From contig CAIYLG010000034.1 of assembly GCA_903927025.1 (NCBI GenBank), positions 1 to 64,000 on the forward strand: a stretch of 64,000 nucleotides of DNA, given 5' to 3'. The notes under the pieces are model-generated. The model did not search any database, had not been told where the DNA came from, and saw only the letters and a list, made by a program, of their open reading frames with translations. The DNA is from an uncultured Armatimonadota bacterium. GTDB taxonomy: Bacteria; Armatimonadota; Fimbriimonadia; Fimbriimonadales; Fimbriimonadaceae. This document shows positions 1 to 64,000 of this stretch, one piece after another (the stretch's first letter is position 1; every line of letters begins with the position of its first letter). The translations under genes were made by a program, and so were the position numbers.

Positions 1-157
1 GGGCACAGGGCGGGGGTGGCGGTTGTTGCTGCTGCCGACGGAGTCGGCAATCCGCTCTTTCGAGCAGTTGAAAAGGACAACCGATTCCCTTGTATGCAAC
101 CGCTGAGATTTTAATGGAGCCAGGGGCGCGGTTTAGGTTCGCCACCCCCACCCTGAG

Positions 158-189
158 CCCTCCACCCGCCACATTATGGCGGTGGAGGG
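158..189. repeat. Imperfect hairpin in the left-edge intergenic region
   Basis: Positions 158-189 form an inverted repeat (CCCTCCACC...GGTGGAGGG arms around CCGCCA/TGGCGG, with one bulged C). The core resembles the CCCGCCA-CGTT-TGGCGGG hairpin in the tandem array at 57.5-58.2 kb and a diverged copy at 49.69 kb, so it is probably a member of the same dispersed intergenic family. I see no supported gene in bases 1-263. The short forward reading frames there run antisense into the GH43 gene and have no recognisable domain. Confidence 0.45.
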
Positions 190-263
190 AACCTATTCGC
201 GGCGTTATTGCTTGGAGGCATTCATTGGTCGGTGCCGATGCGAAATTTGCACTACTGAACAGG

Positions 264-1316
264 CTAATGCGCCGCGACAGGCTCCGGGATCGTGGGCCAG
301 CCTTCTTGGTCCCAGTGGATTGGGTCGATTCGGAGCATGGGGGCGCCGTTCTGCTGGGCGTCGTAGGAGTGGTAGATCAGCAGGTCTTTATGACCGTCCC
401 GCATCACCGAGTTTCCTCCGGGGCCATGCCATCGTCCACGGGTTGCCAACACAGGTGTCCCTCCCCCGTCGTTCATCGACTTGCCTTCTCTATCCAGGTA
501 AGGGCCCGTTATTGAGGTAGCCCTTCCCACTCGGATGTTGTAGGTGCTGTTCACACCCCTGCAGCAGAAGTCGAAGGAAGCGAACAGATAGAAGAACTTG
601 CCATGCCGATAGATGAAGGGTGCCTCGATGGCTCCGGGGCGCTCTCGGTTCGCAATTGCGATTGGCTGGTCGGTCGGATGAATCGGTTTCCCGGTCTTGG
701 CGTCCAACTCCACCAGTTTGAGCCCGCTCCAGAAGCTGCCAAGCGACATCCACGGTTTGCCTTGTGCATCGAAGGCGATGTTTGGGTCAATCGCGTTGAA
801 ATTGTCGGTGAGATGGGACTCAAATACAGGACCTTCATCGATCCAATGGTAGTTCGGACTGTTTGGGTCGAGAGTCGCGTTGGTGGCAAGGCCGATGGCG
901 CTGCGGTTCTTCCCGAAGGTGGAGACAGCATAGTACAAGTGCCACCGATGGTTGAAATAGGAGATATCGGGTGCCCAATAGAAGTCTCTTGAGCCTGGAA
1001 TCGTGGTGGCTGACCAAGAAACCGGCTTTGAAAAAACTTTGATCGGCATGCTCCACCGCTTGGTGTCATCCGAAATCCGCATGGAGATTCCGGGCCCGGT
1101 GCAGAACATGTAGTAGTGATGTCCTTCCTTTGCCATGGACGGATCGTGGGATCGCACTCCGTTCCCATCCAACATGTCGTAGAGAGGGGCTGTCTTCGTC
1201 AATTCCTGCATCGGTTCACCGGAGTCGCAACCACACCCGTTGGTCGGTGACGGGACGCGAACCCCCAGAAGAGCCAGCCAAAGGCCCGTCAAAACCATCG
1301 TCGCTACGCTGCGCAT
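264..1316 (-). CDS. GH43 family glycoside hydrolase (arabinanase-like), secreted
   Basis: A 350-residue protein of the five-bladed beta-propeller GH43 type, probably cutting arabinan or arabinose-containing hemicellulose outside the cytoplasm. The N-terminus is hydrophobic (residues 5-20), consistent with a signal peptide; CGCDSG follows at about residue 28 and leaves a lipoprotein possible. The three GH43 acidic residues are visible in context: Asp58 in SHDPSMAKEG, the transition-state Asp in AIDPNIAFD and the acid Glu in IEAPFIYRHG. WAPDISYFN is also typical of the family. Length matches single-domain arabinan endo-1,5-alpha-L-arabinosidases. Family assignment is firm; substrate is inferred. 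It is transcribed towards the left edge and diverges from the DUF1579-type gene. Confidence 0.85.
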   Translation of the reverse strand: MRSVATMVLTGLWLALLGVRVPSPTNGCGCDSGEPMQELTKTAPLYDMLDGNGVRSHDPSMAKEGHHYYMFCTGPGISMRISDDTKRWSMPIKVFSKPVSWSATTIPGSRDFYWAPDISYFNHRWHLYYAVSTFGKNRSAIGLATNATLDPNSPNYHWIDEGPVFESHLTDNFNAIDPNIAFDAQGKPWMSLGSFWSGLKLVELDAKTGKPIHPTDQPIAIANRERPGAIEAPFIYRHGKFFYLFASFDFCCRGVNSTYNIRVGRATSITGPYLDREGKSMNDGGGTPVLATRGRWHGPGGNSVMRDGHKDLLIYHSYDAQQNGAPMLRIDPIHWDQEGWPTIPEPVAAH

Positions 1317-1585
1317 TGATGGTTATTCTACAACGGGAATGATAAGGCGAAACTTGGAATATTGTATGACTGGCCGGGTCCGCAGACGGTTACGCCCAGT
1401 TAAAATGCTAACAACGGTAGGCCTCGCTTTGCGAATCCAACTCTTCGCTGTATCAAGGAATCCCTTATGGATATCCGGAAGATAGCTCGGGCGAATTCGG
1501 TCTGAGTTGCTCATGGATCCGTTAAAGTCTGGACGCGAATTTCCGAGTGTGGTAGGTTGATCTCAACTGCAATCGAGGTTCGTGT

Positions 1586-2107
1586 ATGAAATTCCCTATC
1601 GCATCCATTCTCGTTTTCGCTGCCGCTGCGTCATTTGCTCAGCAGGGGCATGGCAACCAGGCGCCTGAGGCCATGAAGGGCCTTAGCTTTCTGGTCGGCA
1701 ACTGGGCTGGCAAGCAAAACTTCAATAACCCTGGCTCTCCGCTGATCGCGGATATCACGATCAAGGCCCATGCGTTTGCCGCTGGCCGATTCATTGAAGA
1801 AGAGCTGCACACGACGCTCCCGGGTGCTAAACCCACTGAGGTTCACCACTTCATCAGCTTTGATCCCAAAACCAACGAGTATCACGCCTGGTGGTTCAAT
1901 GACACGTCGAACACACCTTCTGAGCTGACGGGGACTCTCACGGGAAATGAGCTGGTGCTTCTGTCTCATCCCACCAATCCTAAGGCTCCGGTGATGCGGG
2001 CGACCTACGATAAGGTTTCCGACTCAGCGATGAACTACAAGCTTGAGATGAAGATGGGGGATAGCTGGCAAGAGCTGTTCCACAACTCTTATCAGAAGAA
2101 AGGCTGA
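1586..2107 (+). CDS. Secreted DUF1579-like protein
   Basis: A 173-residue protein with a clear Sec signal peptide (charged start, hydrophobic core, AASFAQ cleavage region near residue 19). The mature part begins LSFLVGNWAGKQNF and continues with a beta-rich pattern (HHFISFDPKTNEYHAWWFND, then GTLTGNELVL), the lipocalin-like arrangement of DUF1579-type proteins, whose function is unknown. A GAGG motif lies about 8 bases before the ATG. A strong bidirectional terminator follows immediately. The family call rests on recognised pattern rather than alignment. Confidence 0.7.
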   Translation: MKFPIASILVFAAAASFAQQGHGNQAPEAMKGLSFLVGNWAGKQNFNNPGSPLIADITIKAHAFAAGRFIEEELHTTLPGAKPTEVHHFISFDPKTNEYHAWWFNDTSNTPSELTGTLTGNELVLLSHPTNPKAPVMRATYDKVSDSAMNYKLEMKMGDSWQELFHNSYQKKG

Positions 2108-2111
2108 ACGC

Positions 2112-2149
2112 AAAAAGGGCCGAGGGAATTATTCCTCGGCCCTTTTTTT
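2112..2149. terminator. Bidirectional intrinsic terminator
   Basis: GGGCCGAGG (2117-2125) pairs perfectly with CCTCGGCCC (2134-2142) around an 8-base loop. The stem is flanked by five A on the left and seven T on the right, so it can stop transcription from both convergent genes (the DUF1579-like gene and ahcY). Confidence 0.9.
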
Positions 2150-2159
2150 GCGCCCGACC

Positions 2160-3575
2160 TTAGTATCGGTAGGATTCAGCCTTGTACGGGCCCTCGACGT
2201 CTACGCCGATGTAGCTCGCCTGATCCTCTCGGAGGACGCTGAGCTTGGCATTTAGCTTTTTGAGCTGAAGCCTTGCCACCTTCTCATCGAGAATTTTTGG
2301 CAGGACGTAGACGCCTGGGGCGTACTCGCCCTTCTTGGCCCATAGCTCGATCTGAGCCATGACCTGATTGGCGAAGCTGCTGCTCATCACGTAGGAAGGG
2401 TGACCAGTTCCGCACCCGAGGTTGACCAATCGACCCTTCGCAAGAAGAATGATCCGCTTGCCGTCCGGGAAGATCACATGGTCAACCTGGGGCTTGATTT
2501 CATCCCACTCGTAGCCTGCAAGGGAGGCCACGTCGATTTCGCTGTCAAAGTGACCGATGTTGCACACGATGGCCTGGTCCTTCATCTGGGTAAGGATTTC
2601 GTGAGTGATCACGTGGTAGTTGCCGGTGCAAGTGACGAAGATGTCTGCCTGGCTGGCAGCATCCTCCAGCGTGACAACTCGATACCCTTCCATCGCCGCC
2701 TGGAGGGCGCAAATCGGGTCCACTTCGGTCACCCAAACCTGGGCGCTAAGTGCTCTAAGCGCCTGCGCGCTGCCCTTGCCCACGTCGCCGTAGCCGCATA
2801 CAACCGCGACTTTGCCTGCGATCATCACGTCGGTGGCGCGCTTGATGGCATCGACCAGGCTCTCCCGGCAACCGTAGAGGTTGTCGAACTTCGACTTGGT
2901 CACGCTGTCATTCACGTTAAAGGCAGGGAAGGGGAGCTTGCCATCCTTCTGAAGCTGATAGAGGCGGTGGACGCCGGTCGTCGTCTCTTCGCTGACGCCA
3001 AGGATGTTCTTCTTGATCGTCGAGTAGTAGGTTGGATGGGTGGCCAGCTTCTTTTTGATCGTGCCAAACAGCGCATGCTCTTCCTCGTTGGTTGGGTTTG
3101 CGATGACGCTGGGGTCTGTCTCTGCCTGACTTCCAAGGAGGACTAGGAGCGTCGCGTCGCCGCCGTCATCGAGGATGAGGTTTGGCGTGCCGCCATCACT
3201 CCAGTCAAAAATTCGGTGGGTGAAATCCCAATACTCTTCTAGGCTTTCGCCCTTGAAGGCGAAAACGGGAGTTCCGCCATCTGCAATCGCGGCAGCAGCG
3301 TGATCTTGGGTGCTGAAGATATTGCAGCTCGCCCATCGCACGTCTGCCCCGAGTTCTCGAAGGGTCTCGATGAGAACGGCGGTTTGGATCGTCATGTGGA
3401 GAGATCCGGCGATGCGAGCACCCTTCAGCGGCTTGCTTGCGGAGAACTCTTCTCGGATGGCCATGAGGCCCGGCATTTCGGTTTCGGCGATTCGGATCTC
3501 TTTGCGACCCCAGTCGGCGAGGCTGAGATCGGCTACGTAAAAGTCTGTTTTGATTGGATTTTCGACGGTGTTCAT
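2160..3575 (-). CDS. ahcY: S-adenosylhomocysteinase (adenosylhomocysteine hydrolase)
   Basis: A 471-residue cytoplasmic enzyme that reversibly splits S-adenosylhomocysteine to adenosine and homocysteine in the methyl cycle. The length fits the bacterial family. Hallmarks are [19 protein letters not shown] (substrate and hinge region), the NAD-binding [14 protein letters not shown] Rossmann loop in the middle, [22 protein letters not shown], and the C-terminal [10 protein letters not shown], which contributes to the NAD site of the neighbouring subunit. GCGGAAG lies about 8 bases before the ATG and acts as ribosome site. The mRNA leader contains an SAH riboswitch, so expression is probably raised when SAH accumulates. 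Confidence 0.97.
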
Positions 3576-3601
3576 AGTTTTCTTCCGCTCGTCTCAAACG
3601 C

Positions 3602-3642
3602 AAAAAAGCGCTCGCGAGCCCTAAAAATCTGCTCACGAGCGC
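3602..3642 (-). terminator. Riboswitch-controlled terminator in the ahcY leader
   Basis: On the reverse strand GCGCTCGTGAGC (3642-3631) pairs with GCTCGCGAGCGC (3619-3608) over 12 positions (one U-G wobble), followed directly by six U (3607-3602). The left arm overlaps the 3' end of the SAH aptamer. Ligand-stabilised aptamer and terminator should therefore exclude each other, giving an ON switch for ahcY. Confidence 0.85.
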
Positions 3643-3710
3643 CGTTGAATCTGCACAGAGTGCAGGGTGTCGAGCCTGGTCCCTCTTTCAGGATCGCAGC
3701 GCCCCTCGAC
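3632..3710 (-). promoter_or_regulatory. SAH riboswitch aptamer upstream of ahcY
   Basis: Read on the reverse strand, the leader contains in order the conserved SAH-riboswitch pieces: GTCGAGGGGCGCTGCGATCC at the 5' end, then ACCAGGCTCGAC, a small GTGCA hairpin, and finally AACGGCGCTCGTGAGC. The 5' GTCGAG pairs with CTCGAC, and GGCGC near the 5' end can pair with GCGCTC at the 3' end, as in the known pseudoknotted fold. Its position directly before ahcY is the canonical genetic context. A -10-like TAAAAT on the reverse strand (3722-3717) would start transcription just before the aptamer. Confidence 0.9.
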
Positions 3711-3748
3711 AATTCCATTTTACTCTACGCGGACTTTTGTGTCCGTGT

Positions 3749-4738
3749 ATGCTCCTTTTTCGGATGTTGCTGCCTCCTCCCGTTATTATTCGGTCTGAAT
3801 TCATCTTCGATGTTCTGCCCACGCGTGCCTGCCACGCGGCAACCATTTCGGAGACGAAGTCGGGTGCACTGGTTGCCGCCTGGTTCGGTGGCACCGCTGA
3901 AAGCAAGCCAGATGTCGGTATTTGGTTTTCAAGGCTGGAGGGTGGACAGTGGAGGAAGCCGCGCGAGGTGGCAAATGGCAATCCGGACGGTGTGAAGCGA
4001 TTTGCCTGCTATAACCCCGTCCTCTTTCAGCCCAAGAAAGGTCCATTGATGCTCTTCTATAAGGTGGGAACGGGTCCGCAAACGTGGTGGGGGATGATGA
4101 AGACATCTGTGGACGACGGAGACCACTGGTCGAACCCGACTCGGTTGCCAAGCGGTTACTTTGGCCCGATCAAGAATCATCCTCTGGAACTCCCTGGGGG
4201 CCAAATCCTTTGCCCTTCGAGTTCCGAGGACCACGGTTGGCGGGTTCATTTCGAATCAACGACCGACCTTGGAAATACGTGGACGACGTCCGGCACCTTA
4301 AACGATCCGATGAAGATTGGAGCTATTCAGCCAAGCATCCTGCGAATAGGGGCCTTTGGCCTGCGTGCGATTGGCAGAACTCAGCAAGGCGCTATTTTTG
4401 CCATCGACTCCAAGGATCTCGGAGATACGTGGGGTGCGATGCGTCTGCTGGATCTTCCGAACCCAAACGCTGGCACCGACGCTATCGGGCTAAAAGATGG
4501 TCGGTACCTTTTGGTATTTAACGATTCCACCACCCACAGGACGCCTCTGGCCGTCGCCATTTCGGCGGATGGAGAGCACTGGGACCGGCAGCTCACCCTT
4601 GAGAATGCAAAGGGAGAGTTCTCCTATCCAACGGTCATTCAGACTGCGGACGGACTTGTCCACGTGGTTTACACCTGGCAACGGACTCATATTCGCCACG
4701 TGGTGTTAGATGTACATCAGTCTCAATCTGTGAATTGA
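3749..4738 (+). CDS. BNR/Asp-box sialidase-like beta-propeller protein
   Basis: About 329 residues of sialidase-fold (BNR_2-like) repeats. The visible elements are FACYNPVLFQ, MKTSVDDGDHWSNP, ESTTDLGNTWTTSG, FAIDSKDLGDTWGAM and VAISADGEHWD, i.e. repeated S-x-D-x-G-x-T-W Asp boxes. NHPLELPGGQILCPSS and GAIQPSIL are typical of bacterial and plant proteins of this subfamily. No convincing signal peptide is present. The ATG at 3749 was chosen; an in-frame TTG lies at 3737 and another ATG at 3764, and none has a good ribosome site. It could be a true exo-sialidase or another propeller hydrolase. It diverges from ahcY, and its 5' region overlaps the ahcY promoter. Confidence 0.7.
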   Translation: MLLFRMLLPPPVIIRSEFIFDVLPTRACHAATISETKSGALVAAWFGGTAESKPDVGIWFSRLEGGQWRKPREVANGNPDGVKRFACYNPVLFQPKKGPLMLFYKVGTGPQTWWGMMKTSVDDGDHWSNPTRLPSGYFGPIKNHPLELPGGQILCPSSSEDHGWRVHFESTTDLGNTWTTSGTLNDPMKIGAIQPSILRIGAFGLRAIGRTQQGAIFAIDSKDLGDTWGAMRLLDLPNPNAGTDAIGLKDGRYLLVFNDSTTHRTPLAVAISADGEHWDRQLTLENAKGEFSYPTVIQTADGLVHVVYTWQRTHIRHVVLDVHQSQSVN

Positions 4739-4812
4739 TATTGGCGTGCGATTGCACCGTGAGGCGATTTGGCCCGCAAATACACTAGTTAGGTTAAAGT
4801 TTTATTCATAAT

Positions 4813-4902
4813 GGTCCGTTTCGGTCCGTGTGGAGGCGCTAAAACGGTTTGAAAAACCTTGCCCGGTCCGGTTTGGCATTTCGCACCGGACCATGTTATA
4901 AT
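4813..4902 (+). promoter_or_regulatory. Sigma-70-like promoter with GGTCCG operator repeats
   Basis: TTGGCA (4873-4878) and TATAAT (4897-4902) are separated by 18 bases, a near-consensus housekeeping promoter ahead of the hybrid regulator. A perfect 8-base inverted repeat, GGTCCGGT (4865-4872) and ACCGGACC (4885-4892), brackets the -35 element and lies within the spacer. Two further GGTCCGT half-sites in direct orientation occur at 4813-4819 and 4823-4829. The layout suggests that the downstream regulator represses its own operon. That is inference from position. Confidence 0.75.
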
Positions 4903-4955
4903 TCGCGCCTACCCTCTTAACGGTCTCTTTATCCGTTTAGGGACTTTTGTTTGTT

Positions 4956-6110
4956 ATGCCAGACGCATCGCCACTCGTGATTTCAGTTGTCGAGGATCTC
5001 CACGCACGGATTCGCAGTGGAGCGCTCCCCGCTGGCAAGGGTCTCCCTTCTGAGCGAAGACTCGTTGAGGAGCTACAGGTCAGCAGAGGCGTTGTCCGAG
5101 CCGCCATCCGAAAGCTCGAGGAGCTTGGGGTTCTGTCTTGCCAGCCAAATTGTCGGCCGGTTGTTCGAGCCTTTGATATCGCTGCCTCGCACCAGACGGC
5201 GTCGAGTCTCAAGCACCTGGCTATTTGGATTTGGCCAAATCCGGGCGATTATAGTGCGAGTTCCATTCTTAAGGGCATCCAATCGACAGAAATTCCATCG
5301 GATGTGCGGCTTGTTGTTGCGAGCGTGCCTTACGCCTATAACTGGGAGGCGTGCCTCGAAGCGGAACGGGCCTTCCTCAAGTCTGTTGCCCAAGACAGCC
5401 ACACATGCGGATTGATCCTCTACTACCTAGGCGGCCAGCGCAATCGCGCCGCACTCGAGGAGATTCGCCTGAAAGGCATTCCAATGGTCTTTGTAGACCG
5501 ATTGCCGCCGGCTCCGTTTGATGCGGACCACGTTGGCTCTGACAGTGAAGAGGCAGCTCGCACCGGTGTGCAGCACCTCATCAACCTTGGGCATGAAAGA
5601 ATTGCCCTTATCTCAAACCAGGATGAAGTGTCCACCGTGTTCGGCCGCGAAGCCGGATATAGACGCGCCCTGCGAGACTCAAGAATTCCCCTTCGCTCCG
5701 AGCTTGTCCTTCGTGATACGATTGGCGAGCCGGACGGGGTGGATATGGCGGTTGAGGAGCTATTGGCCCTCGATTCGCCTCCAACAGCGATTGTGGGGAT
5801 TAATGACCACATCGCCCTTCAGGTCTACGAGTCGTTACAGTCGCGGGGAGTATCGGTACCACGCGACATGTCGGTTCTGGGATTTGATGGATTGCTTCGT
5901 TGGGTGCCTGGCGGAGGTTATCTCACAACCTCCTGCCAAGATTTCGAACGTATTGGTCAAATGGCCACCGAAATCATTCTAGAGCGGTCAAAGGAGACTT
6001 CTCCATTTGCGTTCCGGCACATCTTCCTACACGCGCCACTAAAGATTTGCGGTTCCACCGATGCGCCGCAATCCCCGATGTCTGTCCAGTGCAATTGCAG
6101 CGCAGATTAA
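4956..6110 (+). CDS. GntR/LacI hybrid transcriptional regulator
   Basis: About 384 residues. Residues 1-70 form a GntR-type winged helix (ISVVEDLHARIRSGALPAGK, LPSERRLVEELQVSRGVVRA, LEELGVLSCQP). From about residue 90 on there is a periplasmic-binding-protein-like effector domain of the LacI/GalR class (AARTGVQHLINLGHERIALI, FGREAGYRRALRD, PTAIVGINDHIALQVYESLQ, VSVPRDMSVLGFDG). This architecture is that of AraR-type sugar-responsive repressors. The ATG at 4956 is preferred over an in-frame TTG at 4947. It is the first gene of an operon, only 4 bases from the prepilin-like gene, and inverted GGTCCGGT repeats overlap its promoter, which suggests autoregulation. The ligand is unknown. Confidence 0.88.
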   Translation: MPDASPLVISVVEDLHARIRSGALPAGKGLPSERRLVEELQVSRGVVRAAIRKLEELGVLSCQPNCRPVVRAFDIAASHQTASSLKHLAIWIWPNPGDYSASSILKGIQSTEIPSDVRLVVASVPYAYNWEACLEAERAFLKSVAQDSHTCGLILYYLGGQRNRAALEEIRLKGIPMVFVDRLPPAPFDADHVGSDSEEAARTGVQHLINLGHERIALISNQDEVSTVFGREAGYRRALRDSRIPLRSELVLRDTIGEPDGVDMAVEELLALDSPPTAIVGINDHIALQVYESLQSRGVSVPRDMSVLGFDGLLRWVPGGGYLTTSCQDFERIGQMATEIILERSKETSPFAFRHIFLHAPLKICGSTDAPQSPMSVQCNCSAD

Positions 6111-6114
6111 ACTT

Positions 6115-7044
6115 ATGAAACATTCCAAGCGAATGGGCTTTACGCTCATTGAACTTCTTGTCGTTATCGCTATCATTGCGATCCTCGCCGCCATCCTATT
6201 CCCAGTTTTTGCTCAGGCAAAGAGAGCTGCAAAGGGTTCCGTTGCCATCAGCGATGCAAAGCAGATGGCTCTCGGTCAGCTGATGTACACCAACGACTAC
6301 GACGATAACTTTTCGCCTGTAGTCGCGTACGACAGCAACTGGCACGTCCTTCCTTTCAGCTACCTCCAGCAGCCATACATGAAGTCATGGGGCGTTCTTT
6401 TGGATCCAACCGGTCCAAATCCGACCGACACCAACGGCAACGATGAGAACGGCGGAACCGCCCTTTCCATCTATGGCCTTTGGGGTATGCCTCCAGAGCA
6501 GACCGCTACCAACGGTAGCTTCAGCAACTATACGTTTGGAACCTCCCCTCAGGGCGCAGCCATGACGGGCAACCAGACTTGGCAGTACGATGGCATCGGC
6601 GGTGTTGTAAACACCTCTAATGGCATCATCTGGTCTGCTTATGGTTACAACGCGGGAGGCACTCCTTCCCTCGCAACCACTGCAGTTGCCAACCCATCGG
6701 ACGAAGTCATGATCGCTCAGTCCGCAACGTGGGACTTCATGTGGCAGCAGGACAACGCAGACAGCTTCGACCTCTATTGGGGCTCCTGCACGTTCAACTC
6801 CTATGGATGCGCTCTCGTAACGACCGCTCCGGTTGCTAGAATGCGCGACACCGATGGACCAACCGTCGGCTTTGCTCCATGGCCAGGCAACGCGCCTACC
6901 CAGGAACCGAAGGGTCTCACTGCATGGGCTGGTGTTGACGGTCACGTCAAGTCCACTCCTTGGAGACAGTTGATGGGAACAACCGTGCCGATCAACAACG
7001 GCGCCGGAAAGGCCATCAAGGCATTCTGGCCAAAGGGCTCCTAA
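6115..7044 (+). CDS. Type IV prepilin-like protein (pseudopilin, DUF1559-type architecture)
   Basis: A 309-residue protein with a class III leader: MKHSKRMG followed by FTLIELLVVIAIIAILAAIL. Prepilin peptidase would cut after Gly8 and leave Phe1 and Glu5. Residues after the helix (FAQAKRAAKG, ISDAKQMALGQLMYTNDYDD) and the C-terminal AGVDGHVKS resemble the large pseudopilin-like family expanded in Planctomycetes and Armatimonadota. The globular part is rich in Tyr, Trp, Asn and Gly and contains a few Cys. The ATG at 6115 was chosen because it directly precedes the leader. No ribosome site is evident, so translation may be coupled to the regulator stop 4 bases upstream. It sits between a regulator and a lipoprotein/halogenase set. 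Confidence 0.9.
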   Translation: MKHSKRMGFTLIELLVVIAIIAILAAILFPVFAQAKRAAKGSVAISDAKQMALGQLMYTNDYDDNFSPVVAYDSNWHVLPFSYLQQPYMKSWGVLLDPTGPNPTDTNGNDENGGTALSIYGLWGMPPEQTATNGSFSNYTFGTSPQGAAMTGNQTWQYDGIGGVVNTSNGIIWSAYGYNAGGTPSLATTAVANPSDEVMIAQSATWDFMWQQDNADSFDLYWGSCTFNSYGCALVTTAPVARMRDTDGPTVGFAPWPGNAPTQEPKGLTAWAGVDGHVKSTPWRQLMGTTVPINNGAGKAIKAFWPKGS

Positions 7045-7046
7045 CA

Positions 7047-7256
7047 ATGAAGCGTGTCCTTCTAGCAGTCGCCGCCGCCAGCCTTTTGGTTGGATGCGGC
7101 TCCGGCGGCGGTTCGCAGCCTGACGAGAAGAAGATGCACTCGTTGTTAGGTGGTCCTCCCAGCCTCGAAGGGATGGCCAAGAAGCCGAAGGGAGCCAAAC
7201 AGCAGCAGGGAACAAATGCTCAACAGCCCCCAGCTAGTCCAACTTCAGGACAGTAG
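7047..7256 (+). CDS. Small lipoprotein
   Basis: A 69-residue protein with a lipoprotein signal peptide: MKRVLLAVAAASLLVGC has a lipobox LVGC with Cys17 as predicted lipidation site. The mature part is only about 52 residues, Gly/Ser-rich then Lys- and Gln/Pro-rich (KKPKGAKQQQG, QQPPASPTSG), so probably disordered. It starts 2 bases after the prepilin-like stop, so co-translation is likely. Function is unknown. Its place directly after a pseudopilin suggests a partner at the envelope. Confidence 0.75.
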   Translation: MKRVLLAVAAASLLVGCGSGGGSQPDEKKMHSLLGGPPSLEGMAKKPKGAKQQQGTNAQQPPASPTSGQ

Positions 7257-7264
7257 CGAAACTT

Positions 7265-7293
7265 CCAATGGCCCGCTTTATGCGGGCCATTGG
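7265..7293 (+). other. Intra-operon hairpin without T-tract
   Basis: CCAATGGCCCGC (7265-7276) and GCGGGCCATTGG (7282-7293) form a perfect 12-base-pair stem with the loop TTTAT, between the lipoprotein and the first halogenase-like gene. It is followed by CAATAATAAGG, not by T residues, so it is more likely an RNA processing or stabilising element, or a weak attenuator, than a full terminator. Confidence 0.7.
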
Positions 7294-7312
7294 CAATAAT
7301 AAGGAACGAGAA

Positions 7313-9046
7313 ATGCACGAATATTTTGACGTCGCCGTTATCGGCGGTGGCCCTGCTGGATCCACCCTGGGCTCCATGTTGAGAAAGTATGCGCCTCAGT
7401 TGAGCGTCGCCATCTTTGAGAAAGAAGTGTTCCCGAGGGAGCACATTGGGGAAAGCCTCCTTCCCACCACCGGTCGAATTCTCGAAGAGATCGGAGTCTG
7501 GGATGCGGTTGAGGCTGCTGGATTCCCGATTAAGATTGGCGCAACGTACCGCTGGGGGTCCTCAGACGATCTCTGGGATTTCAATCTCCTAGAAACTGCA
7601 GAAATTAACCCTACAGAACAGCGCCCCTCGAAGTTTGAGGGTTGGCGAATGCGCAGCACCTTTCAGGTTGATCGTGCCAAGTTCGACAAGATCCTGCTAG
7701 ATCACTCCAAGCAACTGGGCTGTCATGTTTACGAAGGCGGCGGAGTTGAGAAAGTCTTGGGTGAATCTGACGAAGTTTCTGGGCTCAAACTCGCCTCCGG
7801 AGAGACGATAACTGCCAAGTATTACATCGACGCATCCGGAAACGCCGGCATCTTGCGCAAGGCAATGGGCGTCGGAGTGGAAGAGCCACCCGCCCTGAAA
7901 AATATTGCAATTTGGGACCACTGGGAAGACGCCGAGTGGGCGGTAAGCATCGGCATTGGCGCAACCCGAATTCAGGTCATGAGCCTTGGATACGGCTGGC
8001 TCTGGTTTATACCGATCTCGGCGACAAGGATTTCCATAGGTTTGGTTTGCCCAGCGGAGTATTACAAGAAGTCTGGGAAGCGACCCGAAGAAATTTACAT
8101 GGAAGCCGTGAAAGCGGAGCCAAGAATTTCTGCGCTTACGGCAAATGCCAAGCCAGATGGGCATGTGAAGGCGACCAAGGACTGGTCGTTCCTCGCCAAG
8201 CAGATGGTAGGCAAGAACTGGTTCCTCGTTGGAGAGAGTTCAGGCTTTGCCGATCCAATCTTATCCGCCGGCATCACGATGACAATGATGAGCGCCAAGG
8301 AGTGCGCCTACACCATCAGTGAAATCGAGCGCGGCGAGCATGAAGTCGACTGGATGAAGCAGGTCTTTGGAGACCGGCAGGCTCAGCGCGTCAACCAACA
8401 TATTCGTTTTGCCAACTTTTGGTATTCCGGAAATGGTCACTTTTCCGACCTCGTCGACTACACCGCAGAAATTGCCAAGGAAGCAGGTTTCAAGACAGAT
8501 CCGAAGTCGGCTTGGCAATGGTTGGGCACCGGGGGATTTGTCTCCCTTGAGACAGCGGGCGCAGGTTTGGCAGGCCACAGTATTGAGCAGATCAAAAACA
8601 TCCAGGCAATGCTGTTCAACGAAGAAACTGAATGGGCGATCACGAAGGTGAATGTCTTCGATCTGAATATTGAAGGCGTCACCGCCGGGAGGACTCCGTT
8701 CTACGAAGAGGGACGAATTCGAGTGGGACGAGTCTTGAAGAAAGATGGAATGGACCTGCCAGTTTCAGGTGGATTCAAAATCATTCTTGACATCCTCCAG
8801 AAGGAGAAGAAACTGGGGCCCATTATCAACGCCTTACGGGCGGTAAGTGCCCAGTACGGTCCCATCGTTGCCCTAAGCGGCTTGGAAGCGCTTGAGGTCC
8901 TGCTGAAGGATGGCTGGATCAGTGGCTACTACTCCAGCGACCAACCGCTCCTGCGCTCGTCGGACATTCCGAGAACGCCGAATATCGACTGGAATAAGGA
9001 CACGGAAGACCCAATGGTGCGTTTGGCACAGGCAATCAGTGCTTAG
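7313..9046 (+). CDS. Flavin-dependent halogenase-like FAD oxidoreductase (paralogue 1)
   Basis: A 577-residue flavoprotein. The N-terminal FAD site is VAVIGGGPAGSTLG. REHIGESLLP and GFPIKIGATYRWG follow; Lys74 lies where the catalytic Lys of phenol/pyrrole halogenases of the PltA/CmlS type lies. GWLWFIPI fits the halogenase W-x-W-x-I-P signature, and FADPILSAG fits the F-x-x-P-x-x-S-x-G signature. Such enzymes use reduced FAD, O2 and halide to chlorinate or brominate electron-rich rings, often on a carrier protein. Halogenase activity is inferred; other monooxygenases share the fold. The ATG at 7313 has AAGGAACGAG before it. The next paralogue starts 13 bases after its stop. Confidence 0.8.
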   Translation: MHEYFDVAVIGGGPAGSTLGSMLRKYAPQLSVAIFEKEVFPREHIGESLLPTTGRILEEIGVWDAVEAAGFPIKIGATYRWGSSDDLWDFNLLETAEINPTEQRPSKFEGWRMRSTFQVDRAKFDKILLDHSKQLGCHVYEGGGVEKVLGESDEVSGLKLASGETITAKYYIDASGNAGILRKAMGVGVEEPPALKNIAIWDHWEDAEWAVSIGIGATRIQVMSLGYGWLWFIPISATRISIGLVCPAEYYKKSGKRPEEIYMEAVKAEPRISALTANAKPDGHVKATKDWSFLAKQMVGKNWFLVGESSGFADPILSAGITMTMMSAKECAYTISEIERGEHEVDWMKQVFGDRQAQRVNQHIRFANFWYSGNGHFSDLVDYTAEIAKEAGFKTDPKSAWQWLGTGGFVSLETAGAGLAGHSIEQIKNIQAMLFNEETEWAITKVNVFDLNIEGVTAGRTPFYEEGRIRVGRVLKKDGMDLPVSGGFKIILDILQKEKKLGPIINALRAVSAQYGPIVALSGLEALEVLLKDGWISGYYSSDQPLLRSSDIPRTPNIDWNKDTEDPMVRLAQAISA

Positions 9047-9059
9047 TAGTGGAGGGGCC

Positions 9060-10748
9060 TTGAAAACGGATGTAGCAATCGTAGGCGGCGGGCCAGCGGG
9101 GAGTACTGTAGGTATCTTCCTGAAAAAGCACAACCCTGATCTTCACGTCACCATTATCGAGCGCGAGAAGTTTCCGCGGGATCACGTTGGAGAGAGCCAC
9201 CTGCCGGCTATCTCCGCGATTCTGAACGAGATGGGCGTTTGGGATAAGGTAGAAGCTTCCGGCTTTCCCATTAAGGTCGGTGCCACGTTCAAATGGGGAG
9301 CGAACAAGGAATTTTGGGATACCGACTTCCTCCTTCAGGAGCAGTTCCAAGATGAAGCGCGCCCCGCAAAGTTTGTGGGACAGCGAACCCGAACCGCCTT
9401 CCAGGTGGACCGCTCGATCTACGACAAGGTGCTTCTCGACCATTGCAGGGAACTAGGCTGTACCGTTCTCGAGGAGACCAAAGTTACCAAGGTCGATCGC
9501 GACGGCGATACGATCACCGGCATAAGCGTCGCGTGCGATCCATCTCGACCGGTTGATGAGATGAGCGAAGTCGAAAGGATCGACGCGCGCTACTACGTTG
9601 ACTGCTCTGGGGATATTGGGCTGATTCGCAAAGCGATGGACATCGGTGTGCAGAGCCCTACTGCCCTGCGAAACATCGCGATCTACCGGTACTGGCAGGA
9701 TGCGGAGTGGGCAGTTTCCGTTGGGAACGGAGGGACTCGCATCCAGATTATGAGTCTGGAGTGGGGCTGGCTTTGGTTCATTCCGATCACTCCAACGAGA
9801 ACATCAATCGGATTGGTGGTTCCTGCGGGCTACTACAAGGCATCAGGAAAGACCATTGAAGAACTCTATGCTCAAGCGGTTGCAGAAGAACCCCTAATCT
9901 CTAGACTCATTCAATCTGCGACCCCCGAACCTGAGGTGACGGCAACCAAGGACTGGAGTTTTCTTTCTGACCGGCTTGTGGGACAGAACTGGTTCTTGGC
10001 CGGAGACTGCTGCGGCTTTGCAGACCCGATCCTCTCGGCGGGAATGACCCTGGCTCACACGAGTGCGAGGAAGGTTGCATTCACCATCCTGGAGCTAGAT
10101 CGTGGCGAGATTGATGCCGCCTGGCTCAAGAGTGAGTACGACGACGGGCACCGTGGTCAAATAAAGCACCACATCCAGTTCGCAGATTTTTGGTACACGT
10201 CAAACGGTCAGTTCACAGACCTTAAGGACTACTGCGCCGAGATCGCGGAGGCTGCTGGTCTGACTTTGGATCCTGCCACAGCCTTTCGGTGGCTGGCTAC
10301 GGGCGGATTCACCATCGACGAACCTGGAGTCGCGGCCGCGCTCACGTACCGTGTGTCTGGTTTGAAACTCGTCGCCGTCCACCTCGGTGCTTCTGCCCCT
10401 GAGTGGGAGCTTCAAAAGACGAACTTCTGGCGAATGGACCTCAACGGCGCAGTTGAGAGTGTGTTTAGCCGGTACCGAGACGGGCGAGTCATGCGCATTC
10501 CTTGCCTGAAGAAGGGAACGAAGACGCTTCCGATCGTGGATGCGTTCAGGCACTTGATCGTGGCCATGCGCAACAACTTTGACAGCATCATGATCCTTGA
10601 AGCATGCGTCAATTCAATGATTCAGCAGGACGGAATTCCTCCCAGTGAGGCTTCACTGTTGGCGATCGAAGCAATCGAGGCCCTTATCCTAGAAGGCTGG
10701 ATCAAAGGCAAAGTTGTTCCCAGCCGGCCCTTTATCAAGGTGAGTTAG
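9060..10748 (+). CDS. Flavin-dependent halogenase-like FAD oxidoreductase (paralogue 2)
   Basis: A 562-residue paralogue of the preceding flavoprotein. It has VAIVGGGPAGSTVG, REKFPRDHVGESHLP, FPIKVGATFKWG with Lys72 at the catalytic position, GWLWFIPI (W-x-W-x-I-P) and FADPILSAG. The TTG at 9060 is chosen because GGAGGGG lies 3-9 bases before it and the protein then aligns with the third paralogue (KTDVAI). Longer reading into the upstream gene would be out of family. The C-terminal third (about 380-562) is a separate mixed domain also seen in the other two copies (EEAFRWLATGGF type). It closes the operon and is followed by a strong terminator. Confidence 0.8.
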   Translation: MKTDVAIVGGGPAGSTVGIFLKKHNPDLHVTIIEREKFPRDHVGESHLPAISAILNEMGVWDKVEASGFPIKVGATFKWGANKEFWDTDFLLQEQFQDEARPAKFVGQRTRTAFQVDRSIYDKVLLDHCRELGCTVLEETKVTKVDRDGDTITGISVACDPSRPVDEMSEVERIDARYYVDCSGDIGLIRKAMDIGVQSPTALRNIAIYRYWQDAEWAVSVGNGGTRIQIMSLEWGWLWFIPITPTRTSIGLVVPAGYYKASGKTIEELYAQAVAEEPLISRLIQSATPEPEVTATKDWSFLSDRLVGQNWFLAGDCCGFADPILSAGMTLAHTSARKVAFTILELDRGEIDAAWLKSEYDDGHRGQIKHHIQFADFWYTSNGQFTDLKDYCAEIAEAAGLTLDPATAFRWLATGGFTIDEPGVAAALTYRVSGLKLVAVHLGASAPEWELQKTNFWRMDLNGAVESVFSRYRDGRVMRIPCLKKGTKTLPIVDAFRHLIVAMRNNFDSIMILEACVNSMIQQDGIPPSEASLLAIEAIEALILEGWIKGKVVPSRPFIKVS

Positions 10749-10771
10749 AACCTCAATTTCAACGTAGTGTG

Positions 10772-10811
10772 CGTCCAGGTTGGCCAAACAACCTGGACGC
10801 ATTGTTTTTTG
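10772..10811 (+). terminator. Intrinsic terminator of the halogenase operon
   Basis: GCGTCCAGGTTG (10772-10783) pairs perfectly with CAACCTGGACGC (10790-10801) around GCCAAA, followed by ATTG and six T. It is a strong factor-independent terminator for the forward operon and lacks an A-tract for the convergent gene. Confidence 0.92.
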
Positions 10812-10876
10812 AAGCCATCAGAATTCCTCGATTCCGGTCTTGAGTCTAAGACGCGGGAGCCTCTAATGTCTCAAGT

Positions 10877-12580
10877 CTAGATTTCGGATTCACTGATCTT
10901 GATGAAAGGCTTTGTCGGGTCGGCAGTCGCGCTAATCCATCCCTCTAGCATCATCGTCTCCATGGCTTCAATCGCTAGGAGTGAGGCGTCCTGAGGGTCG
11001 ATATGATCCTGAGCGATCATGGCATTCACGCTGTCCTCTAGAATTTTGATGCTCTCACTGTGCCGCTTGAAGGCATTCACAACATGCTTGAATGAATCGA
11101 TGAGGGGCAATGTCTTTGTGCCGCGCTTCATGCAAGGGATGGGAAGTACTCGGCCTTTTAGGTAGCGCACAAACTTATCCTCTTTGGCGCCCTCATAGTT
11201 GAGTTCCCAGATGTTGGTTTTCGATATCTCCCACTCTGGGACAGAACCGCCCAGGTGCACAGCAACGAGCTTAAGACCGGAAACTCGGTAGGTGAGAGCG
11301 GCCGCAACTCCCGGCTCATCAAGCGTAAAGCCACCCGTCGCGAGCCACCGAAACGCTTCTTCAGGAGCCAGTGTAAGTCCTGCAGTTTCGGCGATATCTT
11401 GGCAGTATTCCTTCAGGTCCGTGAACTGGCCATTGGATGAATACCAGAAGTCTGCGAACTGCATATGATGTCGAATTTGAGTGGAGTGGCCCGCTTCATA
11501 CTCATCCTTCAGCCATTGCTCCTTGGTCACTCCACGCATGATCTCGAGAATGGTGAATGCGGCCTTTCTTCCGCTTGTGTGAGCCAACGTCATTCCGGCG
11601 GAAAGGATCGGGTCGGCAAATCCGCAACTGTCTCCGGCAAGAAACCAGTTTTTGCCGGCTAGGCGCTTAGAGACAAAATTCCAGTCCTTGGTCGCATATA
11701 TTTCTGGCTCAGGTGTTGCGGTTGTCAGCAGATCCTTGATGAGAGGCTCCGTTGTAATCGCTTCGTGATAGAGTTCCTCTACCGTCTTGCCACTGGCCTT
11801 GTAATATTCGGCCGGAAGCACGAGGCCCACGGAAGTACGTGATGGCGTAATTGGGATGAACCAAAGCCATCCCCAGTCCAGACTCATGATCTGAATGCGT
11901 GTGCCCCCAATGCCGAGCGAAACGGCCCATTTGGCATCCTGCCAATATTGGTAAAAGGCGATATTTCGAAGCGCCGTTGGGGCTTCAATCTCGATATCTA
12001 GAGCTCGCCTAAGGATTCCAATTTCACCCGTGCAATCGACGTAAAACCGAGCCTCGACCCTCCCATCCTCGCCGATCTCCTCTCGCACTTCGGCGGAATC
12101 GGATGTGACATTGAGGCCCGAGACGGAATCGTCCACATGGTCAATCGATCTTACGTGTGCCTCTTCGAGAACGCGACATCCGAGTTCCCGAGCATGGTCG
12201 AGTAGGACTTTGTCGTACACACCCCGGTCCACTTGGAAGGCGGTACGGGTTCGCTGATCGACAAACTTTGCCGGGCGGGGCTCATCTCGAAATTGGTCGC
12301 CTTGAAGAAAGTCAGTGTCCCAGAGATCCTTTGTCGCTCCCCACTTGAAAGTGGCCCCAATCTTGATGGGGAAGTTCTCGGCTTCAACCTTGTCCCACAC
12401 TCCCATCTCGTCGAGAATTGCTGAAATAGCGGGCGTATGGCTTTCACCGACATGCTCGCGGGGGAATTTCTCGCGTTCGAGGATTGTGACATCCAGCGAC
12501 GGCTTGTACTTTTTGAGAAGAGCGGCAACCGTACTTCCGGCTGGACCTCCTCCGATGATGGCGACGTCAGTTTTTAGCAT
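10877..12580 (-). CDS. Flavin-dependent halogenase-like FAD oxidoreductase (paralogue 3)
   Basis: A 567-residue flavoprotein, visibly closer to paralogue 2 than to paralogue 1. It carries VAIIGGGPAGSTVA, REKFPREHVGESHTP, FPIKIGATFKWG with Lys73 in the catalytic position, WGWLWFIPI and FADPILSAG. The C-terminal region with EAFRWLATGGFTLDEPG is shared with paralogue 2. It converges on the forward halogenase operon and starts 72 bases after the stop of the TPR-sulfotransferase gene on the same strand, with no terminator seen between them, so the two may be co-transcribed. The two-plus-one paralogue arrangement on opposite strands points to local duplication. Halogenation is inferred from motifs. 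Confidence 0.8.
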   Translation of the reverse strand: MLKTDVAIIGGGPAGSTVAALLKKYKPSLDVTILEREKFPREHVGESHTPAISAILDEMGVWDKVEAENFPIKIGATFKWGATKDLWDTDFLQGDQFRDEPRPAKFVDQRTRTAFQVDRGVYDKVLLDHARELGCRVLEEAHVRSIDHVDDSVSGLNVTSDSAEVREEIGEDGRVEARFYVDCTGEIGILRRALDIEIEAPTALRNIAFYQYWQDAKWAVSLGIGGTRIQIMSLDWGWLWFIPITPSRTSVGLVLPAEYYKASGKTVEELYHEAITTEPLIKDLLTTATPEPEIYATKDWNFVSKRLAGKNWFLAGDSCGFADPILSAGMTLAHTSGRKAAFTILEIMRGVTKEQWLKDEYEAGHSTQIRHHMQFADFWYSSNGQFTDLKEYCQDIAETAGLTLAPEEAFRWLATGGFTLDEPGVAAALTYRVSGLKLVAVHLGGSVPEWEISKTNIWELNYEGAKEDKFVRYLKGRVLPIPCMKRGTKTLPLIDSFKHVVNAFKRHSESIKILEDSVNAMIAQDHIDPQDASLLAIEAMETMMLEGWISATADPTKPFIKISESEI

Positions 12581-12652
12581 GCAAATTCTAGGCGAATCAA
12601 AAAAGTTTAACGTAAAACGCGACCGCAGGTGGCCTCTACCAACGCTTAGCGA

Positions 12653-14503
12653 TCACTTTGCGGACAAGGAGATGAATTCCTCAATCCAGGGTTCAAAGTG
12701 CCGCCAGCGTTCTACCGAAGACTGATACAGGGGCTGACGAACCTGCCATACGCTTGGGGTGATCACCGTACGTCGGCTGTCCTGCGGCTTGAGGCAGAGC
12801 TCGTTCCATTCCAAACCGCAGAATTCAACGATTTGGCGAGTGATCGCTTCGCTATCTGCCACAAGTGCTTCGTAATCAATTTCCAAAAAGCCCTCGGCGG
12901 GAAGCACCTTTCTCCAGTGATCCATCACCCGCAAATATTGACTATAGCCAAAGGCGATATTGGACTTGTTGTGCGCGGTATCGTTCGCGGCTCGGTTTGG
13001 AGTGACGTACATCGAGAGGCAGGTATCGATCGGGTTTCGACGCACGTGAATAATCTTTGCGTTTGGATAGGCGGTTCGAATGATGCCCAACATCGCAAAG
13101 TTGCCCGGCATTTTGTCTGCGACGCGCGGCTTGCCTGGTGCGATTTCATCGAGCAGGGCCAAGTACCGATTTGCGGCATCCGTTAAGCCCTTCCTGTTGA
13201 GGTCGCCTCGCGATTCGACGATGCAGCCGCGCCAGTTGTCGTTCCAAAAGGACTGCTCTCCCGCGACTCCGACCTCGGGATGGCACGAAAGGATATGTTC
13301 GACCAGGGTGGTTCCGGATCGAATCATTCCGACAATGAAGATGGGTACTTCACTTGGCAACCCTGCATCTTTGTTCTTGGACACGAAGTTCGAAGAATAT
13401 AGCCGTAGGATTTGATCAAGCTGGCTCGTATAGAGATCCCTGTCTAGATTCTTGCCTTTGAATTTGAGCTCGAATTCGATCAGATTCGCAGCGTCAAAGG
13501 CCTCCATCGAAGCCTGAAACTGGCCCAGATCTTCCATTGCCTTGCCAACTCCATATTGAAGATAGCTTTGCTGTTTGGTTGGCATTGCCTTGTCTTCAAG
13601 CAAGTGCCTCATCTTGTCAATCATCGGTTGGTCGGCTGGAGTGACCCGCTTGCTGTTGACAATTCCAAAGTATGGATATCCAAACTTGGGACGAAGGAAT
13701 ATCGACTGTTCAAATGCCTTGATCGCGTCATCCAGTCTCCCGACGCCCTGATAGGCGGTTCCAAGCATCGATTGGGCCTCGGAGTCTAGTGGGCTCTCTT
13801 TGGCTGCCGCTTCCATCTCCACAATGGCCAGTTCTGGCTGTCCATCTTCCAACAGGCTGCGACCCAGCAGCATCTTAGCTGGCCCGCTGGTGGGATTGAG
13901 CTCAATCGCTCGCCGAGCGCACTCTGCTGCAAGCAAAGGCGCATTTTGGGTGAGGAAGAACTGCGTTATGCTCAAAAGCGCCTCAAGAGGAGGTCGCGAT
14001 GCCGCGAGGGTGGTGCGGACGGTTTCACGCGCTTCCTCGCGCTTGCCCTGCATCAGAAGGCACTGGCTGAGATTGAAGCGGATTTGTATGATCGACGGCG
14101 CGGTCTCAGCCGCCTTGCGCAGATAAGCTTCTGCCTCGTTCAGCAGTCGGACGTCTTGGTAGCAGATTCCAACCTGGGTGATCCCTTGGGCATCCTGAGG
14201 GTTGGCTTCGTTCGCGCGGAGTGCGGCCTCAAGTGCCTCGATAGACCGCCCAAGCTTCTTGTAGGCGTGAGACTGCCAAAACGGGGCATGGAAGGAATTT
14301 GGCTCCATACCTTGGACTTCATCGAGAAGCCGAATTCCTTCCAGCGGGTCTCCGGCCTTTGCCTCAATCACGCCCAAGAGCAACATCGCCTTGGTGTTGT
14401 AGTGCTCCACGCTGAGAACTTCGCGACACATTCGTGCCGCTTCAGGGAGTCGGCCAGCGGCATGAGCAGCACTGGCGGAAGCTATAAGATTTGTGAGATC
14501 CAA
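12653..14503 (-). CDS. TPR-repeat sulfotransferase (copy A)
   Basis: A 616-residue protein. Residues 1 to about 340 are tetratricopeptide repeats (e.g. GRSIEALEAALRANEANPQD, LDDAIKAFEQSIFLRP). From about residue 385 there is a PAPS-dependent sulfotransferase domain: VPIFIVGMIRSGTTLVEHIL is the 5'-phosphosulfate-binding loop, HVRRNPIDTCLSMYV the 3'-phosphate region, and VWQVRQPLYQSSVERWRHFE the C-terminal signature. No signal peptide or membrane segment is seen, so it is probably cytoplasmic. It would transfer sulfate to a hydroxyl of an unknown substrate, which the TPR part may recruit. It lies upstream of halogenase paralogue 3. A full paralogue is at 26.5-28.3 kb. Confidence 0.87.
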   Translation of the reverse strand: MDLTNLIASASAAHAAGRLPEAARMCREVLSVEHYNTKAMLLLGVIEAKAGDPLEGIRLLDEVQGMEPNSFHAPFWQSHAYKKLGRSIEALEAALRANEANPQDAQGITQVGICYQDVRLLNEAEAYLRKAAETAPSIIQIRFNLSQCLLMQGKREEARETVRTTLAASRPPLEALLSITQFFLTQNAPLLAAECARRAIELNPTSGPAKMLLGRSLLEDGQPELAIVEMEAAAKESPLDSEAQSMLGTAYQGVGRLDDAIKAFEQSIFLRPKFGYPYFGIVNSKRVTPADQPMIDKMRHLLEDKAMPTKQQSYLQYGVGKAMEDLGQFQASMEAFDAANLIEFELKFKGKNLDRDLYTSQLDQILRLYSSNFVSKNKDAGLPSEVPIFIVGMIRSGTTLVEHILSCHPEVGVAGEQSFWNDNWRGCIVESRGDLNRKGLTDAANRYLALLDEIAPGKPRVADKMPGNFAMLGIIRTAYPNAKIIHVRRNPIDTCLSMYVTPNRAANDTAHNKSNIAFGYSQYLRVMDHWRKVLPAEGFLEIDYEALVADSEAITRQIVEFCGLEWNELCLKPQDSRRTVITPSVWQVRQPLYQSSVERWRHFEPWIEEFISLSAK

Positions 14504-14607
14504 AAGGATGTTCCTAGTTGTAGCAGGCAGCTGACGTGGGGCGAAGTATATCAGTCCTCAGTCAAATATGTTGTCGCTTCGACTCAAGCGGCAGGCAAAG
14601 AATGACG

Positions 14608-15453
14608 CTACTCTAGCAACTTTCGCAGGCGCTCCTGCTCTTCTCGCTCCCGCTGGCGCTCGATGACGTCTCCAAGATAAATTTCGCGTTTATCCGCTTG
14701 CCTCTTTTTGAAGGCGATTTCTTCTTTGCGAACTCTGCGATCCTCGAAGGCTTCGCCAAAGCGGATACCTCCTGTGTTTCTCAGGGTCATATAGCTGGTA
14801 AATGCGGCCACTCCCCCGAAAAGCTCAAAGAAGCTGTTCCGCGTCACAAATCCGTACAAGAACAAAGCCGGACCCAACACCAAGCTGAGGTGAGCGGTAA
14901 TTCTCAGCGCCTTCGTGTAGGTCATCCGGTACCACAACAGTGCGGTCACGATGAGTCCGCCGTCCCAGGGCAGGCATGGGATCAGGTTGAGGGCTCCCAT
15001 CCAAAGGTTCAGGCTGCCGATCGTCGAGATAAGAATCCACTGGTATTCCAAATCGCCCGTCAAACCGGGCGCCCGCAGCATTTGCCTTGCCAACAGAAGC
15101 AGCGCCTCACCCAGGATGAAATTTGCCAAGGGCCCAGCAAAGACGATTAAGAGCTCCTGCTTTGGGGTTCTGTTGCCGCTAGACGAAGCAAAGCCTCCAA
15201 AACCGTGAAGCATGATCTCCAGGTCCTTCTGCCGAAACCCCTTTGCAGTAAGAGCGTGCCCCATCTCATGGAAGAAGATGGAAAAGACAATGGCGAGGGC
15301 AAATTCCAGGCCGATCATCAACCCCATTCCGCGGTTGGCAAGTGCAGGGATGATGAAGAACAGGATCGTGATGTGAAGGCGAATCCGAATGCCGAACAGC
15401 TTGCCCACGCCTATGGACCAGTTCAAGATGGATTGCAGGTTGAGATTGTTCAT
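14608..15453 (-). CDS. Site-2 protease family membrane metalloprotease (M50)
   Basis: A 281-residue polytopic membrane protein. The zinc motif HEMGH has His62, Glu63 and His66 inside a hydrophobic helix, and NLIPCLPWDGG supplies the second metal-ligand motif (N-x-x-P-x-x-x-x-D-G-G). The C-terminus is a charged, probably coiled-coil tail (RRVRKEEIAFKKRQADKRE, RQREREEQERL). Family members cut transmembrane segments of regulators, or are uncharacterised. It starts 17 bases after the second GH43 gene on the same strand and is followed by the TPR-sulfotransferase after 104 bases. Confidence 0.87.
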   Translation of the reverse strand: MNNLNLQSILNWSIGVGKLFGIRIRLHITILFFIIPALANRGMGLMIGLEFALAIVFSIFFHEMGHALTAKGFRQKDLEIMLHGFGGFASSSGNRTPKQELLIVFAGPLANFILGEALLLLARQMLRAPGLTGDLEYQWILISTIGSLNLWMGALNLIPCLPWDGGLIVTALLWYRMTYTKALRITAHLSLVLGPALFLYGFVTRNSFFELFGGVAAFTSYMTLRNTGGIRFGEAFEDRRVRKEEIAFKKRQADKREIYLGDVIERQREREEQERLRKLLE

Positions 15454-15470
15454 TCGGCTGTTCGCAAGGG

Positions 15471-16364
15471 CTACTTCGTGAATAAAGGATGCGCGGAAAC
15501 GCCAGTATTTGTTAGTCCAATTTGCGGCATCGTCCCATCCACGTTGAAGCGGAACCGCTCAAGGCACGTGACACGGTGGTGAGGATTGGTGTCCCCGAGA
15601 ATCCTACGGTGATAGCAGATCACATATTCGTCGGTTCCCGGGAGTCGCATCACGGAGTGGTGACCAGCGCCATCGGCGATGCCTGGTTCAATTCCAAGGA
15701 TGGAGTCGACGCGATTGAACGGACCAAAGGGCGAGTCGGAGATGGCATAGGCAACTCGGTAGGTTGAGTCTGTCCAGTTTCCCTCTGACCACATGAACAC
15801 GTATCGCTCTCCGTCCCGAACCATGAAAGGACCTTCAACGTAGTTTTCAGGCGTAATTTCGGTGATTTCACCGGACAGCGAAGTCATATCGTCTGAAAGC
15901 GGAGCCATGACCGCCTTTCTCCAGCCACCCCAGTAGAGGTAAGCCTTGCCATCATCATCCACGAAGGCATGGGCATCGATGGGCTGGGCACCGTGGTGGT
16001 AATCCACGATCAGCGGCTTGCCGAGCGCATCGACAAAGGGACCCGACGGATGGTCCGAGACAGCGACTCCTATTCCGGCGCCATCCCCAGCGGAGAAGTA
16101 CATGTAGTACTTGCCGTTTTTCTCGGCAACCGAAGGTGCCCAGGCAGCACGGTGCGTGCTCCAAGGAACATCGACGAAGTCCAGTCCCACTCCGTCGCGA
16201 GTCCAGTCCGTCAGATCACTCGACGACCAAACCTCGAAGAACGTCTGTTCCTCGAACGGGGCGGAGTAGGTTGGATAGATGTAATAGCGCCCCTGAAATG
16301 CATGCAGCTCAGGGTCGGCATACCACCCTGGGAGGACGGGGTTGCCGCTGGTAATTTTGGCCAC
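15471..16364 (-). CDS. GH43 family glycoside hydrolase (cytoplasmic form)
   Basis: A 297-residue single-domain GH43. NPVLPGWYADPELHAFQGRY holds the catalytic base Asp, AQPIDAHAFVDDDGKAYLYW the pKa-modulating Asp, and ENYVEGPFMVRDG the acid Glu. AWAPSVAEKNGKYYMYFSAG and HHSVMRLPGTDEYVICYHR are also typical. No signal peptide is present, which suggests hydrolysis of imported arabino- or xylo-oligosaccharides. It lies between the GNAT-like gene (21 bases) and the M50 protease (17 bases). Confidence 0.87.
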   Translation of the reverse strand: MAKITSGNPVLPGWYADPELHAFQGRYYIYPTYSAPFEEQTFFEVWSSSDLTDWTRDGVGLDFVDVPWSTHRAAWAPSVAEKNGKYYMYFSAGDGAGIGVAVSDHPSGPFVDALGKPLIVDYHHGAQPIDAHAFVDDDGKAYLYWGGWRKAVMAPLSDDMTSLSGEITEITPENYVEGPFMVRDGERYVFMWSEGNWTDSTYRVAYAISDSPFGPFNRVDSILGIEPGIADGAGHHSVMRLPGTDEYVICYHRRILGDTNPHHRVTCLERFRFNVDGTMPQIGLTNTGVSAHPLFTK

Positions 16365-16385
16365 ACCAAAAGATACCGATTCTTA

Positions 16386-17324
16386 CTAGAAATGATCGAG
16401 TTCGCTGCGCCTTCCTCTGGGGTCGGCATGAATTGCGGCAAGCTCTGGCCAAGTAATCCGATTTGCAATGGGCCGTCCCATCCAGGCTCGCTCCTCTCCT
16501 GACCACACTTCGGAGCAGCAACCCATGAAGGCGCGAGTCCCCACAGAGTGCTCAGGGAGCATGCTCCGGCCAATCGTCGCGCCATTCCGAACCGCTTCCG
16601 CAAGGTGAGAACGAATAAGTTGGTCAAGGTGGTGTTCGCAGTCCGTGTGGTTCGCTGCTTCAATCAGACCAGGGTAGTTGTTCCATTCTCCGGTGACGAG
16701 GTAAGCCGCTGCCTTATCATCTGCGTGGGCCAGGTAAACCCGCTGGGCGTCCCCAGTGACCCGGTACCGAACCGCATGCTTCCACATTTCAGCAGACCTC
16801 GAATTTGCCATTGGGCACGTGTAGCTGTCGGACATGTGCAGCCCCGCCATCCTGGCGAGGACATCTTCGTCGACGGTAACCGGTGGTTCAAGCGCTTCAG
16901 AAAGATCGTGCCTGAGGCGTCCCCACATGAACGGGGTGCTTAGGGTTCTCCAGCCGTGTTTGGCATAGTGGTCATTCACCCCTGTTCCGAGATAGCTCCA
17001 CACACAGTCGCGAGTTTCCATCTCTTCAATAGCCATTTCCAGAAGCTTAAAGGAGTGACCTTGTGCACGAGCCTCTGGCAGAGTGCTGACGCTTCCAATG
17101 CCTCCGACCTTTCGCGGTTCGCCGGTCTGATCGCGAAACCAGCGCATAAACACGTGGACGGATGCTACTAATTTGTCACCGTCAAATGCCGCCAGAGAGA
17201 AGTCATCATGGTCTCCACCTTCCAGAAGCGTCTCGAAGAAGGGCGCCTCCACTCCAAATACTTCAACCCAGAGGTTCACAGCGGTGGGATATTCCTCTTG
17301 CGCCAGCAGACGATATTCGGCCAT
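16386..17324 (-). CDS. GNAT-fold N-acetyltransferase-like protein
   Basis: A 312-residue protein. The N-terminal half has a GNAT core: LVASVHVFMRWF, then GGIGSVSTLPEARAQGHSFK, a slightly altered acetyl-CoA loop (usual R/Q-x-x-G-x-G/A becomes R-A-Q-G-H-S), and LGTGVNDHYAKHGWRTLS near the end. The second half (about 150-312) looks like a further GNAT-related or SCP2-like region, as in Eis-type two-domain acetyltransferases. The substrate is unknown. It lies 37 bases downstream of the histidine kinase gene on the same strand. Confidence 0.7.
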   Translation of the reverse strand: MAEYRLLAQEEYPTAVNLWVEVFGVEAPFFETLLEGGDHDDFSLAAFDGDKLVASVHVFMRWFRDQTGEPRKVGGIGSVSTLPEARAQGHSFKLLEMAIEEMETRDCVWSYLGTGVNDHYAKHGWRTLSTPFMWGRLRHDLSEALEPPVTVDEDVLARMAGLHMSDSYTCPMANSRSAEMWKHAVRYRVTGDAQRVYLAHADDKAAAYLVTGEWNNYPGLIEAANHTDCEHHLDQLIRSHLAEAVRNGATIGRSMLPEHSVGTRAFMGCCSEVWSGEERAWMGRPIANRITWPELAAIHADPRGRRSELDHF

Positions 17325-17361
17325 AGATGGATGCTACTCGAACCCGGGCGACCAGTGAATT

Positions 17362-19980
17362 TCAGGATTCGATGGGCGGAATAAACCTGGCAATGATCTG
17401 CTTGATTCGTTCCTCAGTGACCGGTTTGCCCACAAAATCGTCCATCCCGGCGGCGAGGCAAGCTTCTCTGTCGCTGGTAAAGGAACTCGCCGTCATAGCG
17501 ACGATTGGAATGTGGCTATCACATTCCAGACTTCGGATTCGCCTGGTTGCCTCAAATCCATCCATCACAGGCATCTGGCAGTCCATGAAGATCAGATCGA
17601 ACGACTCCTTTTGGAATAGGGCGAGAGCTTCTCGGCCGTTTGATGCAAGCGTGACGCGTGCGCCGCTCCGTTCAAGCAGCTTTTGGGCAACAAATTGATT
17701 GATGAGATTGTCTTCAACGACTAGCACGCTCATGTCCCTGCAGGTCGGCTCGTCGATGACTTCGTGGTCGATCGGAACATCCTTCCCAGAGAAGAGTTGA
17801 TCCAGCAGGGCGCGAACCTGGCTCCTTCGAATCGGTTTCAGGAGGATCCACGAACCGTGCGATGCGTCGTTGCTTCCTCGAGCAATCCCAACCATCTTTA
17901 GGAAGATCACGGGGACGGACTCGAAACCCGGTTGCAACCTCAACTGAACGACTTGGTCGGGAGCATCGGTGATCCGATCCAGATCGACGGCGATCATACT
18001 GGGCACCTCTTTGAGTGCGGAAAAGGAACCCAGCTGGGTGACTTCGATTCCACTCTCGACAAGCTGAGTTTTGAGGACCAGCGCGCCGCTGTCACTGAGG
18101 CCGATCAGGGCCGCGGACTTGCCTTCGTACAGTGTGTGACGGGGAGTGGTTCTTCGATCAACTCGCGGGAGTTCCAGTTCAAAGACGAAGGTGCTGCCAA
18201 TTCCCACCGAACTACTGGCAGATAGGGTGCCCCCCATACGCTCGACAAGCCGTTTACTGATCGCTAGACCCAGTCCCGTGCCGCCAAAGGTTCTTCGTGT
18301 GGTTCCGTCGGCCTGAGTGAAGGCATCAAATACGGCTGAAATTCTGTTTTTAGGAATGCCCACACCCGTGTCGCAAACCTCTGTTTTAACGCAGAAGAGG
18401 GCTGGCTCTGAGTCAAGAACCGGGTGGCTTGTAATTCGAACTGCGACTTCACCCTGGGATGTGAACTTTACGGCGTTCCCAATGAGATTCGTCAGAACCT
18501 GCCTAATTCGATCCTCGTCGCCTAGGAGAGCTTCTGGAATCGCTGGGTCGGACCAAACGCTGAGTTCCACTCGCTTTTCATGGGCGCGAGAGGCGAGTGA
18601 TGCAGCCACTTCCTCCGCCATTTGAACAAAGCTGAATGGCTTTAGATCCAGGACAACCTTGCCTGACTCAATTTCAGCAATGTCGAGGACGTTTCCGACG
18701 ATGCTGAGTAGGCTGTCACCCGAAACCTTGATAAGGTCGACGTATTCCCGCTGCTCGTGGGTCAGATGGGTTTCAAGGAGCACAGAAACCATGCCAAGGA
18801 CCCCGTTCAGCGGCGTGCGAATCTCATGACTGATGTTGCCTATGAACTCTGTTTTTGCGCGACTTGCATCTTCTGCCTGATCCTTTTCGGTGCGAAGGAT
18901 TTCTGACTCGCGACGGGCGAAGTCAGCGTCCTGCTTCGAGGCGGCAGCGCGTATTCCGGCATCAATATCTGCCTTGAGAACAGCTTCAAGGATGGAATAA
19001 GCGTTCTCGTACTCGGCCGCGGCCTGTTCAAATTGTCCCAGCGCCTGATAAGCGGACCCCAGAAGTTTTGAAACATGCCTTAACACATTCAGATTCCCGA
19101 TCGGCTCACATTTCTGCTTTGCGAGATTGAGGCAGGCGACTGCTTCGGCCGGGTGACCCGTCCGGAGATATACACCGCCGAGTTCCTCCAATAGCGAGGG
19201 GATCAGAGTGGGCTCTCGACCAGAGAAATCGCAGATCTCTTGAATCTGGTCAACAAGGTGCAGGACAGTGTCAAGGCTAGAAGTCTGGCTGATCGCAATA
19301 GCCTGTGAGGCGAGCAGAAAAGGGTTGCCAAGCCGATCGCCGAGTCCGTCCTGGAGGCTGATCCCTTGATCAAGATAATGGATGGCCTCTTCAAATCGAC
19401 CCAAATCATTGAGCCCGGCGGCCAGATTCCCAAGAACCGTGATCTTGCGTCGCGGTGGCAGTGCGTCCTCGTAATCTTCGATCAGGACCTTGTTGCAGTT
19501 GACGGATTCATCGGATATCCTCAACCGACCATAGGCGGTTCCTTTCGCGATGAGAACAGCAGCCATGTCTGAGCGCGAGCCTTCTGCTCGAGCGAGTTGT
19601 TCGGCCTGAGTCAGAAGATCAAAAGCCCTAGTGGGGTCGGCGGCCTCAATCATGCATCCGCTCATGCCGATGAGAATTTCAATTTTCTCGTGCTGGAGGT
19701 CGTGCGCATCGCTGATCTCAAGAGCGATATTCCCTTGGTCAATCGCCTCGATGATCCGCTGGGTATCTCGATAGAGAATGAGAAGGGTTCTTCGAAGCGC
19801 AGCTTCCGCGGGGGCAGATCCAAACGTTTCAGCGAGCGAAATGCTGTGAAGAATCTGGTGCTCCGTTTCCTCGAAACCCCGATTTGAAGAGTGCCGAAGG
19901 TCATCCACATGCCGAGCCAGTTCTGCAGGACTCGTCAGCCAGATGGGAGGTTTGATTGGATTGGCCGATTCTCTGCGCAT
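17362..19980 (-). CDS. TPR-containing hybrid histidine kinase/response regulator
   Basis: About 872 residues. The N-terminal ~350 residues are TPR helices acting as input, with no membrane segment. Then come a HisKA domain (ISHEIRTPLNGVLGMVSVLL, phosphoacceptor His), a HATPase_c domain (NLIGNAVKFTSQGEVAV, DTGVGIPKNR, FGGTGLGLAISKRLVERMGG), a degenerate receiver-like linker, and a C-terminal receiver (SVLVVEDNLINQFVAQKLLE, LIFMDCQMPVMDGFEATRRI with the phosphoacceptor Asp, Lys in FVGKPV). The ATG at 19980 was chosen; an in-frame ATG at 20025 is possible and neither has a ribosome site. No DNA-binding output is present, so signalling continues through a partner or phosphotransfer protein. Confidence 0.9.
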   Translation of the reverse strand: MRRESANPIKPPIWLTSPAELARHVDDLRHSSNRGFEETEHQILHSISLAETFGSAPAEAALRRTLLILYRDTQRIIEAIDQGNIALEISDAHDLQHEKIEILIGMSGCMIEAADPTRAFDLLTQAEQLARAEGSRSDMAAVLIAKGTAYGRLRISDESVNCNKVLIEDYEDALPPRRKITVLGNLAAGLNDLGRFEEAIHYLDQGISLQDGLGDRLGNPFLLASQAIAISQTSSLDTVLHLVDQIQEICDFSGREPTLIPSLLEELGGVYLRTGHPAEAVACLNLAKQKCEPIGNLNVLRHVSKLLGSAYQALGQFEQAAAEYENAYSILEAVLKADIDAGIRAAASKQDADFARRESEILRTEKDQAEDASRAKTEFIGNISHEIRTPLNGVLGMVSVLLETHLTHEQREYVDLIKVSGDSLLSIVGNVLDIAEIESGKVVLDLKPFSFVQMAEEVAASLASRAHEKRVELSVWSDPAIPEALLGDEDRIRQVLTNLIGNAVKFTSQGEVAVRITSHPVLDSEPALFCVKTEVCDTGVGIPKNRISAVFDAFTQADGTTRRTFGGTGLGLAISKRLVERMGGTLSASSSVGIGSTFVFELELPRVDRRTTPRHTLYEGKSAALIGLSDSGALVLKTQLVESGIEVTQLGSFSALKEVPSMIAVDLDRITDAPDQVVQLRLQPGFESVPVIFLKMVGIARGSNDASHGSWILLKPIRRSQVRALLDQLFSGKDVPIDHEVIDEPTCRDMSVLVVEDNLINQFVAQKLLERSGARVTLASNGREALALFQKESFDLIFMDCQMPVMDGFEATRRIRSLECDSHIPIVAMTASSFTSDREACLAAGMDDFVGKPVTEERIKQIIARFIPPIES

Positions 19981-20114
19981 TGAGTTACGGCTACATTGTG
20001 GATTGAATCGTGCGACGCATTCCATTGGATTTACGAGGCGGACTACACATTTGTCGTGTGGAGCGTTTTTAGGTCAAGTTCCAGCGCTGGTATCAGCGCT
20101 GGAACGGGTCCAGG

Positions 20115-20600
20115 CTAGCCCATCCAGTGGACTTTCTCGTCACCAATAAGGCACTGGACGTAGTTGAATTGGCCGTCGTGGTACCAGATATGGTTCACGG
20201 AGATAGTAGCTAGAGTGAACACTGGAGTTGGCATTCCCCAAGGGGCCATCGCGGTGCTGTTGAGAGTTTCATCGGACGCCGCATGGATCGCCTCGGCGAG
20301 GGTTTTGGAAGCCTCAGCAAACTGGGCAACGGCAATGGCCTTGTCCACATAAAGAGCGGCGAGGTCGCCCATGTGGTTATAGGCATCGGATTCCTTACCG
20401 GCGAGAATGTCGGTCGTCCACTTGAGGTTCGTGACGACATCAGCCAAGAGGCCGTTTGCCGACCGGGCGCAACCTCCCTGGGATTCGTTCCACTTGTCTT
20501 CGGGAATCGCATTGATGTCTGCGATGGTCATGTTTGTAACGGCGCTTAGCCAACCAGCCAAATATGCTCGGGCATCGACGCCCTGAACTGTAGTGCTCAT
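20115..20600 (-). CDS. DinB-like four-helix-bundle protein
   Basis: A 161-residue protein with a DinB/YfiT-type pattern: LAGWLSAVTNMTIADINAIP near the start and NHIWYHDGQFNYVQCLIGD at the C-terminus, with histidines spaced as in the metal site of this superfamily. AGAGGA lies 5-10 bases before the ATG at 20600. Relatives include metal-dependent thiol transferases and many proteins of unknown role. Confidence 0.75.
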   Translation of the reverse strand: MSTTVQGVDARAYLAGWLSAVTNMTIADINAIPEDKWNESQGGCARSANGLLADVVTNLKWTTDILAGKESDAYNHMGDLAALYVDKAIAVAQFAEASKTLAEAIHAASDETLNSTAMAPWGMPTPVFTLATISVNHIWYHDGQFNYVQCLIGDEKVHWMG

Positions 20601-20716
20601 AGTTTCCTCTTTAGTCAGTTCGTCATCGGTACGGAATTCCACCCATTAGGATTAGGGTGGACAATGCGAACTTGAGGGAACTTTATCTCAACGTGAAGTC
20701 TTTTATCGCCAAGATC

Positions 20717-21523
20717 ATGAAAACTGCAGGCAATCTTATCGCACTCTTAGGAATTGGAGGTTGCGCATTTGGAGTTGGCGGAGGGGCCGCACCTAAGCTT
20801 CATTCGGGCCTTTCCACAAGGCACCGGATTCCAGTTCTCGTGGAGCTCTTCACCTCGGAGGGTTGCTCAAGCTGTCCATCTGCAGACGTTTTGCTGGGGA
20901 GGCTGCAGAGTAGTCAGCCGCTGGACAATGCTCTCATTGTGCCACTTGGTGAACATGTCGACTACTGGGACGGGCCAAGCTGGAAAGACCGATTCTCGAC
21001 CCACGAGAACAGTCTGCGTCAACTCTTTTATGCCCGCCACTTCCATCTGGATGGCCCCTACACTCCGCAGCTTGTTGTCAACGGCGAAACCGAGCTGCTT
21101 GGTAGCGATGAAAATTCGGCACTCGATGCGATATCAGTCTCGGCTGGCCATAAGAGGGCCAGTATCGCCCTGACTTCCCGCATCCGTCGGCCGAACGAGG
21201 GCAACATCCACATTGAGGTCAGTGGGCTCGATCAGATCCATACCGACCATTCGAATGCTGTGTTTCTCGCCGTGATTGAAGACAACCTCGATTCAAGCGT
21301 GAAGGGTGGCGAGAACGATGGCCGAGTTCTCCATCACGCCGCCGTGATGCGCCGCCTTGTTCGAATTGGAGATATAGCCTCAAATAGCGCGTGGTCCCAT
21401 GACGCCGTTCTGCCTCTCGATCCGCAGTGGAAGCGAAAGGACTTACAGGTCGTGGCCTTCATTCAAGGGGCTCACACCGGGCATATCTTCGGCACAGCGC
21501 TTTGCGTTCTCGGTGAAAAGTAA
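20717..21523 (+). CDS. DUF1223 thioredoxin-fold protein, exported
   Basis: A 268-residue protein of the DUF1223 family. VLVELFTSEGCSSCPSADVL is the family signature with a C-x-x-C redox-like pair, followed by HVDYWDGPSWKDRFS and YTPQLVVNGETELLGS. The N-terminus (NLIALLGIGGCAFGVGGG) is hydrophobic with a possible lipobox, so it is secreted or lipid-anchored. ATG 20717 gives this signal; in-frame starts further upstream would add an unlikely extension. The biochemical function is not known. A thioredoxin gene follows 28 bases later, which supports an extracytoplasmic redox role. Confidence 0.85.
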   Translation: MKTAGNLIALLGIGGCAFGVGGGAAPKLHSGLSTRHRIPVLVELFTSEGCSSCPSADVLLGRLQSSQPLDNALIVPLGEHVDYWDGPSWKDRFSTHENSLRQLFYARHFHLDGPYTPQLVVNGETELLGSDENSALDAISVSAGHKRASIALTSRIRRPNEGNIHIEVSGLDQIHTDHSNAVFLAVIEDNLDSSVKGGENDGRVLHHAAVMRRLVRIGDIASNSAWSHDAVLPLDPQWKRKDLQVVAFIQGAHTGHIFGTALCVLGEK

Positions 21524-21551
21524 GGTGGCTCAGAACTCAATAGGACAAATC

Positions 21552-21899
21552 ATGAACGCTTTGAATCCTTCAGGAATTTGTGTGACGATCATGGCTGAGA
21601 ACTTTGAGGAGGTTGTGCTGAACAGCCCTCTTCCCATCCTCTTGGACTTTTGGGCATCGTGGTGCGTGCCCTGTAAGCTCATGAAGTCAGGAGTCGAGAA
21701 AGCAGCACAGCTCCTGGAATCAGAAGCGACTGTCGGATTGGTCAACGTGGATGAACAGCCGGACATCGTCGAGAGATTTGGAGTTCGAGGTACCCCCACC
21801 TTTGTGCTCTTGCGAAACGGCGAGGTCTTGGCTACCTTTTCCGGCATCACGACCGCTGGTGGATTAGCGAGTCGCGTTCGAGCAGCGATTCAAGGATAG
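21552..21899 (+). CDS. Thioredoxin
   Basis: A 115-residue thioredoxin. The active site WCVPCK lies in LLDFWASWCVPCKLMKSG; VNVDEQPDIVERFGVRGTPT contains the conserved cis-Pro, and FVLLRNGEVLATFSG completes the fold. It has no signal peptide. ATG 21552 has AGGA 7 bases upstream; an internal ATG at 21591 would give a 102-residue core. It probably forms an operon with the DUF1223 gene. Confidence 0.93.
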   Translation: MNALNPSGICVTIMAENFEEVVLNSPLPILLDFWASWCVPCKLMKSGVEKAAQLLESEATVGLVNVDEQPDIVERFGVRGTPTFVLLRNGEVLATFSGITTAGGLASRVRAAIQG

Positions 21900-21951
21900 G
21901 AGGAGCGCCGAATTCCGCATCCCTGCCAAACCGACTACACTGCGTTTCGTG

Positions 21952-23061
21952 ATGGGATGTTCGATGATTAGAGCCGTGGCGATGATTGCCACTTTGGCAA
22001 GCGTGTGCTTATCGGCGGCGCAGACAAAGCTGTACGAGGAGAAGGTTTCCGATTCGGATGCGCTCCGAGCTCAACAGGCGAAGGAACTCGATGAGTATGT
22101 TCGCTTCCTGAAGTCTGATAAATCGAGGCTGACGCGGCTGTTTCATCCGGACTTCAGCTCCACCGGAGGATATGTGCGGTCAACAGAATCCCTTCGCCGT
22201 GGATTTGCAGCCAGCATTGGTTATCCCCCTCCCGGAGATTTGCCCAGCGAGAAGCCGGAGTTTAGAGTCATCGGCGAAGATGACCTTGGGGTCTACTACC
22301 GCGTTCAAATTCCAGTCGTAGCAAACGTGCATTCAGAAGGGATATATATCGTTCCCAAGAATCGCAAGGGACGAATTCCACTGATCATTTCGATGCATGG
22401 CGGAGGTGGGTCTCCGGAGGTTGCTCTGTTCCATGGTGGGGCGAACTATCACGATATGGTGCGCGGAGGACTTAAGCGAGGCTACGCTGTTTTCGCGCCC
22501 CAGCACCTTTTCTCCGCGCCTGGCTATCCGGGCGACATTCGAAATCGAACGGATGACCGACTCAGACTGGTCGGTACGACGATTTCAGCAATTGAGATTG
22601 CCAAGATCACAAGGGCGCTGGATGTTCTGATAAAGCGACCAGAAATCGATGCTCGTCGAATCGCGATGGTCGGGCTTTCTTATGGAGGATATTACGCACT
22701 TGTAACGCCTGCCCTTGACACTCGAATCAAGGTTGCCGTTTCAAGCTGCTACTTCGGGGTTCAAGAGTATCGGTATGAGCGGGATGAACTCGGGGTGCCT
22801 TCTGATTTTCGGTCCTTCGACCGGTTCACGCTCTATCGGGACCCAGAGGTTGTTGCCCTTATCTGCCCACGTGCCTTATTGATCCAGGCAGGAAAAGACG
22901 ATGACGGCCCCCACCGGGATATGGGTATTCAGCTCGCTCCAGCTGCGGGCGATTACTATTCGAAGCTTGGGGTTGGAGATCGATATCGGTTCCTGGTCTT
23001 CGACGGAGGGCATGAATTTAACGATGCTTCCGCTTGGGAATTTGTGAGAGCTCACCTCTAG
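21952..23061 (+). CDS. Secreted alpha/beta hydrolase (acetyl-esterase-like)
   Basis: A 369-residue protein with a signal peptide (MIRAVAMIATLASVCLSAAQ). The alpha/beta-hydrolase core shows the oxyanion region PLIISMHGGGGSPEVAL, the nucleophile elbow VGLSYGGYYA (Ser), the acid Asp in LIQAGKDDDGPH and the His in FDGGHEF. The long prologue before the core and the strand arrangement resemble acetyl-xylan-esterase or peptidase S9-like members. The substrate is not deducible. The ATG at 21952 was chosen; 21964 is an alternative. Confidence 0.8.
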   Translation: MGCSMIRAVAMIATLASVCLSAAQTKLYEEKVSDSDALRAQQAKELDEYVRFLKSDKSRLTRLFHPDFSSTGGYVRSTESLRRGFAASIGYPPPGDLPSEKPEFRVIGEDDLGVYYRVQIPVVANVHSEGIYIVPKNRKGRIPLIISMHGGGGSPEVALFHGGANYHDMVRGGLKRGYAVFAPQHLFSAPGYPGDIRNRTDDRLRLVGTTISAIEIAKITRALDVLIKRPEIDARRIAMVGLSYGGYYALVTPALDTRIKVAVSSCYFGVQEYRYERDELGVPSDFRSFDRFTLYRDPEVVALICPRALLIQAGKDDDGPHRDMGIQLAPAAGDYYSKLGVGDRYRFLVFDGGHEFNDASAWEFVRAHL

Positions 23062-23210
23062 ATGTCACGAACTACCTTAGTTTGAATAGGGGCGAAGGTC
23101 CCAACACTGCGGCGCAACCTGGGGGCGAATTGCGGAAATCGTGCACCGGCCTCGCAGACTGCTAGATTTTCTTGACCAATCTGGGTTCATGCAGTAGCAT
23201 GGAGCCAACC

Positions 23211-26200
23211 ATGCACCGTCGTTCCCACCTCCACTGTGCCTCCCAAACAGTCCCCTTGGATCCTTCGCGCGGCGCGCGAGGATTTGTATCAGGAAACGGG
23301 CTGGCGACATTTTGTTTTCTGGTGTTGGCCTTCCTGATCTCAGCTTCCAGTTTCGGGCAGCTTGCCGCAACTCCGTGGCCCAAATTCCACTCGAACGCCC
23401 TGAACTCAGGCGTGACTTCGGCCTACGGAGCCAACGGACAGGTTTTTTGGCAGGTCGCGCTTCAGTCGAGCTTGAATTCCGACTCGATGGCGATTGGTGC
23501 AGATGGCACCTTGTATGTTGGGTCTCAAGATGGAAATGTTTATGCCCTTGACCCAGCGACGGGTGCGGCTAAATGGTCTTACCTGACGGGTGGAGAGGTG
23601 GACGCCTCACCTGCAATCGACAAGAACGGGAACCTCGTTGTTGGTTCACTGGATGGCAATGTCTATTTGCTCAACGGTGGGACGGGGGCGGTAATCTGGA
23701 CGGTCACAACAGGTAGCTCAGTTGTCTCTTCGGCAACGATCGCTACTGATGGAACCGTGTATGTAGGAAGCCTGGATGGCAACCTCTACTCCATCGTAGG
23801 GAGCACCGGCAAGGTCAATTGGAAGTTTGCAACTCTCGCGGGTGGAGCGGGAATCTCGGGGCCACCCGCAATTGATGCAAAGGGAATTATCTACTTTGGC
23901 GCCCTCGACAACTACGTTTACGCGGTCGATTCAACCGGTAAGCAAAAGTGGAGCTTCCCAACTGGGAATTGGGTTTGGGGCGGCCCAGCAGTTGGCCCCA
24001 ACGGAACGATCTATGCGGGTTCAGAGGATGGCAAGCTGTACGCCCTCGACCCTACCACTGGACATCAAATCTGGGCCTTTACAACGGGTGACCAAATCAA
24101 TTCGACCCCTGCGGTAGGTTCGAACGGACTGGTCTATATCGGTTCGGACGACAGCACCGTTTACGCTGTGGATACGACCACCGGCAAGTCTAAGTGGACC
24201 TACGTCGCAGCAGACAGTATTGATTCTTCGATTACGATTGCCGGGGACGGAACCCTGTTCTTTGGTGGGTGGGATGCCAACATCTACGCCCTCAACGGGA
24301 CTACTGGTATACCGGTCTGGACGTTTGGGACCGGTGGCTCTGTTGTGGCCTCTCCTGCTCTTGGCAGCGACGGAAAGCTCTACGTAGCGTCGACCGACGG
24401 AAATCTTTATGCCTTTAAGACATCATTCGTGCCGCTGGGGGTATCCAGTGTTACGCTGAATCCAACGTCAGTGGCGGGTGGCAATTCGTCAACAGGAACG
24501 GTGACGCTCAACTCCAGCGCGCCGGCGAACACAGGCGCTGTGGTCACTTTGGCAAGTACGAACGCCGCGGCGACTGTGCCTGCATCCGTTACGGTGCCGG
24601 CAGGCGCGCTGACGACGACTTTTACCGTCTCAACAACTCCCGTGGCGAGCACGGCAACCGCATCGATCTCTGCGACGATTGGTGCTTCCTCAGCCTCGGC
24701 GTCTCTTTCGATCACAGTAGCAACCTTGGCTTCCGTATCAGTCTCCCCGAGCAGCGTTGTTGGAGGCTCGCAGTCCACTGGAACGGTGACATTGACGGGG
24801 CCAGCTCCAAGCAGCGGATTTACTGTTGCACTTGCCTCAAATAGCGGTGTTGCATCAGTGCCCGGAGGTGTCCCCATCCCCGGCGGCGCAACCAGTGCTA
24901 CCTTTACGATCTCGACGACTGCTGTCACTTCGACGGTAACCGCAACGATTTCGGCAAGTCTCAACGGAATCACTCAGACCGCGACTCTCAGCGTGTTGAA
25001 TCCACTTCTGCAGCTTGTCTCCGTCTCGCAGCCAACTGTTGTGGGTGGAAACTCGGTGACAGGTACGGTTACTCTCAGCAGAGTTGCCCCAGCCGGCGGA
25101 ACCGTTGTAGCGCTTTCCTCGACCACACAGGATGCCAGCATGCCGGCGACGGTTACCGTGGCGGCTGGAGCAACGACCGGTACCTTCACCGTCACAACGG
25201 TTGGCGAGTCAAAGTCCGTCATTGCAACCTTGACTGCTTCGCTTAGCGGATCTCAGGTTTCGACGACTCTCACCATCACCCCAGCCGCTCTAACGAACTT
25301 CTCGATAAGTCCGAATCCCGTTGCCGGTGGGGCAACCGCGGTTGGGACGGTTTCGCTGAACGGTGCCGCGCCAACGGGTGGAGACACGATATCGTTGACT
25401 TCGAACTCAACAACTGCGCCGGTTCCGGCAACAGTTGTCATTCCTTCCGGAGCGACATCGGCCACATTCAGTGTCTTGACCAAGCCGATCACGGCCCAGG
25501 TCCAGGCAACCTTGAACGCAAGTTTTGCCGGAGTGGTCCAGTCGGTCATCCTCACGGTGACGCCAGCCTATCTGGGCTCGGTCACTCTTTCACCATCCAC
25601 CGTGGTGGGTGGCTCGAATACAGTGGTCACAGGAACGGTATCCCTAATGGGTGTTCAGGCCCTGAAGCCTGTGACAGTGAAGCTGACGAGTTCCAACACA
25701 AAGGTGGCGACGGTTCCTGCTTCGGTAATCATCAAAAACGGCACGTCCAGCATCACCTTTGCGGTCAATCATCTGCTGGTGAAGACTCCTCAGACCGTGA
25801 CGATTACCGCGACCCTGGGTACAGTTACAAAAACGGCAACCCTTTCCGTTAACCCATTCCAACTCGTTTCCCTCTCGGTAAATCCCACCTCGGTTGTTGC
25901 AGGAGCCAAGGTGACAGGAACTGCGACGCTCAATGCTGCACCTGGCCCGCGCAGCGGGTCCATTGTCGTCAAGTTGGTGTCGAACTCCAAATCGGTTGTG
26001 GTTCCCGTGAGCGTCTCGGTGGTGCTCAACAAAACCTCCGCTACCTTTGCGGTTACGACTAAAGGTACGTACGGTCCCGCGACGGCGACGATCACAGGCA
26101 CCTACCTCACCAGCACTAAGACCGCGACGCTCACAGTAACCACCCCCGCGCTGGTCTCAGTCTCGGTTGCACCCGGTACAGTCAAGGGAAGCGCGACTAC

Positions 26201-26438
26201 CGTGGTAAAGGGAACCGTGACATTAAGCGGACCTGCTCCTGTCGGAGGAGAAGTCATCACACTGACAAGCTCGGCGACTTCTGCTGCCACGGTGCCGGCG
26301 ACGGTAACCGTTCTGGCTGGTAAGACAAGCGCGACCTTTACCGTCACTCACAAGAAGGTGACTGCATCCACAAACGTCACGATCACGGCTGCTCAGGGCA
26401 CCACATCGAAGGCGACAACACTGACCGTCACGCCGTAA
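23211..26438 (+). CDS. Secreted PQQ-type beta-propeller protein with seven Ig-like repeats
   Basis: About 1075 residues. A signal segment (LATFCFLVLAFLISASSFGQ) is followed by a propeller of about 40-residue blades (DGTLYVGSQDGNVYALDPAT and similar, to about residue 405). Then come seven Ig-like repeats of 80-95 residues with the pattern VSVSPSSVVGGSQSTGTVTL ... VPASVTVPAGA..TTFTVST. The last three repeats differ from the rest and match the last three of the sedolisin at 31.9-36.4 kb. No enzyme motif is seen; it is probably a surface-binding or scaffold protein. GGAG six bases before ATG 23211 supports that start (ATG 23199 is possible). The adjacent convergent gene is a TPR-sulfotransferase. 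Confidence 0.85.
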   Translation: MHRRSHLHCASQTVPLDPSRGARGFVSGNGLATFCFLVLAFLISASSFGQLAATPWPKFHSNALNSGVTSAYGANGQVFWQVALQSSLNSDSMAIGADGTLYVGSQDGNVYALDPATGAAKWSYLTGGEVDASPAIDKNGNLVVGSLDGNVYLLNGGTGAVIWTVTTGSSVVSSATIATDGTVYVGSLDGNLYSIVGSTGKVNWKFATLAGGAGISGPPAIDAKGIIYFGALDNYVYAVDSTGKQKWSFPTGNWVWGGPAVGPNGTIYAGSEDGKLYALDPTTGHQIWAFTTGDQINSTPAVGSNGLVYIGSDDSTVYAVDTTTGKSKWTYVAADSIDSSITIAGDGTLFFGGWDANIYALNGTTGIPVWTFGTGGSVVASPALGSDGKLYVASTDGNLYAFKTSFVPLGVSSVTLNPTSVAGGNSSTGTVTLNSSAPANTGAVVTLASTNAAATVPASVTVPAGALTTTFTVSTTPVASTATASISATIGASSASASLSITVATLASVSVSPSSVVGGSQSTGTVTLTGPAPSSGFTVALASNSGVASVPGGVPIPGGATSATFTISTTAVTSTVTATISASLNGITQTATLSVLNPLLQLVSVSQPTVVGGNSVTGTVTLSRVAPAGGTVVALSSTTQDASMPATVTVAAGATTGTFTVTTVGESKSVIATLTASLSGSQVSTTLTITPAALTNFSISPNPVAGGATAVGTVSLNGAAPTGGDTISLTSNSTTAPVPATVVIPSGATSATFSVLTKPITAQVQATLNASFAGVVQSVILTVTPAYLGSVTLSPSTVVGGSNTVVTGTVSLMGVQALKPVTVKLTSSNTKVATVPASVIIKNGTSSITFAVNHLLVKTPQTVTITATLGTVTKTATLSVNPFQLVSLSVNPTSVVAGAKVTGTATLNAAPGPRSGSIVVKLVSNSKSVVVPVSVSVVLNKTSATFAVTTKGTYGPATATITGTYLTSTKTATLTVTTPALVSVSVAPGTVKGSATTVVKGTVTLSGPAPVGGEVITLTSSATSAATVPATVTVLAGKTSATFTVTHKKVTASTNVTITAAQGTTSKATTLTVTP

Positions 26439-26460
26439 GGAATTCGAATCGCGGGGAAAC

Positions 26461-28305
26461 CTACGATTCGAGGAGTTGGCGAAACGCACCGAGCCAAGGC
26501 TCGTAGTTTCGCCAACGTTCTACGGAGGTGGTGTAGACGGGTTGGCGGACTTGCCATTTGCTAAACGTGACGACCCTGCGGTCTCCCTTGTCCGGATGGA
26601 GGCAGGCCTCCTCCCAAGGCAGTTCGCAATGCTCAAGGATGGATCGGATCACCCTCTCCTGGTCCGTGACCAATTGCTCGTACTGAACATCCAGAATCGA
26701 GCCTGGTTCCATCACGTGCTTCCAATGCTCCATTGACTGACGGTAGACCTGGTAGGCATCCACGATCCGCTGTCGGGGCCGCCCAGATTCGTGTAGGGCA
26801 AAGAACGGCCTCATGTAAATGGATAGGCTCGTATCAATCGGATGCCGAGTGGCGTGAATGAATTTCGCCTTGGGGAAGACCATTTGCAGAATTCCCAAGT
26901 AAACGTAGTTGCTTGGGAATTTGTCCGTGACCCGACTGCGTCCCGGTGCGATCGACTGAAGGAGGTCCACGTAGCGGTGTCCGGCCATTGCCAACGCGGT
27001 TGAATGAATTTCACCGGTTGGGAGGTCAATGATGCGTCGTCCAGCATCTCGCCAAAAGCTCTGCTCTCCCGCGGCCCCCACTAGAGGATGGCGGGACAGA
27101 ATCTGTTCGAGGAGCGTCGTTCCAGATCTCGGCATACCCACGATAAAGATCGGTGCAACATCGTACTGCTCTGCCAGTTGGTTGGCTCGAATCTTTTCAG
27201 CGTCGATGATGGCGGCGAATTGCCGCGTACGCTTGGCAAATCGATCTGATTCGGCGGTGACCGGCTGGTAAGGTAGACCTTCTCCATTGGCGAGATCCAA
27301 ACGGGCGAGTGCCGTCTCGTAATCTTTGAGGTCGTCAAATGCCTTTCCGAGCGCGAAATTGCCGAAGCTCCGCTCCACTGGATCCAGTATTTGGGTGGCA
27401 AGAACCTGCTCCAATTTTTGGTAGGTTGGCCGATCCTCCTCGGTCACCTTTCGGTTGTTGGCGAGAAGGTAGTAGGCCAATCCTTGGTTGGGCTCAATAT
27501 CTAGGGACAAGTTCAGTGCTTTCTCCGCCTCCGAAAACTGTCCTGCCTCTTGAAGCTGGCTTGCCAAGAGTGCTCGAGGAAAGGCCGTGTTGGGAGCCGT
27601 TTCGATGACCTTTGAAAGGAAGAGCCTGCCATTGGGCCCCTGCGAGGCGGCATAGCTCGCATCAGCCCGCAGCTTAGCCGCGTTGGTCGACTGTGGATTG
27701 AGCTTAAGCACCTTCTCCGCGCAGTCAAGCGCTTCCTCTCCCAAATCCATAGCCAGGTAAGTTCGGCCAAGGTGGAGATGGGTTTCCCATGTAGAGGGAG
27801 AAAGGGCTATAGCCTGCTTGTAGGCACCTACGGCTTCAGCAAATAATTCCTCTCGCTGATAAGCGACGCCTAGGTTGTGAAAAGCGCCAGCCATCTGAGG
27901 AGATAGCTCGGTTGCTGCGACAAAGCTTGAAATGGCACCTTCGTTGTCTCCTGAGCCAAGTAATGCCAATCCCAGGGCCGCATGAACGTCGGCTCGCTCT
28001 GGAGCAAGCTCAATCGCCATTCGCCCGTAGCGAACCGCTTCTGTACCTCCGTCCGCACCGATAAGGAGGGTAGCAAGCCACTTGAAGCCGTCGACCTGAC
28101 TCGGATCAAGTCGTACTGCCTTCTTCAGGTAATGGACTGCTTCATTTCGGCGGCCTATTTGGGAGCAGATGGACCCTGCGAGGATCAGCGCGGGAGCGCA
28201 GGCTTCGTCGACTTGAAGTGCTCGTTGGCAGAACGCCATCGCGTCTTCAAGCCGTCCGGCTGAATGTGCCTGCCTTGCGGCCGATACCAGAGAAGTGATT
28301 GTCAC
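26461..28305 (-). CDS. TPR-repeat sulfotransferase (copy B)
   Basis: A 614-residue paralogue of the protein at 12.65-14.5 kb. There are TPR units to about residue 340 (GRRNEAVHYLKKAVRLDPSQ, LFAEAVGAYKQAIALSPSTW), then the sulfotransferase with APIFIVGMPRSGTTLLEQIL (5'-PSB loop), IHATRHPIDTSLSIYM (3'-PB) and KWQVRQPVYTTSVERWRNYE at the end. No signal peptide is present. It probably sulfates a protein or glycan hydroxyl before export. It lies between two secreted repeat or protease genes that could supply substrates, which is inference from position. Confidence 0.87.
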   Translation of the reverse strand: MTITSLVSAARQAHSAGRLEDAMAFCQRALQVDEACAPALILAGSICSQIGRRNEAVHYLKKAVRLDPSQVDGFKWLATLLIGADGGTEAVRYGRMAIELAPERADVHAALGLALLGSGDNEGAISSFVAATELSPQMAGAFHNLGVAYQREELFAEAVGAYKQAIALSPSTWETHLHLGRTYLAMDLGEEALDCAEKVLKLNPQSTNAAKLRADASYAASQGPNGRLFLSKVIETAPNTAFPRALLASQLQEAGQFSEAEKALNLSLDIEPNQGLAYYLLANNRKVTEEDRPTYQKLEQVLATQILDPVERSFGNFALGKAFDDLKDYETALARLDLANGEGLPYQPVTAESDRFAKRTRQFAAIIDAEKIRANQLAEQYDVAPIFIVGMPRSGTTLLEQILSRHPLVGAAGEQSFWRDAGRRIIDLPTGEIHSTALAMAGHRYVDLLQSIAPGRSRVTDKFPSNYVYLGILQMVFPKAKFIHATRHPIDTSLSIYMRPFFALHESGRPRQRIVDAYQVYRQSMEHWKHVMEPGSILDVQYEQLVTDQERVIRSILEHCELPWEEACLHPDKGDRRVVTFSKWQVRQPVYTTSVERWRNYEPWLGAFRQLLES

Positions 28306-28398
28306 TTGGCTGGAATTCTATTCGAAAAGGAGTCTGCCTCAACTTATTTCGTGAGTTTGGGATTTATTGCCTATTGGTCCTAACTTTTGGTTCATTTC

Positions 28399-28450
28399 TT
28401 GGAAAATTGGGCATTCCAGGCATAAAATGCGGGTGCCACCTTTTATGCCT
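28399..28450 (+). promoter_or_regulatory. Promoter with inverted repeat over the -10 element
   Basis: TTGGAA (28399-28404) and TAAAAT (28423-28428) are 18 bases apart. A perfect 10-base inverted repeat, AGGCATAAAA (28418-28427) and TTTTATGCCT (28441-28450), covers the -10 and the start of the transcript, ending 14 bases before the subtilisin start codon. It could be an operator or a 5' leader hairpin. Confidence 0.6.
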
Positions 28451-28464
28451 TTACTGAGGGCCCT

Positions 28465-31098
28465 ATGACCTATTGCCGACCCACGCTTCTCCTCGCGCTG
28501 TCAGCCGTAATGGCAACTGATTTTTGCTACGCCCAAAGCGGGCGGCGGATCGACCAAATTTCCAGCTACCCCATGAATGAAATCATCGCCGGCCGCGTGA
28601 TGGTTAAGATCAGGGGTGTCGACCACCATGATGGCAAGGCACCACAACTTTCGCCTGCCCAAGCAAATCGAATTGCAGGTCGGCTGTCCGGTCGAATGAT
28701 TGGCGGTATGAAGCATGGGGGCTGGACGATCTGGGAGATCCCAGTTGCGAAGAACCCTCGCCTAGCGGCAGGTGCGGTTCGAGAGGATCCAGATGTGATT
28801 GCGGCTCAGCCGCTCAACAAGGTTTATCACGTGACGCTCCCTGTTCCGAATGATCCGGACTGGAGCTACCTCGAAACAAGCTCGACCTACGTGCTTAGAG
28901 GTGGTGGCGGCGGTGGCTCTGGGTCTGGTTCTGGAAGCGGTTCGGGTTCCGGCAGCGGCGCTGGCAAGGGTTTCCAGAGGTTGTGGAATATCTGGGATAT
29001 CAATGCCGTCACAAGCGACGCCGGCAATGTGGTCTCCGGAGGTTGGGCCGTCTACCCAGGTCAGTGGTACACGGCAACTTCAAAGCCGACGGATTGCCCC
29101 ATCATCGCCTTTGTCGACACCGGTCTCGACATGGATCATCCCGATTTCATCAACGCGGGCGGAACCGGTACCGATGTAAAGCTTGGCGGCCAGATCATGA
29201 AGACGGAGAGCGCCTATTTTACGAATGGCGCTGAAGTCGCCGGGGTCATCCCTACAGACCTGGATGGACACGGCACCCACGTGACCGGCATTGCTATCGC
29301 GGCAGGGAACAACGGTTCCTACAACAGTGACGGAGTGATCGGTGTCGGCTACAACTCTCGCGGGATGGTGCTTAGAGTTTTCGACGACCAAGGCAACTCA
29401 ACGGACGGCGACGCGGCCGCGGCCATTTACTACGCCGCTGACCACGGTGCCGCCATCATCAATGCCTCGCTGGGGACAACAAACTACTCCCAGGTATTTC
29501 AGGATGCCGTTACGTACGCCTATCAGAAAGGAAGTCTCGTCGTCTGCGCCGGCAATGAAAACGGAGCAGGTGGCGGAAACCTCGGCCCCATCTATCCCGC
29601 TGGCTGTAGCGGCGCCCTAGGTGTCACCGCGAACGCCCCCGGACTGCGTCCTGCAGATGACTACTATGCTGGGTACGGCAACTACGTGAGTATTGCCGCC
29701 CCGGGCGGTGACGTTGTTCAGTTGGGCCTGTATGCCTACAACATTCAATATGTGTTTGCCACTTCAACCCGCTATGCTTGCTCGCTGAGCCAAAACCCTG
29801 CGGTACAGCCCCCATACACGCTCAACTACACCTACCTAGTAGGAACGTCCATGGCTTGTCCGCATGTATCTGGAGCCGCAGGTCTGTACTATGGACAGAA
29901 CAAGCTACACCAGTCGGATGGGTTTTCTAATTTGAAGGCGTTCCAAGCTCTTCAGTTGAGCGCGATGGGGACAGGCGGTGCCCTCAACGGCGGATGGGAG
30001 CCTTCTCAAGGCTATGGGTCTCTAGATGTTCAGGGCTTAGTTCAGGAGGGTTCGAATCCAAATCCTAGAGGGGCCACCGTAGGTGATGTCACGGGGATCA
30101 TTTACTACGGAGGCACACCTACGGCAAATGTCACGGTGACGGCGACGTCGGTCTCCAACCCTTCCCAGGTCTACAAGACGACGTCTTTTGCTGATGGCAC
30201 TTACCGGTTCGACCCGTTCCCGGGCGGAATCTATGATGTCAAGGCAAGCCCGTTGGGTTCCTTCAAAACAAAACGGGTTCAAGTGACCAATGGATGTGAT
30301 ATGCCAGGTGTCGACTTTTTTGTAGGCCCTAAAGTGGCCGACACGACGGCACCGACCGTTGCGAAGTTCAACCTCACTGGAGCCACGGCCACATCAATGG
30401 ATTTCGACCAGTGGGGATACGACACAGAGACTGGGATCGACTCTGCGGCGATTCAAATTGGCTCGGGCCCCGGCGGCTACAACCTGATGGCCCCACAGCT
30501 GATTCTTCCTGGCACCACAAAGGTTCACCTATCCAGTCTCAAACTTCCCGAGCACTACTTCCTGACTCTCAACTACACGAACGGAATCGGTGTTGTCAGC
30601 CGTGGACTTCGATCGGCTCAGGATGCGCTTGCGGACGCCTACGCAACAGATGCAGCACCGTCAACCACCCATGTGTCGACATCGCTGCAGCTGAAGGCAG
30701 GAAATGCGGGAGCTAATTCGGTGGCCTATATTTCAGTGGATTTAGCCAATATTGGTGCCAGCATCTCCGATGCAAAGCTGACCCTAACTGGCGGTTCTAA
30801 CGGATCTCCGGTGCTTGTGGGCGTCTATGCCACCAGCACCAAGAAGTGGACTGAGTCCGGCTTGACTTGGAATGACGCCCCTACCGTCAACGGCGGAGCC
30901 GTCGATGAGCAGTCGGTGACCATTAAGGGCACATACAGTTGGAACATCGCCTCGATTCTTCAGGCAGCCAAAAAGGCAGGACTGACATCGGCGACGATCG
31001 CCATCAAATGCGACGTTCCTTCTACTACCGGAGCCACCTTCGCGAGCCGTCGATCGAGGATTGGAGCCCCGTTGGTGACTGTTACCAGCCACGATTAA
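28465..31098 (+). CDS. Secreted subtilisin-like serine protease (S8) with DNRLRE-type C-terminus
   Basis: An 877-residue preproprotein. Signal peptide to about residue 24, then an inhibitor-I9-like propeptide. Residues 146-167 are a pure Gly/Ser linker. The S8 catalytic domain has Asp218 (FVDTGLDMDHPDF), His269 (DGHGTHVTG) and Ser462 (VGTSMACPHVSG). After it lie a carboxypeptidase-regulatory-like beta domain (about 535-620: GVTGIIYYGGTP-like, then DGTYRFDPFPGGIYDVKA) and a C-terminal DNRLRE/CBM96-like domain (KKWTESGLTWNDAP, then YSWNIASIL). All triad residues are intact. A promoter with an inverted repeat lies directly upstream. Confidence 0.9.
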   Translation: MTYCRPTLLLALSAVMATDFCYAQSGRRIDQISSYPMNEIIAGRVMVKIRGVDHHDGKAPQLSPAQANRIAGRLSGRMIGGMKHGGWTIWEIPVAKNPRLAAGAVREDPDVIAAQPLNKVYHVTLPVPNDPDWSYLETSSTYVLRGGGGGGSGSGSGSGSGSGSGAGKGFQRLWNIWDINAVTSDAGNVVSGGWAVYPGQWYTATSKPTDCPIIAFVDTGLDMDHPDFINAGGTGTDVKLGGQIMKTESAYFTNGAEVAGVIPTDLDGHGTHVTGIAIAAGNNGSYNSDGVIGVGYNSRGMVLRVFDDQGNSTDGDAAAAIYYAADHGAAIINASLGTTNYSQVFQDAVTYAYQKGSLVVCAGNENGAGGGNLGPIYPAGCSGALGVTANAPGLRPADDYYAGYGNYVSIAAPGGDVVQLGLYAYNIQYVFATSTRYACSLSQNPAVQPPYTLNYTYLVGTSMACPHVSGAAGLYYGQNKLHQSDGFSNLKAFQALQLSAMGTGGALNGGWEPSQGYGSLDVQGLVQEGSNPNPRGATVGDVTGIIYYGGTPTANVTVTATSVSNPSQVYKTTSFADGTYRFDPFPGGIYDVKASPLGSFKTKRVQVTNGCDMPGVDFFVGPKVADTTAPTVAKFNLTGATATSMDFDQWGYDTETGIDSAAIQIGSGPGGYNLMAPQLILPGTTKVHLSSLKLPEHYFLTLNYTNGIGVVSRGLRSAQDALADAYATDAAPSTTHVSTSLQLKAGNAGANSVAYISVDLANIGASISDAKLTLTGGSNGSPVLVGVYATSTKKWTESGLTWNDAPTVNGGAVDEQSVTIKGTYSWNIASILQAAKKAGLTSATIAIKCDVPSTTGATFASRRSRIGAPLVTVTSHD

Positions 31099-31230
31099 CC
31101 GCAAGCGTGATGAATCCCGCACTCCCCGGAAAGGTGTCAACTAAAGGCATCCGGACGAGCCGACCCTGCTCGAACGAATTGTTGGGTATCGCAACCTTTC
31201 GATCACCAGCGGTAGGCTTTACGCGAACCT

Positions 31231-31788
31231 ATGCCCGCCGACGACCCATCTCAACTTTGTCCGATTTATTGGATATCTGGCCCCCCAGCTGCTGGGAAGT
31301 CCACGCTTTGCGACGCTCTGATCAAGCGATTTGACAAGGGATTGGTTCTGCCGGTCGATGATCTGAGGAGTTGGGTGAAGTCGGGTCTCTCTGAGAGCGT
31401 CCCTTGGACGGACGAGACGGAGAGGCAATTCCAAATTGCCGAAGGGGCAACCTGCGATATTGCGGCCCGCTACCAGGATGCGGGCTTTGCCGTCGCCATC
31501 GACCATTGTAGGAACCTGCCGACAGTCGAGGCCGCCATCCACAAGAATCTCGTGGGTCGGCAGGTGATCAAAGTGTGCCTGATGCCAGATTTGGATGAAA
31601 ATCTTCGAAGGAATGCATCCAGAACCAATAAGCCATTCGGCCCGGATCTGCTTGTGGATACGATTCGGTTTACGAACCAGGCTTACCGGCAGGTCGTACC
31701 TGCAGGCTGGATCGTGATCGACAATACAAGAATCACCGTTGAGGAGACTCTTGAGCTTCTTGGTTGTTGTAATCAGCCTAATATCTGA
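31231..31788 (+). CDS. P-loop kinase-like / zeta-toxin-fold NTPase
   Basis: A 185-residue cytoplasmic protein with a Walker A motif in PIYWISGPPAAGKSTLCDAL and an early Asp pair in LPVDDLRSWVKSG. AGFAVAIDHCRN has the second acidic strand, and LRRNASRTNKPFGPDLLVDT carries lid-type arginines. This is the AAA/zeta-toxin/gluconate-kinase-like small-molecule kinase fold. The substrate is unknown, and no antitoxin-like gene is adjacent. Confidence 0.75.
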   Translation: MPADDPSQLCPIYWISGPPAAGKSTLCDALIKRFDKGLVLPVDDLRSWVKSGLSESVPWTDETERQFQIAEGATCDIAARYQDAGFAVAIDHCRNLPTVEAAIHKNLVGRQVIKVCLMPDLDENLRRNASRTNKPFGPDLLVDTIRFTNQAYRQVVPAGWIVIDNTRITVEETLELLGCCNQPNI

Positions 31789-31897
31789 TAAATCAGGCTC
31801 AATAAAAATCCCGGACGTCCCGTTATGACGGGCAGATTTCCGAGTCGTGCCTTACACTAATGGGCATTGAACCGACCTTGTGGTTCTATGTGATCTC

Positions 31898-34800
31898 ATG
31901 ACTTTGCGATTTGGCCTTTGCTTGTTCGTCGCCTCCCTTGTCGCATCTGGCGTCAACGCTCAGATAGCTCAAGTGGATTGGAAGCCATTGAGAATGGACC
32001 TCCCTCGGCCGGTCAGATCTGCACCTCCGCTCGGGGCTAAGAATCCAAACGAAAAGCTCCATTTGTCGCTTGCTATTGTCCCTCGAGATGAGAAGGCGAT
32101 GGAGCGATTTGCGAACGATGTCTCCAATCCAAAGAGTCCGAACTACCGTCACTTCCTATCTCCCGAAGAGGTCGGTGCAAGATTTGGTGCCCCGCTAAGT
32201 GCGCTTAAGGCGACGACTGACTACCTGGCGGCAAATGGCATGAATGTGAAGCTCGTAGCTAAAAATCGGCTGTCGATCCTTGCTGAAGGGACAGTTGCGC
32301 AGGCGGAAGCTGCTTTTCACACCCGGATTCAAGATTTCGCAGACCCTATGCCAGGGGCGCATGCCAGTGGAATTCGATTTTCCTACTCTGTCCCTCCCAG
32401 CGTGCCTGCCCAACTGGCGAGGATTGTTCGCTATGTAGGGGGACTACAGGACTTCACGCGTCCGATTCCCAGAGCATCGCTTACCCCGGGGCAGCTACGG
32501 TCCCTCTATTCCATTGCCAGTCTTTACGATCATGCAAATCAGGGGCAAGGCAGGAGCATCGGGATTTCCAACTGGGATGGATATCTGCTCTCAAACGTTC
32601 CGCTCGAGTACAGCCAGTTCAGCCTTCCTGCCCCTTCCGGTGGGGTTGGCTCAAACATCACCGTCGTCTCGATTGGCGGTGGAAACGGTGCCGCCAACTT
32701 TGCGCAGGGTGAGGGGGACATCGATATTCAATGCGCCCTAGCTGTTGCGCCGCTTTCCAACCTGCTGATTTACGACAACTCCGGCGGTTCAGATCTCATT
32801 GCAGTCCTGACTCAAGAGGCGAACGACAACAAGGCGGATCTCATCTCTGAGAGTTACGGCTGGACGCCTGATACCGCTCTCTTTGAATCGGCGCATCCCA
32901 TTCACGTTTCTATGTCCATAGAGGGGATCACTTACCTTGCTGCGGCCGGCGATACCGGTGCTACCGGTATCGTTGGCGGGCCATACCCTGATGAAGACCC
33001 CGAGGTGCTAACAGTAGGTGGAACTTCCGCAACCGTTGACGGTAGCGGCAATCGACTCTCTGAAGTTGTCTGGAACAGCAACAGCTACGCTGGAGGTGGT
33101 GGGTGGATTCCCAACTCGGACTCCATGAACACGCTTCCCGGATATCAGGTCGGCAATGGAGTTCCCACGAACATCCCCTATCGTCTTGTCCCAGATATCT
33201 CGCTCGACGCCGACCCCAACACTGGATACGATATCTTTTACCAGGGTGGTTTCAGCCAAGGTTGGGGAGGAACAAGCTGCGCTAGTCCAACCGTTGCAGG
33301 TGCCTTGGCGGTCTGTGAGCAGAAGCTGATCGCAGCTGGGTATCTCACCGCTAATTCAAAAGGCAAATACCGGATGGGGCGGCTGCAGGACCTGCTGTAC
33401 TCGTACAACGGCGATCCCTCGGTGTTTCACGACATTGTCAGTGGCGATATCGGCTTGTTGCCGGACCAAACTTTGGCGGCAGCCGCCCCTGGTTGGGACT
33501 TCGCATCGGGTTGGGGAACCCCAATCTTTGCTGGTTTGGTGAATCGCATTCTCGGCATTCCAACACCGATTGCCTTCACCGTTTCTCCAAGTGAAGTACT
33601 CGGTGGGACATCGGTTACCGGGACGCTGACGATCAACACAGCCGCTCCCAACGGTGGCTTTGTGGTTTCCTTGTCTGCCGATTCGGCTCAGGCTGCGGTT
33701 CCCGCAACTGTTACCATCCCGGCGGGGCAGACTTCGACGACTTTTAGTTTTGGAACAACTGGCTCTGCCAACTCCGTAACCGCAAATCTCGCCGCAACCG
33801 CGTCCGGTATTTCCTTAACGGCCACGCTGATCATTAATCCCTCTTCAGTCGTTTCAGTCTCGATTGATCCAAACGCCATCGTTGGCGGCAACTATGCACT
33901 CGGGACGGTTACCCTGAACGGACCCGCACCAACGGGTGGGCTGGATGTGAACCTCAGCTCAGATAATGCTGCGGTGACGGTTCCGCAACACGTTGAAGTT
34001 CCCGCCGGCCAGACGTCTGGAATTTTCTCGGTGGCTTCCTCCCCCGTTTCGGCAACGATCACGGCGACAGTAACTGCGAACTATAACGGGGTGTCGGTGA
34101 CTGCAGGAGTTTCCGTGAGTCCGCCGAGTTTTGCCAGTCTTTCGGTGGCACCGACATCGGTCCAGGGTGGCTCCGCCTCAGTCGGGACGGTGACGATGGC
34201 GAATCCCGCACCGGCGGGAGGGTTTACCGTCACGCTGACTTCTGACACGTCGTCGGCGACCGTTCCAGCAACGGCGATGATTCCGGCAGGCGCAACCTCA
34301 GTCACGTTCAAGATATCGACGATTGGGGTCACATCCACTACGTTGGCCAATATCACCGCCGCAAATGGCCCGACCTCCTACACGGCAACACTTACGATCT
34401 CGCCAGCGACCCTTATATCTATTGCGGTGAAACCAAGTCAGCTTTCCGGTGGCACCAGCGCAGCGGGGACGGCAACCCTCAGTGGACCGGCGGGTGCAGG
34501 AGGAGCGGTCGTTTCCCTGCAGTCCAACTCCTCGAGCGTCACGGTGCCCGCTTCCGTCACTGTGACGACCGGGGCAACATCTGCGACGTTTGCAGTTCAG
34601 TCGGTCCCTGTTTCATCGACGACAACGGTGACACTCACAGGTACCTACCTGGGGCTCAGCCAAACCGCAACCCTGACCCTTACCGCCGTCAACCTTGTTG
34701 GATTGAGCGTGTCTCCCTCTACGGTTGAGGGAGGATCGGCTTCGACCGGAACAGTGACCCTCTCCGGGCCAGCACCTGCGGGAGGAGTTGTGGTTTCCCT

Positions 34801-36403
34801 GACATCAGGCAACATTGCGGCAACGGTTCCCGCATCAGTGACCGTTGCCGTTGGTGCGACAAGCGCGACGTTCAACATTTCGACCACTCCGGTTGCGACT
34901 TCGGCGGCGGTAACCCTGACCGCCGGATTCAATGGAACAAGCCAATCTGCGCTCCTCAACGTACAGTCGCCACTTCTCGTCTCCGTAGGCATTGCTCCTG
35001 CCTCAATCGTTGGAGGGAATGTTGCCACAGGGACGGTTACCTTGGCGAGGTCTGCTCCAGCCGGGGGAGCAACGATTTCGCTGGGTGCGAGCAACACGAC
35101 TTTGGGCGTGCAGGCGTCGGTCACGGTGCCAGCGGGTAGTTCCACTAGCACCTTTGGCGTCGCAACGGCGGGTGTAGCCGTCTCAGAAACTGACACGGTC
35201 ACGGCGACTCTTCGAACTGCAAAAGTAAGTGCAGCAGTGACAGTGCTGCCAGCCTCTTTGGCTAGCCTGACGATATCCCCTAATTCCGTTGTAGGTGGGA
35301 ATTCTGCTACGGCGACACTGTCGCTTAACGGCAAGGCACCCAGCGGCGGAGCGGTGGTGCCGCTAACTTCGTCTGTCGCTTCCGTGCTGGTGCCAACCTC
35401 AGTTACGATCCCATCTGGAAGCTCTCAGTCGACATTCTCCGTGCAGACTAAGCCGGTGGCTACCACGATTGGTGCAACGATTTCCGCTCAGGTTAATTCG
35501 ATTTCAGTGAGCGGCACCTTGACGGTCCAGGCGCCGACCCTGCACGGCATCACTGCGAGTTCGTCCACCGTTGTTGGAGGTTCCACACAAATGCTCTCGG
35601 GTTCGGTGACTCTCACGGGAGCCACTGGCGGTTCGGCTGGGGTGGTGCTCCTGAAAAGTTCAAACCCCAAGCTTCTTGCTGTTCCAGCCAGCGTTACCAT
35701 CCCCGCTGGTGGCTCCAACGCGCCATTCTCGATCCGCCATTTCAAGTCGTCAAGTCTGCAATCCGTTACCTTGACGGCAACCTTTGCGGGTACGTCCCAG
35801 TCAGTTGCGGTTCAGGTTCAGCCCTTTGCCATCACCTCAGTAACTTTGGCTCCCGCAGTGGTGGTCGGAGGAAATAAAGTCAGTGGGAATGTCACTCTGA
35901 ATGCAACGCCGGCGACTTCGACGGGGCCGATCATGGTCAACCTCTCCTCTTCTGTCAAGTCTGCGACGGTCCCGTCCCTGGCGTATGTAAAGGTAAACAC
36001 CAACTCCGTCAAATTCAACGTCGCCACCTCTGCGGTGAAGACGTCTGTGTCGGCTGCGCTCACGGCTTCGACCGGCACGAGCGCCCAAACTGCTTCGCTC
36101 AACATTCTGCCCGCCTCCTTGCTGAATCTCACCGTTGCGCCAGCGTCGGTTAAGGGAAGTGGTTCGACCGCTGTCACGGGCACGATCACTCTCTCTGGCC
36201 CAGCCCCGACCGGCGGACTAGCGATCTCGCTCGGAAGCTCTAGTAGCTCTGCCTCCGTGCCTCACACCGTGGTGATAGCGGCAGGTAGGACGGTTGGCAC
36301 GTTCCGTGTGACCCACAAGGCAGTTTCAAGCACGGTCACTGTGGTGATCACGGCCTCTATGGCAAGCACCTCGTTGACGGCAAATCTTAAGCTGACTCCT
36401 TGA
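31898..36403 (+). CDS. Sedolisin (S53) protease with ten Ig-like repeats
   Basis: About 1501 residues. Signal peptide MTLRFGLCLFVASLVASGVNAQ, a pro-kumamolisin activation domain (NYRHFLSPEEVGARFG region), then the S53 catalytic domain. Glu272 and Asp276 lie in GEGDIDIQ, the oxyanion Asp352 in AAAGDTGATG and Ser460 in GGTSCASPTVAG; AAPGWDFASGWGTP is near the calcium site. From about residue 560 to the end are ten 80-95-residue Ig-like repeats (VSPSTVEGGSASTGTVTLSG type). Sedolisins act at acidic pH outside the cell. The last three repeats pair one-to-one with those of the propeller protein at 23-26 kb. ATG 31898 is preferred over GTG 31880. Confidence 0.9.
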   Translation: MTLRFGLCLFVASLVASGVNAQIAQVDWKPLRMDLPRPVRSAPPLGAKNPNEKLHLSLAIVPRDEKAMERFANDVSNPKSPNYRHFLSPEEVGARFGAPLSALKATTDYLAANGMNVKLVAKNRLSILAEGTVAQAEAAFHTRIQDFADPMPGAHASGIRFSYSVPPSVPAQLARIVRYVGGLQDFTRPIPRASLTPGQLRSLYSIASLYDHANQGQGRSIGISNWDGYLLSNVPLEYSQFSLPAPSGGVGSNITVVSIGGGNGAANFAQGEGDIDIQCALAVAPLSNLLIYDNSGGSDLIAVLTQEANDNKADLISESYGWTPDTALFESAHPIHVSMSIEGITYLAAAGDTGATGIVGGPYPDEDPEVLTVGGTSATVDGSGNRLSEVVWNSNSYAGGGGWIPNSDSMNTLPGYQVGNGVPTNIPYRLVPDISLDADPNTGYDIFYQGGFSQGWGGTSCASPTVAGALAVCEQKLIAAGYLTANSKGKYRMGRLQDLLYSYNGDPSVFHDIVSGDIGLLPDQTLAAAAPGWDFASGWGTPIFAGLVNRILGIPTPIAFTVSPSEVLGGTSVTGTLTINTAAPNGGFVVSLSADSAQAAVPATVTIPAGQTSTTFSFGTTGSANSVTANLAATASGISLTATLIINPSSVVSVSIDPNAIVGGNYALGTVTLNGPAPTGGLDVNLSSDNAAVTVPQHVEVPAGQTSGIFSVASSPVSATITATVTANYNGVSVTAGVSVSPPSFASLSVAPTSVQGGSASVGTVTMANPAPAGGFTVTLTSDTSSATVPATAMIPAGATSVTFKISTIGVTSTTLANITAANGPTSYTATLTISPATLISIAVKPSQLSGGTSAAGTATLSGPAGAGGAVVSLQSNSSSVTVPASVTVTTGATSATFAVQSVPVSSTTTVTLTGTYLGLSQTATLTLTAVNLVGLSVSPSTVEGGSASTGTVTLSGPAPAGGVVVSLTSGNIAATVPASVTVAVGATSATFNISTTPVATSAAVTLTAGFNGTSQSALLNVQSPLLVSVGIAPASIVGGNVATGTVTLARSAPAGGATISLGASNTTLGVQASVTVPAGSSTSTFGVATAGVAVSETDTVTATLRTAKVSAAVTVLPASLASLTISPNSVVGGNSATATLSLNGKAPSGGAVVPLTSSVASVLVPTSVTIPSGSSQSTFSVQTKPVATTIGATISAQVNSISVSGTLTVQAPTLHGITASSSTVVGGSTQMLSGSVTLTGATGGSAGVVLLKSSNPKLLAVPASVTIPAGGSNAPFSIRHFKSSSLQSVTLTATFAGTSQSVAVQVQPFAITSVTLAPAVVVGGNKVSGNVTLNATPATSTGPIMVNLSSSVKSATVPSLAYVKVNTNSVKFNVATSAVKTSVSAALTASTGTSAQTASLNILPASLLNLTVAPASVKGSGSTAVTGTITLSGPAPTGGLAISLGSSSSSASVPHTVVIAAGRTVGTFRVTHKAVSSTVTVVITASMASTSLTANLKLTP

Positions 36404-36488
36404 TTACAAGCTAGCAAATTTATCGCTGATTGATTAAGATGCCTGTAGAGATTCCACACCACGTGCTGGGTTGGAGTCGGGAGCAGAT

Positions 36489-37655
36489 ATGAGCGGAGTC
36501 CGAGTGCTGGTTGGGACAAAAAAAGGGGCATTCATCTGTACAGCAGATGGGGACCGAAAAAATTGGAAGATTGAGGGTCCCCATTTTGGTGGGTGGGAGA
36601 TGTATCACCTAAAGGGATCTCCGGTAGATCCCAACCGGATCTATGCCTCTCAGTCAAGCGGATGGTTCGGACAGATTGTTCAGCGATCCGACGATGGTGG
36701 CAAAACCTGGTCGCCTCCGGGCAGTGCGCCCGAGGATCTCGCGTCTGTCGATGGCTTTCCGCAGGGAGAAAGCAACAAGTTTGTCTACGAGGGCATTGCG
36801 GGCACTCATCGTTGGTATGACGGAACGCCTCATCCCTGGGAGTTCAAGCGGGTATGGCACCTAGAGCCATCTTTGACCGATCCAGACACGGTTTTTGCCG
36901 GCGTAGAAGATGCTGCGCTATTTAAAAGTACGGACGCAGGACGCACCTGGACTGAGCTGTCCGGCCTAAGAACTCACACTACCGGCGCGGATTGGCAACC
37001 AGGAGCGGGAGGAATGTGCCTTCATACGATTCTCATCGATCCGAAAGCGCCAGATCGAATGTGGGTGGCAATTTCAGCGGCAGGATGCTTCCGCACCGAC
37101 GACGGCGGCAAGACATGGAAACCAACGAACAAGGGATTGATTTCCAACTTTATGCCGAAGCCTGATGCTGAGGTCGGTCACTGCGTCCATAGAATCGCCC
37201 TGCATCATACTCGGCCCGATACGCTGTTTATGCAGAAGCACTGGGATGTGATGCGCAGCGACGATGGTGGTGATAACTGGGTTGAGGTCAGCGGGAACCT
37301 TCCTTCTGATTTTGGATTCCCAATTGACGTCCACGCCCATGAGCCGGAGACGGTCTATGTGGTGCCGATCAAGAGTGACTCTGAGCACTACGTGCCAGAG
37401 GGCAAGCTACGTGTTTACCGAAGCAAGACCGGCGGCGGCGAATGGGAGGCACTTACCAATGGGCTTCCGCAGGAGAACTGCTACGCTAATGTGCTTCGAG
37501 ATGCGATGGCGGTGGACACGCTTGATGAATGCGGGATTTATTTCGGCACCACGAGCGGCCAGGTGTATGTCTCACCAGACGGTGGCGACCATTGGCAACC
37601 GATTGGAGAGCACTTCCCATCTGTTCTGTCTGTCGAAGTGCAGACCTTGGCGTGA
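36489..37655 (+). CDS. BNR/sortilin-type beta-propeller protein (cytoplasmic)
   Basis: A 388-residue protein with no signal peptide. Asp-box repeats are [64 protein letters not shown] and [16 protein letters not shown], as in sialidase- or VPS10-like propellers. [20 protein letters not shown] and [12 protein letters not shown] are conserved-looking. The sialidase catalytic Arg triad is not obvious. GGGAG lies 5 bases before ATG 36489. Its TGA overlaps the ATG of the MoaD-like gene by one base, implying coupled translation. Confidence 0.8.
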
Positions 37656-37951
37656 TGGTTCGAGTCATCCTGCCTCATCATCTGAGGAATCTGGCCCAAC
37701 TTGGCCCAGAGATCGCCGTGAATGTCGAGAGTCCTGTTTCTGTCAGTCGAATCTTGGGAAGCATTGAACAGGCTTACCCTGTGCTTCGGGGAACGATTCG
37801 GGACCACGGCACATTGAAGAGACGTCCGTTTCTGAGGTTCTTTGCGTGCGGAGAAGACATCTCACTCGACTCTCCCGACGCGGAGCTTCCGGAGACTATT
37901 TCAAACGGGAGTGAGCCGTTTCTGGTTGTGGGCGCTATCGCTGGAGGCTAA
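37655..37951 (+). CDS. MoaD/ThiS-like ubiquitin-fold sulfur carrier
   Basis: A 98-residue beta-grasp protein that starts within the stop of the upstream gene (TGATG) and ends in ...VGAIAGG, the Gly-Gly tail needed for adenylation and thiocarboxylation in MoaD, ThiS and CysO proteins. VRVILPHHLRNLAQL at the start and FLRFFACGEDIS in the middle fit the family. The E1-like activating enzyme with a rhodanese domain is encoded convergently next to it. Role (cofactor sulfur, cysteine or protein tagging) is not determined. Confidence 0.85.
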   Translation: MVRVILPHHLRNLAQLGPEIAVNVESPVSVSRILGSIEQAYPVLRGTIRDHGTLKRRPFLRFFACGEDISLDSPDAELPETISNGSEPFLVVGAIAGG

Positions 37952-39066
37952 TGATCTTCCGCCTGCCAGGCGACGATTCCGCCGGTTAGATTCCAGACAT
38001 CGGTAAATCCTGCCTGTGAGAGGATCTCGCAGGCAGCCGCGCTCCGCTTGCCGGAGTGGCAGTGGACGATGGTCTTTGTGGCTTTGCCAAGTTCACTCAC
38101 CCGTTCTGGAAGCGTTCCAAGGGGGATGAGGATGGATCCGGGAATCCTCACCGTTTCAAACTCCTGTGGCTCTCGTACGTCGATCAGGACATGGGGAGAC
38201 TCTGTTGACTGCAGCCGCCGATACTCAGCCGGACTGATCTCGTTGAGTTGCGCCTGCGCTTTTGGGATACCGCAGAAAGCATCATAGTCAATCAATTCTT
38301 TTATGGTCGGCTTGGTTCCGCAGATCGGGCAGTCTGGATCCCGCTTGATGCGCAGCTCTCTGAACGACATCTTGAGAGCGTCGTAAAGGAGCAAACGTCC
38401 GACGAGCGAGTCTCCGATGCCCAAAATCCATTTGATCGCTTCGGTCGCCTGAATGACGCCAATAATGCCGGGCAATACGCCAAGAACGCCGCCCTCGGCG
38501 CAGCTCGGCACCATTCCCGGTGGAGGAGGCTCGGGATAGAGGCATCGATAGCACGGACCCGCATCCGTGCAGAACACGGAAGCCTGACCGTCAAACCGAA
38601 AGATGGAGCCGTACATATTCGGCTTGCCAAGCAGCACGCAGGCATCGTTCACCAGATATCTGGTGGGGAAGTTATCGGTTCCGTCGACGACGAGGTCGTA
38701 ATGGCTGATGATCTCCAGTGCGTTTGCTGATGTCAGAAAGGCATCGTGCTGCACCACCGTGACGTTTGGGTTTAAATCTCCAATGGTATCGGAGGCTGAT
38801 TCCAGCTTGGTACGGCCAACATCGGATGTGCCGTGAAGAATCTGACGCTGAAGGTTGGTTAAGTCCACAACATCGGCATCCACGATGCCGAGGGTGCCAA
38901 TGCCGCTGGCCGCAAGATACATCGCGGCGGGGGAGCCCAGTCCGCCCGCGCCAACGAGCAGGATGCGGGCGGACTTCAGGCGAAGCTGACCTTCCCGACC
39001 TACCTCGGGAAGGATCAGATGCCGGGTGTACCGGGCGGACTCCTCTTTGCTGAAATCGCCACTCAT
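37948..39066 (-). CDS. moeB: MoeB/ThiF-type E1-like adenylyltransferase with rhodanese domain
   Basis: A 372-residue two-domain protein. Residues 1 to about 260 are an E1-like adenylation domain (YTRHLILPEVGREGQ, ILLVGAGGLGSPAAMYLAAS, DVVDLTNLQRQILH, VDGTDNFPTRYLVNDAC), with zinc ligands CYRC and CPIC. Residues about 275-372 are a rhodanese domain (LIDVREPQEFETVRIPGS, active Cys in IVHCHSGKRSAA). This MoeBR architecture activates the Gly-Gly end of MoaD/ThiS-like proteins and transfers sulfur. Its stop overlaps that of the MoaD-like gene by four bases (CTAA, convergent). The symbol is family-level. Confidence 0.92.
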   Translation of the reverse strand: MSGDFSKEESARYTRHLILPEVGREGQLRLKSARILLVGAGGLGSPAAMYLAASGIGTLGIVDADVVDLTNLQRQILHGTSDVGRTKLESASDTIGDLNPNVTVVQHDAFLTSANALEIISHYDLVVDGTDNFPTRYLVNDACVLLGKPNMYGSIFRFDGQASVFCTDAGPCYRCLYPEPPPPGMVPSCAEGGVLGVLPGIIGVIQATEAIKWILGIGDSLVGRLLLYDALKMSFRELRIKRDPDCPICGTKPTIKELIDYDAFCGIPKAQAQLNEISPAEYRRLQSTESPHVLIDVREPQEFETVRIPGSILIPLGTLPERVSELGKATKTIVHCHSGKRSAAACEILSQAGFTDVWNLTGGIVAWQAEDH

Positions 39067-39093
39067 GGCGTTCAGTTTACGAGGAATTCCGCG

Positions 39094-42069
39094 CTATGGT
39101 AGTCCGCGAACGATGACGAGATTCTGAGTGACGTTATATCCGTAAATATAGAACGCCACTGTGTGGTTGCCGCAGGCAATAAAGCTGTTGCATCCGCCAG
39201 GAATACTGCCAGTGTCAAACCAGGGATATTCGGTAAGGGTCGTGAGATCAAACGAGAGAATTCTCTTGTTGTGACCGGAATCCCAAGAGACATAGTAGAT
39301 TCGATTGTCGGGGGCATTAACTCCCACTTCCCGGTCAACAAGGAAGTCGGTAAGCGGAAGTGAGCTCTGAACGATCTGATTGATCGGGTCGACAATCGAA
39401 GGGCTGGCCGTGTAGATCAGGTTGTTGTACCAAACGCCACCACGGACGCTGATCCCGTATTGATGAACCCAATTGACCAGCGTCGGAGTCACGGTGCTGA
39501 CGAAGAGGCTGTCGCCTCCGCCACCATTGGTGTAGCCATCTCCATAAAGGATCGAGCCATCGCCATTGAAGATGCCGGCAATGCCGGTCGGGACCGTGTT
39601 GGGCCGTGCAATAGCGCTCACAGATGTTGCGACATCGTAAATGTTGGTGTTCACGCCTCCGTTAGGATTGCCAGAGATCATGAAGCTCTGTGGAGAGCCA
39701 GGAACAGTTTCGAGGTCGTACACGCCACCAAAGTGAATCGGATACGTGCCGTCCACGAGTCCAGTCTGAAGGTTTACCCTTCGAACGCTGCCGTCGGCAG
39801 GGCTGTCTGTGTAGGCATATTTGCCATCGCTGGTTACGCGGACCTTTCCAAGCTGAACCCCCACGCTATAAGACTTTTCAATCGCTCCCGTACCCGGATC
39901 AATGCGCAGGATACAGTTGCCGTATTGGGTGTTATCGTTTTGCTCCGCGGCAAAGATCTTGCCAGATACGGAGTCGAAGGTGATGTCGTTGATCTGTAGA
40001 TTCAGGATTTGAACCAGCTGGATCGTGACTGTCAGCTTCGCCGTCGCTAAGCCACCACTTGGATCGCTTGCAGTAATCGTTGCGGTGGTTGCCGCTCCTA
40101 CCGCGTTTCCAGTGATGGTGAACTTGGCCGAAGTGGCACCAGCGGCAACGGTGACCGTCTGCGGAACAGTTGCCGCTGCGGAATTGCTGATGAGGCTGAC
40201 GATGAATCCGCCAGTTGGGGCGGCCGCGTTCAGGGTCACGGTTCCGGAGGAAGTTGAGCCAGCCTGAATCGAAGTTGGATTCAGCGACAGGGAGACAACT
40301 CCGATCGGAGTCACCGTTAGCTGGGCCGAGACGCTCTTGCCGAGGGTCGCGGTCAGAGTGACATTCTGGGGTGAAGTTACCGCCGAGGTACCAATGGTAA
40401 ACGTTGCGGTGGTTGCTCCGCCTGCAACGGTCACTGAAGCTGGGATTGAGACGTTATTTGAACTGCTGGAGAGCACAACCGCGATGCCTGTAGCAGGAGC
40501 GGCAGTGTTGATCGTCACGGTTCCCGTTGCGGATGCAGTTCCAATCACTGAAGTAGGCTGCACTGTGAGCTGAGTCACCTGAGGAGCCTGGATGGTGATT
40601 TGGGCCGTGGTGCTAATGTTGTTGAAGCTGGCCGCAATCGTCGCATTCAGCGTTGTTGGACCCGAGAAAGTCTGGAGGGTAAACGTACCCGTGGTGGTTC
40701 CGGCAGGAACGGTAACGGTTGCGGGCACAGAAACCTGAGCCGATGTCGTTCCGAGTTGGATTGTCAGACCCGCGGAAGGCGCGGGTGAACTGATGGTCAC
40801 AGTTCCAGCAGCACTCGCACCACCAAGAACTGTTGTTGGAGAAAGGGTAAGCGCTGTGAGCTTCGGCGGATCAATCGTTAGCGTCGCAACCGCTGAAGAG
40901 CCGCTGAACTTCGCAGATATCGTGGCAGGATTTGCCGTGGCAACTGGCACGGTTGAAATGGCGAAGTTTGCGGTTGTGTTTCCAGTCGGGACCGTGACGG
41001 TGTTTGGAAAGCTCAACCCAAATGCGGTCGAGCTGAGGCTCACGATGGCTCCGTTTCCGGAGGCTGGCGCATTTAGCGTTACCGTGCCGGTACTTGAGGC
41101 GCCTCCCACGATTTCACCGGGGTTAACGGCGAGATTGCTTACGGCGAGGGGAATCACGGTGAGAACCTGAGAGCTGGAAACCGACCCCATCTTTGCTGTG
41201 ATCTTTGATGTTGTGCTCGTGGTTACTGGGCTTGTGCCAACGGTGAAGGTGACAGTCGAGGCACCCGCTGGCACAGTGACAGAACTGGGAACGGTGGCAA
41301 CTTTTGCGCTGCTGGTCAGAGTGACCTTGTCGCCGCCCTTGGGTGCGAGACCGGTCAGCGACACGGTGCCGATGCTGGTTCCGCCACCTCCAACTTGAGT
41401 TGGCGATAGGGTAAGCCCCGCCAGGGCCGAAGGCTTAATCGTCAAGCTTCCGCTAACAGAGCCGCCAGAGGCTTTGGCAGTGACGCGGGCTGTGGTTGAG
41501 ACGGTCACCGCAGTCGTCGTGCATGATGCTGTACCTGAAACCGCTCCTGCTGGAACGGTGATGGAGCTTGGACCACCCCATGCGGGGCTTGAGGACGTCA
41601 AGCTCGCAGTGATGCCGCCGTTGGGGGCAGGAGACCCGAGGGCCAACGTGAGGGTGGATGCGCCACCTCCAGTCACGGTGGATGGAGAGAAAGAAAGCGA
41701 ACCGAGCTTAGCGGCAGTAATTGTCAGTGTTGCCTTAGCCGTGCTTGATCCAAGCGATCCCTTGATAGACGCTGATGTGGTTGCAGTGACGGGCGAGGTG
41801 GAGATCGAAAAGGTCGCGGTTGTTTTGCCGCTTGGCACTGTTACACTGCCTGGCACGCTTGCCGCGGTAGAAGCTGACGTAAGCGAAACAGAAATTCCTT
41901 CCGTGCCAGCTTTAGCGGAGATCGTGACGGTTCCGGTGCTTGTCTTCCCACCCGCTACGGATGCTGGTGAAACTGAGACGCTGCGGAGGGTTTGCGCGCT
42001 TGCGGAGCCGAAAACTGCTGCGATAAGGCAGGTCACCGAAATGAAGTGGCGAAAGGCTGGCAATTTCAT
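39094..42069 (-). CDS. Secreted protein: seven Ig-like repeats and a C-terminal beta-propeller
   Basis: A 991-residue protein. Signal peptide to about residue 26 (ISVTCLIAAVFGSASAQ). Then seven Ig-like repeats (LRSVSVSPASVAGGKTSTGT to AKLTVTIQ, residues about 27-690) of the same type as in the propeller protein at 23 kb and the sedolisin. Last, a YVTN-like propeller of about 280 residues (FDSVSGKIFAAEQND, LGKVRVTSDGKYAYTDSPAD, YYVSWDSGHNKRILSFDL). The domain order is reversed relative to the 23-kb protein, and the special three-domain C-terminus is absent. It is probably a cell-surface binding protein; no catalytic motif is seen. Confidence 0.85.
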   Translation of the reverse strand: MKLPAFRHFISVTCLIAAVFGSASAQTLRSVSVSPASVAGGKTSTGTVTISAKAGTEGISVSLTSASTAASVPGSVTVPSGKTTATFSISTSPVTATTSASIKGSLGSSTAKATLTITAAKLGSLSFSPSTVTGGGASTLTLALGSPAPNGGITASLTSSSPAWGGPSSITVPAGAVSGTASCTTTAVTVSTTARVTAKASGGSVSGSLTIKPSALAGLTLSPTQVGGGGTSIGTVSLTGLAPKGGDKVTLTSSAKVATVPSSVTVPAGASTVTFTVGTSPVTTSTTSKITAKMGSVSSSQVLTVIPLAVSNLAVNPGEIVGGASSTGTVTLNAPASGNGAIVSLSSTAFGLSFPNTVTVPTGNTTANFAISTVPVATANPATISAKFSGSSAVATLTIDPPKLTALTLSPTTVLGGASAAGTVTISSPAPSAGLTIQLGTTSAQVSVPATVTVPAGTTTGTFTLQTFSGPTTLNATIAASFNNISTTAQITIQAPQVTQLTVQPTSVIGTASATGTVTINTAAPATGIAVVLSSSSNNVSIPASVTVAGGATTATFTIGTSAVTSPQNVTLTATLGKSVSAQLTVTPIGVVSLSLNPTSIQAGSTSSGTVTLNAAAPTGGFIVSLISNSAAATVPQTVTVAAGATSAKFTITGNAVGAATTATITASDPSGGLATAKLTVTIQLVQILNLQINDITFDSVSGKIFAAEQNDNTQYGNCILRIDPGTGAIEKSYSVGVQLGKVRVTSDGKYAYTDSPADGSVRRVNLQTGLVDGTYPIHFGGVYDLETVPGSPQSFMISGNPNGGVNTNIYDVATSVSAIARPNTVPTGIAGIFNGDGSILYGDGYTNGGGGDSLFVSTVTPTLVNWVHQYGISVRGGVWYNNLIYTASPSIVDPINQIVQSSLPLTDFLVDREVGVNAPDNRIYYVSWDSGHNKRILSFDLTTLTEYPWFDTGSIPGGCNSFIACGNHTVAFYIYGYNVTQNLVIVRGLP

Positions 42070-42214
42070 GGGTAGCTCGCTAAGGCGCTATAGGGCCCTA
42101 TACTCCGTCATCCTAGCACCTTCTCCTGTGAGGGCAAAGTGCGTCGGTGGAATCCTATAAAAGTCTATTGAGTATTCAGCAATTGCGTCTGTTTGTGGAG
42201 TGGTTCCAAATAGA

Positions 42215-43039
42215 ATGGAGGCGTTGATTGCCTTAGCCTTTCTTGTAGTCACCGCGGGGACCGTCCCCGTGATCTGCTATCACGAATTTGGGGGGCCTCC
42301 AGAATTCAGCGGGGGGCCTCAATTCGACGTCCACGGCCTCAATATTCCCATTTCTGCCTTTCGGCAACAACTGGAGGTAATGGAAAAGCAAGGCTACTAT
42401 CCCGTCAATATGCGGGATCTCATTCGAGGAAAGCTTTCCATCCCTAAGGGCCGCAGGCCGATTGTGCTCACGTTTGACGATGGGCGTCCCACTCAGTTTC
42501 GATACCTCGAGAACGGGAGTATCGATCCGAACTGTGCGGTAGGTGTGATGGTCGATTTTCATCATCATCATCCGGACTGGCCAACGCGCGGGACATTCTA
42601 TATCATTGCCGGCTCGGATGAGAACGGCGTACCGTTCGACCAGGAAGACTTGGAACGACAAAAACTGAAGCAGCTCTTAGATTGGGGCTTTGAGCTTGGC
42701 AACCACACCCTCACCCATCCAAGTTTTAAGAAGCTGACCCGGCGACAGCTTCTGCACGAGATTTCAGGTGGAGATGCCTACTTGAAGCGACTTTTCCCAA
42801 GTCTCAAAGTGGACACCCTTGCGTTGCCCTACGGCGACCTTCCCGAGAATCTGAATGATCGTAACGTCCTAGTGAAAGGCAGATCGGTCGGCCATGCCTA
42901 CCAAAACATCGGCGTTCTCTTGGTAGGTGGCGGTCTAAGCCACCTACCAGGCGAAAAAGGATTTGACCCATTTCGAATCCCCAGAGTGCTGCCGATTCCT
43001 GGGGCGGTCGAGAAGCTACTCACCAGTGCTGGACCCTAA
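42215..43039 (+). CDS. Polysaccharide deacetylase family protein (NodB-like), exported
   Basis: About 274 residues with an N-terminal hydrophobic signal (LIALAFLVVTAGTVP). NodB-type motifs: VICYHEFGG, IVLTFDDGRPTQFRY (catalytic Asp pair region), GTFYIIAGSD, and ELGNHTLTHPSFKKL with the metal His pair. Members remove N- or O-acetyl groups from chitin, peptidoglycan or xylan; the substrate is unknown here. ATG 42215 was chosen; GTG 42200 is in frame. Its stop overlaps the stop of the convergent beta-helix gene by four bases. Confidence 0.85.
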   Translation: MEALIALAFLVVTAGTVPVICYHEFGGPPEFSGGPQFDVHGLNIPISAFRQQLEVMEKQGYYPVNMRDLIRGKLSIPKGRRPIVLTFDDGRPTQFRYLENGSIDPNCAVGVMVDFHHHHPDWPTRGTFYIIAGSDENGVPFDQEDLERQKLKQLLDWGFELGNHTLTHPSFKKLTRRQLLHEISGGDAYLKRLFPSLKVDTLALPYGDLPENLNDRNVLVKGRSVGHAYQNIGVLLVGGGLSHLPGEKGFDPFRIPRVLPIPGAVEKLLTSAGP

Positions 43040-44952
43040 AGCTTCTTTCTGAACCCATCCAAGTGCAAGCCAGATGCACGCTTCAACATTGCAATGTGAT
43101 TTCCCTCTCGCGGTGACATTGCGGGCAGTGCGCTGTTCTCCACGATCTTGGATGTCGTCTCGAACGGCTTCTCCATCCGCTCCGTCACTTTGCCTGAGTG
43201 AATCAGCACATTTCCTTGAAGGATATTTCCAGCAGGTGCCATCGGATTCTCAGTGAGGATGTTGACGAGGCCGGGGTAGCTTTTGGCCCACACCTCTGAC
43301 TGATAGGGCATCGCGTTGAGACGCTCCATCATTGTTGGTCGGGAGGTAGCGGCCCAGCCGAGGCCACGGGCGTCGCAGTCGAAGGCAAGGTCGCAATCGA
43401 TGAGGACATTGTCCTTGAGCTCGTTGTCTCGTCCGCCTCCGATGAGGAAGCCCCAGTGACATCGTTCGATGAGGTTTCCGATCATTTGGATGCCAGATCC
43501 GAGGTCGTCCACGTAGATGGCTGGCTCCCACTTGCGCTGGCCGACATTGTCCTCGAACCAGTTGCCCTGAATCACAGTCCCACGGGCTGTCCAGTCGCGT
43601 CCGGTGTAGACCACGCCACCATCGCCCGTCAGCGTGATGGTTCTGGCAAAGTGGTTGAACTCAATATGATGGTTGTTGCCACCATAAATGATTGCCGAGT
43701 GTGGTGCATCGTGGATGTAGCAGTGGGTAACGCGGTTTCCCACCCCATCCAACATGACCGCGGGGCGATACGTTTGTGAACGCCGCTCAAAGTTCCAGAT
43801 GTCGCAGTTGTCCACATAGTTGTTTCCGGCAACGAGGGTTGCCCGATCACCTCCCGAAAGTCGAACACCGCCTTCACCTGTTGCCGTAATGTCGCACGAT
43901 TGGAGCCCACAATCGTGACTCTGCGTAATGCTTGCTGCCATCGCTCCGAGGTTCTCAAATCGGCAGGCCGCGAACTGGACATGATCTCCTTTGACTATGC
44001 TGGCGGCAGTTCCTCGGCTGTATGCGAAGGTAAGTCCTTGAACTTTGATGTTGGAGCCACCATTGATCGTGATGAGCGGTTGACTCAGCGTCGACATTGT
44101 AATGGGCCCTGGCTTTGCACCCGGAATGAAGTAAAGCTTTCGATTTGTGCGGTCGATGTAGTATTCGCCGGGTGCATCGAGCTCTTCAATCAGGTTTTCG
44201 GCGAAGAACGGAGTGCCGGCGTCGACGCCATAAACGGCGGGAGATTCCAAGGTAATGGCCCCTGAGCTGGCATCCACACCGTGAACTCGAATGCTTTCAT
44301 CGGCCCAGTCGAATTTCCAATAGCCGTACATCCAGGCATCCTCTGCGCTGCCCCATCCTTTGGCCCGATCTCCGATGCTGAATATGGGCCTTCGCGCAGG
44401 CTTGTCATGATCGTGTTCGCCATTTCCAGGTTCGTCGACTTTCCCCACCTTAGCAAATCCGGTGTTGGGCCAGCGCGCCAGCGTCATCACGCTGTGCCCC
44501 TCGTAAAGTTCGTTTGGTGCCGGACTGGCACCATGCGGAAATCCGCGCGCTTGGATGGGATCTAGTTTCTGGATGCCAAGGGCTCCCAGGTCGACTTCCA
44601 TCACTCCACTTCGAGCTGACGAATCAATAATTCGGTTGAGAATGGACGCGTCCGTGCAGGGGTGAATGGCGGTTGAGGGAATCGATAACCCCCCCGAGAC
44701 CATGGCGTGCTGTCCAGACTCCACGCGAATGGTGAGGCCGCTATCCCGATTGTCCAATTCAAGCGATTGGCTGAGGTTGTAAGTGCCACCCTTGACCACG
44801 ATGGTGTGAACCCCGAGCCCTCTGGCCGCGTCTTTAGCCGCCGCCAACGAGGCAAATGGTGCCTTTGCACTTCCAGGGAATAAGTCGGAACCAGCCGGAC
44901 TCACGTAAAGGGTGTTGGGTGCAAAGAGAAGGCAAATCACCGTTGACAGCAT
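43036..44952 (-). CDS. Secreted right-handed parallel beta-helix protein
   Basis: A 638-residue protein with a short signal (MLSTVICLLFAPN) leading to LYVSPAGSDLFPGSAKAPFA and AAKDAARGLGVHTIVVKGGT, the usual opening of pectate-lyase-like beta-helix proteins. The centre has coil repeats (NIKVQGLTFAYSRGTAASIV, CDITATGEGGVRLSGGD, HHIEFNHFARTITLTGDGG). A beta-sandwich insertion lies at about 180-290. It could be a polysaccharide lyase or an alpha-galactosidase-type hydrolase (GH110/GH120-like); no catalytic residues can be named safely. Confidence 0.8.
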   Translation of the reverse strand: MLSTVICLLFAPNTLYVSPAGSDLFPGSAKAPFASLAAAKDAARGLGVHTIVVKGGTYNLSQSLELDNRDSGLTIRVESGQHAMVSGGLSIPSTAIHPCTDASILNRIIDSSARSGVMEVDLGALGIQKLDPIQARGFPHGASPAPNELYEGHSVMTLARWPNTGFAKVGKVDEPGNGEHDHDKPARRPIFSIGDRAKGWGSAEDAWMYGYWKFDWADESIRVHGVDASSGAITLESPAVYGVDAGTPFFAENLIEELDAPGEYYIDRTNRKLYFIPGAKPGPITMSTLSQPLITINGGSNIKVQGLTFAYSRGTAASIVKGDHVQFAACRFENLGAMAASITQSHDCGLQSCDITATGEGGVRLSGGDRATLVAGNNYVDNCDIWNFERRSQTYRPAVMLDGVGNRVTHCYIHDAPHSAIIYGGNNHHIEFNHFARTITLTGDGGVVYTGRDWTARGTVIQGNWFEDNVGQRKWEPAIYVDDLGSGIQMIGNLIERCHWGFLIGGGRDNELKDNVLIDCDLAFDCDARGLGWAATSRPTMMERLNAMPYQSEVWAKSYPGLVNILTENPMAPAGNILQGNVLIHSGKVTERMEKPFETTSKIVENSALPAMSPREGNHIAMLKRASGLHLDGFRKKL

Positions 44953-44988
44953 GAGTGGACGTTACCCGTCTCCTGCGCCTGCCGCCAC

Positions 44989-45417
44989 CTACTGAATGTG
45001 CGGGCCCAAGTTGTGGAGTTCCTCCACCTCACAGATCTTGAAGACCTCCTGGCAGGTAAACGGTTTCACTAAGACCTTGTCGAAGCCAGCTTGGACTAAT
45101 CCAGAAGCCTCCGACTTGGATGAGCCGGCGCTCACCGCGACAATAACGTTATGTTTCTCCTCAGACCTTCGTATCTCAAGCATCGCCGACCTCCCATCAA
45201 GGGTTGGCATGTTCAAGTCCATGAAGATGAGGTCGTACTGCTTGTTGAGAGCATAAACCACTGCCGTGCATCCACTGTGGGCGGTGTCTGCTACCCAGTT
45301 CCGCAGACAGAGCATCTCTGACAGGATTTCCAGATTGATGGGGTCGTCATCGACGACAAGTGCGGCAAGGACCGGACTTGATACCATGCGCGTCCTCGGG
45401 TGAGAACCATCGTTCAT
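44989..45417 (-). CDS. Single-domain response regulator
   Basis: A 142-residue receiver domain without output. The acidic pocket is in VVDDDPINLEI (residues 22-24), Asp67 in LIFMDLNMPTLDG is the phosphoacceptor, Ser96 in VAVSAGSS is the switch residue and Lys118 is in VLVKPFT. The ATG overlaps the stop of the LuxR/HisKA-like gene (ATGA), so the two are translationally coupled and likely partners. Confidence 0.92.
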   Translation of the reverse strand: MNDGSHPRTRMVSSPVLAALVVDDDPINLEILSEMLCLRNWVADTAHSGCTAVVYALNKQYDLIFMDLNMPTLDGRSAMLEIRRSEEKHNVIVAVSAGSSKSEASGLVQAGFDKVLVKPFTCQEVFKICEVEELHNLGPHIQ

Positions 45418-45932
45418 TTTTCAAAGTCGCCTTGATGTCCTGACTTCACGATGGCGTCGAGAATCGCATCGATTCTCTTTGTCAGCAACGTGGCCGAGGC
45501 GTAAATGATCTCAAGCTGCTTTCGGGTGACGTTCTCCTGCTCTAGGCTAAGGGAAGCCGTTCCAATAACATGGTGAAGAGGCGTCTTGAGCCAGTCGAAC
45601 AGCTTTGTTGAGGATTTTGCGAGATCTTCAACTGATGATGGACCGGCTGTCTGTTGGGCACCTTCCAACATGTTGCAGTACAGTGTGATGGCCAAGAGTT
45701 GGGCCCTAAGCTGCACGACCTCTTCTTCCTTTTGGAGCACGCGATAGAGCGATACGGCGCTTGTTCGGGTTGCGGAGTCTGTTTTTTGGAGGAGCCTCTT
45801 CCAATAAATCGCAACCGTATGGACGGAAAGATTGAGGTTTTCAGCGATGAGTTTGTCGGACAGTCCAGCCGATGCGAACTCAAGGAGCTGGACTTCTCGG
45901 GGAGTAAAGGAGGCTGTTGTTAGTCTGACCAT
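45414..45932 (-). CDS. LuxR-type HTH fused to a HisKA-like domain without phosphoacceptor His
   Basis: A 172-residue protein. Residues 8-62 are a LuxR/GerE helix-turn-helix (FTPREVQLLEFASAGLSDKL, NLSVHTVAIYWKRLLQKTDS). A helical stretch follows (64-92). Residues about 104-165 read like a HisKA dimerisation bundle: FDWLKTPLHHVIGTASLSLE aligns with SHEIRTPLNGVLGMVSVLLE of the hybrid kinase in this window. The phosphoacceptor His is Asp113 here, while TPL and the Gly are kept; His120 and His121 lie nearby. There is no ATPase domain. It may use the bundle for dimerisation or to dock the receiver encoded by the overlapping downstream gene. Confidence 0.75.
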   Translation of the reverse strand: MVRLTTASFTPREVQLLEFASAGLSDKLIAENLNLSVHTVAIYWKRLLQKTDSATRTSAVSLYRVLQKEEEVVQLRAQLLAITLYCNMLEGAQQTAGPSSVEDLAKSSTKLFDWLKTPLHHVIGTASLSLEQENVTRKQLEIIYASATLLTKRIDAILDAIVKSGHQGDFEK

Positions 45933-46292
45933 TTGCTAGTGGCGCAGCCCATGCAACGCCCTCGTTGGCTCAAGATGTCAGAAACTATAAGTGACTGTCG
46001 TGTCAGCCATTTGAGCTATGGATAGGGTCAAGAAACCGGGTGATAGGTTCCCCTATTGGAGCAAATTGGCTGAAAAACACTCAACCTTCCTCAGAATTGA
46101 CCGACCCGACTCAATATTCTCGCGTCGGAATAGTCTCTTTCAATTACGGCAAATTCAACAGCAACCCAGAATTTCCTCTGAATTGTCGCATGGAAGAGCT
46201 CATCGACCTTTAGGGTGTTAGATTATTTAGTCTGCTCAGGGCACGTCCGAGATCTACCAACTCATTTCTTCACAATTCATCAAACTAGGCTC
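45933..46292. other. Intergenic region between divergent genes
   Basis: About 360 bases, AT-richer than the surroundings, separate the LuxR/HisKA-like gene and the rhamnosidase and should hold both promoters. I found no convincing -35/-10 pair with normal spacing, no inverted repeat and no RNA gene. A 67-codon forward frame at 46018-46221 has no recognisable features. Confidence 0.4.
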
Positions 46293-49200
46293 GTGTCAGA
46301 TTCGATTGCAGCAAAAGCGCTTTTATCGACCGTTCTTGCGATTGGTTTTGCGATTGCAAAGCCGTCCTCTGGTCCGATTGAGCAACCCCACCGACTTCAC
46401 TGCGAGTATCAGGCTGATCCGGCCGGCATCGATACTCAGCACCCTCGGCTCTCATGGTGGCTGGAGTCGAATAAGCGAAATCAGTGGCAGTCTGCCTACC
46501 AAATCGCGGTAGCTTCTTCTCGAGAACGGCTCTCCAAGGGTCAGGTGGATCTTTGGAATTCCGGCAAAATCCATTCAGACCGATCGGCCCAGGTTGAATA
46601 CGGTGGAAAGCCGCTTCAACCCGGTAAGGAGTGCTGGTGGCAGGTTCGGGTGTGGAACCAGAACGGTTCTCCGTCCAGGTGGAGCGAACCAGCGACTTGG
46701 TCGATGGGACTCTTGAAGCCATCTGATTGGAAAGGTGTGTGGATCGGAGCGACGGCCAAGCTAACCAACCTTTCGTCCAACTCCATCGCCGGCTATCACG
46801 CGCTGGAGGCCGCACGCGAGGACGAAGAGAAGTGGGTTCAGGTGGATCTGGGAGCAGTCCACCGTCTGGATGCGATTTCGCTGTATCCACCCAAACCGGC
46901 GGGTTCCGAGTCGAAGACGGGCTTTGGATTTCCGCTCCGGTTCCGGGTCGAAGGATCGGTTGAGCCGACATTTACGAATCCGAGGTTGATTGCAGATCAT
47001 ACGGGTGAGGACTTCCCAAACCCCGGCGACCATGCGGTGATCATTGCCGCTGATTTGAGTCGCGCCCGCTTTATTCGCGTCACCGCGACAAAGCTTTGGA
47101 ACCGGCACAGCGGCCCTGAGCCCTATTGCTTCGCATTGAGTGAGCTTGAGGTCTTCGCCGCAGGCAAGAATCTTGCGCTTCATGCAAAAACCACGGCGAA
47201 GGACAGTGTGGAAGCTTCGGGATGGTCGATCACAAAGCTAACGGATGGAGAGCGGCTTGCCGATCCTGCGACGACGCAAGCCAGGGGACCGGGCAATGCG
47301 GCGGTGATGCTTCGGAAGTCATTCCAAGCTACAAAGCAGGTTCGGCGAGCCACTGCCTATCTGTGCGGATTGGGATATTCCGAGCTGATGATCAACGGAG
47401 AGAAAGTGGGCGACGCCGTGTTGGACCCAGGCTTCACCGACTATCGGAAGCGAGCCCTCTACGTCAGCTACGATGTCACGCCACTGATCCTAAAGGGCCG
47501 GAACGCAGTTGGAATTCTGCTGGGTGGAGGCTGGTTCAACGCCCCGGTGCCCGATCTTTTTGAGTTTGAGAAGGCCAGTTGGTCCATGTCGCCAAGAGCC
47601 ATAGGCCAGCTCGATTTGGAGTACACCGATGGCTCGAAGCAGACGGTGGCCACCGATCGCTCCTGGCGATGGGCCACCGGAGAAATTCGGTTCAACGGCA
47701 TTCGAGGTGGAGAAACGATTGACCACCGATATGAACAACCCGGTTGGAGCGCTTTCGACTTCATCGATTCTGCCTGGCGGCCAGTTGTGAACTTGACTGC
47801 CCCGGAAGGAAAGGTTGTATCCCAGCAGAGTCCACCGATTCGGGTCACGGAATTAATTCGGCCGGTCAGCGTGAAAGAGGTGAAGCCAGGGGTTTACCTG
47901 TTCGATATGGGGGTGAACCTTTCTGGCTTTGCCCACCTAACCACAAAGGGACCCCGCGGCACTGAAGTCACGCTCAAGTACAACGAAGCGCTTCTGCCCG
48001 ACGGAACTGTCAACATGGAGCACACCGCGAGCCACACCCACGGGAGGTTCCAGACGGATCAGTTCATTCTCAAAGGCGATGGCGTCGAGAACTTTGAACC
48101 TCGGTTCACCTATCACGGCTTCCGGTATGTCCAGGTCTCTGGTCTGACTGAAAAGCCCTCCTTGGACACGTTGACCGGCATGTGGGTCACAACCGACCCT
48201 GCGCCTGCCGGCAAGTTTGAGTGCTCCAATTCGCGTGTCAATTTGCTCCAGAAGCTGTTTGTGCGCACTCTTCTCAACAACATGCACAGCATTCCGACCG
48301 ACTGTCCTCAGCGAGAGAAGATGGGCTGGATGGATGACGGATGTGTGGATATGGAGCTGGCGTTTCTGAACCTGGATACGCCGAACTTTTATACGAAATG
48401 GATCCACGATATGCAGGACGCCCAGGATTCAAACGGGCACGTTCCAGACATCGTTCCAACCTCCGAGTGGGGAAGAACCGGCATGAAAGGGGAACCAGGC
48501 GCGATGGCAGATCCGTGGTGGGGCGGCGCGATCGTGTTCGCGCCTTGGAAACTCTATCGGCAGTATGGTGACACACGCATTCTCAGCGAGGGATATCGCT
48601 CGATGAAGGGGTACGCCGACTACCTGACGTCCACGGCCAAGGATGACTGCGTCGAGTGGGGACTCGGTGACTGGCTTGATGAAAGCGCGGGAGGAGGCGG
48701 ACGCCGAGTGCCCGTGATTCAAACTTCAACCGCAGCGTATTTCTATGCCGCCGATGTGGTGAGCCGAACCGCCAAGCTGCTAGGCAAAGTCGACGATGCA
48801 CGGACGTACAGAGCCCTTGCCCAGCGGATTCGCCATCGGTTCAATAGTAAGTTCTACAACCGGGAAACAGGGAGATACGCGCCGGACAGCGAAACGGCAG
48901 AGGCAATTCCTCTCTTCCTGAATCTGCCCGAGGCAGCAGATCGAGACCGTGTGGCTAGTGAATTCCTCACCAATGTCCAAAAGGAGCGTAAAGGGCATAT
49001 CAGTGCGGGAATCGTAGGGTCCCTCTATGTCTTTCACGCTCTGGCCGCAAGTGGGCGGGATGATGCCGCTTGGGAGATGCTCACGAAAGAGTCTTATCCT
49101 GGGTGGCTCAATATGGTGAACCATGGGGCGACTTCACTATGGGAAGACTGGTTAGGGGACAACTCCCTTAACCATCCGACCCTGGGCTCTGTTGGTTATT

Positions 49201-49547
49201 GGCTCTATCTAGGGCCGGGTGGAATCCGCCTTGATGAATCGGAGGCAGGATTGAAGAGCTTTACAATTCGCCCCGCTGTTGTGACTGGCCTGGACTGGGT
49301 TCAGTGCTCTTATGTGTCTCTCTATGGTGAGATCCGATGCAGCTGGAAGCGGTCCAAAGGGCATTTACAGCTTGAAGTGGATGTTCCCGTGAACACCGAC
49401 GCCAACATAGACGTACCATCGGACGGTCAGACCGCGATCACGGAGTCGGGCAAAGTCGTCCGCACTGGACCTTCTCCGGTGAAGGGCTTTAGGCGAATCC
49501 GAGTTGGGTCAGGGCACTATCGGTTCGGGGCTAGTCTCCTGCGTTGA
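46293..49547 (+). CDS. GH78 alpha-L-rhamnosidase, secreted
   Basis: About 1084 residues. The signal is SIAAKALLSTVLAIGFAIAK. The N-terminal beta domains begin at LHCEYQADPAGIDTQHPRLS, and a discoidin-like insertion follows (WVQVDLGAVHRLDAISLYPP). The (alpha/alpha)6 barrel has PTDCPQREKMGWMDDG (substrate-binding acidic cluster), LGDWLDESAGG and GATSLWEDWLGDNSLNHPTL; the C-terminal sandwich starts at FTIRPAVVTGLDWVQ. It removes terminal rhamnose from pectin, glycosides or gellan-like polymers. GTG 46293 was chosen because it gives a normal signal peptide; GTG 46215 is in frame further upstream. No ATG start is available. Confidence 0.9.
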   Translation: MSDSIAAKALLSTVLAIGFAIAKPSSGPIEQPHRLHCEYQADPAGIDTQHPRLSWWLESNKRNQWQSAYQIAVASSRERLSKGQVDLWNSGKIHSDRSAQVEYGGKPLQPGKECWWQVRVWNQNGSPSRWSEPATWSMGLLKPSDWKGVWIGATAKLTNLSSNSIAGYHALEAAREDEEKWVQVDLGAVHRLDAISLYPPKPAGSESKTGFGFPLRFRVEGSVEPTFTNPRLIADHTGEDFPNPGDHAVIIAADLSRARFIRVTATKLWNRHSGPEPYCFALSELEVFAAGKNLALHAKTTAKDSVEASGWSITKLTDGERLADPATTQARGPGNAAVMLRKSFQATKQVRRATAYLCGLGYSELMINGEKVGDAVLDPGFTDYRKRALYVSYDVTPLILKGRNAVGILLGGGWFNAPVPDLFEFEKASWSMSPRAIGQLDLEYTDGSKQTVATDRSWRWATGEIRFNGIRGGETIDHRYEQPGWSAFDFIDSAWRPVVNLTAPEGKVVSQQSPPIRVTELIRPVSVKEVKPGVYLFDMGVNLSGFAHLTTKGPRGTEVTLKYNEALLPDGTVNMEHTASHTHGRFQTDQFILKGDGVENFEPRFTYHGFRYVQVSGLTEKPSLDTLTGMWVTTDPAPAGKFECSNSRVNLLQKLFVRTLLNNMHSIPTDCPQREKMGWMDDGCVDMELAFLNLDTPNFYTKWIHDMQDAQDSNGHVPDIVPTSEWGRTGMKGEPGAMADPWWGGAIVFAPWKLYRQYGDTRILSEGYRSMKGYADYLTSTAKDDCVEWGLGDWLDESAGGGGRRVPVIQTSTAAYFYAADVVSRTAKLLGKVDDARTYRALAQRIRHRFNSKFYNRETGRYAPDSETAEAIPLFLNLPEAADRDRVASEFLTNVQKERKGHISAGIVGSLYVFHALAASGRDDAAWEMLTKESYPGWLNMVNHGATSLWEDWLGDNSLNHPTLGSVGYWLYLGPGGIRLDESEAGLKSFTIRPAVVTGLDWVQCSYVSLYGEIRCSWKRSKGHLQLEVDVPVNTDANIDVPSDGQTAITESGKVVRTGPSPVKGFRRIRVGSGHYRFGASLLR

Positions 49548-49872
49548 TCGCTGGAGTAGGTTGAGGCTCGGGCCAATGGAATTGAGGTCGAAGAGGAGTT
49601 CGGGCTTCAGCATAATGCCATCCCGTTTGAGATTTGCCACTAGGTGCAAACGGATTACCTTGCCTTACTGAGCAAGCCACAAAATTCTTGGCCGCGACTC
49701 CTTCTCCCGACAGGTTTGGCAGGAGAAGGAGTCGCTCCCGAAAACTGGGTCGCTCGAACCTAAGTGCAGGGTGAACCGCTTGCTTCCAAACTCAAAATGG
49801 TTGGCATTAGGATAAATCCTGCACTCCTTGGGTTGGTTGATGATCGAAGAATCTCAACTGCTGCACAGACGG
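49548..49872. other. Intergenic region with a long perfect inverted repeat
   Basis: 325 bases between the convergent rhamnosidase and tricorn-like genes. GCGACTCCTTCTCC (49694-49707) and GGAGAAGGAGTCGC (49722-49735) form a 14-base-pair stem. The loop region CCCGACAGGTTTGGCAGG is 15 of 18 identical to the CCCGCCACGTTTGGCGGG hairpin of the 57.5-kb array. There is no T-tract. A reverse-strand frame (about 49510-49664) is open for roughly 45 codons but cannot be supported as a gene. Confidence 0.6.
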
Positions 49873-52800
49873 TCAGACACCGTTGCCGATGGCAGGGAGC
49901 TTCGACTTGTTGGGATACTCAGGGCGCTTGGTCTTGATGGGTGGATGCATGGCCATTTGACGCTTTAGTTCCGCGATGGCGGCTTCGAGCTGACTGTCTC
50001 GGCCCTGACGCCAGAGGTGGGGGTCGAGCTCAACCTCAATGTTGGGGTCGGTGCCGTGGTTCTCGATGATCCACTCTCCGGTTCGAGGGTTGTACATCGC
50101 GTCATCGGGAACGTTGATGCTTCCACCGTCGATCATTTCAAAGTTGAAAGCAGAGAGCATCGCGCCCCACGTTCGCTTTCCGATAAGTGGGCCGACTTTA
50201 TCCTGCTTGAACAGGAACGGGAAGATGTCTCCACCGGATCCTGCCATCTCGTTGATCAACATGACCTTGGGTCCGTAGACGGCAGCGACGGGGATCTTGA
50301 TTTCATGGCCGTATCGGGTGTGAGACATGAAGTCCAATGGCTTTTCCATCTCACGAACCATCCAGTCGTTAATGAGTCCACCGTGGTTGAACCTGTCGTC
50401 GATGATCATGCCCTGCTTGTCAGCCTGGGCGTAGTAGTAGCGGTTGAAGGCCTCCCAGCCGCCGCCGCCGGTGTCAGGCACATGAACGTAGCCACCCTTC
50501 CCATCGGTCAACTTAGAGATGAGCCTCCGGTTGTCCTCTTCCCAAGCACGGTGACGAAGTGGGAACTCGCTTGCGACCGGAATCACGATCACCTCTCGGG
50601 AGCCCTTTTCATCTGGTGTCGGCCCAATTTTGAGCTTGACCTGCTTGCCCGCCTTTCCCTGCAGCGCCTCGTAAAGATCCGTTGCCTCCAGCAGGTCCTT
50701 ACCATCCAAGGCAAGCAGATACTCGCCTGGCTTCGCATCCACACCCGGCTGAGCGAGGGGGGCGTAGAGCTCCGGATTCCAACGCTCGCCATCGTAAATG
50801 CGTGTCAGCCGATATCGGTGGGCATCGAAGCTGAAGTCTGCTCCGAGCAATCCCCCCTGTACCTGCTTCGTGCTGGGAATGTCTCCACCGCGAGCCCACA
50901 TGTGGCCAATGTTGATCTCGCCGATCATGTCGGAGAACAGATAGTTGAGGTCTTCGCGAGTCTTAATGTTTGTTAGGAATGGCTCATACCGCTTCTCCAA
51001 CTCATAGGAGTTGATTCCATGGAGGTTCGGGTCGTACAGCAGAAGCCTTTCGTTTCGCCAAGCCTCGTGATACATCGCTGTCCACTCAGCTCTTGGATCG
51101 ATCTTGACTTGGAAGCCGCTGAAAGAGATCGCCCCTTCTGGGCTCTTGACAGGGCCTGCGGTAGGCGTGATCGAGGTGTTCGCTGAGGACAAAAGGGCCT
51201 GGGTGCCATCCGGTGTGACCGCGATGCCTCTAGCTCCTTCGGCGAATAGGGTGTCCTTTCTATCCGCAAAACTGAACTTGTGGACTGAACCTTCGCCGCG
51301 TCGGCCCGATACGACGGCAAAGAATGAGCCGGCTGGTCCCGGTTCAAGGTCTGAATAGCCGCTTCGAGGCATTGGGAGGGCAATGATTCGCTGCTCGATC
51401 CCGACAAGATCGATCTTAACCTTGACTGGTTCGTCCTTCTTTGGCGATTCAGGCTTGGCCGGGGCGGCCTCTTCGTCGCTTTCAGGCTGGAGAGGGTTCG
51501 GCGAATCTTTGGCAAGCACCACAGCATAAACGCTGCTCGTCACATCATGGGCGTTGAGTCCGCTGACGTCTTCGAAGTCGACACCCAGAGCTAGGTCCGT
51601 GCTTGCAAAGAAATACAGATTCTTTCCATTTCTATCAAAAATCGGTGACTCCGACTGGGCGAGACCGTCAGTGATTTGGGTGTTTTTTCCGGTAGCAAAA
51701 CTGTGGAGGAAGACGACAGTGACATGGCTGGGCAGATCTCTGCTCCAGGTGAGCCACTGAGAGTCAGGCGACCATTTCGGCTGGATTGTGACCCTTCCTC
51801 GATATGATCCCTCATCAATTTGGGTGTTCTTCCCACTTGCCAGGTCCAGAACCCATAGCTTCAGACGATTGTCAAGGTAGGCAATCCTTTTGGAGTCGGG
51901 TGACCATACTGGCTGCGAATAGTAGGCAGGAGGATCGCCCAGCGGAACCCTCTTCTCGGTATCCGTTGCCAAATCCATGAGAGCAAGGCTTTGGAATCCA
52001 CCTTGGTCGGTGATGTAGGCGATGGTTTTCCCGTCTGGAGACCATGCCGGATCGCGTCGATGAACCCCCTGGAGCCCATCGAGAACTCGAGTGTCCCCCT
52101 TCTTCACTGGCACCGTGAAGATCCATCCTCTCGCCGCAATCGTGATTCGCTTGCCGGAGGGAGAGAGGGAGGACGAACGAACCCAGCGCGAAACGTCTTT
52201 GATCTGCGGCCGCGACTCGGAGAAGTCTCCCTGAATGGCGACGGAGACTCGTGTCTCTTGGTGGGATTTGAGATCGTAGAGCCATATTGACCCCAATCTT
52301 TCCAGGACAAGCGCGCCCGGTCCCTGAGACGCATATTTGAGGTCAAACCCAGCGCCAGGGATCACCGTTTCGACCTTCTGGCTGGAAAGATCATAGCGGT
52401 TCAATCCGACCGGACCGGTGGGGTCGCTGAGATAGTAAATGGAATCTCCGATCCACATCGGGTTGTGGTCATCAGTTTCCTTTCTAGGGATAGCTCGAAC
52501 CTTGGAGTCGGCGAGGCTGGTAATCCAGATCGGGGCAGTTTGGCCACCTCGGTACCGCTTCCAACCGGGCTGCCATTTGGTGGTAGGCACATAGGCCATG
52601 CGCTTTCCATCGGCTGAAAAGGATGTCTCGGTTCCGGATGGATAGGGAAGCGCGGTCGGAATTCCGCCTGTGATGGGAACGCGAAGCAGGCGCGGGTAGT
52701 CCGTTTCGGACAGCATCATGGAGGTAAAGACCACCGACTTGCCATCGGGCGTCCACGCTACGGGAACATCTGGGGAAGGGTGGGAGGTGAGTCTCTTCGG

Positions 52801-53085
52801 TTCGCCACCACCGGAGGGCATGGTGTACACGTCGACGTTGCCGTCGTAGGAGCCGCTGAACGCGATGGTTTTGCCATCGGGCGAGTAGATCGGGTTGCCA
52901 TCCTGGCCCCCGGATGCGGTCAAGCGAATGGCTGTTCCACCGGTGCGCGGAACCTCCCAAATCTCACCCGCAAACTGAAATGCGATTTTGGTCGCGCTTA
53001 AGGTCGGGTGCCGCATCAACAGCGGATTGGGGCCCGGGTCAAACGGGTTGGTGGCAAGTAGGAGGCACGCTAGCCCAGAAAGCAT
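49873..53085 (-). CDS. Tricorn-like protease (propeller, PDZ, S41 peptidase), exported
   Basis: A 1070-residue protein with a short signal (MLSGLACLLLATNP). Beta-propeller blades of the TolB/WD40-like type span to about residue 660 (GNPIYSPDGKTIAFSGSYDG, RDPAWSPDGKTIAYI). A low-complexity acidic/Lys-Pro insertion (about 545-575) splits them. A tricorn C1-like region and a PDZ domain follow (KPGEYLLALDGKDLLEATDL). The S41 peptidase domain has GGWEAFNRYYYAQADKQGMI, DDRFNHGGLINDW and LINEMAGSGGDIFPFLF with the Ser nucleophile. Such proteins trim peptides; the bacterial exported forms are poorly studied. It is the last gene of the unit that begins with the ABC importer, 57 bases after MIOX. Confidence 0.9.
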   Translation of the reverse strand: MLSGLACLLLATNPFDPGPNPLLMRHPTLSATKIAFQFAGEIWEVPRTGGTAIRLTASGGQDGNPIYSPDGKTIAFSGSYDGNVDVYTMPSGGGEPKRLTSHPSPDVPVAWTPDGKSVVFTSMMLSETDYPRLLRVPITGGIPTALPYPSGTETSFSADGKRMAYVPTTKWQPGWKRYRGGQTAPIWITSLADSKVRAIPRKETDDHNPMWIGDSIYYLSDPTGPVGLNRYDLSSQKVETVIPGAGFDLKYASQGPGALVLERLGSIWLYDLKSHQETRVSVAIQGDFSESRPQIKDVSRWVRSSSLSPSGKRITIAARGWIFTVPVKKGDTRVLDGLQGVHRRDPAWSPDGKTIAYITDQGGFQSLALMDLATDTEKRVPLGDPPAYYSQPVWSPDSKRIAYLDNRLKLWVLDLASGKNTQIDEGSYRGRVTIQPKWSPDSQWLTWSRDLPSHVTVVFLHSFATGKNTQITDGLAQSESPIFDRNGKNLYFFASTDLALGVDFEDVSGLNAHDVTSSVYAVVLAKDSPNPLQPESDEEAAPAKPESPKKDEPVKVKIDLVGIEQRIIALPMPRSGYSDLEPGPAGSFFAVVSGRRGEGSVHKFSFADRKDTLFAEGARGIAVTPDGTQALLSSANTSITPTAGPVKSPEGAISFSGFQVKIDPRAEWTAMYHEAWRNERLLLYDPNLHGINSYELEKRYEPFLTNIKTREDLNYLFSDMIGEINIGHMWARGGDIPSTKQVQGGLLGADFSFDAHRYRLTRIYDGERWNPELYAPLAQPGVDAKPGEYLLALDGKDLLEATDLYEALQGKAGKQVKLKIGPTPDEKGSREVIVIPVASEFPLRHRAWEEDNRRLISKLTDGKGGYVHVPDTGGGGWEAFNRYYYAQADKQGMIIDDRFNHGGLINDWMVREMEKPLDFMSHTRYGHEIKIPVAAVYGPKVMLINEMAGSGGDIFPFLFKQDKVGPLIGKRTWGAMLSAFNFEMIDGGSINVPDDAMYNPRTGEWIIENHGTDPNIEVELDPHLWRQGRDSQLEAAIAELKRQMAMHPPIKTKRPEYPNKSKLPAIGNGV

Positions 53086-53142
53086 GCGAGCCAGTCTATC
53101 ACGTGAACGACGTGGGCCAGTTTTATTCGATTCAAGCGCACT

Positions 53143-54003
53143 CTACCATCGAATCTTCTCCGGGAAGAACTCCGCGATGAGTTCCTCATAGTACGGGCGG
53201 AGCCCCACGACGTCTGGCCGAACCAGCGTCTTTGAATAGAGATCGTACGGATTGAACGCCTGGACCCATTTGAGCATTTCTCGATCCTTGTCGTTCAGCA
53301 GGTGTTGATATTCGCCCTCGCGATGCCACGCGTAAAACGAGTGATAGCGAATCATGTACAGCGCCTCTTCCGGAAGGTAGTCCTTGGCGACGTGATACAG
53401 ATATTCGTCGTGTCCGAACGAAAGGTGAACATTGTCCAGCCCACAGCCGGGCTCGTAGATGCCGAGCTCGGTTTGGTACTCCGGAAATTGGAAGTCAGGG
53501 TTCAACTTGAAGAACTCGGGGAACACGACCTTGTCGGAGTAGCGGCATCCGGTTGGGAAGGTGTCTCCAACGACTGCCCACTGCGGCTCTCCATAGAGAC
53601 ACAGGACCTTGCCGAGGTCGTGAACAAGTCCGGTGAGGATAAACCATCGGGGGTGACCATCGCGTCGGATCGCCTCTGAGGTCTGCATCAAGTGCTCGAT
53701 TTGAGTGAAATCGGTGTCGGGATCGCTGTCATCCACCAGCGTATTGAGAAAGTCCATTGCTTCCCAGATGCTTTTCTCTACAAGGGTTAAGCCGCAGTAC
53801 TGCTGTTTCTTTGCCTTGACGAAGTCCAACGTCTGGTAGGTGTGATTCAGACGATAGAACTCTTTGACGGAGGGACGCACTTCCGCCGCGTAGTCGCGAA
53901 AGGCTTTGTCTGGCTCAGGATAGCGGTCAAGAACGTCGTCTTCCCATTCATCCAGCGAACCAAGGGGGGCAGCAACATCAGTGTTGTTTATCACTGCCCT
54001 CAT
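53143..54003 (-). CDS. Myo-inositol oxygenase (MIOX)
   Basis: A 286-residue protein closely resembling eukaryotic MIOX, a non-haem di-iron enzyme converting myo-inositol and O2 to D-glucuronate. All six iron ligands are present with the known spacing: His104 (QIEHLMQ), His128 and Asp129 (LVHDLGK), His198 ([10 protein letters not shown]), His221 (RYHSFYAWH) and Asp254 (NPYDLYSK). [18 protein letters not shown] is also a family hallmark. The length equals that of the animal enzyme. It is rare in bacteria. It is co-directional with a sugar ABC importer (54.5-57.5 kb), suggesting uptake and oxidation of inositol or a derivative. Confidence 0.95.
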
Positions 54004-54036
54004 TTTATGACTTCAGGGCGTCGGAGCCAAAGGCTT

Positions 54037-54501
54037 TTATTGACCCTTAACAGTATCGACGGTGAAAGATGTCTTTCCGACCAAGCCAGAAGTATTCGGG
54101 CCAACGCTGATGAACTGCTTGGGGTCTTTTAGAACCGACTGAGGGATTCCTTCGACGGGCAGCTTGAGCGTGTATTTGCCCGCTTTAAGGATGTTTCCGG
54201 AAACTGGAAGCGTGGTGCCACCCTTTGCCTGCGTCCATTTGCCATCGGATCCGATGTCGGAGAGAACGAAGCTGAACCAGGTGTTGCCGCCTGCATCCTT
54301 CTGGAGCTTGACGTCTTGCGGGAAGGTCACTCCGACCAAAACGATTTTGGCTTTGGCTAGCGTTTTAACCGTTGCCGTAGGCATGACTCCGAGCCGCACC
54401 CAGATGAACTTACCGTTGTATTTGGAGACGCTGGTAATGGGGCCAGCGAGCCCAACGCATGCGAGTCCAAGCAGGAATCCACAAACGAAAATTCGTCTCA
54501 T
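54037..54501 (-). CDS. Small secreted protein of unknown function
   Basis: A 154-residue protein with a signal peptide (MRRIFVCGFLLGLACVGLAG). The mature part is beta-rich (GKFIWVRLGVMPTATVKTLA, KAGKYTLKLPVEGIPQSVL) and may form a small sandwich. I do not recognise a family. It lies between the ABC permease (30 bases) and MIOX (33 bases) on the same strand, so it belongs to that operon. ATG 54501 is chosen over an upstream start because it gives the signal peptide. Confidence 0.65.
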   Translation of the reverse strand: MRRIFVCGFLLGLACVGLAGPITSVSKYNGKFIWVRLGVMPTATVKTLAKAKIVLVGVTFPQDVKLQKDAGGNTWFSFVLSDIGSDGKWTQAKGGTTLPVSGNILKAGKYTLKLPVEGIPQSVLKDPKQFISVGPNTSGLVGKTSFTVDTVKGQ

Positions 54502-54531
54502 CTTCTGCAGTTTAGCCCTGACCATACAGAC

Positions 54532-55347
54532 CTACTTCATTCCGCTCATTTGAATGCCCTTGGTGAAGTAGCGCTGCGAGAACAGGAAGACGATGACCAT
54601 TGGCAACAGCGTGATGACGGCGGCGGCCATTTGAAGGGGCCAATTGGTGGTGCCGTAGCTATTCTTGAAGATCGAGAGTCCCACTTCGAGCGTCCTCAGA
54701 CGCATGGAGTTGGTGGCGAGGAGTGGCCAAAAGAAATCCGTCCAAACCGAGAAGAACGTGAAGGATGCCACGGTGGCAAGGGCTGGCTTCGAGAGCGGCA
54801 TCATGATTCGGGAGTACACCACCCAGTAGCTGGCGCCATCGATATAGGCTGCCTCATCCAGTTCAAACGGGAGCCCAAGAAGGAACTGCCGGATGAGAAA
54901 GACGCTGTAGGCGCTGGAGAGCCCGGGAATAATCAGGGCGGAAAGCGAATCAAGCAATCCCGCGCTTCGCATAAACAGGTACACGGGAATCTGGGTGACA
55001 ACTCCCGCGAACATCATCGAGGCAAGGAATAGCCAGAAGAGGAATTGGGCTCCCTTAAACTTGATGCGCGCCATAGCGTATGCGGCCAGCGAAGTGATGA
55101 ACAGCTGCCCAATCACCACCGCAACTGCAACGATGATCGAGTTCAGAAAGAAGCGCCCCACCGGAACCTCTGGGCTGAACAGCACCAGCTTATAGTTCCC
55201 CCACTGCGGCTGCTTGGGAATCAGATCCTTGTAGTCCGGAATCGGAGACTTGGCAGGATGGAGCGAAACCAGAACCATCCAAACAAATGGAGCGATGAGG
55301 AAAATGGCAAGTGCCAGCATCGCCAACCAGGAAAAGATTCGCTTCAT
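54532..55347 (-). CDS. Carbohydrate ABC transporter permease (MalG-type)
   Basis: A 271-residue inner-membrane protein with six predicted helices. The EAA loop reads DEAAYIDGASYWVVYSRIMM and is followed by PLSKPALATV, the contact site for the ATPase. PVGRFFLNSIIVAVAVVIGQ and MFAGVVTQIPVYLF are typical. It overlaps the MalF-type gene by four bases. No ATPase gene is in the cluster, so a shared MsmK/UgpC-type ATPase elsewhere is probably used. Confidence 0.93.
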   Translation of the reverse strand: MKRIFSWLAMLALAIFLIAPFVWMVLVSLHPAKSPIPDYKDLIPKQPQWGNYKLVLFSPEVPVGRFFLNSIIVAVAVVIGQLFITSLAAYAMARIKFKGAQFLFWLFLASMMFAGVVTQIPVYLFMRSAGLLDSLSALIIPGLSSAYSVFLIRQFLLGLPFELDEAAYIDGASYWVVYSRIMMPLSKPALATVASFTFFSVWTDFFWPLLATNSMRLRTLEVGLSIFKNSYGTTNWPLQMAAAVITLLPMVIVFLFSQRYFTKGIQMSGMK

Positions 55348-56213
55348 CCGTCCACCTGCTTATTGCCGATCACTCGGAACTGAATGATCGAGACCGACAG
55401 GATGATGAGGAAGAGGACGAAGGACATCGCGCCAGCCTCTCCGACTTGAAATCTCTCCCATGCCGCGCTGTAGATGTGATAGCCCACCACGTCGGTGCTT
55501 CCCTCCGGGCCACCTTTCGTCATCATATAGACCGGGGTAAAGACCTGGAACCCGCCGATCGTTGAGGTGATGACCACGAAGAGTGTTGTCGGCGCGAGCT
55601 GGGGCAGGGTGACGTGCCAGAACTGTTGGTTCTTGGTAGCGCCGTCCAGTTCGGCCGCCTCGTACAGGTAGCCGGGCACGTTCAGGATTCCAGCCATATA
55701 CAGCACCATGCGCGGGCCCAAAGCAACCCAGATGCTCATGAACACCAGCGCCGCCATCGCCCAGCCAGAGGTGCCCAGGAAGTCGGTCCCATTAGGTGCA
55801 CCGAACATGCCAAGAACCGCGTTGATCATGCCCTTCTTGGGCAGAAAGATGTAGATCCAGATCATCGCAATGGCGACCTGGCTGCACACGGATGGCAAAA
55901 AGTAGAGGGTTCTGAAGGCAGTGACTCCCTTCACTTTCTGGGTGACCAAAAGTGCGACTCCGAGTGCCACGGCCGCACCAATCGGAACACTGGCGGCGGT
56001 GTAGATAGCGCTGTTCAGCACCGACTTTAGGAAACCGCCATCCTGCCAAATTCTGAGGTAGTTGCCGAGCCCGATAAATCGCCTTTCGTCCCGAATGAGA
56101 TTCCAGTTATAGAAAGACAGGAAGATGGTGTAGCCGACGGGCAGGACGGCAAAAATGAGCAGGTGAATGGTCGCAGGCAGAGTAAACAGCCATCCTGCTC
56201 GATTGCGCTTCAC
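55344..56213 (-). CDS. Carbohydrate ABC transporter permease (MalF/UgpA-type)
   Basis: A 289-residue inner-membrane permease. The start is typical (WLFTLPATIHLLIFAVLPVG), and the EAA loop is YEAAELDGATKNQQFWHVTL with PQLAPTTLFV. It overlaps both the binding-protein gene upstream and the second permease downstream by four bases each, a tight operon. Confidence 0.93.
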   Translation of the reverse strand: MKRNRAGWLFTLPATIHLLIFAVLPVGYTIFLSFYNWNLIRDERRFIGLGNYLRIWQDGGFLKSVLNSAIYTAASVPIGAAVALGVALLVTQKVKGVTAFRTLYFLPSVCSQVAIAMIWIYIFLPKKGMINAVLGMFGAPNGTDFLGTSGWAMAALVFMSIWVALGPRMVLYMAGILNVPGYLYEAAELDGATKNQQFWHVTLPQLAPTTLFVVITSTIGGFQVFTPVYMMTKGGPEGSTDVVGYHIYSAAWERFQVGEAGAMSFVLFLIILSVSIIQFRVIGNKQVDG

Positions 56214-57502
56214 TGCTTGCCCAACTCCCGATCCACATTCGACGCGAAGTCTTTCAGAGCGGCCCTTGGGTCCTTCCCGCTTTTGAGAACCGAGTCCATC
56301 ATTTTGGTGCCCTCGTCCTCAACGAAGTCGTAGCCCTGGACTTTTGCGCCCCAAGGGTTCTTGCCGGAGGGAACAATCTTGAGGAACTCGCGCTCACGGT
56401 CGTTGACGGCGCGTTCATTGGCGATATCCTTCCGGGCACAAACGCCGATCCCCGTCTTTTGAAGCTGTCTCTGCACGGCCGCGCTGGTGAAGTAGCGAAT
56501 GAATTTCCAGGCGGCATCAGTGTGCTGAGAGTGCTTTCCAATCGCCCAGCCAGATTCGTAAAGCACTGTCACTGGCTTTTGACCGGGTTGGCTGACTGGA
56601 ATCGGGGCCACTCCTACATCATCCAGGTGGATTTTCGGCGCGCTGGTCAGAGTTGTCAGGTTCCAATGGCCGCTCATCTCCATCGCGGCATCACCGTTCG
56701 CAAAAGGGAGCGCGCCTTCCGCCGCCTGCTGGCTGAGCGACGGAGCGACTTTGTACTTGTTCACCAAGTCCCGGATGAATGTGACGGCGTCGACGGTTGA
56801 CTGGCTGGTTGCCGTACTCGATGCCTTTCCATGTTGATCGAGCACATCGCCCGAATTGTTCCAAATCCAAAGGATCCAGCCCGCCATCCAGTTTGTAAAC
56901 GTGTATCCAAATCGGTCGCCCTTGGTCAGTTTTTGGGCGCGATCCAGGAACTCCGCCCATGTCCAGTTTTCGGTTGGATAGGGAACATGCGCTTCATCGA
57001 AGAGGCGGCGGTTGTAGTACATCACCATCGGTGTGAAGTCCACTGGAATCGCGTAAATCGACTTGCCTCGTTGAGCGACTTCAAGGGTGTTTGGAAAGAA
57101 GTCGGATAGGTTGATGCCCTGCTTTCCATTGGTGAGTGGGGCAAGGTCGAGGAGAATGTCGTTGTCAACGAAGACCGCCGCGCTGCTCGCATCCAGCCGG
57201 ATGACGTCTGGTTCAGAGTGGGAAATGAACCCTAGCAGTATCTTCTTGACATAGTCCTGTGAGCCGGGAATTCCTTCGCGCTGAATCTCGATGTTGGGAT
57301 ACAGCTTCTCAAATCCCGCGTAGACGTCTCGCTCGATTTGGGCAGACACGCTGTCATCCCCCGCGCCGCCCCAGTCGGCGATTCGCAGCACAATCTTGCC
57401 GCCGCTAGGCCCTGGGCCGCATCCGGCCATGAGGGCGAATGTTGCTAGTAGGAGTGAGCGTACAGAGTTTTTAACCCATCTGTGATGCTGAGTCAGACTC
57501 AA
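56210..57502 (-). CDS. ABC transporter sugar-binding lipoprotein
   Basis: About 430 residues, extracellular solute-binding protein family 1. The lipoprotein signal ends in LLATFALMAGC (lipobox). Mature features are VLRIADWGGAG, NWTWAEFLDRAQKLTKGDRF, FANGDAAMEMSGHW and YESGWAIGKHSQHTDAAWKF. TTG 57502 is proposed as the start because GGGAG lies 9 bases before it and no ATG or GTG is placed suitably; longer frames would read into the tandem repeat array. The ligand is unknown; MIOX downstream makes inositol or a related polyol a candidate. Confidence 0.85.
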   Translation of the reverse strand: MSLTQHHRWVKNSVRSLLLATFALMAGCGPGPSGGKIVLRIADWGGAGDDSVSAQIERDVYAGFEKLYPNIEIQREGIPGSQDYVKKILLGFISHSEPDVIRLDASSAAVFVDNDILLDLAPLTNGKQGINLSDFFPNTLEVAQRGKSIYAIPVDFTPMVMYYNRRLFDEAHVPYPTENWTWAEFLDRAQKLTKGDRFGYTFTNWMAGWILWIWNNSGDVLDQHGKASSTATSQSTVDAVTFIRDLVNKYKVAPSLSQQAAEGALPFANGDAAMEMSGHWNLTTLTSAPKIHLDDVGVAPIPVSQPGQKPVTVLYESGWAIGKHSQHTDAAWKFIRYFTSAAVQRQLQKTGIGVCARKDIANERAVNDREREFLKIVPSGKNPWGAKVQGYDFVEDEGTKMMDSVLKSGKDPRAALKDFASNVDRELGKQ

Positions 57503-57531
57503 AATGTAGTCGCTCCCAGTGCTAGCGGGTT

Positions 57532-58162
57532 CAAGGCAAGGTGCTGAAAGCCGATTCCCTCGCCCTCGCTCTCGTGAGGGAGAGGGTGGGGTGAGGGTGC
57601 ACTGCAACGCGCCCTTGGCTCCTTAATAAATCCAGGCTTTTGATATTGCGTTAGCTGGTAGGTGATTCTGTTTTCCCAGACTAGTAAGGACGCCGACTTC
57701 GTCGGCAACGCGGAGAGGAATCCACCCCCTCCCCACCCTCCAGCCCGCCACGTTTGGCGGGAGAGGGGGCCGACCCGAGATGCCTTGGCATGAACGATTT
57801 CCGTTTTCTGCACGCATCTGGCCACACTCAAGCCAAAGCGCTGTAAAGCGGTTCCCTCTCCCTCGTGAGGGAGAGGGTGGGGTGAGGGTGCACTGCAACG
57901 CGCCCTTGGCTCCTTAATAAGTCCAGGCTTTTGAGGTTGAGTTAGCTGGTAGGTGATTCCGTTTTCCCGGATTGGTAAGGACGCCGACTTCGTCGGCAGC
58001 GCGGAGAGGAATCCACCCCCTCCCCACCCTCCAGCCCGCCACGTTTGGCGGGAGAGGGGGCCGACCTGAGATGCCTTGGCATGAACGATTTCCGTTTTCT
58101 GCACGCATCTGGCCACACGCAAGGCAAGGTGCTGTAAAGCGGTTCCCTCGCCCTCGTGAGGA
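57532..58162. repeat. Tandem array of about 291-297-base units (two full, one partial)
   Basis: The motif CAAGGCAAGGTGCTG or its variant recurs at 57532, 57829 and 58120, giving units of 297 and 291 bases, with the third stopping at about 58162. Each full unit contains CTCGTGAGGGAGAGGGTGGG, GCGCCCTTGGCTCCTTAATAA, CGCCGACTTCGTCGGC and the hairpin CCCGCCA-CGTT-TGGCGGG (first copy 57744-57761). The array fills the space between the ABC operon and the GH2-like gene. Long open frames through it (e.g. 57499-58344 reverse) come from repetitive composition and are not genes. Bases 58163-58313 carry no feature I can support. Confidence 0.9.
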
Positions 58163-58313
58163 AGAGAAAACTCCGTCGGGTTGTTTGGCTTGTTGAGGCG
58201 TTCAGCGCTCCACGGTTGTCGGGACAGGGTCGCAGCCAGCACCTCTCGGCCTCGAGCTGGCGGTGTCGGGCGCTGCCAACCGACTGCTCGCTGAAACACC
58301 TTTGTCTCCACAT

Positions 58314-60647
58314 GTGGAACTATACAAGAAGGTGAGCAACTCAAGTCGGTCCGGGCAGCGTGAGCCCATCGAACATTGGACGGCTGATTACGGGGAGGGG
58401 CCCCAGCCGATCCGGATTCCGCATGTTTGGCATCTGGAACAGCCAGTTGCCTGGCAAGGTCCAGCCATTTACCGATGCCGACTTGCGGTTCCCGTTGGCA
58501 ATCCTCATCTGTTGTTTCACGGGGTCAGCTATGCCGCTGAAGTGTTTGTGAATGAGGTTTTCGTTATCAAGCATCTTGGTATTTGGGATGCCTTCCGGGT
58601 CGACCTAAGCCCTTGGTCGGGGATGGAAGTCGACATCGCGGTAAGGGTTGTCAAGAATGGCGGCGAGACCTACCCAGTAAAGCAGGTGGCAAGTGGCTTC
58701 TTGCCTTACGTCTATCAGGCGTTTGGCGGCATCTTCCGCCCGGTCGAGCTTGTCGACGGCCCATTGCAAGCTTTACCCGCTCCTGCCGAACCGCGGGCTT
58801 CGATCATTTCTGGACATTTGGCGGTAGACGGCGAGAGGTTCTATGCGAGGGGGGTGCTGACGTGGGGCTGGTACCCAGAGACCGCAAGTCCTCAACCAAC
58901 CGTAGAAGTGATTCGAAACGAAGTCGCCCAGGTGAAGTTGGCGGGGTTCAATCTGGTGAAGTTCTGCCTTTGGCTGCCGCCGCACGAATACCTTGAGGAG
59001 TTGGATCGGCAGGGAATCATGGCTTGGCTCGAGCTGCCGATATGGCTGCCCGCGACCGATCCCGAATCGCTGGCGCAAATGCGCGACGAGTGCCTCCGCA
59101 TTGTGGAGCAGTACCGTCATCATCGCAATATCCTCGCTTGGACGGCAGGCTGCGAACTGAGCGAAGGGATCGATCCTGCGTGGCGGCAAGAACTGGTAGA
59201 GGCGATTACAGTATCCGCGCGGCACCTCTTGGTCAAAGACAATTCCGGAGGCGCCGAAATGTATGGTGGCCATCCGGCAGAGTTCGGCACTTTTGACGAC
59301 TTTCACCCCTACTGCGAGCCGATTTACTACCCGCAAGTTCTGCAGTCACTCAACCACGGGCCTAGGTGCAGGAAGCCGATTCTGCTGGGCGAGTTTAACG
59401 ATTACGATGTCTTTCGACCGATCCAACGGTGGATAGGCGATCCACCTTATTGGGCGAGCTCAGATGAGGCCTTGAATGCGAAAGGGGTTCGCTGGCAATT
59501 CGACTTTCCGCCTCTCCTTGCTCAGTTAAAAGAGCATGTCCCAGATCCCGCCGCAGGAGGGCCCTTCAAGTCAAACTTACCGGATTGGCTGGAGGCGCGG
59601 TCGGCTGAGCTTGAATCCTCCTCGAACAGTCAAGGCGCTTGGATGCGGCAGTCTGCGTTCGACGCGACGCGACTGCATCTGGACGGTGATGGCTGGGTTC
59701 TCACCGGGCACCGCCACACGCCCATCTCTGCGGCAGGGATCGTGGATGATGCCGGCGAACTCGTTTATCCGATTGAAGAAACTCGACGCTGGACCGCAGA
59801 TGTCGGCGTGATCCTGCTACCGAGGCGGACGCCGCCATGGGTGAACGGCGGCAATCGTCCTGGGTGGGAACATTCAACCGTCCGATTCGCCGGCACATCT
59901 CTATTTCAGATTGCGGTCCATGCCGTGAAGGACGTTGACGACTATTTGAAGTGGAGTCTTTTGGATGCCGCTTCCAATCTTGTTAAGGGCGGGACCTCTC
60001 ACCCGCATAACCTGCAGCCATGTGTTGTCGAGGAAGTCACTTGCGGAGGCGAATACGTGGAGTTGGAGGAAGGTCGATACCGGCTCGCGGCTGAGTTTGG
60101 CGGAACCCATCGTGAGTGGCCCATCCAAGTAATTGGGTCGCTTACCGTTGACGACGGGTTTCGGGTGCTGGATTCCTCCCAGACCTGGGGAGCGCTGGAA
60201 CCCGGGGGCGATAGGTTCTGGATTGGCTCGCACACGATTGGCGAGGGTCCGGGCTTGTGGTTTGTTCCCGAGGAGCACACGTTGGCCAAGCCGATGTTTC
60301 GCGAATGCTGCTACGCATGGGATGACAGAGAGTGGGCGGATTCTGGCTGGAGGGACAACTGGGATCTGCTCAGCTTGGTGGTGGGGGACCAAGCCTTGGA
60401 TCCAGCATGGCTGGATGAGTTCTGCCCAGGTTGGGAACCGATGCTGACCCGCTTGGATACGCGAACATATGAGCGGCATCCAGTGCTTGTTCGAACCGGC
60501 GATTCCTTCGTCACCACTCTTCGGCCGCATGGCGGGCTTGGGTGCCAGCCTATCGGGATTCATCGAAACCCGGGGGGTGTCGCGTTGTTGCGTTCATTGC
60601 GGACGCTTGCGTCTGGTTCTGGAAATTCAACTTCTTGTCAGCACTGA
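58314..60647 (+). CDS. GH2-like glycoside hydrolase (beta-galactosidase/glucuronidase fold)
   Basis: About 777 residues with the GH2 layout. First a jelly-roll domain (GPQPIRIPHVWHLEQPVAWQ, LLFHGVSYAAEVFVNEVFVI, FGGIFRPVELVD), then an Ig-like domain, then a TIM barrel (RFYARGVLTWGWYPETA, EYRHHRNIL-like region). The acid/base is probably the Glu in LAWTAGCELSEG, where the usual Asn-Glu is Cys-Glu; the nucleophile is probably the Glu in PILLGEFNDYD. No signal peptide is seen, so it is likely cytoplasmic. The start is uncertain: GTG 58314 is used here, while GTG 58263 and GTG 58332 are in frame and none has a good ribosome site. Confidence 0.8.
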   Translation: MELYKKVSNSSRSGQREPIEHWTADYGEGPQPIRIPHVWHLEQPVAWQGPAIYRCRLAVPVGNPHLLFHGVSYAAEVFVNEVFVIKHLGIWDAFRVDLSPWSGMEVDIAVRVVKNGGETYPVKQVASGFLPYVYQAFGGIFRPVELVDGPLQALPAPAEPRASIISGHLAVDGERFYARGVLTWGWYPETASPQPTVEVIRNEVAQVKLAGFNLVKFCLWLPPHEYLEELDRQGIMAWLELPIWLPATDPESLAQMRDECLRIVEQYRHHRNILAWTAGCELSEGIDPAWRQELVEAITVSARHLLVKDNSGGAEMYGGHPAEFGTFDDFHPYCEPIYYPQVLQSLNHGPRCRKPILLGEFNDYDVFRPIQRWIGDPPYWASSDEALNAKGVRWQFDFPPLLAQLKEHVPDPAAGGPFKSNLPDWLEARSAELESSSNSQGAWMRQSAFDATRLHLDGDGWVLTGHRHTPISAAGIVDDAGELVYPIEETRRWTADVGVILLPRRTPPWVNGGNRPGWEHSTVRFAGTSLFQIAVHAVKDVDDYLKWSLLDAASNLVKGGTSHPHNLQPCVVEEVTCGGEYVELEEGRYRLAAEFGGTHREWPIQVIGSLTVDDGFRVLDSSQTWGALEPGGDRFWIGSHTIGEGPGLWFVPEEHTLAKPMFRECCYAWDDREWADSGWRDNWDLLSLVVGDQALDPAWLDEFCPGWEPMLTRLDTRTYERHPVLVRTGDSFVTTLRPHGGLGCQPIGIHRNPGGVALLRSLRTLASGSGNSTSCQH

Positions 60648-60669
60648 CTGCCCCTAGTTATACTGGGCC

Positions 60670-61032
60670 GTGCCCTATAGAATTCTGGTTAACGACAAAG
60701 CCCAGGCAACTGCGTGGTATCAGCAAATGTTTGGATTCGAAATTCAGGAGGAGTGGGGACCCGCCTTTGCAATTCTTGCGAAGGGGAGCGACGTTCTGTG
60801 GGTTAGCGGACCACAGACCTCAGCGGCGCAGCCGATGCCAGATGGTTCCAAACCCATCCCAGGTGGCTGGAACCGAATTGTGGTCGAGGTGGATGACTTG
60901 GAAGCTGTCCTCAAGAACCTGCGGGAAGCGGGAGCCATCTTCCGAAACGAACCCGTAAGCGGACCAGGCGGAACCCAAGTGTTGGTGGAAGATCCCAGCG
61001 GAAACCCTGTCGAAGTTTTTCAAGCCCGCTAG
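60670..61032 (+). CDS. VOC/glyoxalase-fold protein
   Basis: A 120-residue protein with a vicinal-oxygen-chelate pattern: ILVNDKAQATAWYQQMFGFE at the start, GGWNRIVVEVDDLEAVLKNL in the middle, and VLVEDPSGNPVEVFQAR at the end, where a Glu would be a metal ligand. It starts with GTG, and no ATG is suitably placed. The substrate is unknown. It lies 22 bases after the GH2-like stop. Confidence 0.85.
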   Translation: MPYRILVNDKAQATAWYQQMFGFEIQEEWGPAFAILAKGSDVLWVSGPQTSAAQPMPDGSKPIPGGWNRIVVEVDDLEAVLKNLREAGAIFRNEPVSGPGGTQVLVEDPSGNPVEVFQAR

Positions 61033-61049
61033 ATCGGTTTCTCGCCAAA

Positions 61050-61479
61050 AATTCCCCTCTCTGGAGGTGTGCCCTTCAGGGCGGGGTGGTTCCGGAAGCA
61101 TCCCAACTGGCAGCCAACTACAAGTTCCCGGAGACCACCCCGTCCAGCTTCGCTGTCCACCCCTCCACAGAGGGGAATTCAGCTGGTCGTCCTCTGGAAA
61201 TTCCCCTCTTTGGAGGGGTGCCCTCCAGGGCGGGGTGGTTCCGGAAGCTTGCCTGCTGGTAGCCAGCTACAGGTTCCCGGAGACCACCCCGTCCAGCTTC
61301 GCTGTCCACCCCTCCACAGAGGGGAATTGGGATGGTCGCCAACCGCTAAAATTCCCCTCTTTGGAGGGGTGCCCTTTAGGGCGGGGTGGTTCCGGAAGCT
61401 TGCCGGCTGGTAGCCAGCTACAAGTTTCCGGAGACCACTCCGCCCAGCTTCGCTGTCCACCCCTCCACAGAGGGGAATT
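61050..61479. repeat. Three tandem 130-base hairpin elements with inverted ends
   Basis: Three copies (61050-61179, 61199-61328, 61350-61479), each exactly 130 bases, begin AATTCCCCTCT and end AGAGGGGAATT. They are separated by 19 and 21 bases; AGCTGGTCGTCCTC follows copies 1 and 3. Within each copy GGAGGGGTG pairs with CACCCCTCC and GGGCGGGGTGGT with ACCACCCCG(T/C)CC, so the element folds as one long hairpin. No coding capacity is supported. It resembles a MITE- or REP-like mobile or structural repeat. Confidence 0.9.
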
Positions 61480-61542
61480 TAGCTGGTCGTCCTCCGATGG
61501 GGTTAAAGTGGGAAATTGACGTTTGATTTAAGGTCATCTCGA

Positions 61543-61869
61543 ATGGACAGACAACTGAAACAGCTTTCGTCCACGTTGCTTCTTGTGTTTCTCGGCATCT
61601 CAACGGCGCTGGCGGATGATGGGGCGCTTTTCGATCTTGGCGCACCTCGGATGATGCATGGCGAGTCATCGATTCGGTTGGTGCGGGAGTACGTTCACGC
61701 CACCATTCACCGGGATTACTCGCATGTCTATTGCCGGTTCGTGTTCAAGAATGAGGGGTCTGCGCTTAACGCACGGATTGGGTTCCCAGATGGGAACGAG
61801 CAGGGGTTCGAGGAGGGTAACGAACGATATCCCGCTTACACTTGGGTACAACAAGGCGCTTCCCAATAG
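61543..61869 (+). pseudogene. Truncated secreted protein (DUF4424-like N-terminus)
   Basis: A 108-residue frame with a signal peptide (LSSTLLLVFLGISTALAD). LGAPRMMHGESSIRLVREYV and HVYCRFVFKNEGSALNARIG then resemble the N-terminal part of DUF4424-type proteins, which are usually a few hundred residues long. The frame stops at 61869, and I see no continuation in the other frames. AAGGT lies about 8 bases before the ATG. It lies 64 bases after the hairpin array, so a repeat-mediated deletion may have removed the rest. The family match is by pattern only; it might be a short functional secreted protein. Confidence 0.5.
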
Positions 61870-62043
61870 TCGCTCCGATTCACTAACAGACTAAATTCGT
61901 GGTCGCCGAAGAGGTATGAATGAGAGTGCCAACCATCCAATTCCTGGTCCATGAAGCACTGTGATGTTGGTTGTTGTACGAAATATATCTAGTCAATTCG
62001 CTCGAACTCTTTCCTCAACCTTTGAATCAGGAATTTGCAGTCA

Positions 62044-63342
62044 CTATTTACCGTTTTTGGCCAGTTCGACTGCCTTGGTCAATACATCGTCCGTGCCATT
62101 TCTAATGGCTGTCGCCGTGAGCGGTATCTCAATGTCTGGCTTGACTCCCAGACCTTCGAACCCAGATCCGTCTGGGAAATAGTCTCGCTTCGTGCTGACT
62201 CTGAAGCTTATTCCGTTAGGGCACTGAACCCAATAGGGTTGCCCGGTACTTCCTCCGGTCGCCTCGCCAATGAAGGTAGCGCGTCGATTGTCTTTGAAGG
62301 GAATACAGAAATCTTCGCCGGCCGAGAAAACTCCCCGATCGATCAATATGAATAGTCGGCCCTTAAACCCAGTCGGCTGGTTTGCCACTACGGGAGGAGG
62401 AGAATAGTAATAGCCATACCCAAGACTTCGTTGGACGGTGGCGGCGCCGTAGTCCTCGTCCTTTGAGAGCGCCGAATCCTTTTCAACAGAATCGGCATAT
62501 CCCCCCCAAACGCGGAAGACTGCGATTGTCTGCGGTGTCGTATAGCTTGCCATTCGAAAGGGTCGGTCCATGAGTGAGTTAATGAGTTTGCTTGGCGTGT
62601 TCCCGCCACCGTTTTGGCGAACGTCAATGATCAGACTCTGGGCCGACCGAAACTCTTTAAGGAGGTTAAGCGCATCGTTTTCGAACGTAGCGTTATCGAA
62701 TGCAGGAACCTTGATGTAGCCGATGCGATTAGTTTCAAGCCATTGCCCCCGAGTTTTCTTGGGTATGCGCGCCTCGTAAGGAATGCTTTTGATTCGCACT
62801 GACATCCCATCGTCCTTTTGAAGTGTGAATTCACGTGGAAACAGGAAGCGCGACGAGGTGAATCGATTACGGCAATCTCGGTCGCTGGATGCACAAAGGT
62901 ATTTGCGCTCTGACTCGTAAAACTCCTCAAACGGCTTACCATCTATTTGCTTAATGACGTCGCCGACCTTTAGTTCAGGGACGCGCGACGACTTTACGAT
63001 CCACTTATCTTCAACAAAAGCAGCCGTAAATCCCATGGACTCACCGTTAGAGGTGAAGAGCCATGGATCGTAGAAATTCGTATGTCCGTTTTTGAGTCGC
63101 CCAAAAAACTCCAAACACGCTAAGTCAAATTCAAGTCGACCCTTTGCGGCAAAAGCTTTATCCAAGAGTTTTGGAAACTCGTCTTCAAGTTTGAACTCTG
63201 GGACTGCGGAGAGGTGACCGAAATAGGAATCGACAGCTGAATAGATCTTCGCCGTAATAAAGGCTCGGTCCCTCATTGAGATGTCAGCGGCAGGCTGGAC
63301 ATTGCAAAAAGATAGAATGGCTAGCGCCGCGAGCTCGATCAT
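62044..63342 (-). CDS. S41 family peptidase (C-terminal processing protease-like), exported
   Basis: A 432-residue protein with a signal segment (MIELAALAILSFCNVQPAAD). A PDZ-like region is at about 135-175 (VPELKVGDVIKQIDGKPFEE). The S41 core includes LIIDVRQNGGGNTPSKLINS, LFILIDRGVFSAGEDFCIPF with the Ser nucleophile, and FIGEATGGSTGQPYW. LGVKPDIEIPLTATAIRNGT is the usual C-terminal feature. Base composition is lower in GC than its neighbours (three sampled 60-base rows: 40, 48 and 53 percent, against 67 percent in a row of the GH2-like gene), a hint of separate origin. Confidence 0.88.
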   Translation of the reverse strand: MIELAALAILSFCNVQPAADISMRDRAFITAKIYSAVDSYFGHLSAVPEFKLEDEFPKLLDKAFAAKGRLEFDLACLEFFGRLKNGHTNFYDPWLFTSNGESMGFTAAFVEDKWIVKSSRVPELKVGDVIKQIDGKPFEEFYESERKYLCASSDRDCRNRFTSSRFLFPREFTLQKDDGMSVRIKSIPYEARIPKKTRGQWLETNRIGYIKVPAFDNATFENDALNLLKEFRSAQSLIIDVRQNGGGNTPSKLINSLMDRPFRMASYTTPQTIAVFRVWGGYADSVEKDSALSKDEDYGAATVQRSLGYGYYYSPPPVVANQPTGFKGRLFILIDRGVFSAGEDFCIPFKDNRRATFIGEATGGSTGQPYWVQCPNGISFRVSTKRDYFPDGSGFEGLGVKPDIEIPLTATAIRNGTDDVLTKAVELAKNGK

Positions 63343-63427
63343 TCAGAGCATTTAACCTCACGACCTACTCTGAAATCGATGAGGGGCAACTTTAGAGATC
63401 GATTCCAGATAGGGTGAGTTTCGCCGC

Positions 63428-64000
63428 CTATTTGTCGCGCTTCGCCTGGGGCTCGAGGCACATGCAGGAGGTGCTTATCGTCACGTCAGAGTCTTTCCAC
63501 TCTCGTTTGAAAAGTGCCTCGAATTTCTTCGCTTCCCTGTTCTTGCCTTGACCGCGCAGACTCTTTGACAGGCCCATCAATGCCCAGCCATCGTTGGGCG
63601 TTCTCCGAAGCTGCTCTCGGAACACTGGCTCTGCATCTGAGACTCGTCCGAAGAGGAGGAGAGCGGCACCCAGCGCATGGCGTGCGGGCATAAGCCATGA
63701 AGGTGGCTCGCTGTAGCTCAGGCCATCTTCAAGCGAAACAGCCAATCCAAGCTCCTTCATCCCTTCCGGTCTTGTGGATTCCTCGCGTATCAGAAGCTCC
63801 CCATGACACAGATGCTTTTCAACTTCTAGGATGTTGATGAACAGGTTTACGCCATCGCCGAGATCGGCAGGAACGCGCGCTTCCGATTCGATAAGCTTTT
63901 CGTAGCACTGTTTTGCAGCCTCCGATTGCCCCAGAGCGCTGTGCGCCACAGTTTGAGCGCCCAGCAACATCGTCTGCGAAACAGGCAAATTCGCAGGAAA
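63428..64000 (-). CDS. TPR protein, C-terminal part (runs off the window)
   Basis: The reading frame stays open to the right edge, so the gene starts outside the window. About 190 residues are visible: helical repeats (LGQSEAAKQCYEKLIESEAR), then SYSEPPSWLMPARHALGAAL, VFREQLRRTPNDGWALMGLS and a C-terminus ending SDVTISTSCMCLEPQ. This is the characteristic tail of a widespread bacterial TPR family of unknown function, often with a Cys pair near the end. Confidence 0.75.
   Translation of the reverse strand, partial: FPANLPVSQTMLLGAQTVAHSALGQSEAAKQCYEKLIESEARVPADLGDGVNLFINILEVEKHLCHGELLIREESTRPEGMKELGLAVSLEDGLSYSEPPSWLMPARHALGAALLLFGRVSDAEPVFREQLRRTPNDGWALMGLSKSLRGQGKNREAKKFEALFKREWKDSDVTISTSCMCLEPQAKRDK

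Follow-up and report, generated by a model that had tools for sequence, protein, structure and literature searches.

The peptide halogenases known so far come from the Trp-halogenase branch of the flavin-dependent halogenases (FDHs) and use short RiPP precursors as substrates. In the described cases MibH, SrpI, MppI and ChlH, a Trp of a ribosomal peptide is halogenated by an FDH encoded beside the precursor, and SrpI was itself discovered using MibH as a hook and modelled on MibH (PMC12615548, PMC10858898). Trp in proteins is also modified by CmlS-like flavoproteins such as QhpG, LodB and GoxB, and QhpG is a peptidyl-Trp hydroxylase with a CmlS-like fold (PMC7876137). Here we describe an FDH subfamily in the PltA/CmlS clade that has polypeptides as its partners in the genome. 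The logic proposed for it is that of the MibH group, the Trp of a ribosomal peptide and an adjoining FDH gene. The family differs from MibH, SrpI, MppI and ChlH in its clade and in its partners, which are pilins, P-domain proteins and HTW repeats; the gene adjoining the FDHs studied here encodes a pilin rather than a short precursor as for MibH and SrpI, whereas the cyanobacterial relatives do have a peptide gene.

The window, a stretch of 64,000 nucleotides, comes from the 5.25 Mb genome (66 contigs) of a Fimbriimonas-like member of the Armatimonadota. As an earlier note on this DNA had claimed, it carries three FDH paralogues, two in tandem on the forward strand and one on the reverse. Homologue 1 (7313..9046, + strand, 577 aa) has Lys74, WLWFIP at 229 and FADPILSAG at 312; homologue 2 (9060..10748, + strand, 562 aa) has a TTG start behind GGAGG and Lys72; and homologue 3 (10877..12580, - strand, 567 aa), with Lys73, is nearest to homologue 2 (69% identity, compared with 47% between homologues 1 and 2 and 45.5% between 1 and 3). 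The four motifs GGGPAG, FPIK[IV]GA, WLWFIP and FADPILSAG were found in each of the three proteins, with the Lys at 72-74 as the note had described. All three match the Pfam Trp_halogenase family PF04820 (E 2e-29 to 5e-34), and homologue 3 matches FasV 8zop (4e-46), PltA 5dbj (6e-46) and CmlS 3i3l (2e-42) in the PDB; because of these matches, we regard the proteins as true homologues and not chance motif matches. FasV, PltA, Mpy16, ChlB4 and CmlS are the nearest solved structures.

In an alignment of 154 distinct family members the Lys never varied, and it coincided with the Lys of five solved halogenases, in keeping with the catalytic role that the note had assigned to it. Positions W238, W240 and I242 of WxWxIP were likewise present in 154/154 members and the Pro in 149, and the pattern F-A-D-P-x-L-x-x-G was invariant, while the Ser position of FxxPxxSxG was occupied by Ser in 71 members, Ala in 81 and Thr in 2. 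In a quick tree, with long branches on the reference sequences, the family formed one clade separate from the five solved halogenases and QhpG. Trp halogenases of the MibH/PrnA type are not the nearest relatives: in a comparison made with MibH rather than SrpI, MibH (5uao) was a weak match (E 9e-9) confined to the N-terminal FAD motif region, and PltA, CmlS and FasV were far closer. The window proteins scored below the cut-offs of both the CmlS equivalog NF033113 (174-175 bits, cut-off 900) and the geranylgeranyl reductase family TIGR02032 (77-98 bits, cut-off 158.8).

Structure prediction from a single sequence was unusable (pLDDT 36), whereas an AlphaFold2 model of homologue 3, built from 47 aligned family members, reached pLDDT 85.3 and pTM 0.87. 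The top folds matched by this model were those of halogenases, with catalytic domains closest to FasV (8zop, Z 42.0) and CndH (3e1t, Z 40.3), followed by PltA (36.4) and CmlS (35.9), and with Mpy16 also among the best; hydroxybenzoate hydroxylases, at Z of about 33-34, were behind the halogenases (Z 36-42) by a modest margin. The carrier-protein pyrrole and aryl halogenases PltA, Mpy16 and ChlB4 (5dbj, 5buk, 7fco) are 25-30% identical to the window proteins and share their fold, GxGxxG, Lys, WxWxIP and FxxPxxSxG, but lack the additional C-terminal domain (about 110 residues) of the window proteins. CmlS (3i3l), in contrast, can be aligned over nearly the whole model (3-559), including the C-terminal domain. 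The strand-strand-strand-helix-helix-helix order of this domain suggested a PqqD/RRE-like peptide binder, a candidate that received no Pfam support, and we make no such claim for it because CmlS aligns over the same region. The sequence, motif and fold results together therefore give good support to a halogenase-type enzyme, with halogenation itself a predicted activity, and we are highly confident that the window proteins are enzymes of this type. By sequence, tree and fold the family falls with the PltA/CmlS-type enzymes, the phenol/pyrrole-type likeness that the note had proposed, and appears to be a subfamily within that clade, so far uncharacterised.

The three window genes represent a small part of a larger expansion, being 3 of 14 FDH paralogues in the source genome. 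Across 20 genomes of the genus the number of paralogues ranged from 0 to 18, and a close family member was present in 34 of 291 genomes of the phylum. Relatives of homologue 3 at 74-78% identity occur in Fimbriimonas and other Armatimonadetes MAGs, and the family extends to Phycisphaerales, other Planctomycetota, cyanobacteria and a few gamma- and alphaproteobacterial MAGs; a plasmid collection held only distant relatives, at no more than about 33% identity. Some FDH loci share genomes across our analyses, so the locus counts given here do not equal independent events. The genome paper of F. ginsengisoli reports 79 PulG-type pseudopilin genes and leaves halogenases unmentioned (PMC4072686). 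In a literature collection with few subscription journals we found no paper on the family and none joining Fimbriimonas with halogenase or Armatimonadetes with flavin-dependent halogenase.

Gene clustering around the FDH paralogues of the source genome identified a prepilin-like protein, a LacI or GntR-LacI regulator and a TPR-sulfotransferase as recurring companions, and the Fimbriimonas cassette is made up of a LacI/GntR regulator, a prepilin, a small lipoprotein and an FDH, often with the TPR-sulfotransferase added. In the window, the cassette begins with a GntR-HTH/LacI-type sugar-binding regulator (4947..6110, + strand; Pfam GntR and Peripla_BP_3), followed by a prepilin-like protein (6115..7044, + strand; PF07963) with the N-terminus FTLIELLVVIAIIAILAAILFPVFAQAK, which is the candidate substrate, and by a small lipoprotein of 69 aa with the lipobox LLVGC (7047..7256, + strand) between the pilin and the first FDH. 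A TPR-repeat sulfotransferase (12653..14503, - strand; PF13469) lies about 70 bp upstream of homologue 3 on the same strand. Four further genomes (five in all) share this window cassette, with pilin orthologues that occupy the same position and are 66-81% identical. Within 4 kb of 90 FDH loci from 20 genomes we found a pilin at 53 (an undercount, as later inspection revealed more), a LacI-type gene at 44 and a TPR-sulfotransferase at 21. In the source genome, 8 of 10 FDH loci had a pilin within about 1.5 kb, compared with 0.07 expected per locus from the 59 pilins of that genome (p about 2e-8). The pairing of FDH and pilin is kept across genomes (r 0.55, against 0.08 +/- 0.06 in shuffles), and within single genomes no correlation in their divergence was detected. 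Pilin and FDH are separated by about 220-440 bp, which are taken up by the small lipoprotein gene. We had considered its product as a halogenase-specific partner or substrate and rejected it, as the gene is likewise found after 25 of the 42 pilins that have no FDH and the examples seen have no conserved aromatic residue; it is therefore a general companion of pilins.

Partners of a different kind were found in other bacterial groups. In cyanobacteria, the FDH gene comes immediately after that of a peptide of 60-102 aa, which consists of 3-7 HTWTE[NT]LDI[SA] repeats in tandem and is itself preceded by a 247-aa protein with no family assigned. Among 391 genomes of the cyanobacterial order, the repeat occurred in 14, and an FDH adjoined it in all 14 (Fisher p 7e-24; one of the pairs is cut by a contig end), while two further genomes, both Okeania-type, had an FDH without the repeat peptide. 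These Okeania-type genomes carry two FDH copies, one after a PEP-CTERM protein with HTWSGDL or HTWAGDV and the other after a PEP-CTERM protein without an HTW-type motif. The adjacent same-strand gene carries HTWIGDL in Alteromonadaceae-type MAGs, HSWFGDV in Pelagimonas and SSWASDL in one Phycisphaerales genome; most Phycisphaerales FDH loci are situated among housekeeping genes with no evident partner. The exported partners in Okeania, the gamma- and alphaproteobacteria and the one Phycisphaerales genome share a [HS][TS]Wxx[DN][LV]-like motif, and a search of every reading frame around the FDHs for [HSN][TS]Wxx[DNE][LIV] recovered the adjacent same-strand genes and only two other matches. Pfam confirmed PF01483 P-domains in three examples, from Okeania, the gamma- and the alphaproteobacteria. 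HT[WY]xGDL is the usual motif in P-domains; since HTWxGDL is so common there, the P-domain matches are the weaker evidence and the repeat peptides carry the most weight.

In our best explanation, to which we assign a probability of about one half, the PltA/CmlS-clade FDHs modify an aromatic side chain of a ribosomal polypeptide, here the adjacent pilin. The recurrence of pilin, Trp-repeat peptide and PEP-CTERM/P-domain neighbors makes ribosomally made polypeptides the probable substrates of the family, and suggests that it modifies proteins rather than making small-molecule antibiotics. The feature that these loci have in common, a halogenase-type enzyme encoded next to a polypeptide that is exported or made of repeats, and Trp as the residue shared by the motifs, likewise points to modification of Trp or Tyr, with Trp the more probable of the two. 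A flavin hydroperoxide would yield HOX, which the Lys may relay to halogenate the substrate, and the product probably carries a halogen rather than an oxygen. Modification would presumably take place in the cytoplasm, ahead of export of the polypeptide; the TPR-sulfotransferase could serve as a second tailoring enzyme on the pilin, and the LacI/GntR-type regulator may control expression of the cassette. That the motif Ser is replaced by Ala in half of the members counts against this explanation, and a conserved gene neighborhood is in itself no proof of a substrate. Its weakest step is the pilin as target, because the Trp and Tyr content of FDH-linked pilins was no higher than that of the unlinked pilins in their genome, and HTW-type motifs were at background (2/58 linked versus 3/59 unlinked). 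It is weakened also because about one third of the Armatimonadota FDH loci lack all three companions (pilin, LacI and sulfotransferase genes) nearby, most Phycisphaerales loci show no evident partner, and the correlation between FDH and pilin disappears inside single genomes. We therefore put the adjacent pilin as target of the window enzymes at slightly less than an even chance.

The pairing with polypeptides would be expected equally of a protein monooxygenase of the QhpG/LodB kind, which hydroxylates or crosslinks Trp (or Tyr) instead of halogenating it. QhpG (NF049967) was indeed the second-best NCBIfam match of the window proteins, at 113-131 bits, and the LodB maturase (NF038171) was also listed, at 86-92 bits, and the structure of the peptidyl-Trp dihydroxylase QhpG is closest to that of CmlS (PMC7876137). 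However, both scores fall well short of the curated cut-offs (240 and 400 bits), PltA and CmlS are far closer to the window proteins than 7CTQ is, and the three QhpG orthologues that we aligned keep both Trp residues but have neither the Lys nor the IP of WxWxIP nor FxxPxxSxG, the catalytic and halogenase motifs that the family retains. We therefore consider hydroxylation or crosslinking unlikely. Even less probable, in our estimation, is that the enzymes descend from halogenases but have lost halogenation, and now serve envelope gene cassettes as, for instance, flavin reductases or oxidases; the many paralogues and the change of Ser to Ala in 81 of 154 members would fit such a history, but the Lys and WxWxI are invariant in all 154 and the full motif is present in all three window proteins.

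Many known FDHs use free substrates, and the enzymes might accordingly act in trans on free phenols, pyrroles or indoles to produce a surface pigment or signal, with the pilin neighborhood reflecting shared regulation or gene islands. The occurrence of pilin-lipoprotein pairs at many loci without an FDH, and the position of the Phycisphaerales members among housekeeping genes, are compatible with this. Yet the recurrent neighbors of the FDH loci include neither PKS/NRPS genes nor genes of phenol/pyrrole pathways, and a search of the source genome found no NRPS condensation domain, so that the absence of polyketide and peptide synthetases near the locus, as claimed in the earlier note, extends for condensation domains to the whole genome. 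The window enzymes differ in this from PltA, Mpy16 and ChlB4, having no carrier protein or NRPS nearby and family neighbors that are pilin, repeat-peptide or P-domain genes, and from CmlS, FasV and CndH, having no antibiotic cluster. The one-to-one pairing of FDH and Trp-repeat peptide in cyanobacteria would also be unexpected for enzymes of free substrates, and we judge this small-molecule reading to be improbable. The note's suggestion of an undescribed substrate remains apt, but the three enzymes are part of a lineage-wide family with polypeptide partners rather than a local three-enzyme cluster for one metabolite.

The modification of polypeptides by halogenase-type enzymes can be tested directly, as the cyanobacterial repeat peptide, with its 3-7 copies of one motif, offers a small, ready substrate, and sequence-directed Trp halogenases are sought as protein-labelling tools. 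The most specific form of our explanation, that the PltA/CmlS-clade family halogenates Trp post-translationally in pilins, P-domain/PEP-CTERM proteins and HTWTENLDI repeat peptides alike, is conceivable and must be regarded as tentative; under this similarly speculative reading, Fimbriimonas would have up to 18 such enzymes per genome, many with a pilin of their own. If true, the family would constitute a second branch of peptide halogenases, by which structural surface proteins may be halogenated, or otherwise oxidised, broadly in bacteria, and it would represent a widespread, previously undescribed protein modification of bacterial surfaces.

Throughout Fimbriimonas, prepilin genes are followed by genes for small lipoproteins of about 65–100 aa, which carry a lipobox and a Pro-rich tail; one such gene lies at 7047–7256 in the window, and others are found at further halogenase loci (L060, L074, L092, L119 and others). 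At least 59 prepilins of the bacterium's own genome (contigs C15, C21, C51 and others) have the nearly identical N-terminus FTLIELLVVIAIIAILAAILFPVFAQAK, and the remainder of their sequences is hardly alike.

One group of the flavin-dependent halogenase homologues (FDHs) is adjoined in five genomes (L053, L075, L102, L121 and L123) by a gene for a cation/proton-antiporter-like membrane protein, not a pilin. At the cyanobacterial loci L288–L298, a 247-aa protein (for example, L288:3483–4226) is encoded upstream of every HTW-repeat peptide seen. This protein had no match in Pfam or NCBIfam, and contains the stretch HxxEDDHHWLWF, from which, as our sole basis, we guess that it is possibly a heme-oxygenase-like diiron protein.

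In a Phycisphaerales genome, the gene for a secreted protein, two FDH genes and a TPR-sulfotransferase gene stand consecutively (L189:5275–11067), and the FDH/sulfotransferase pairing therefore recurs in another phylum. The bacterium's own genome encodes approximately 22 TPR-sulfotransferases, including those at 12653–14503 and 26461–28305 in the window, and prepilin genes often lie near them, even in places lacking an FDH, as if the pilins were sulfated as well.
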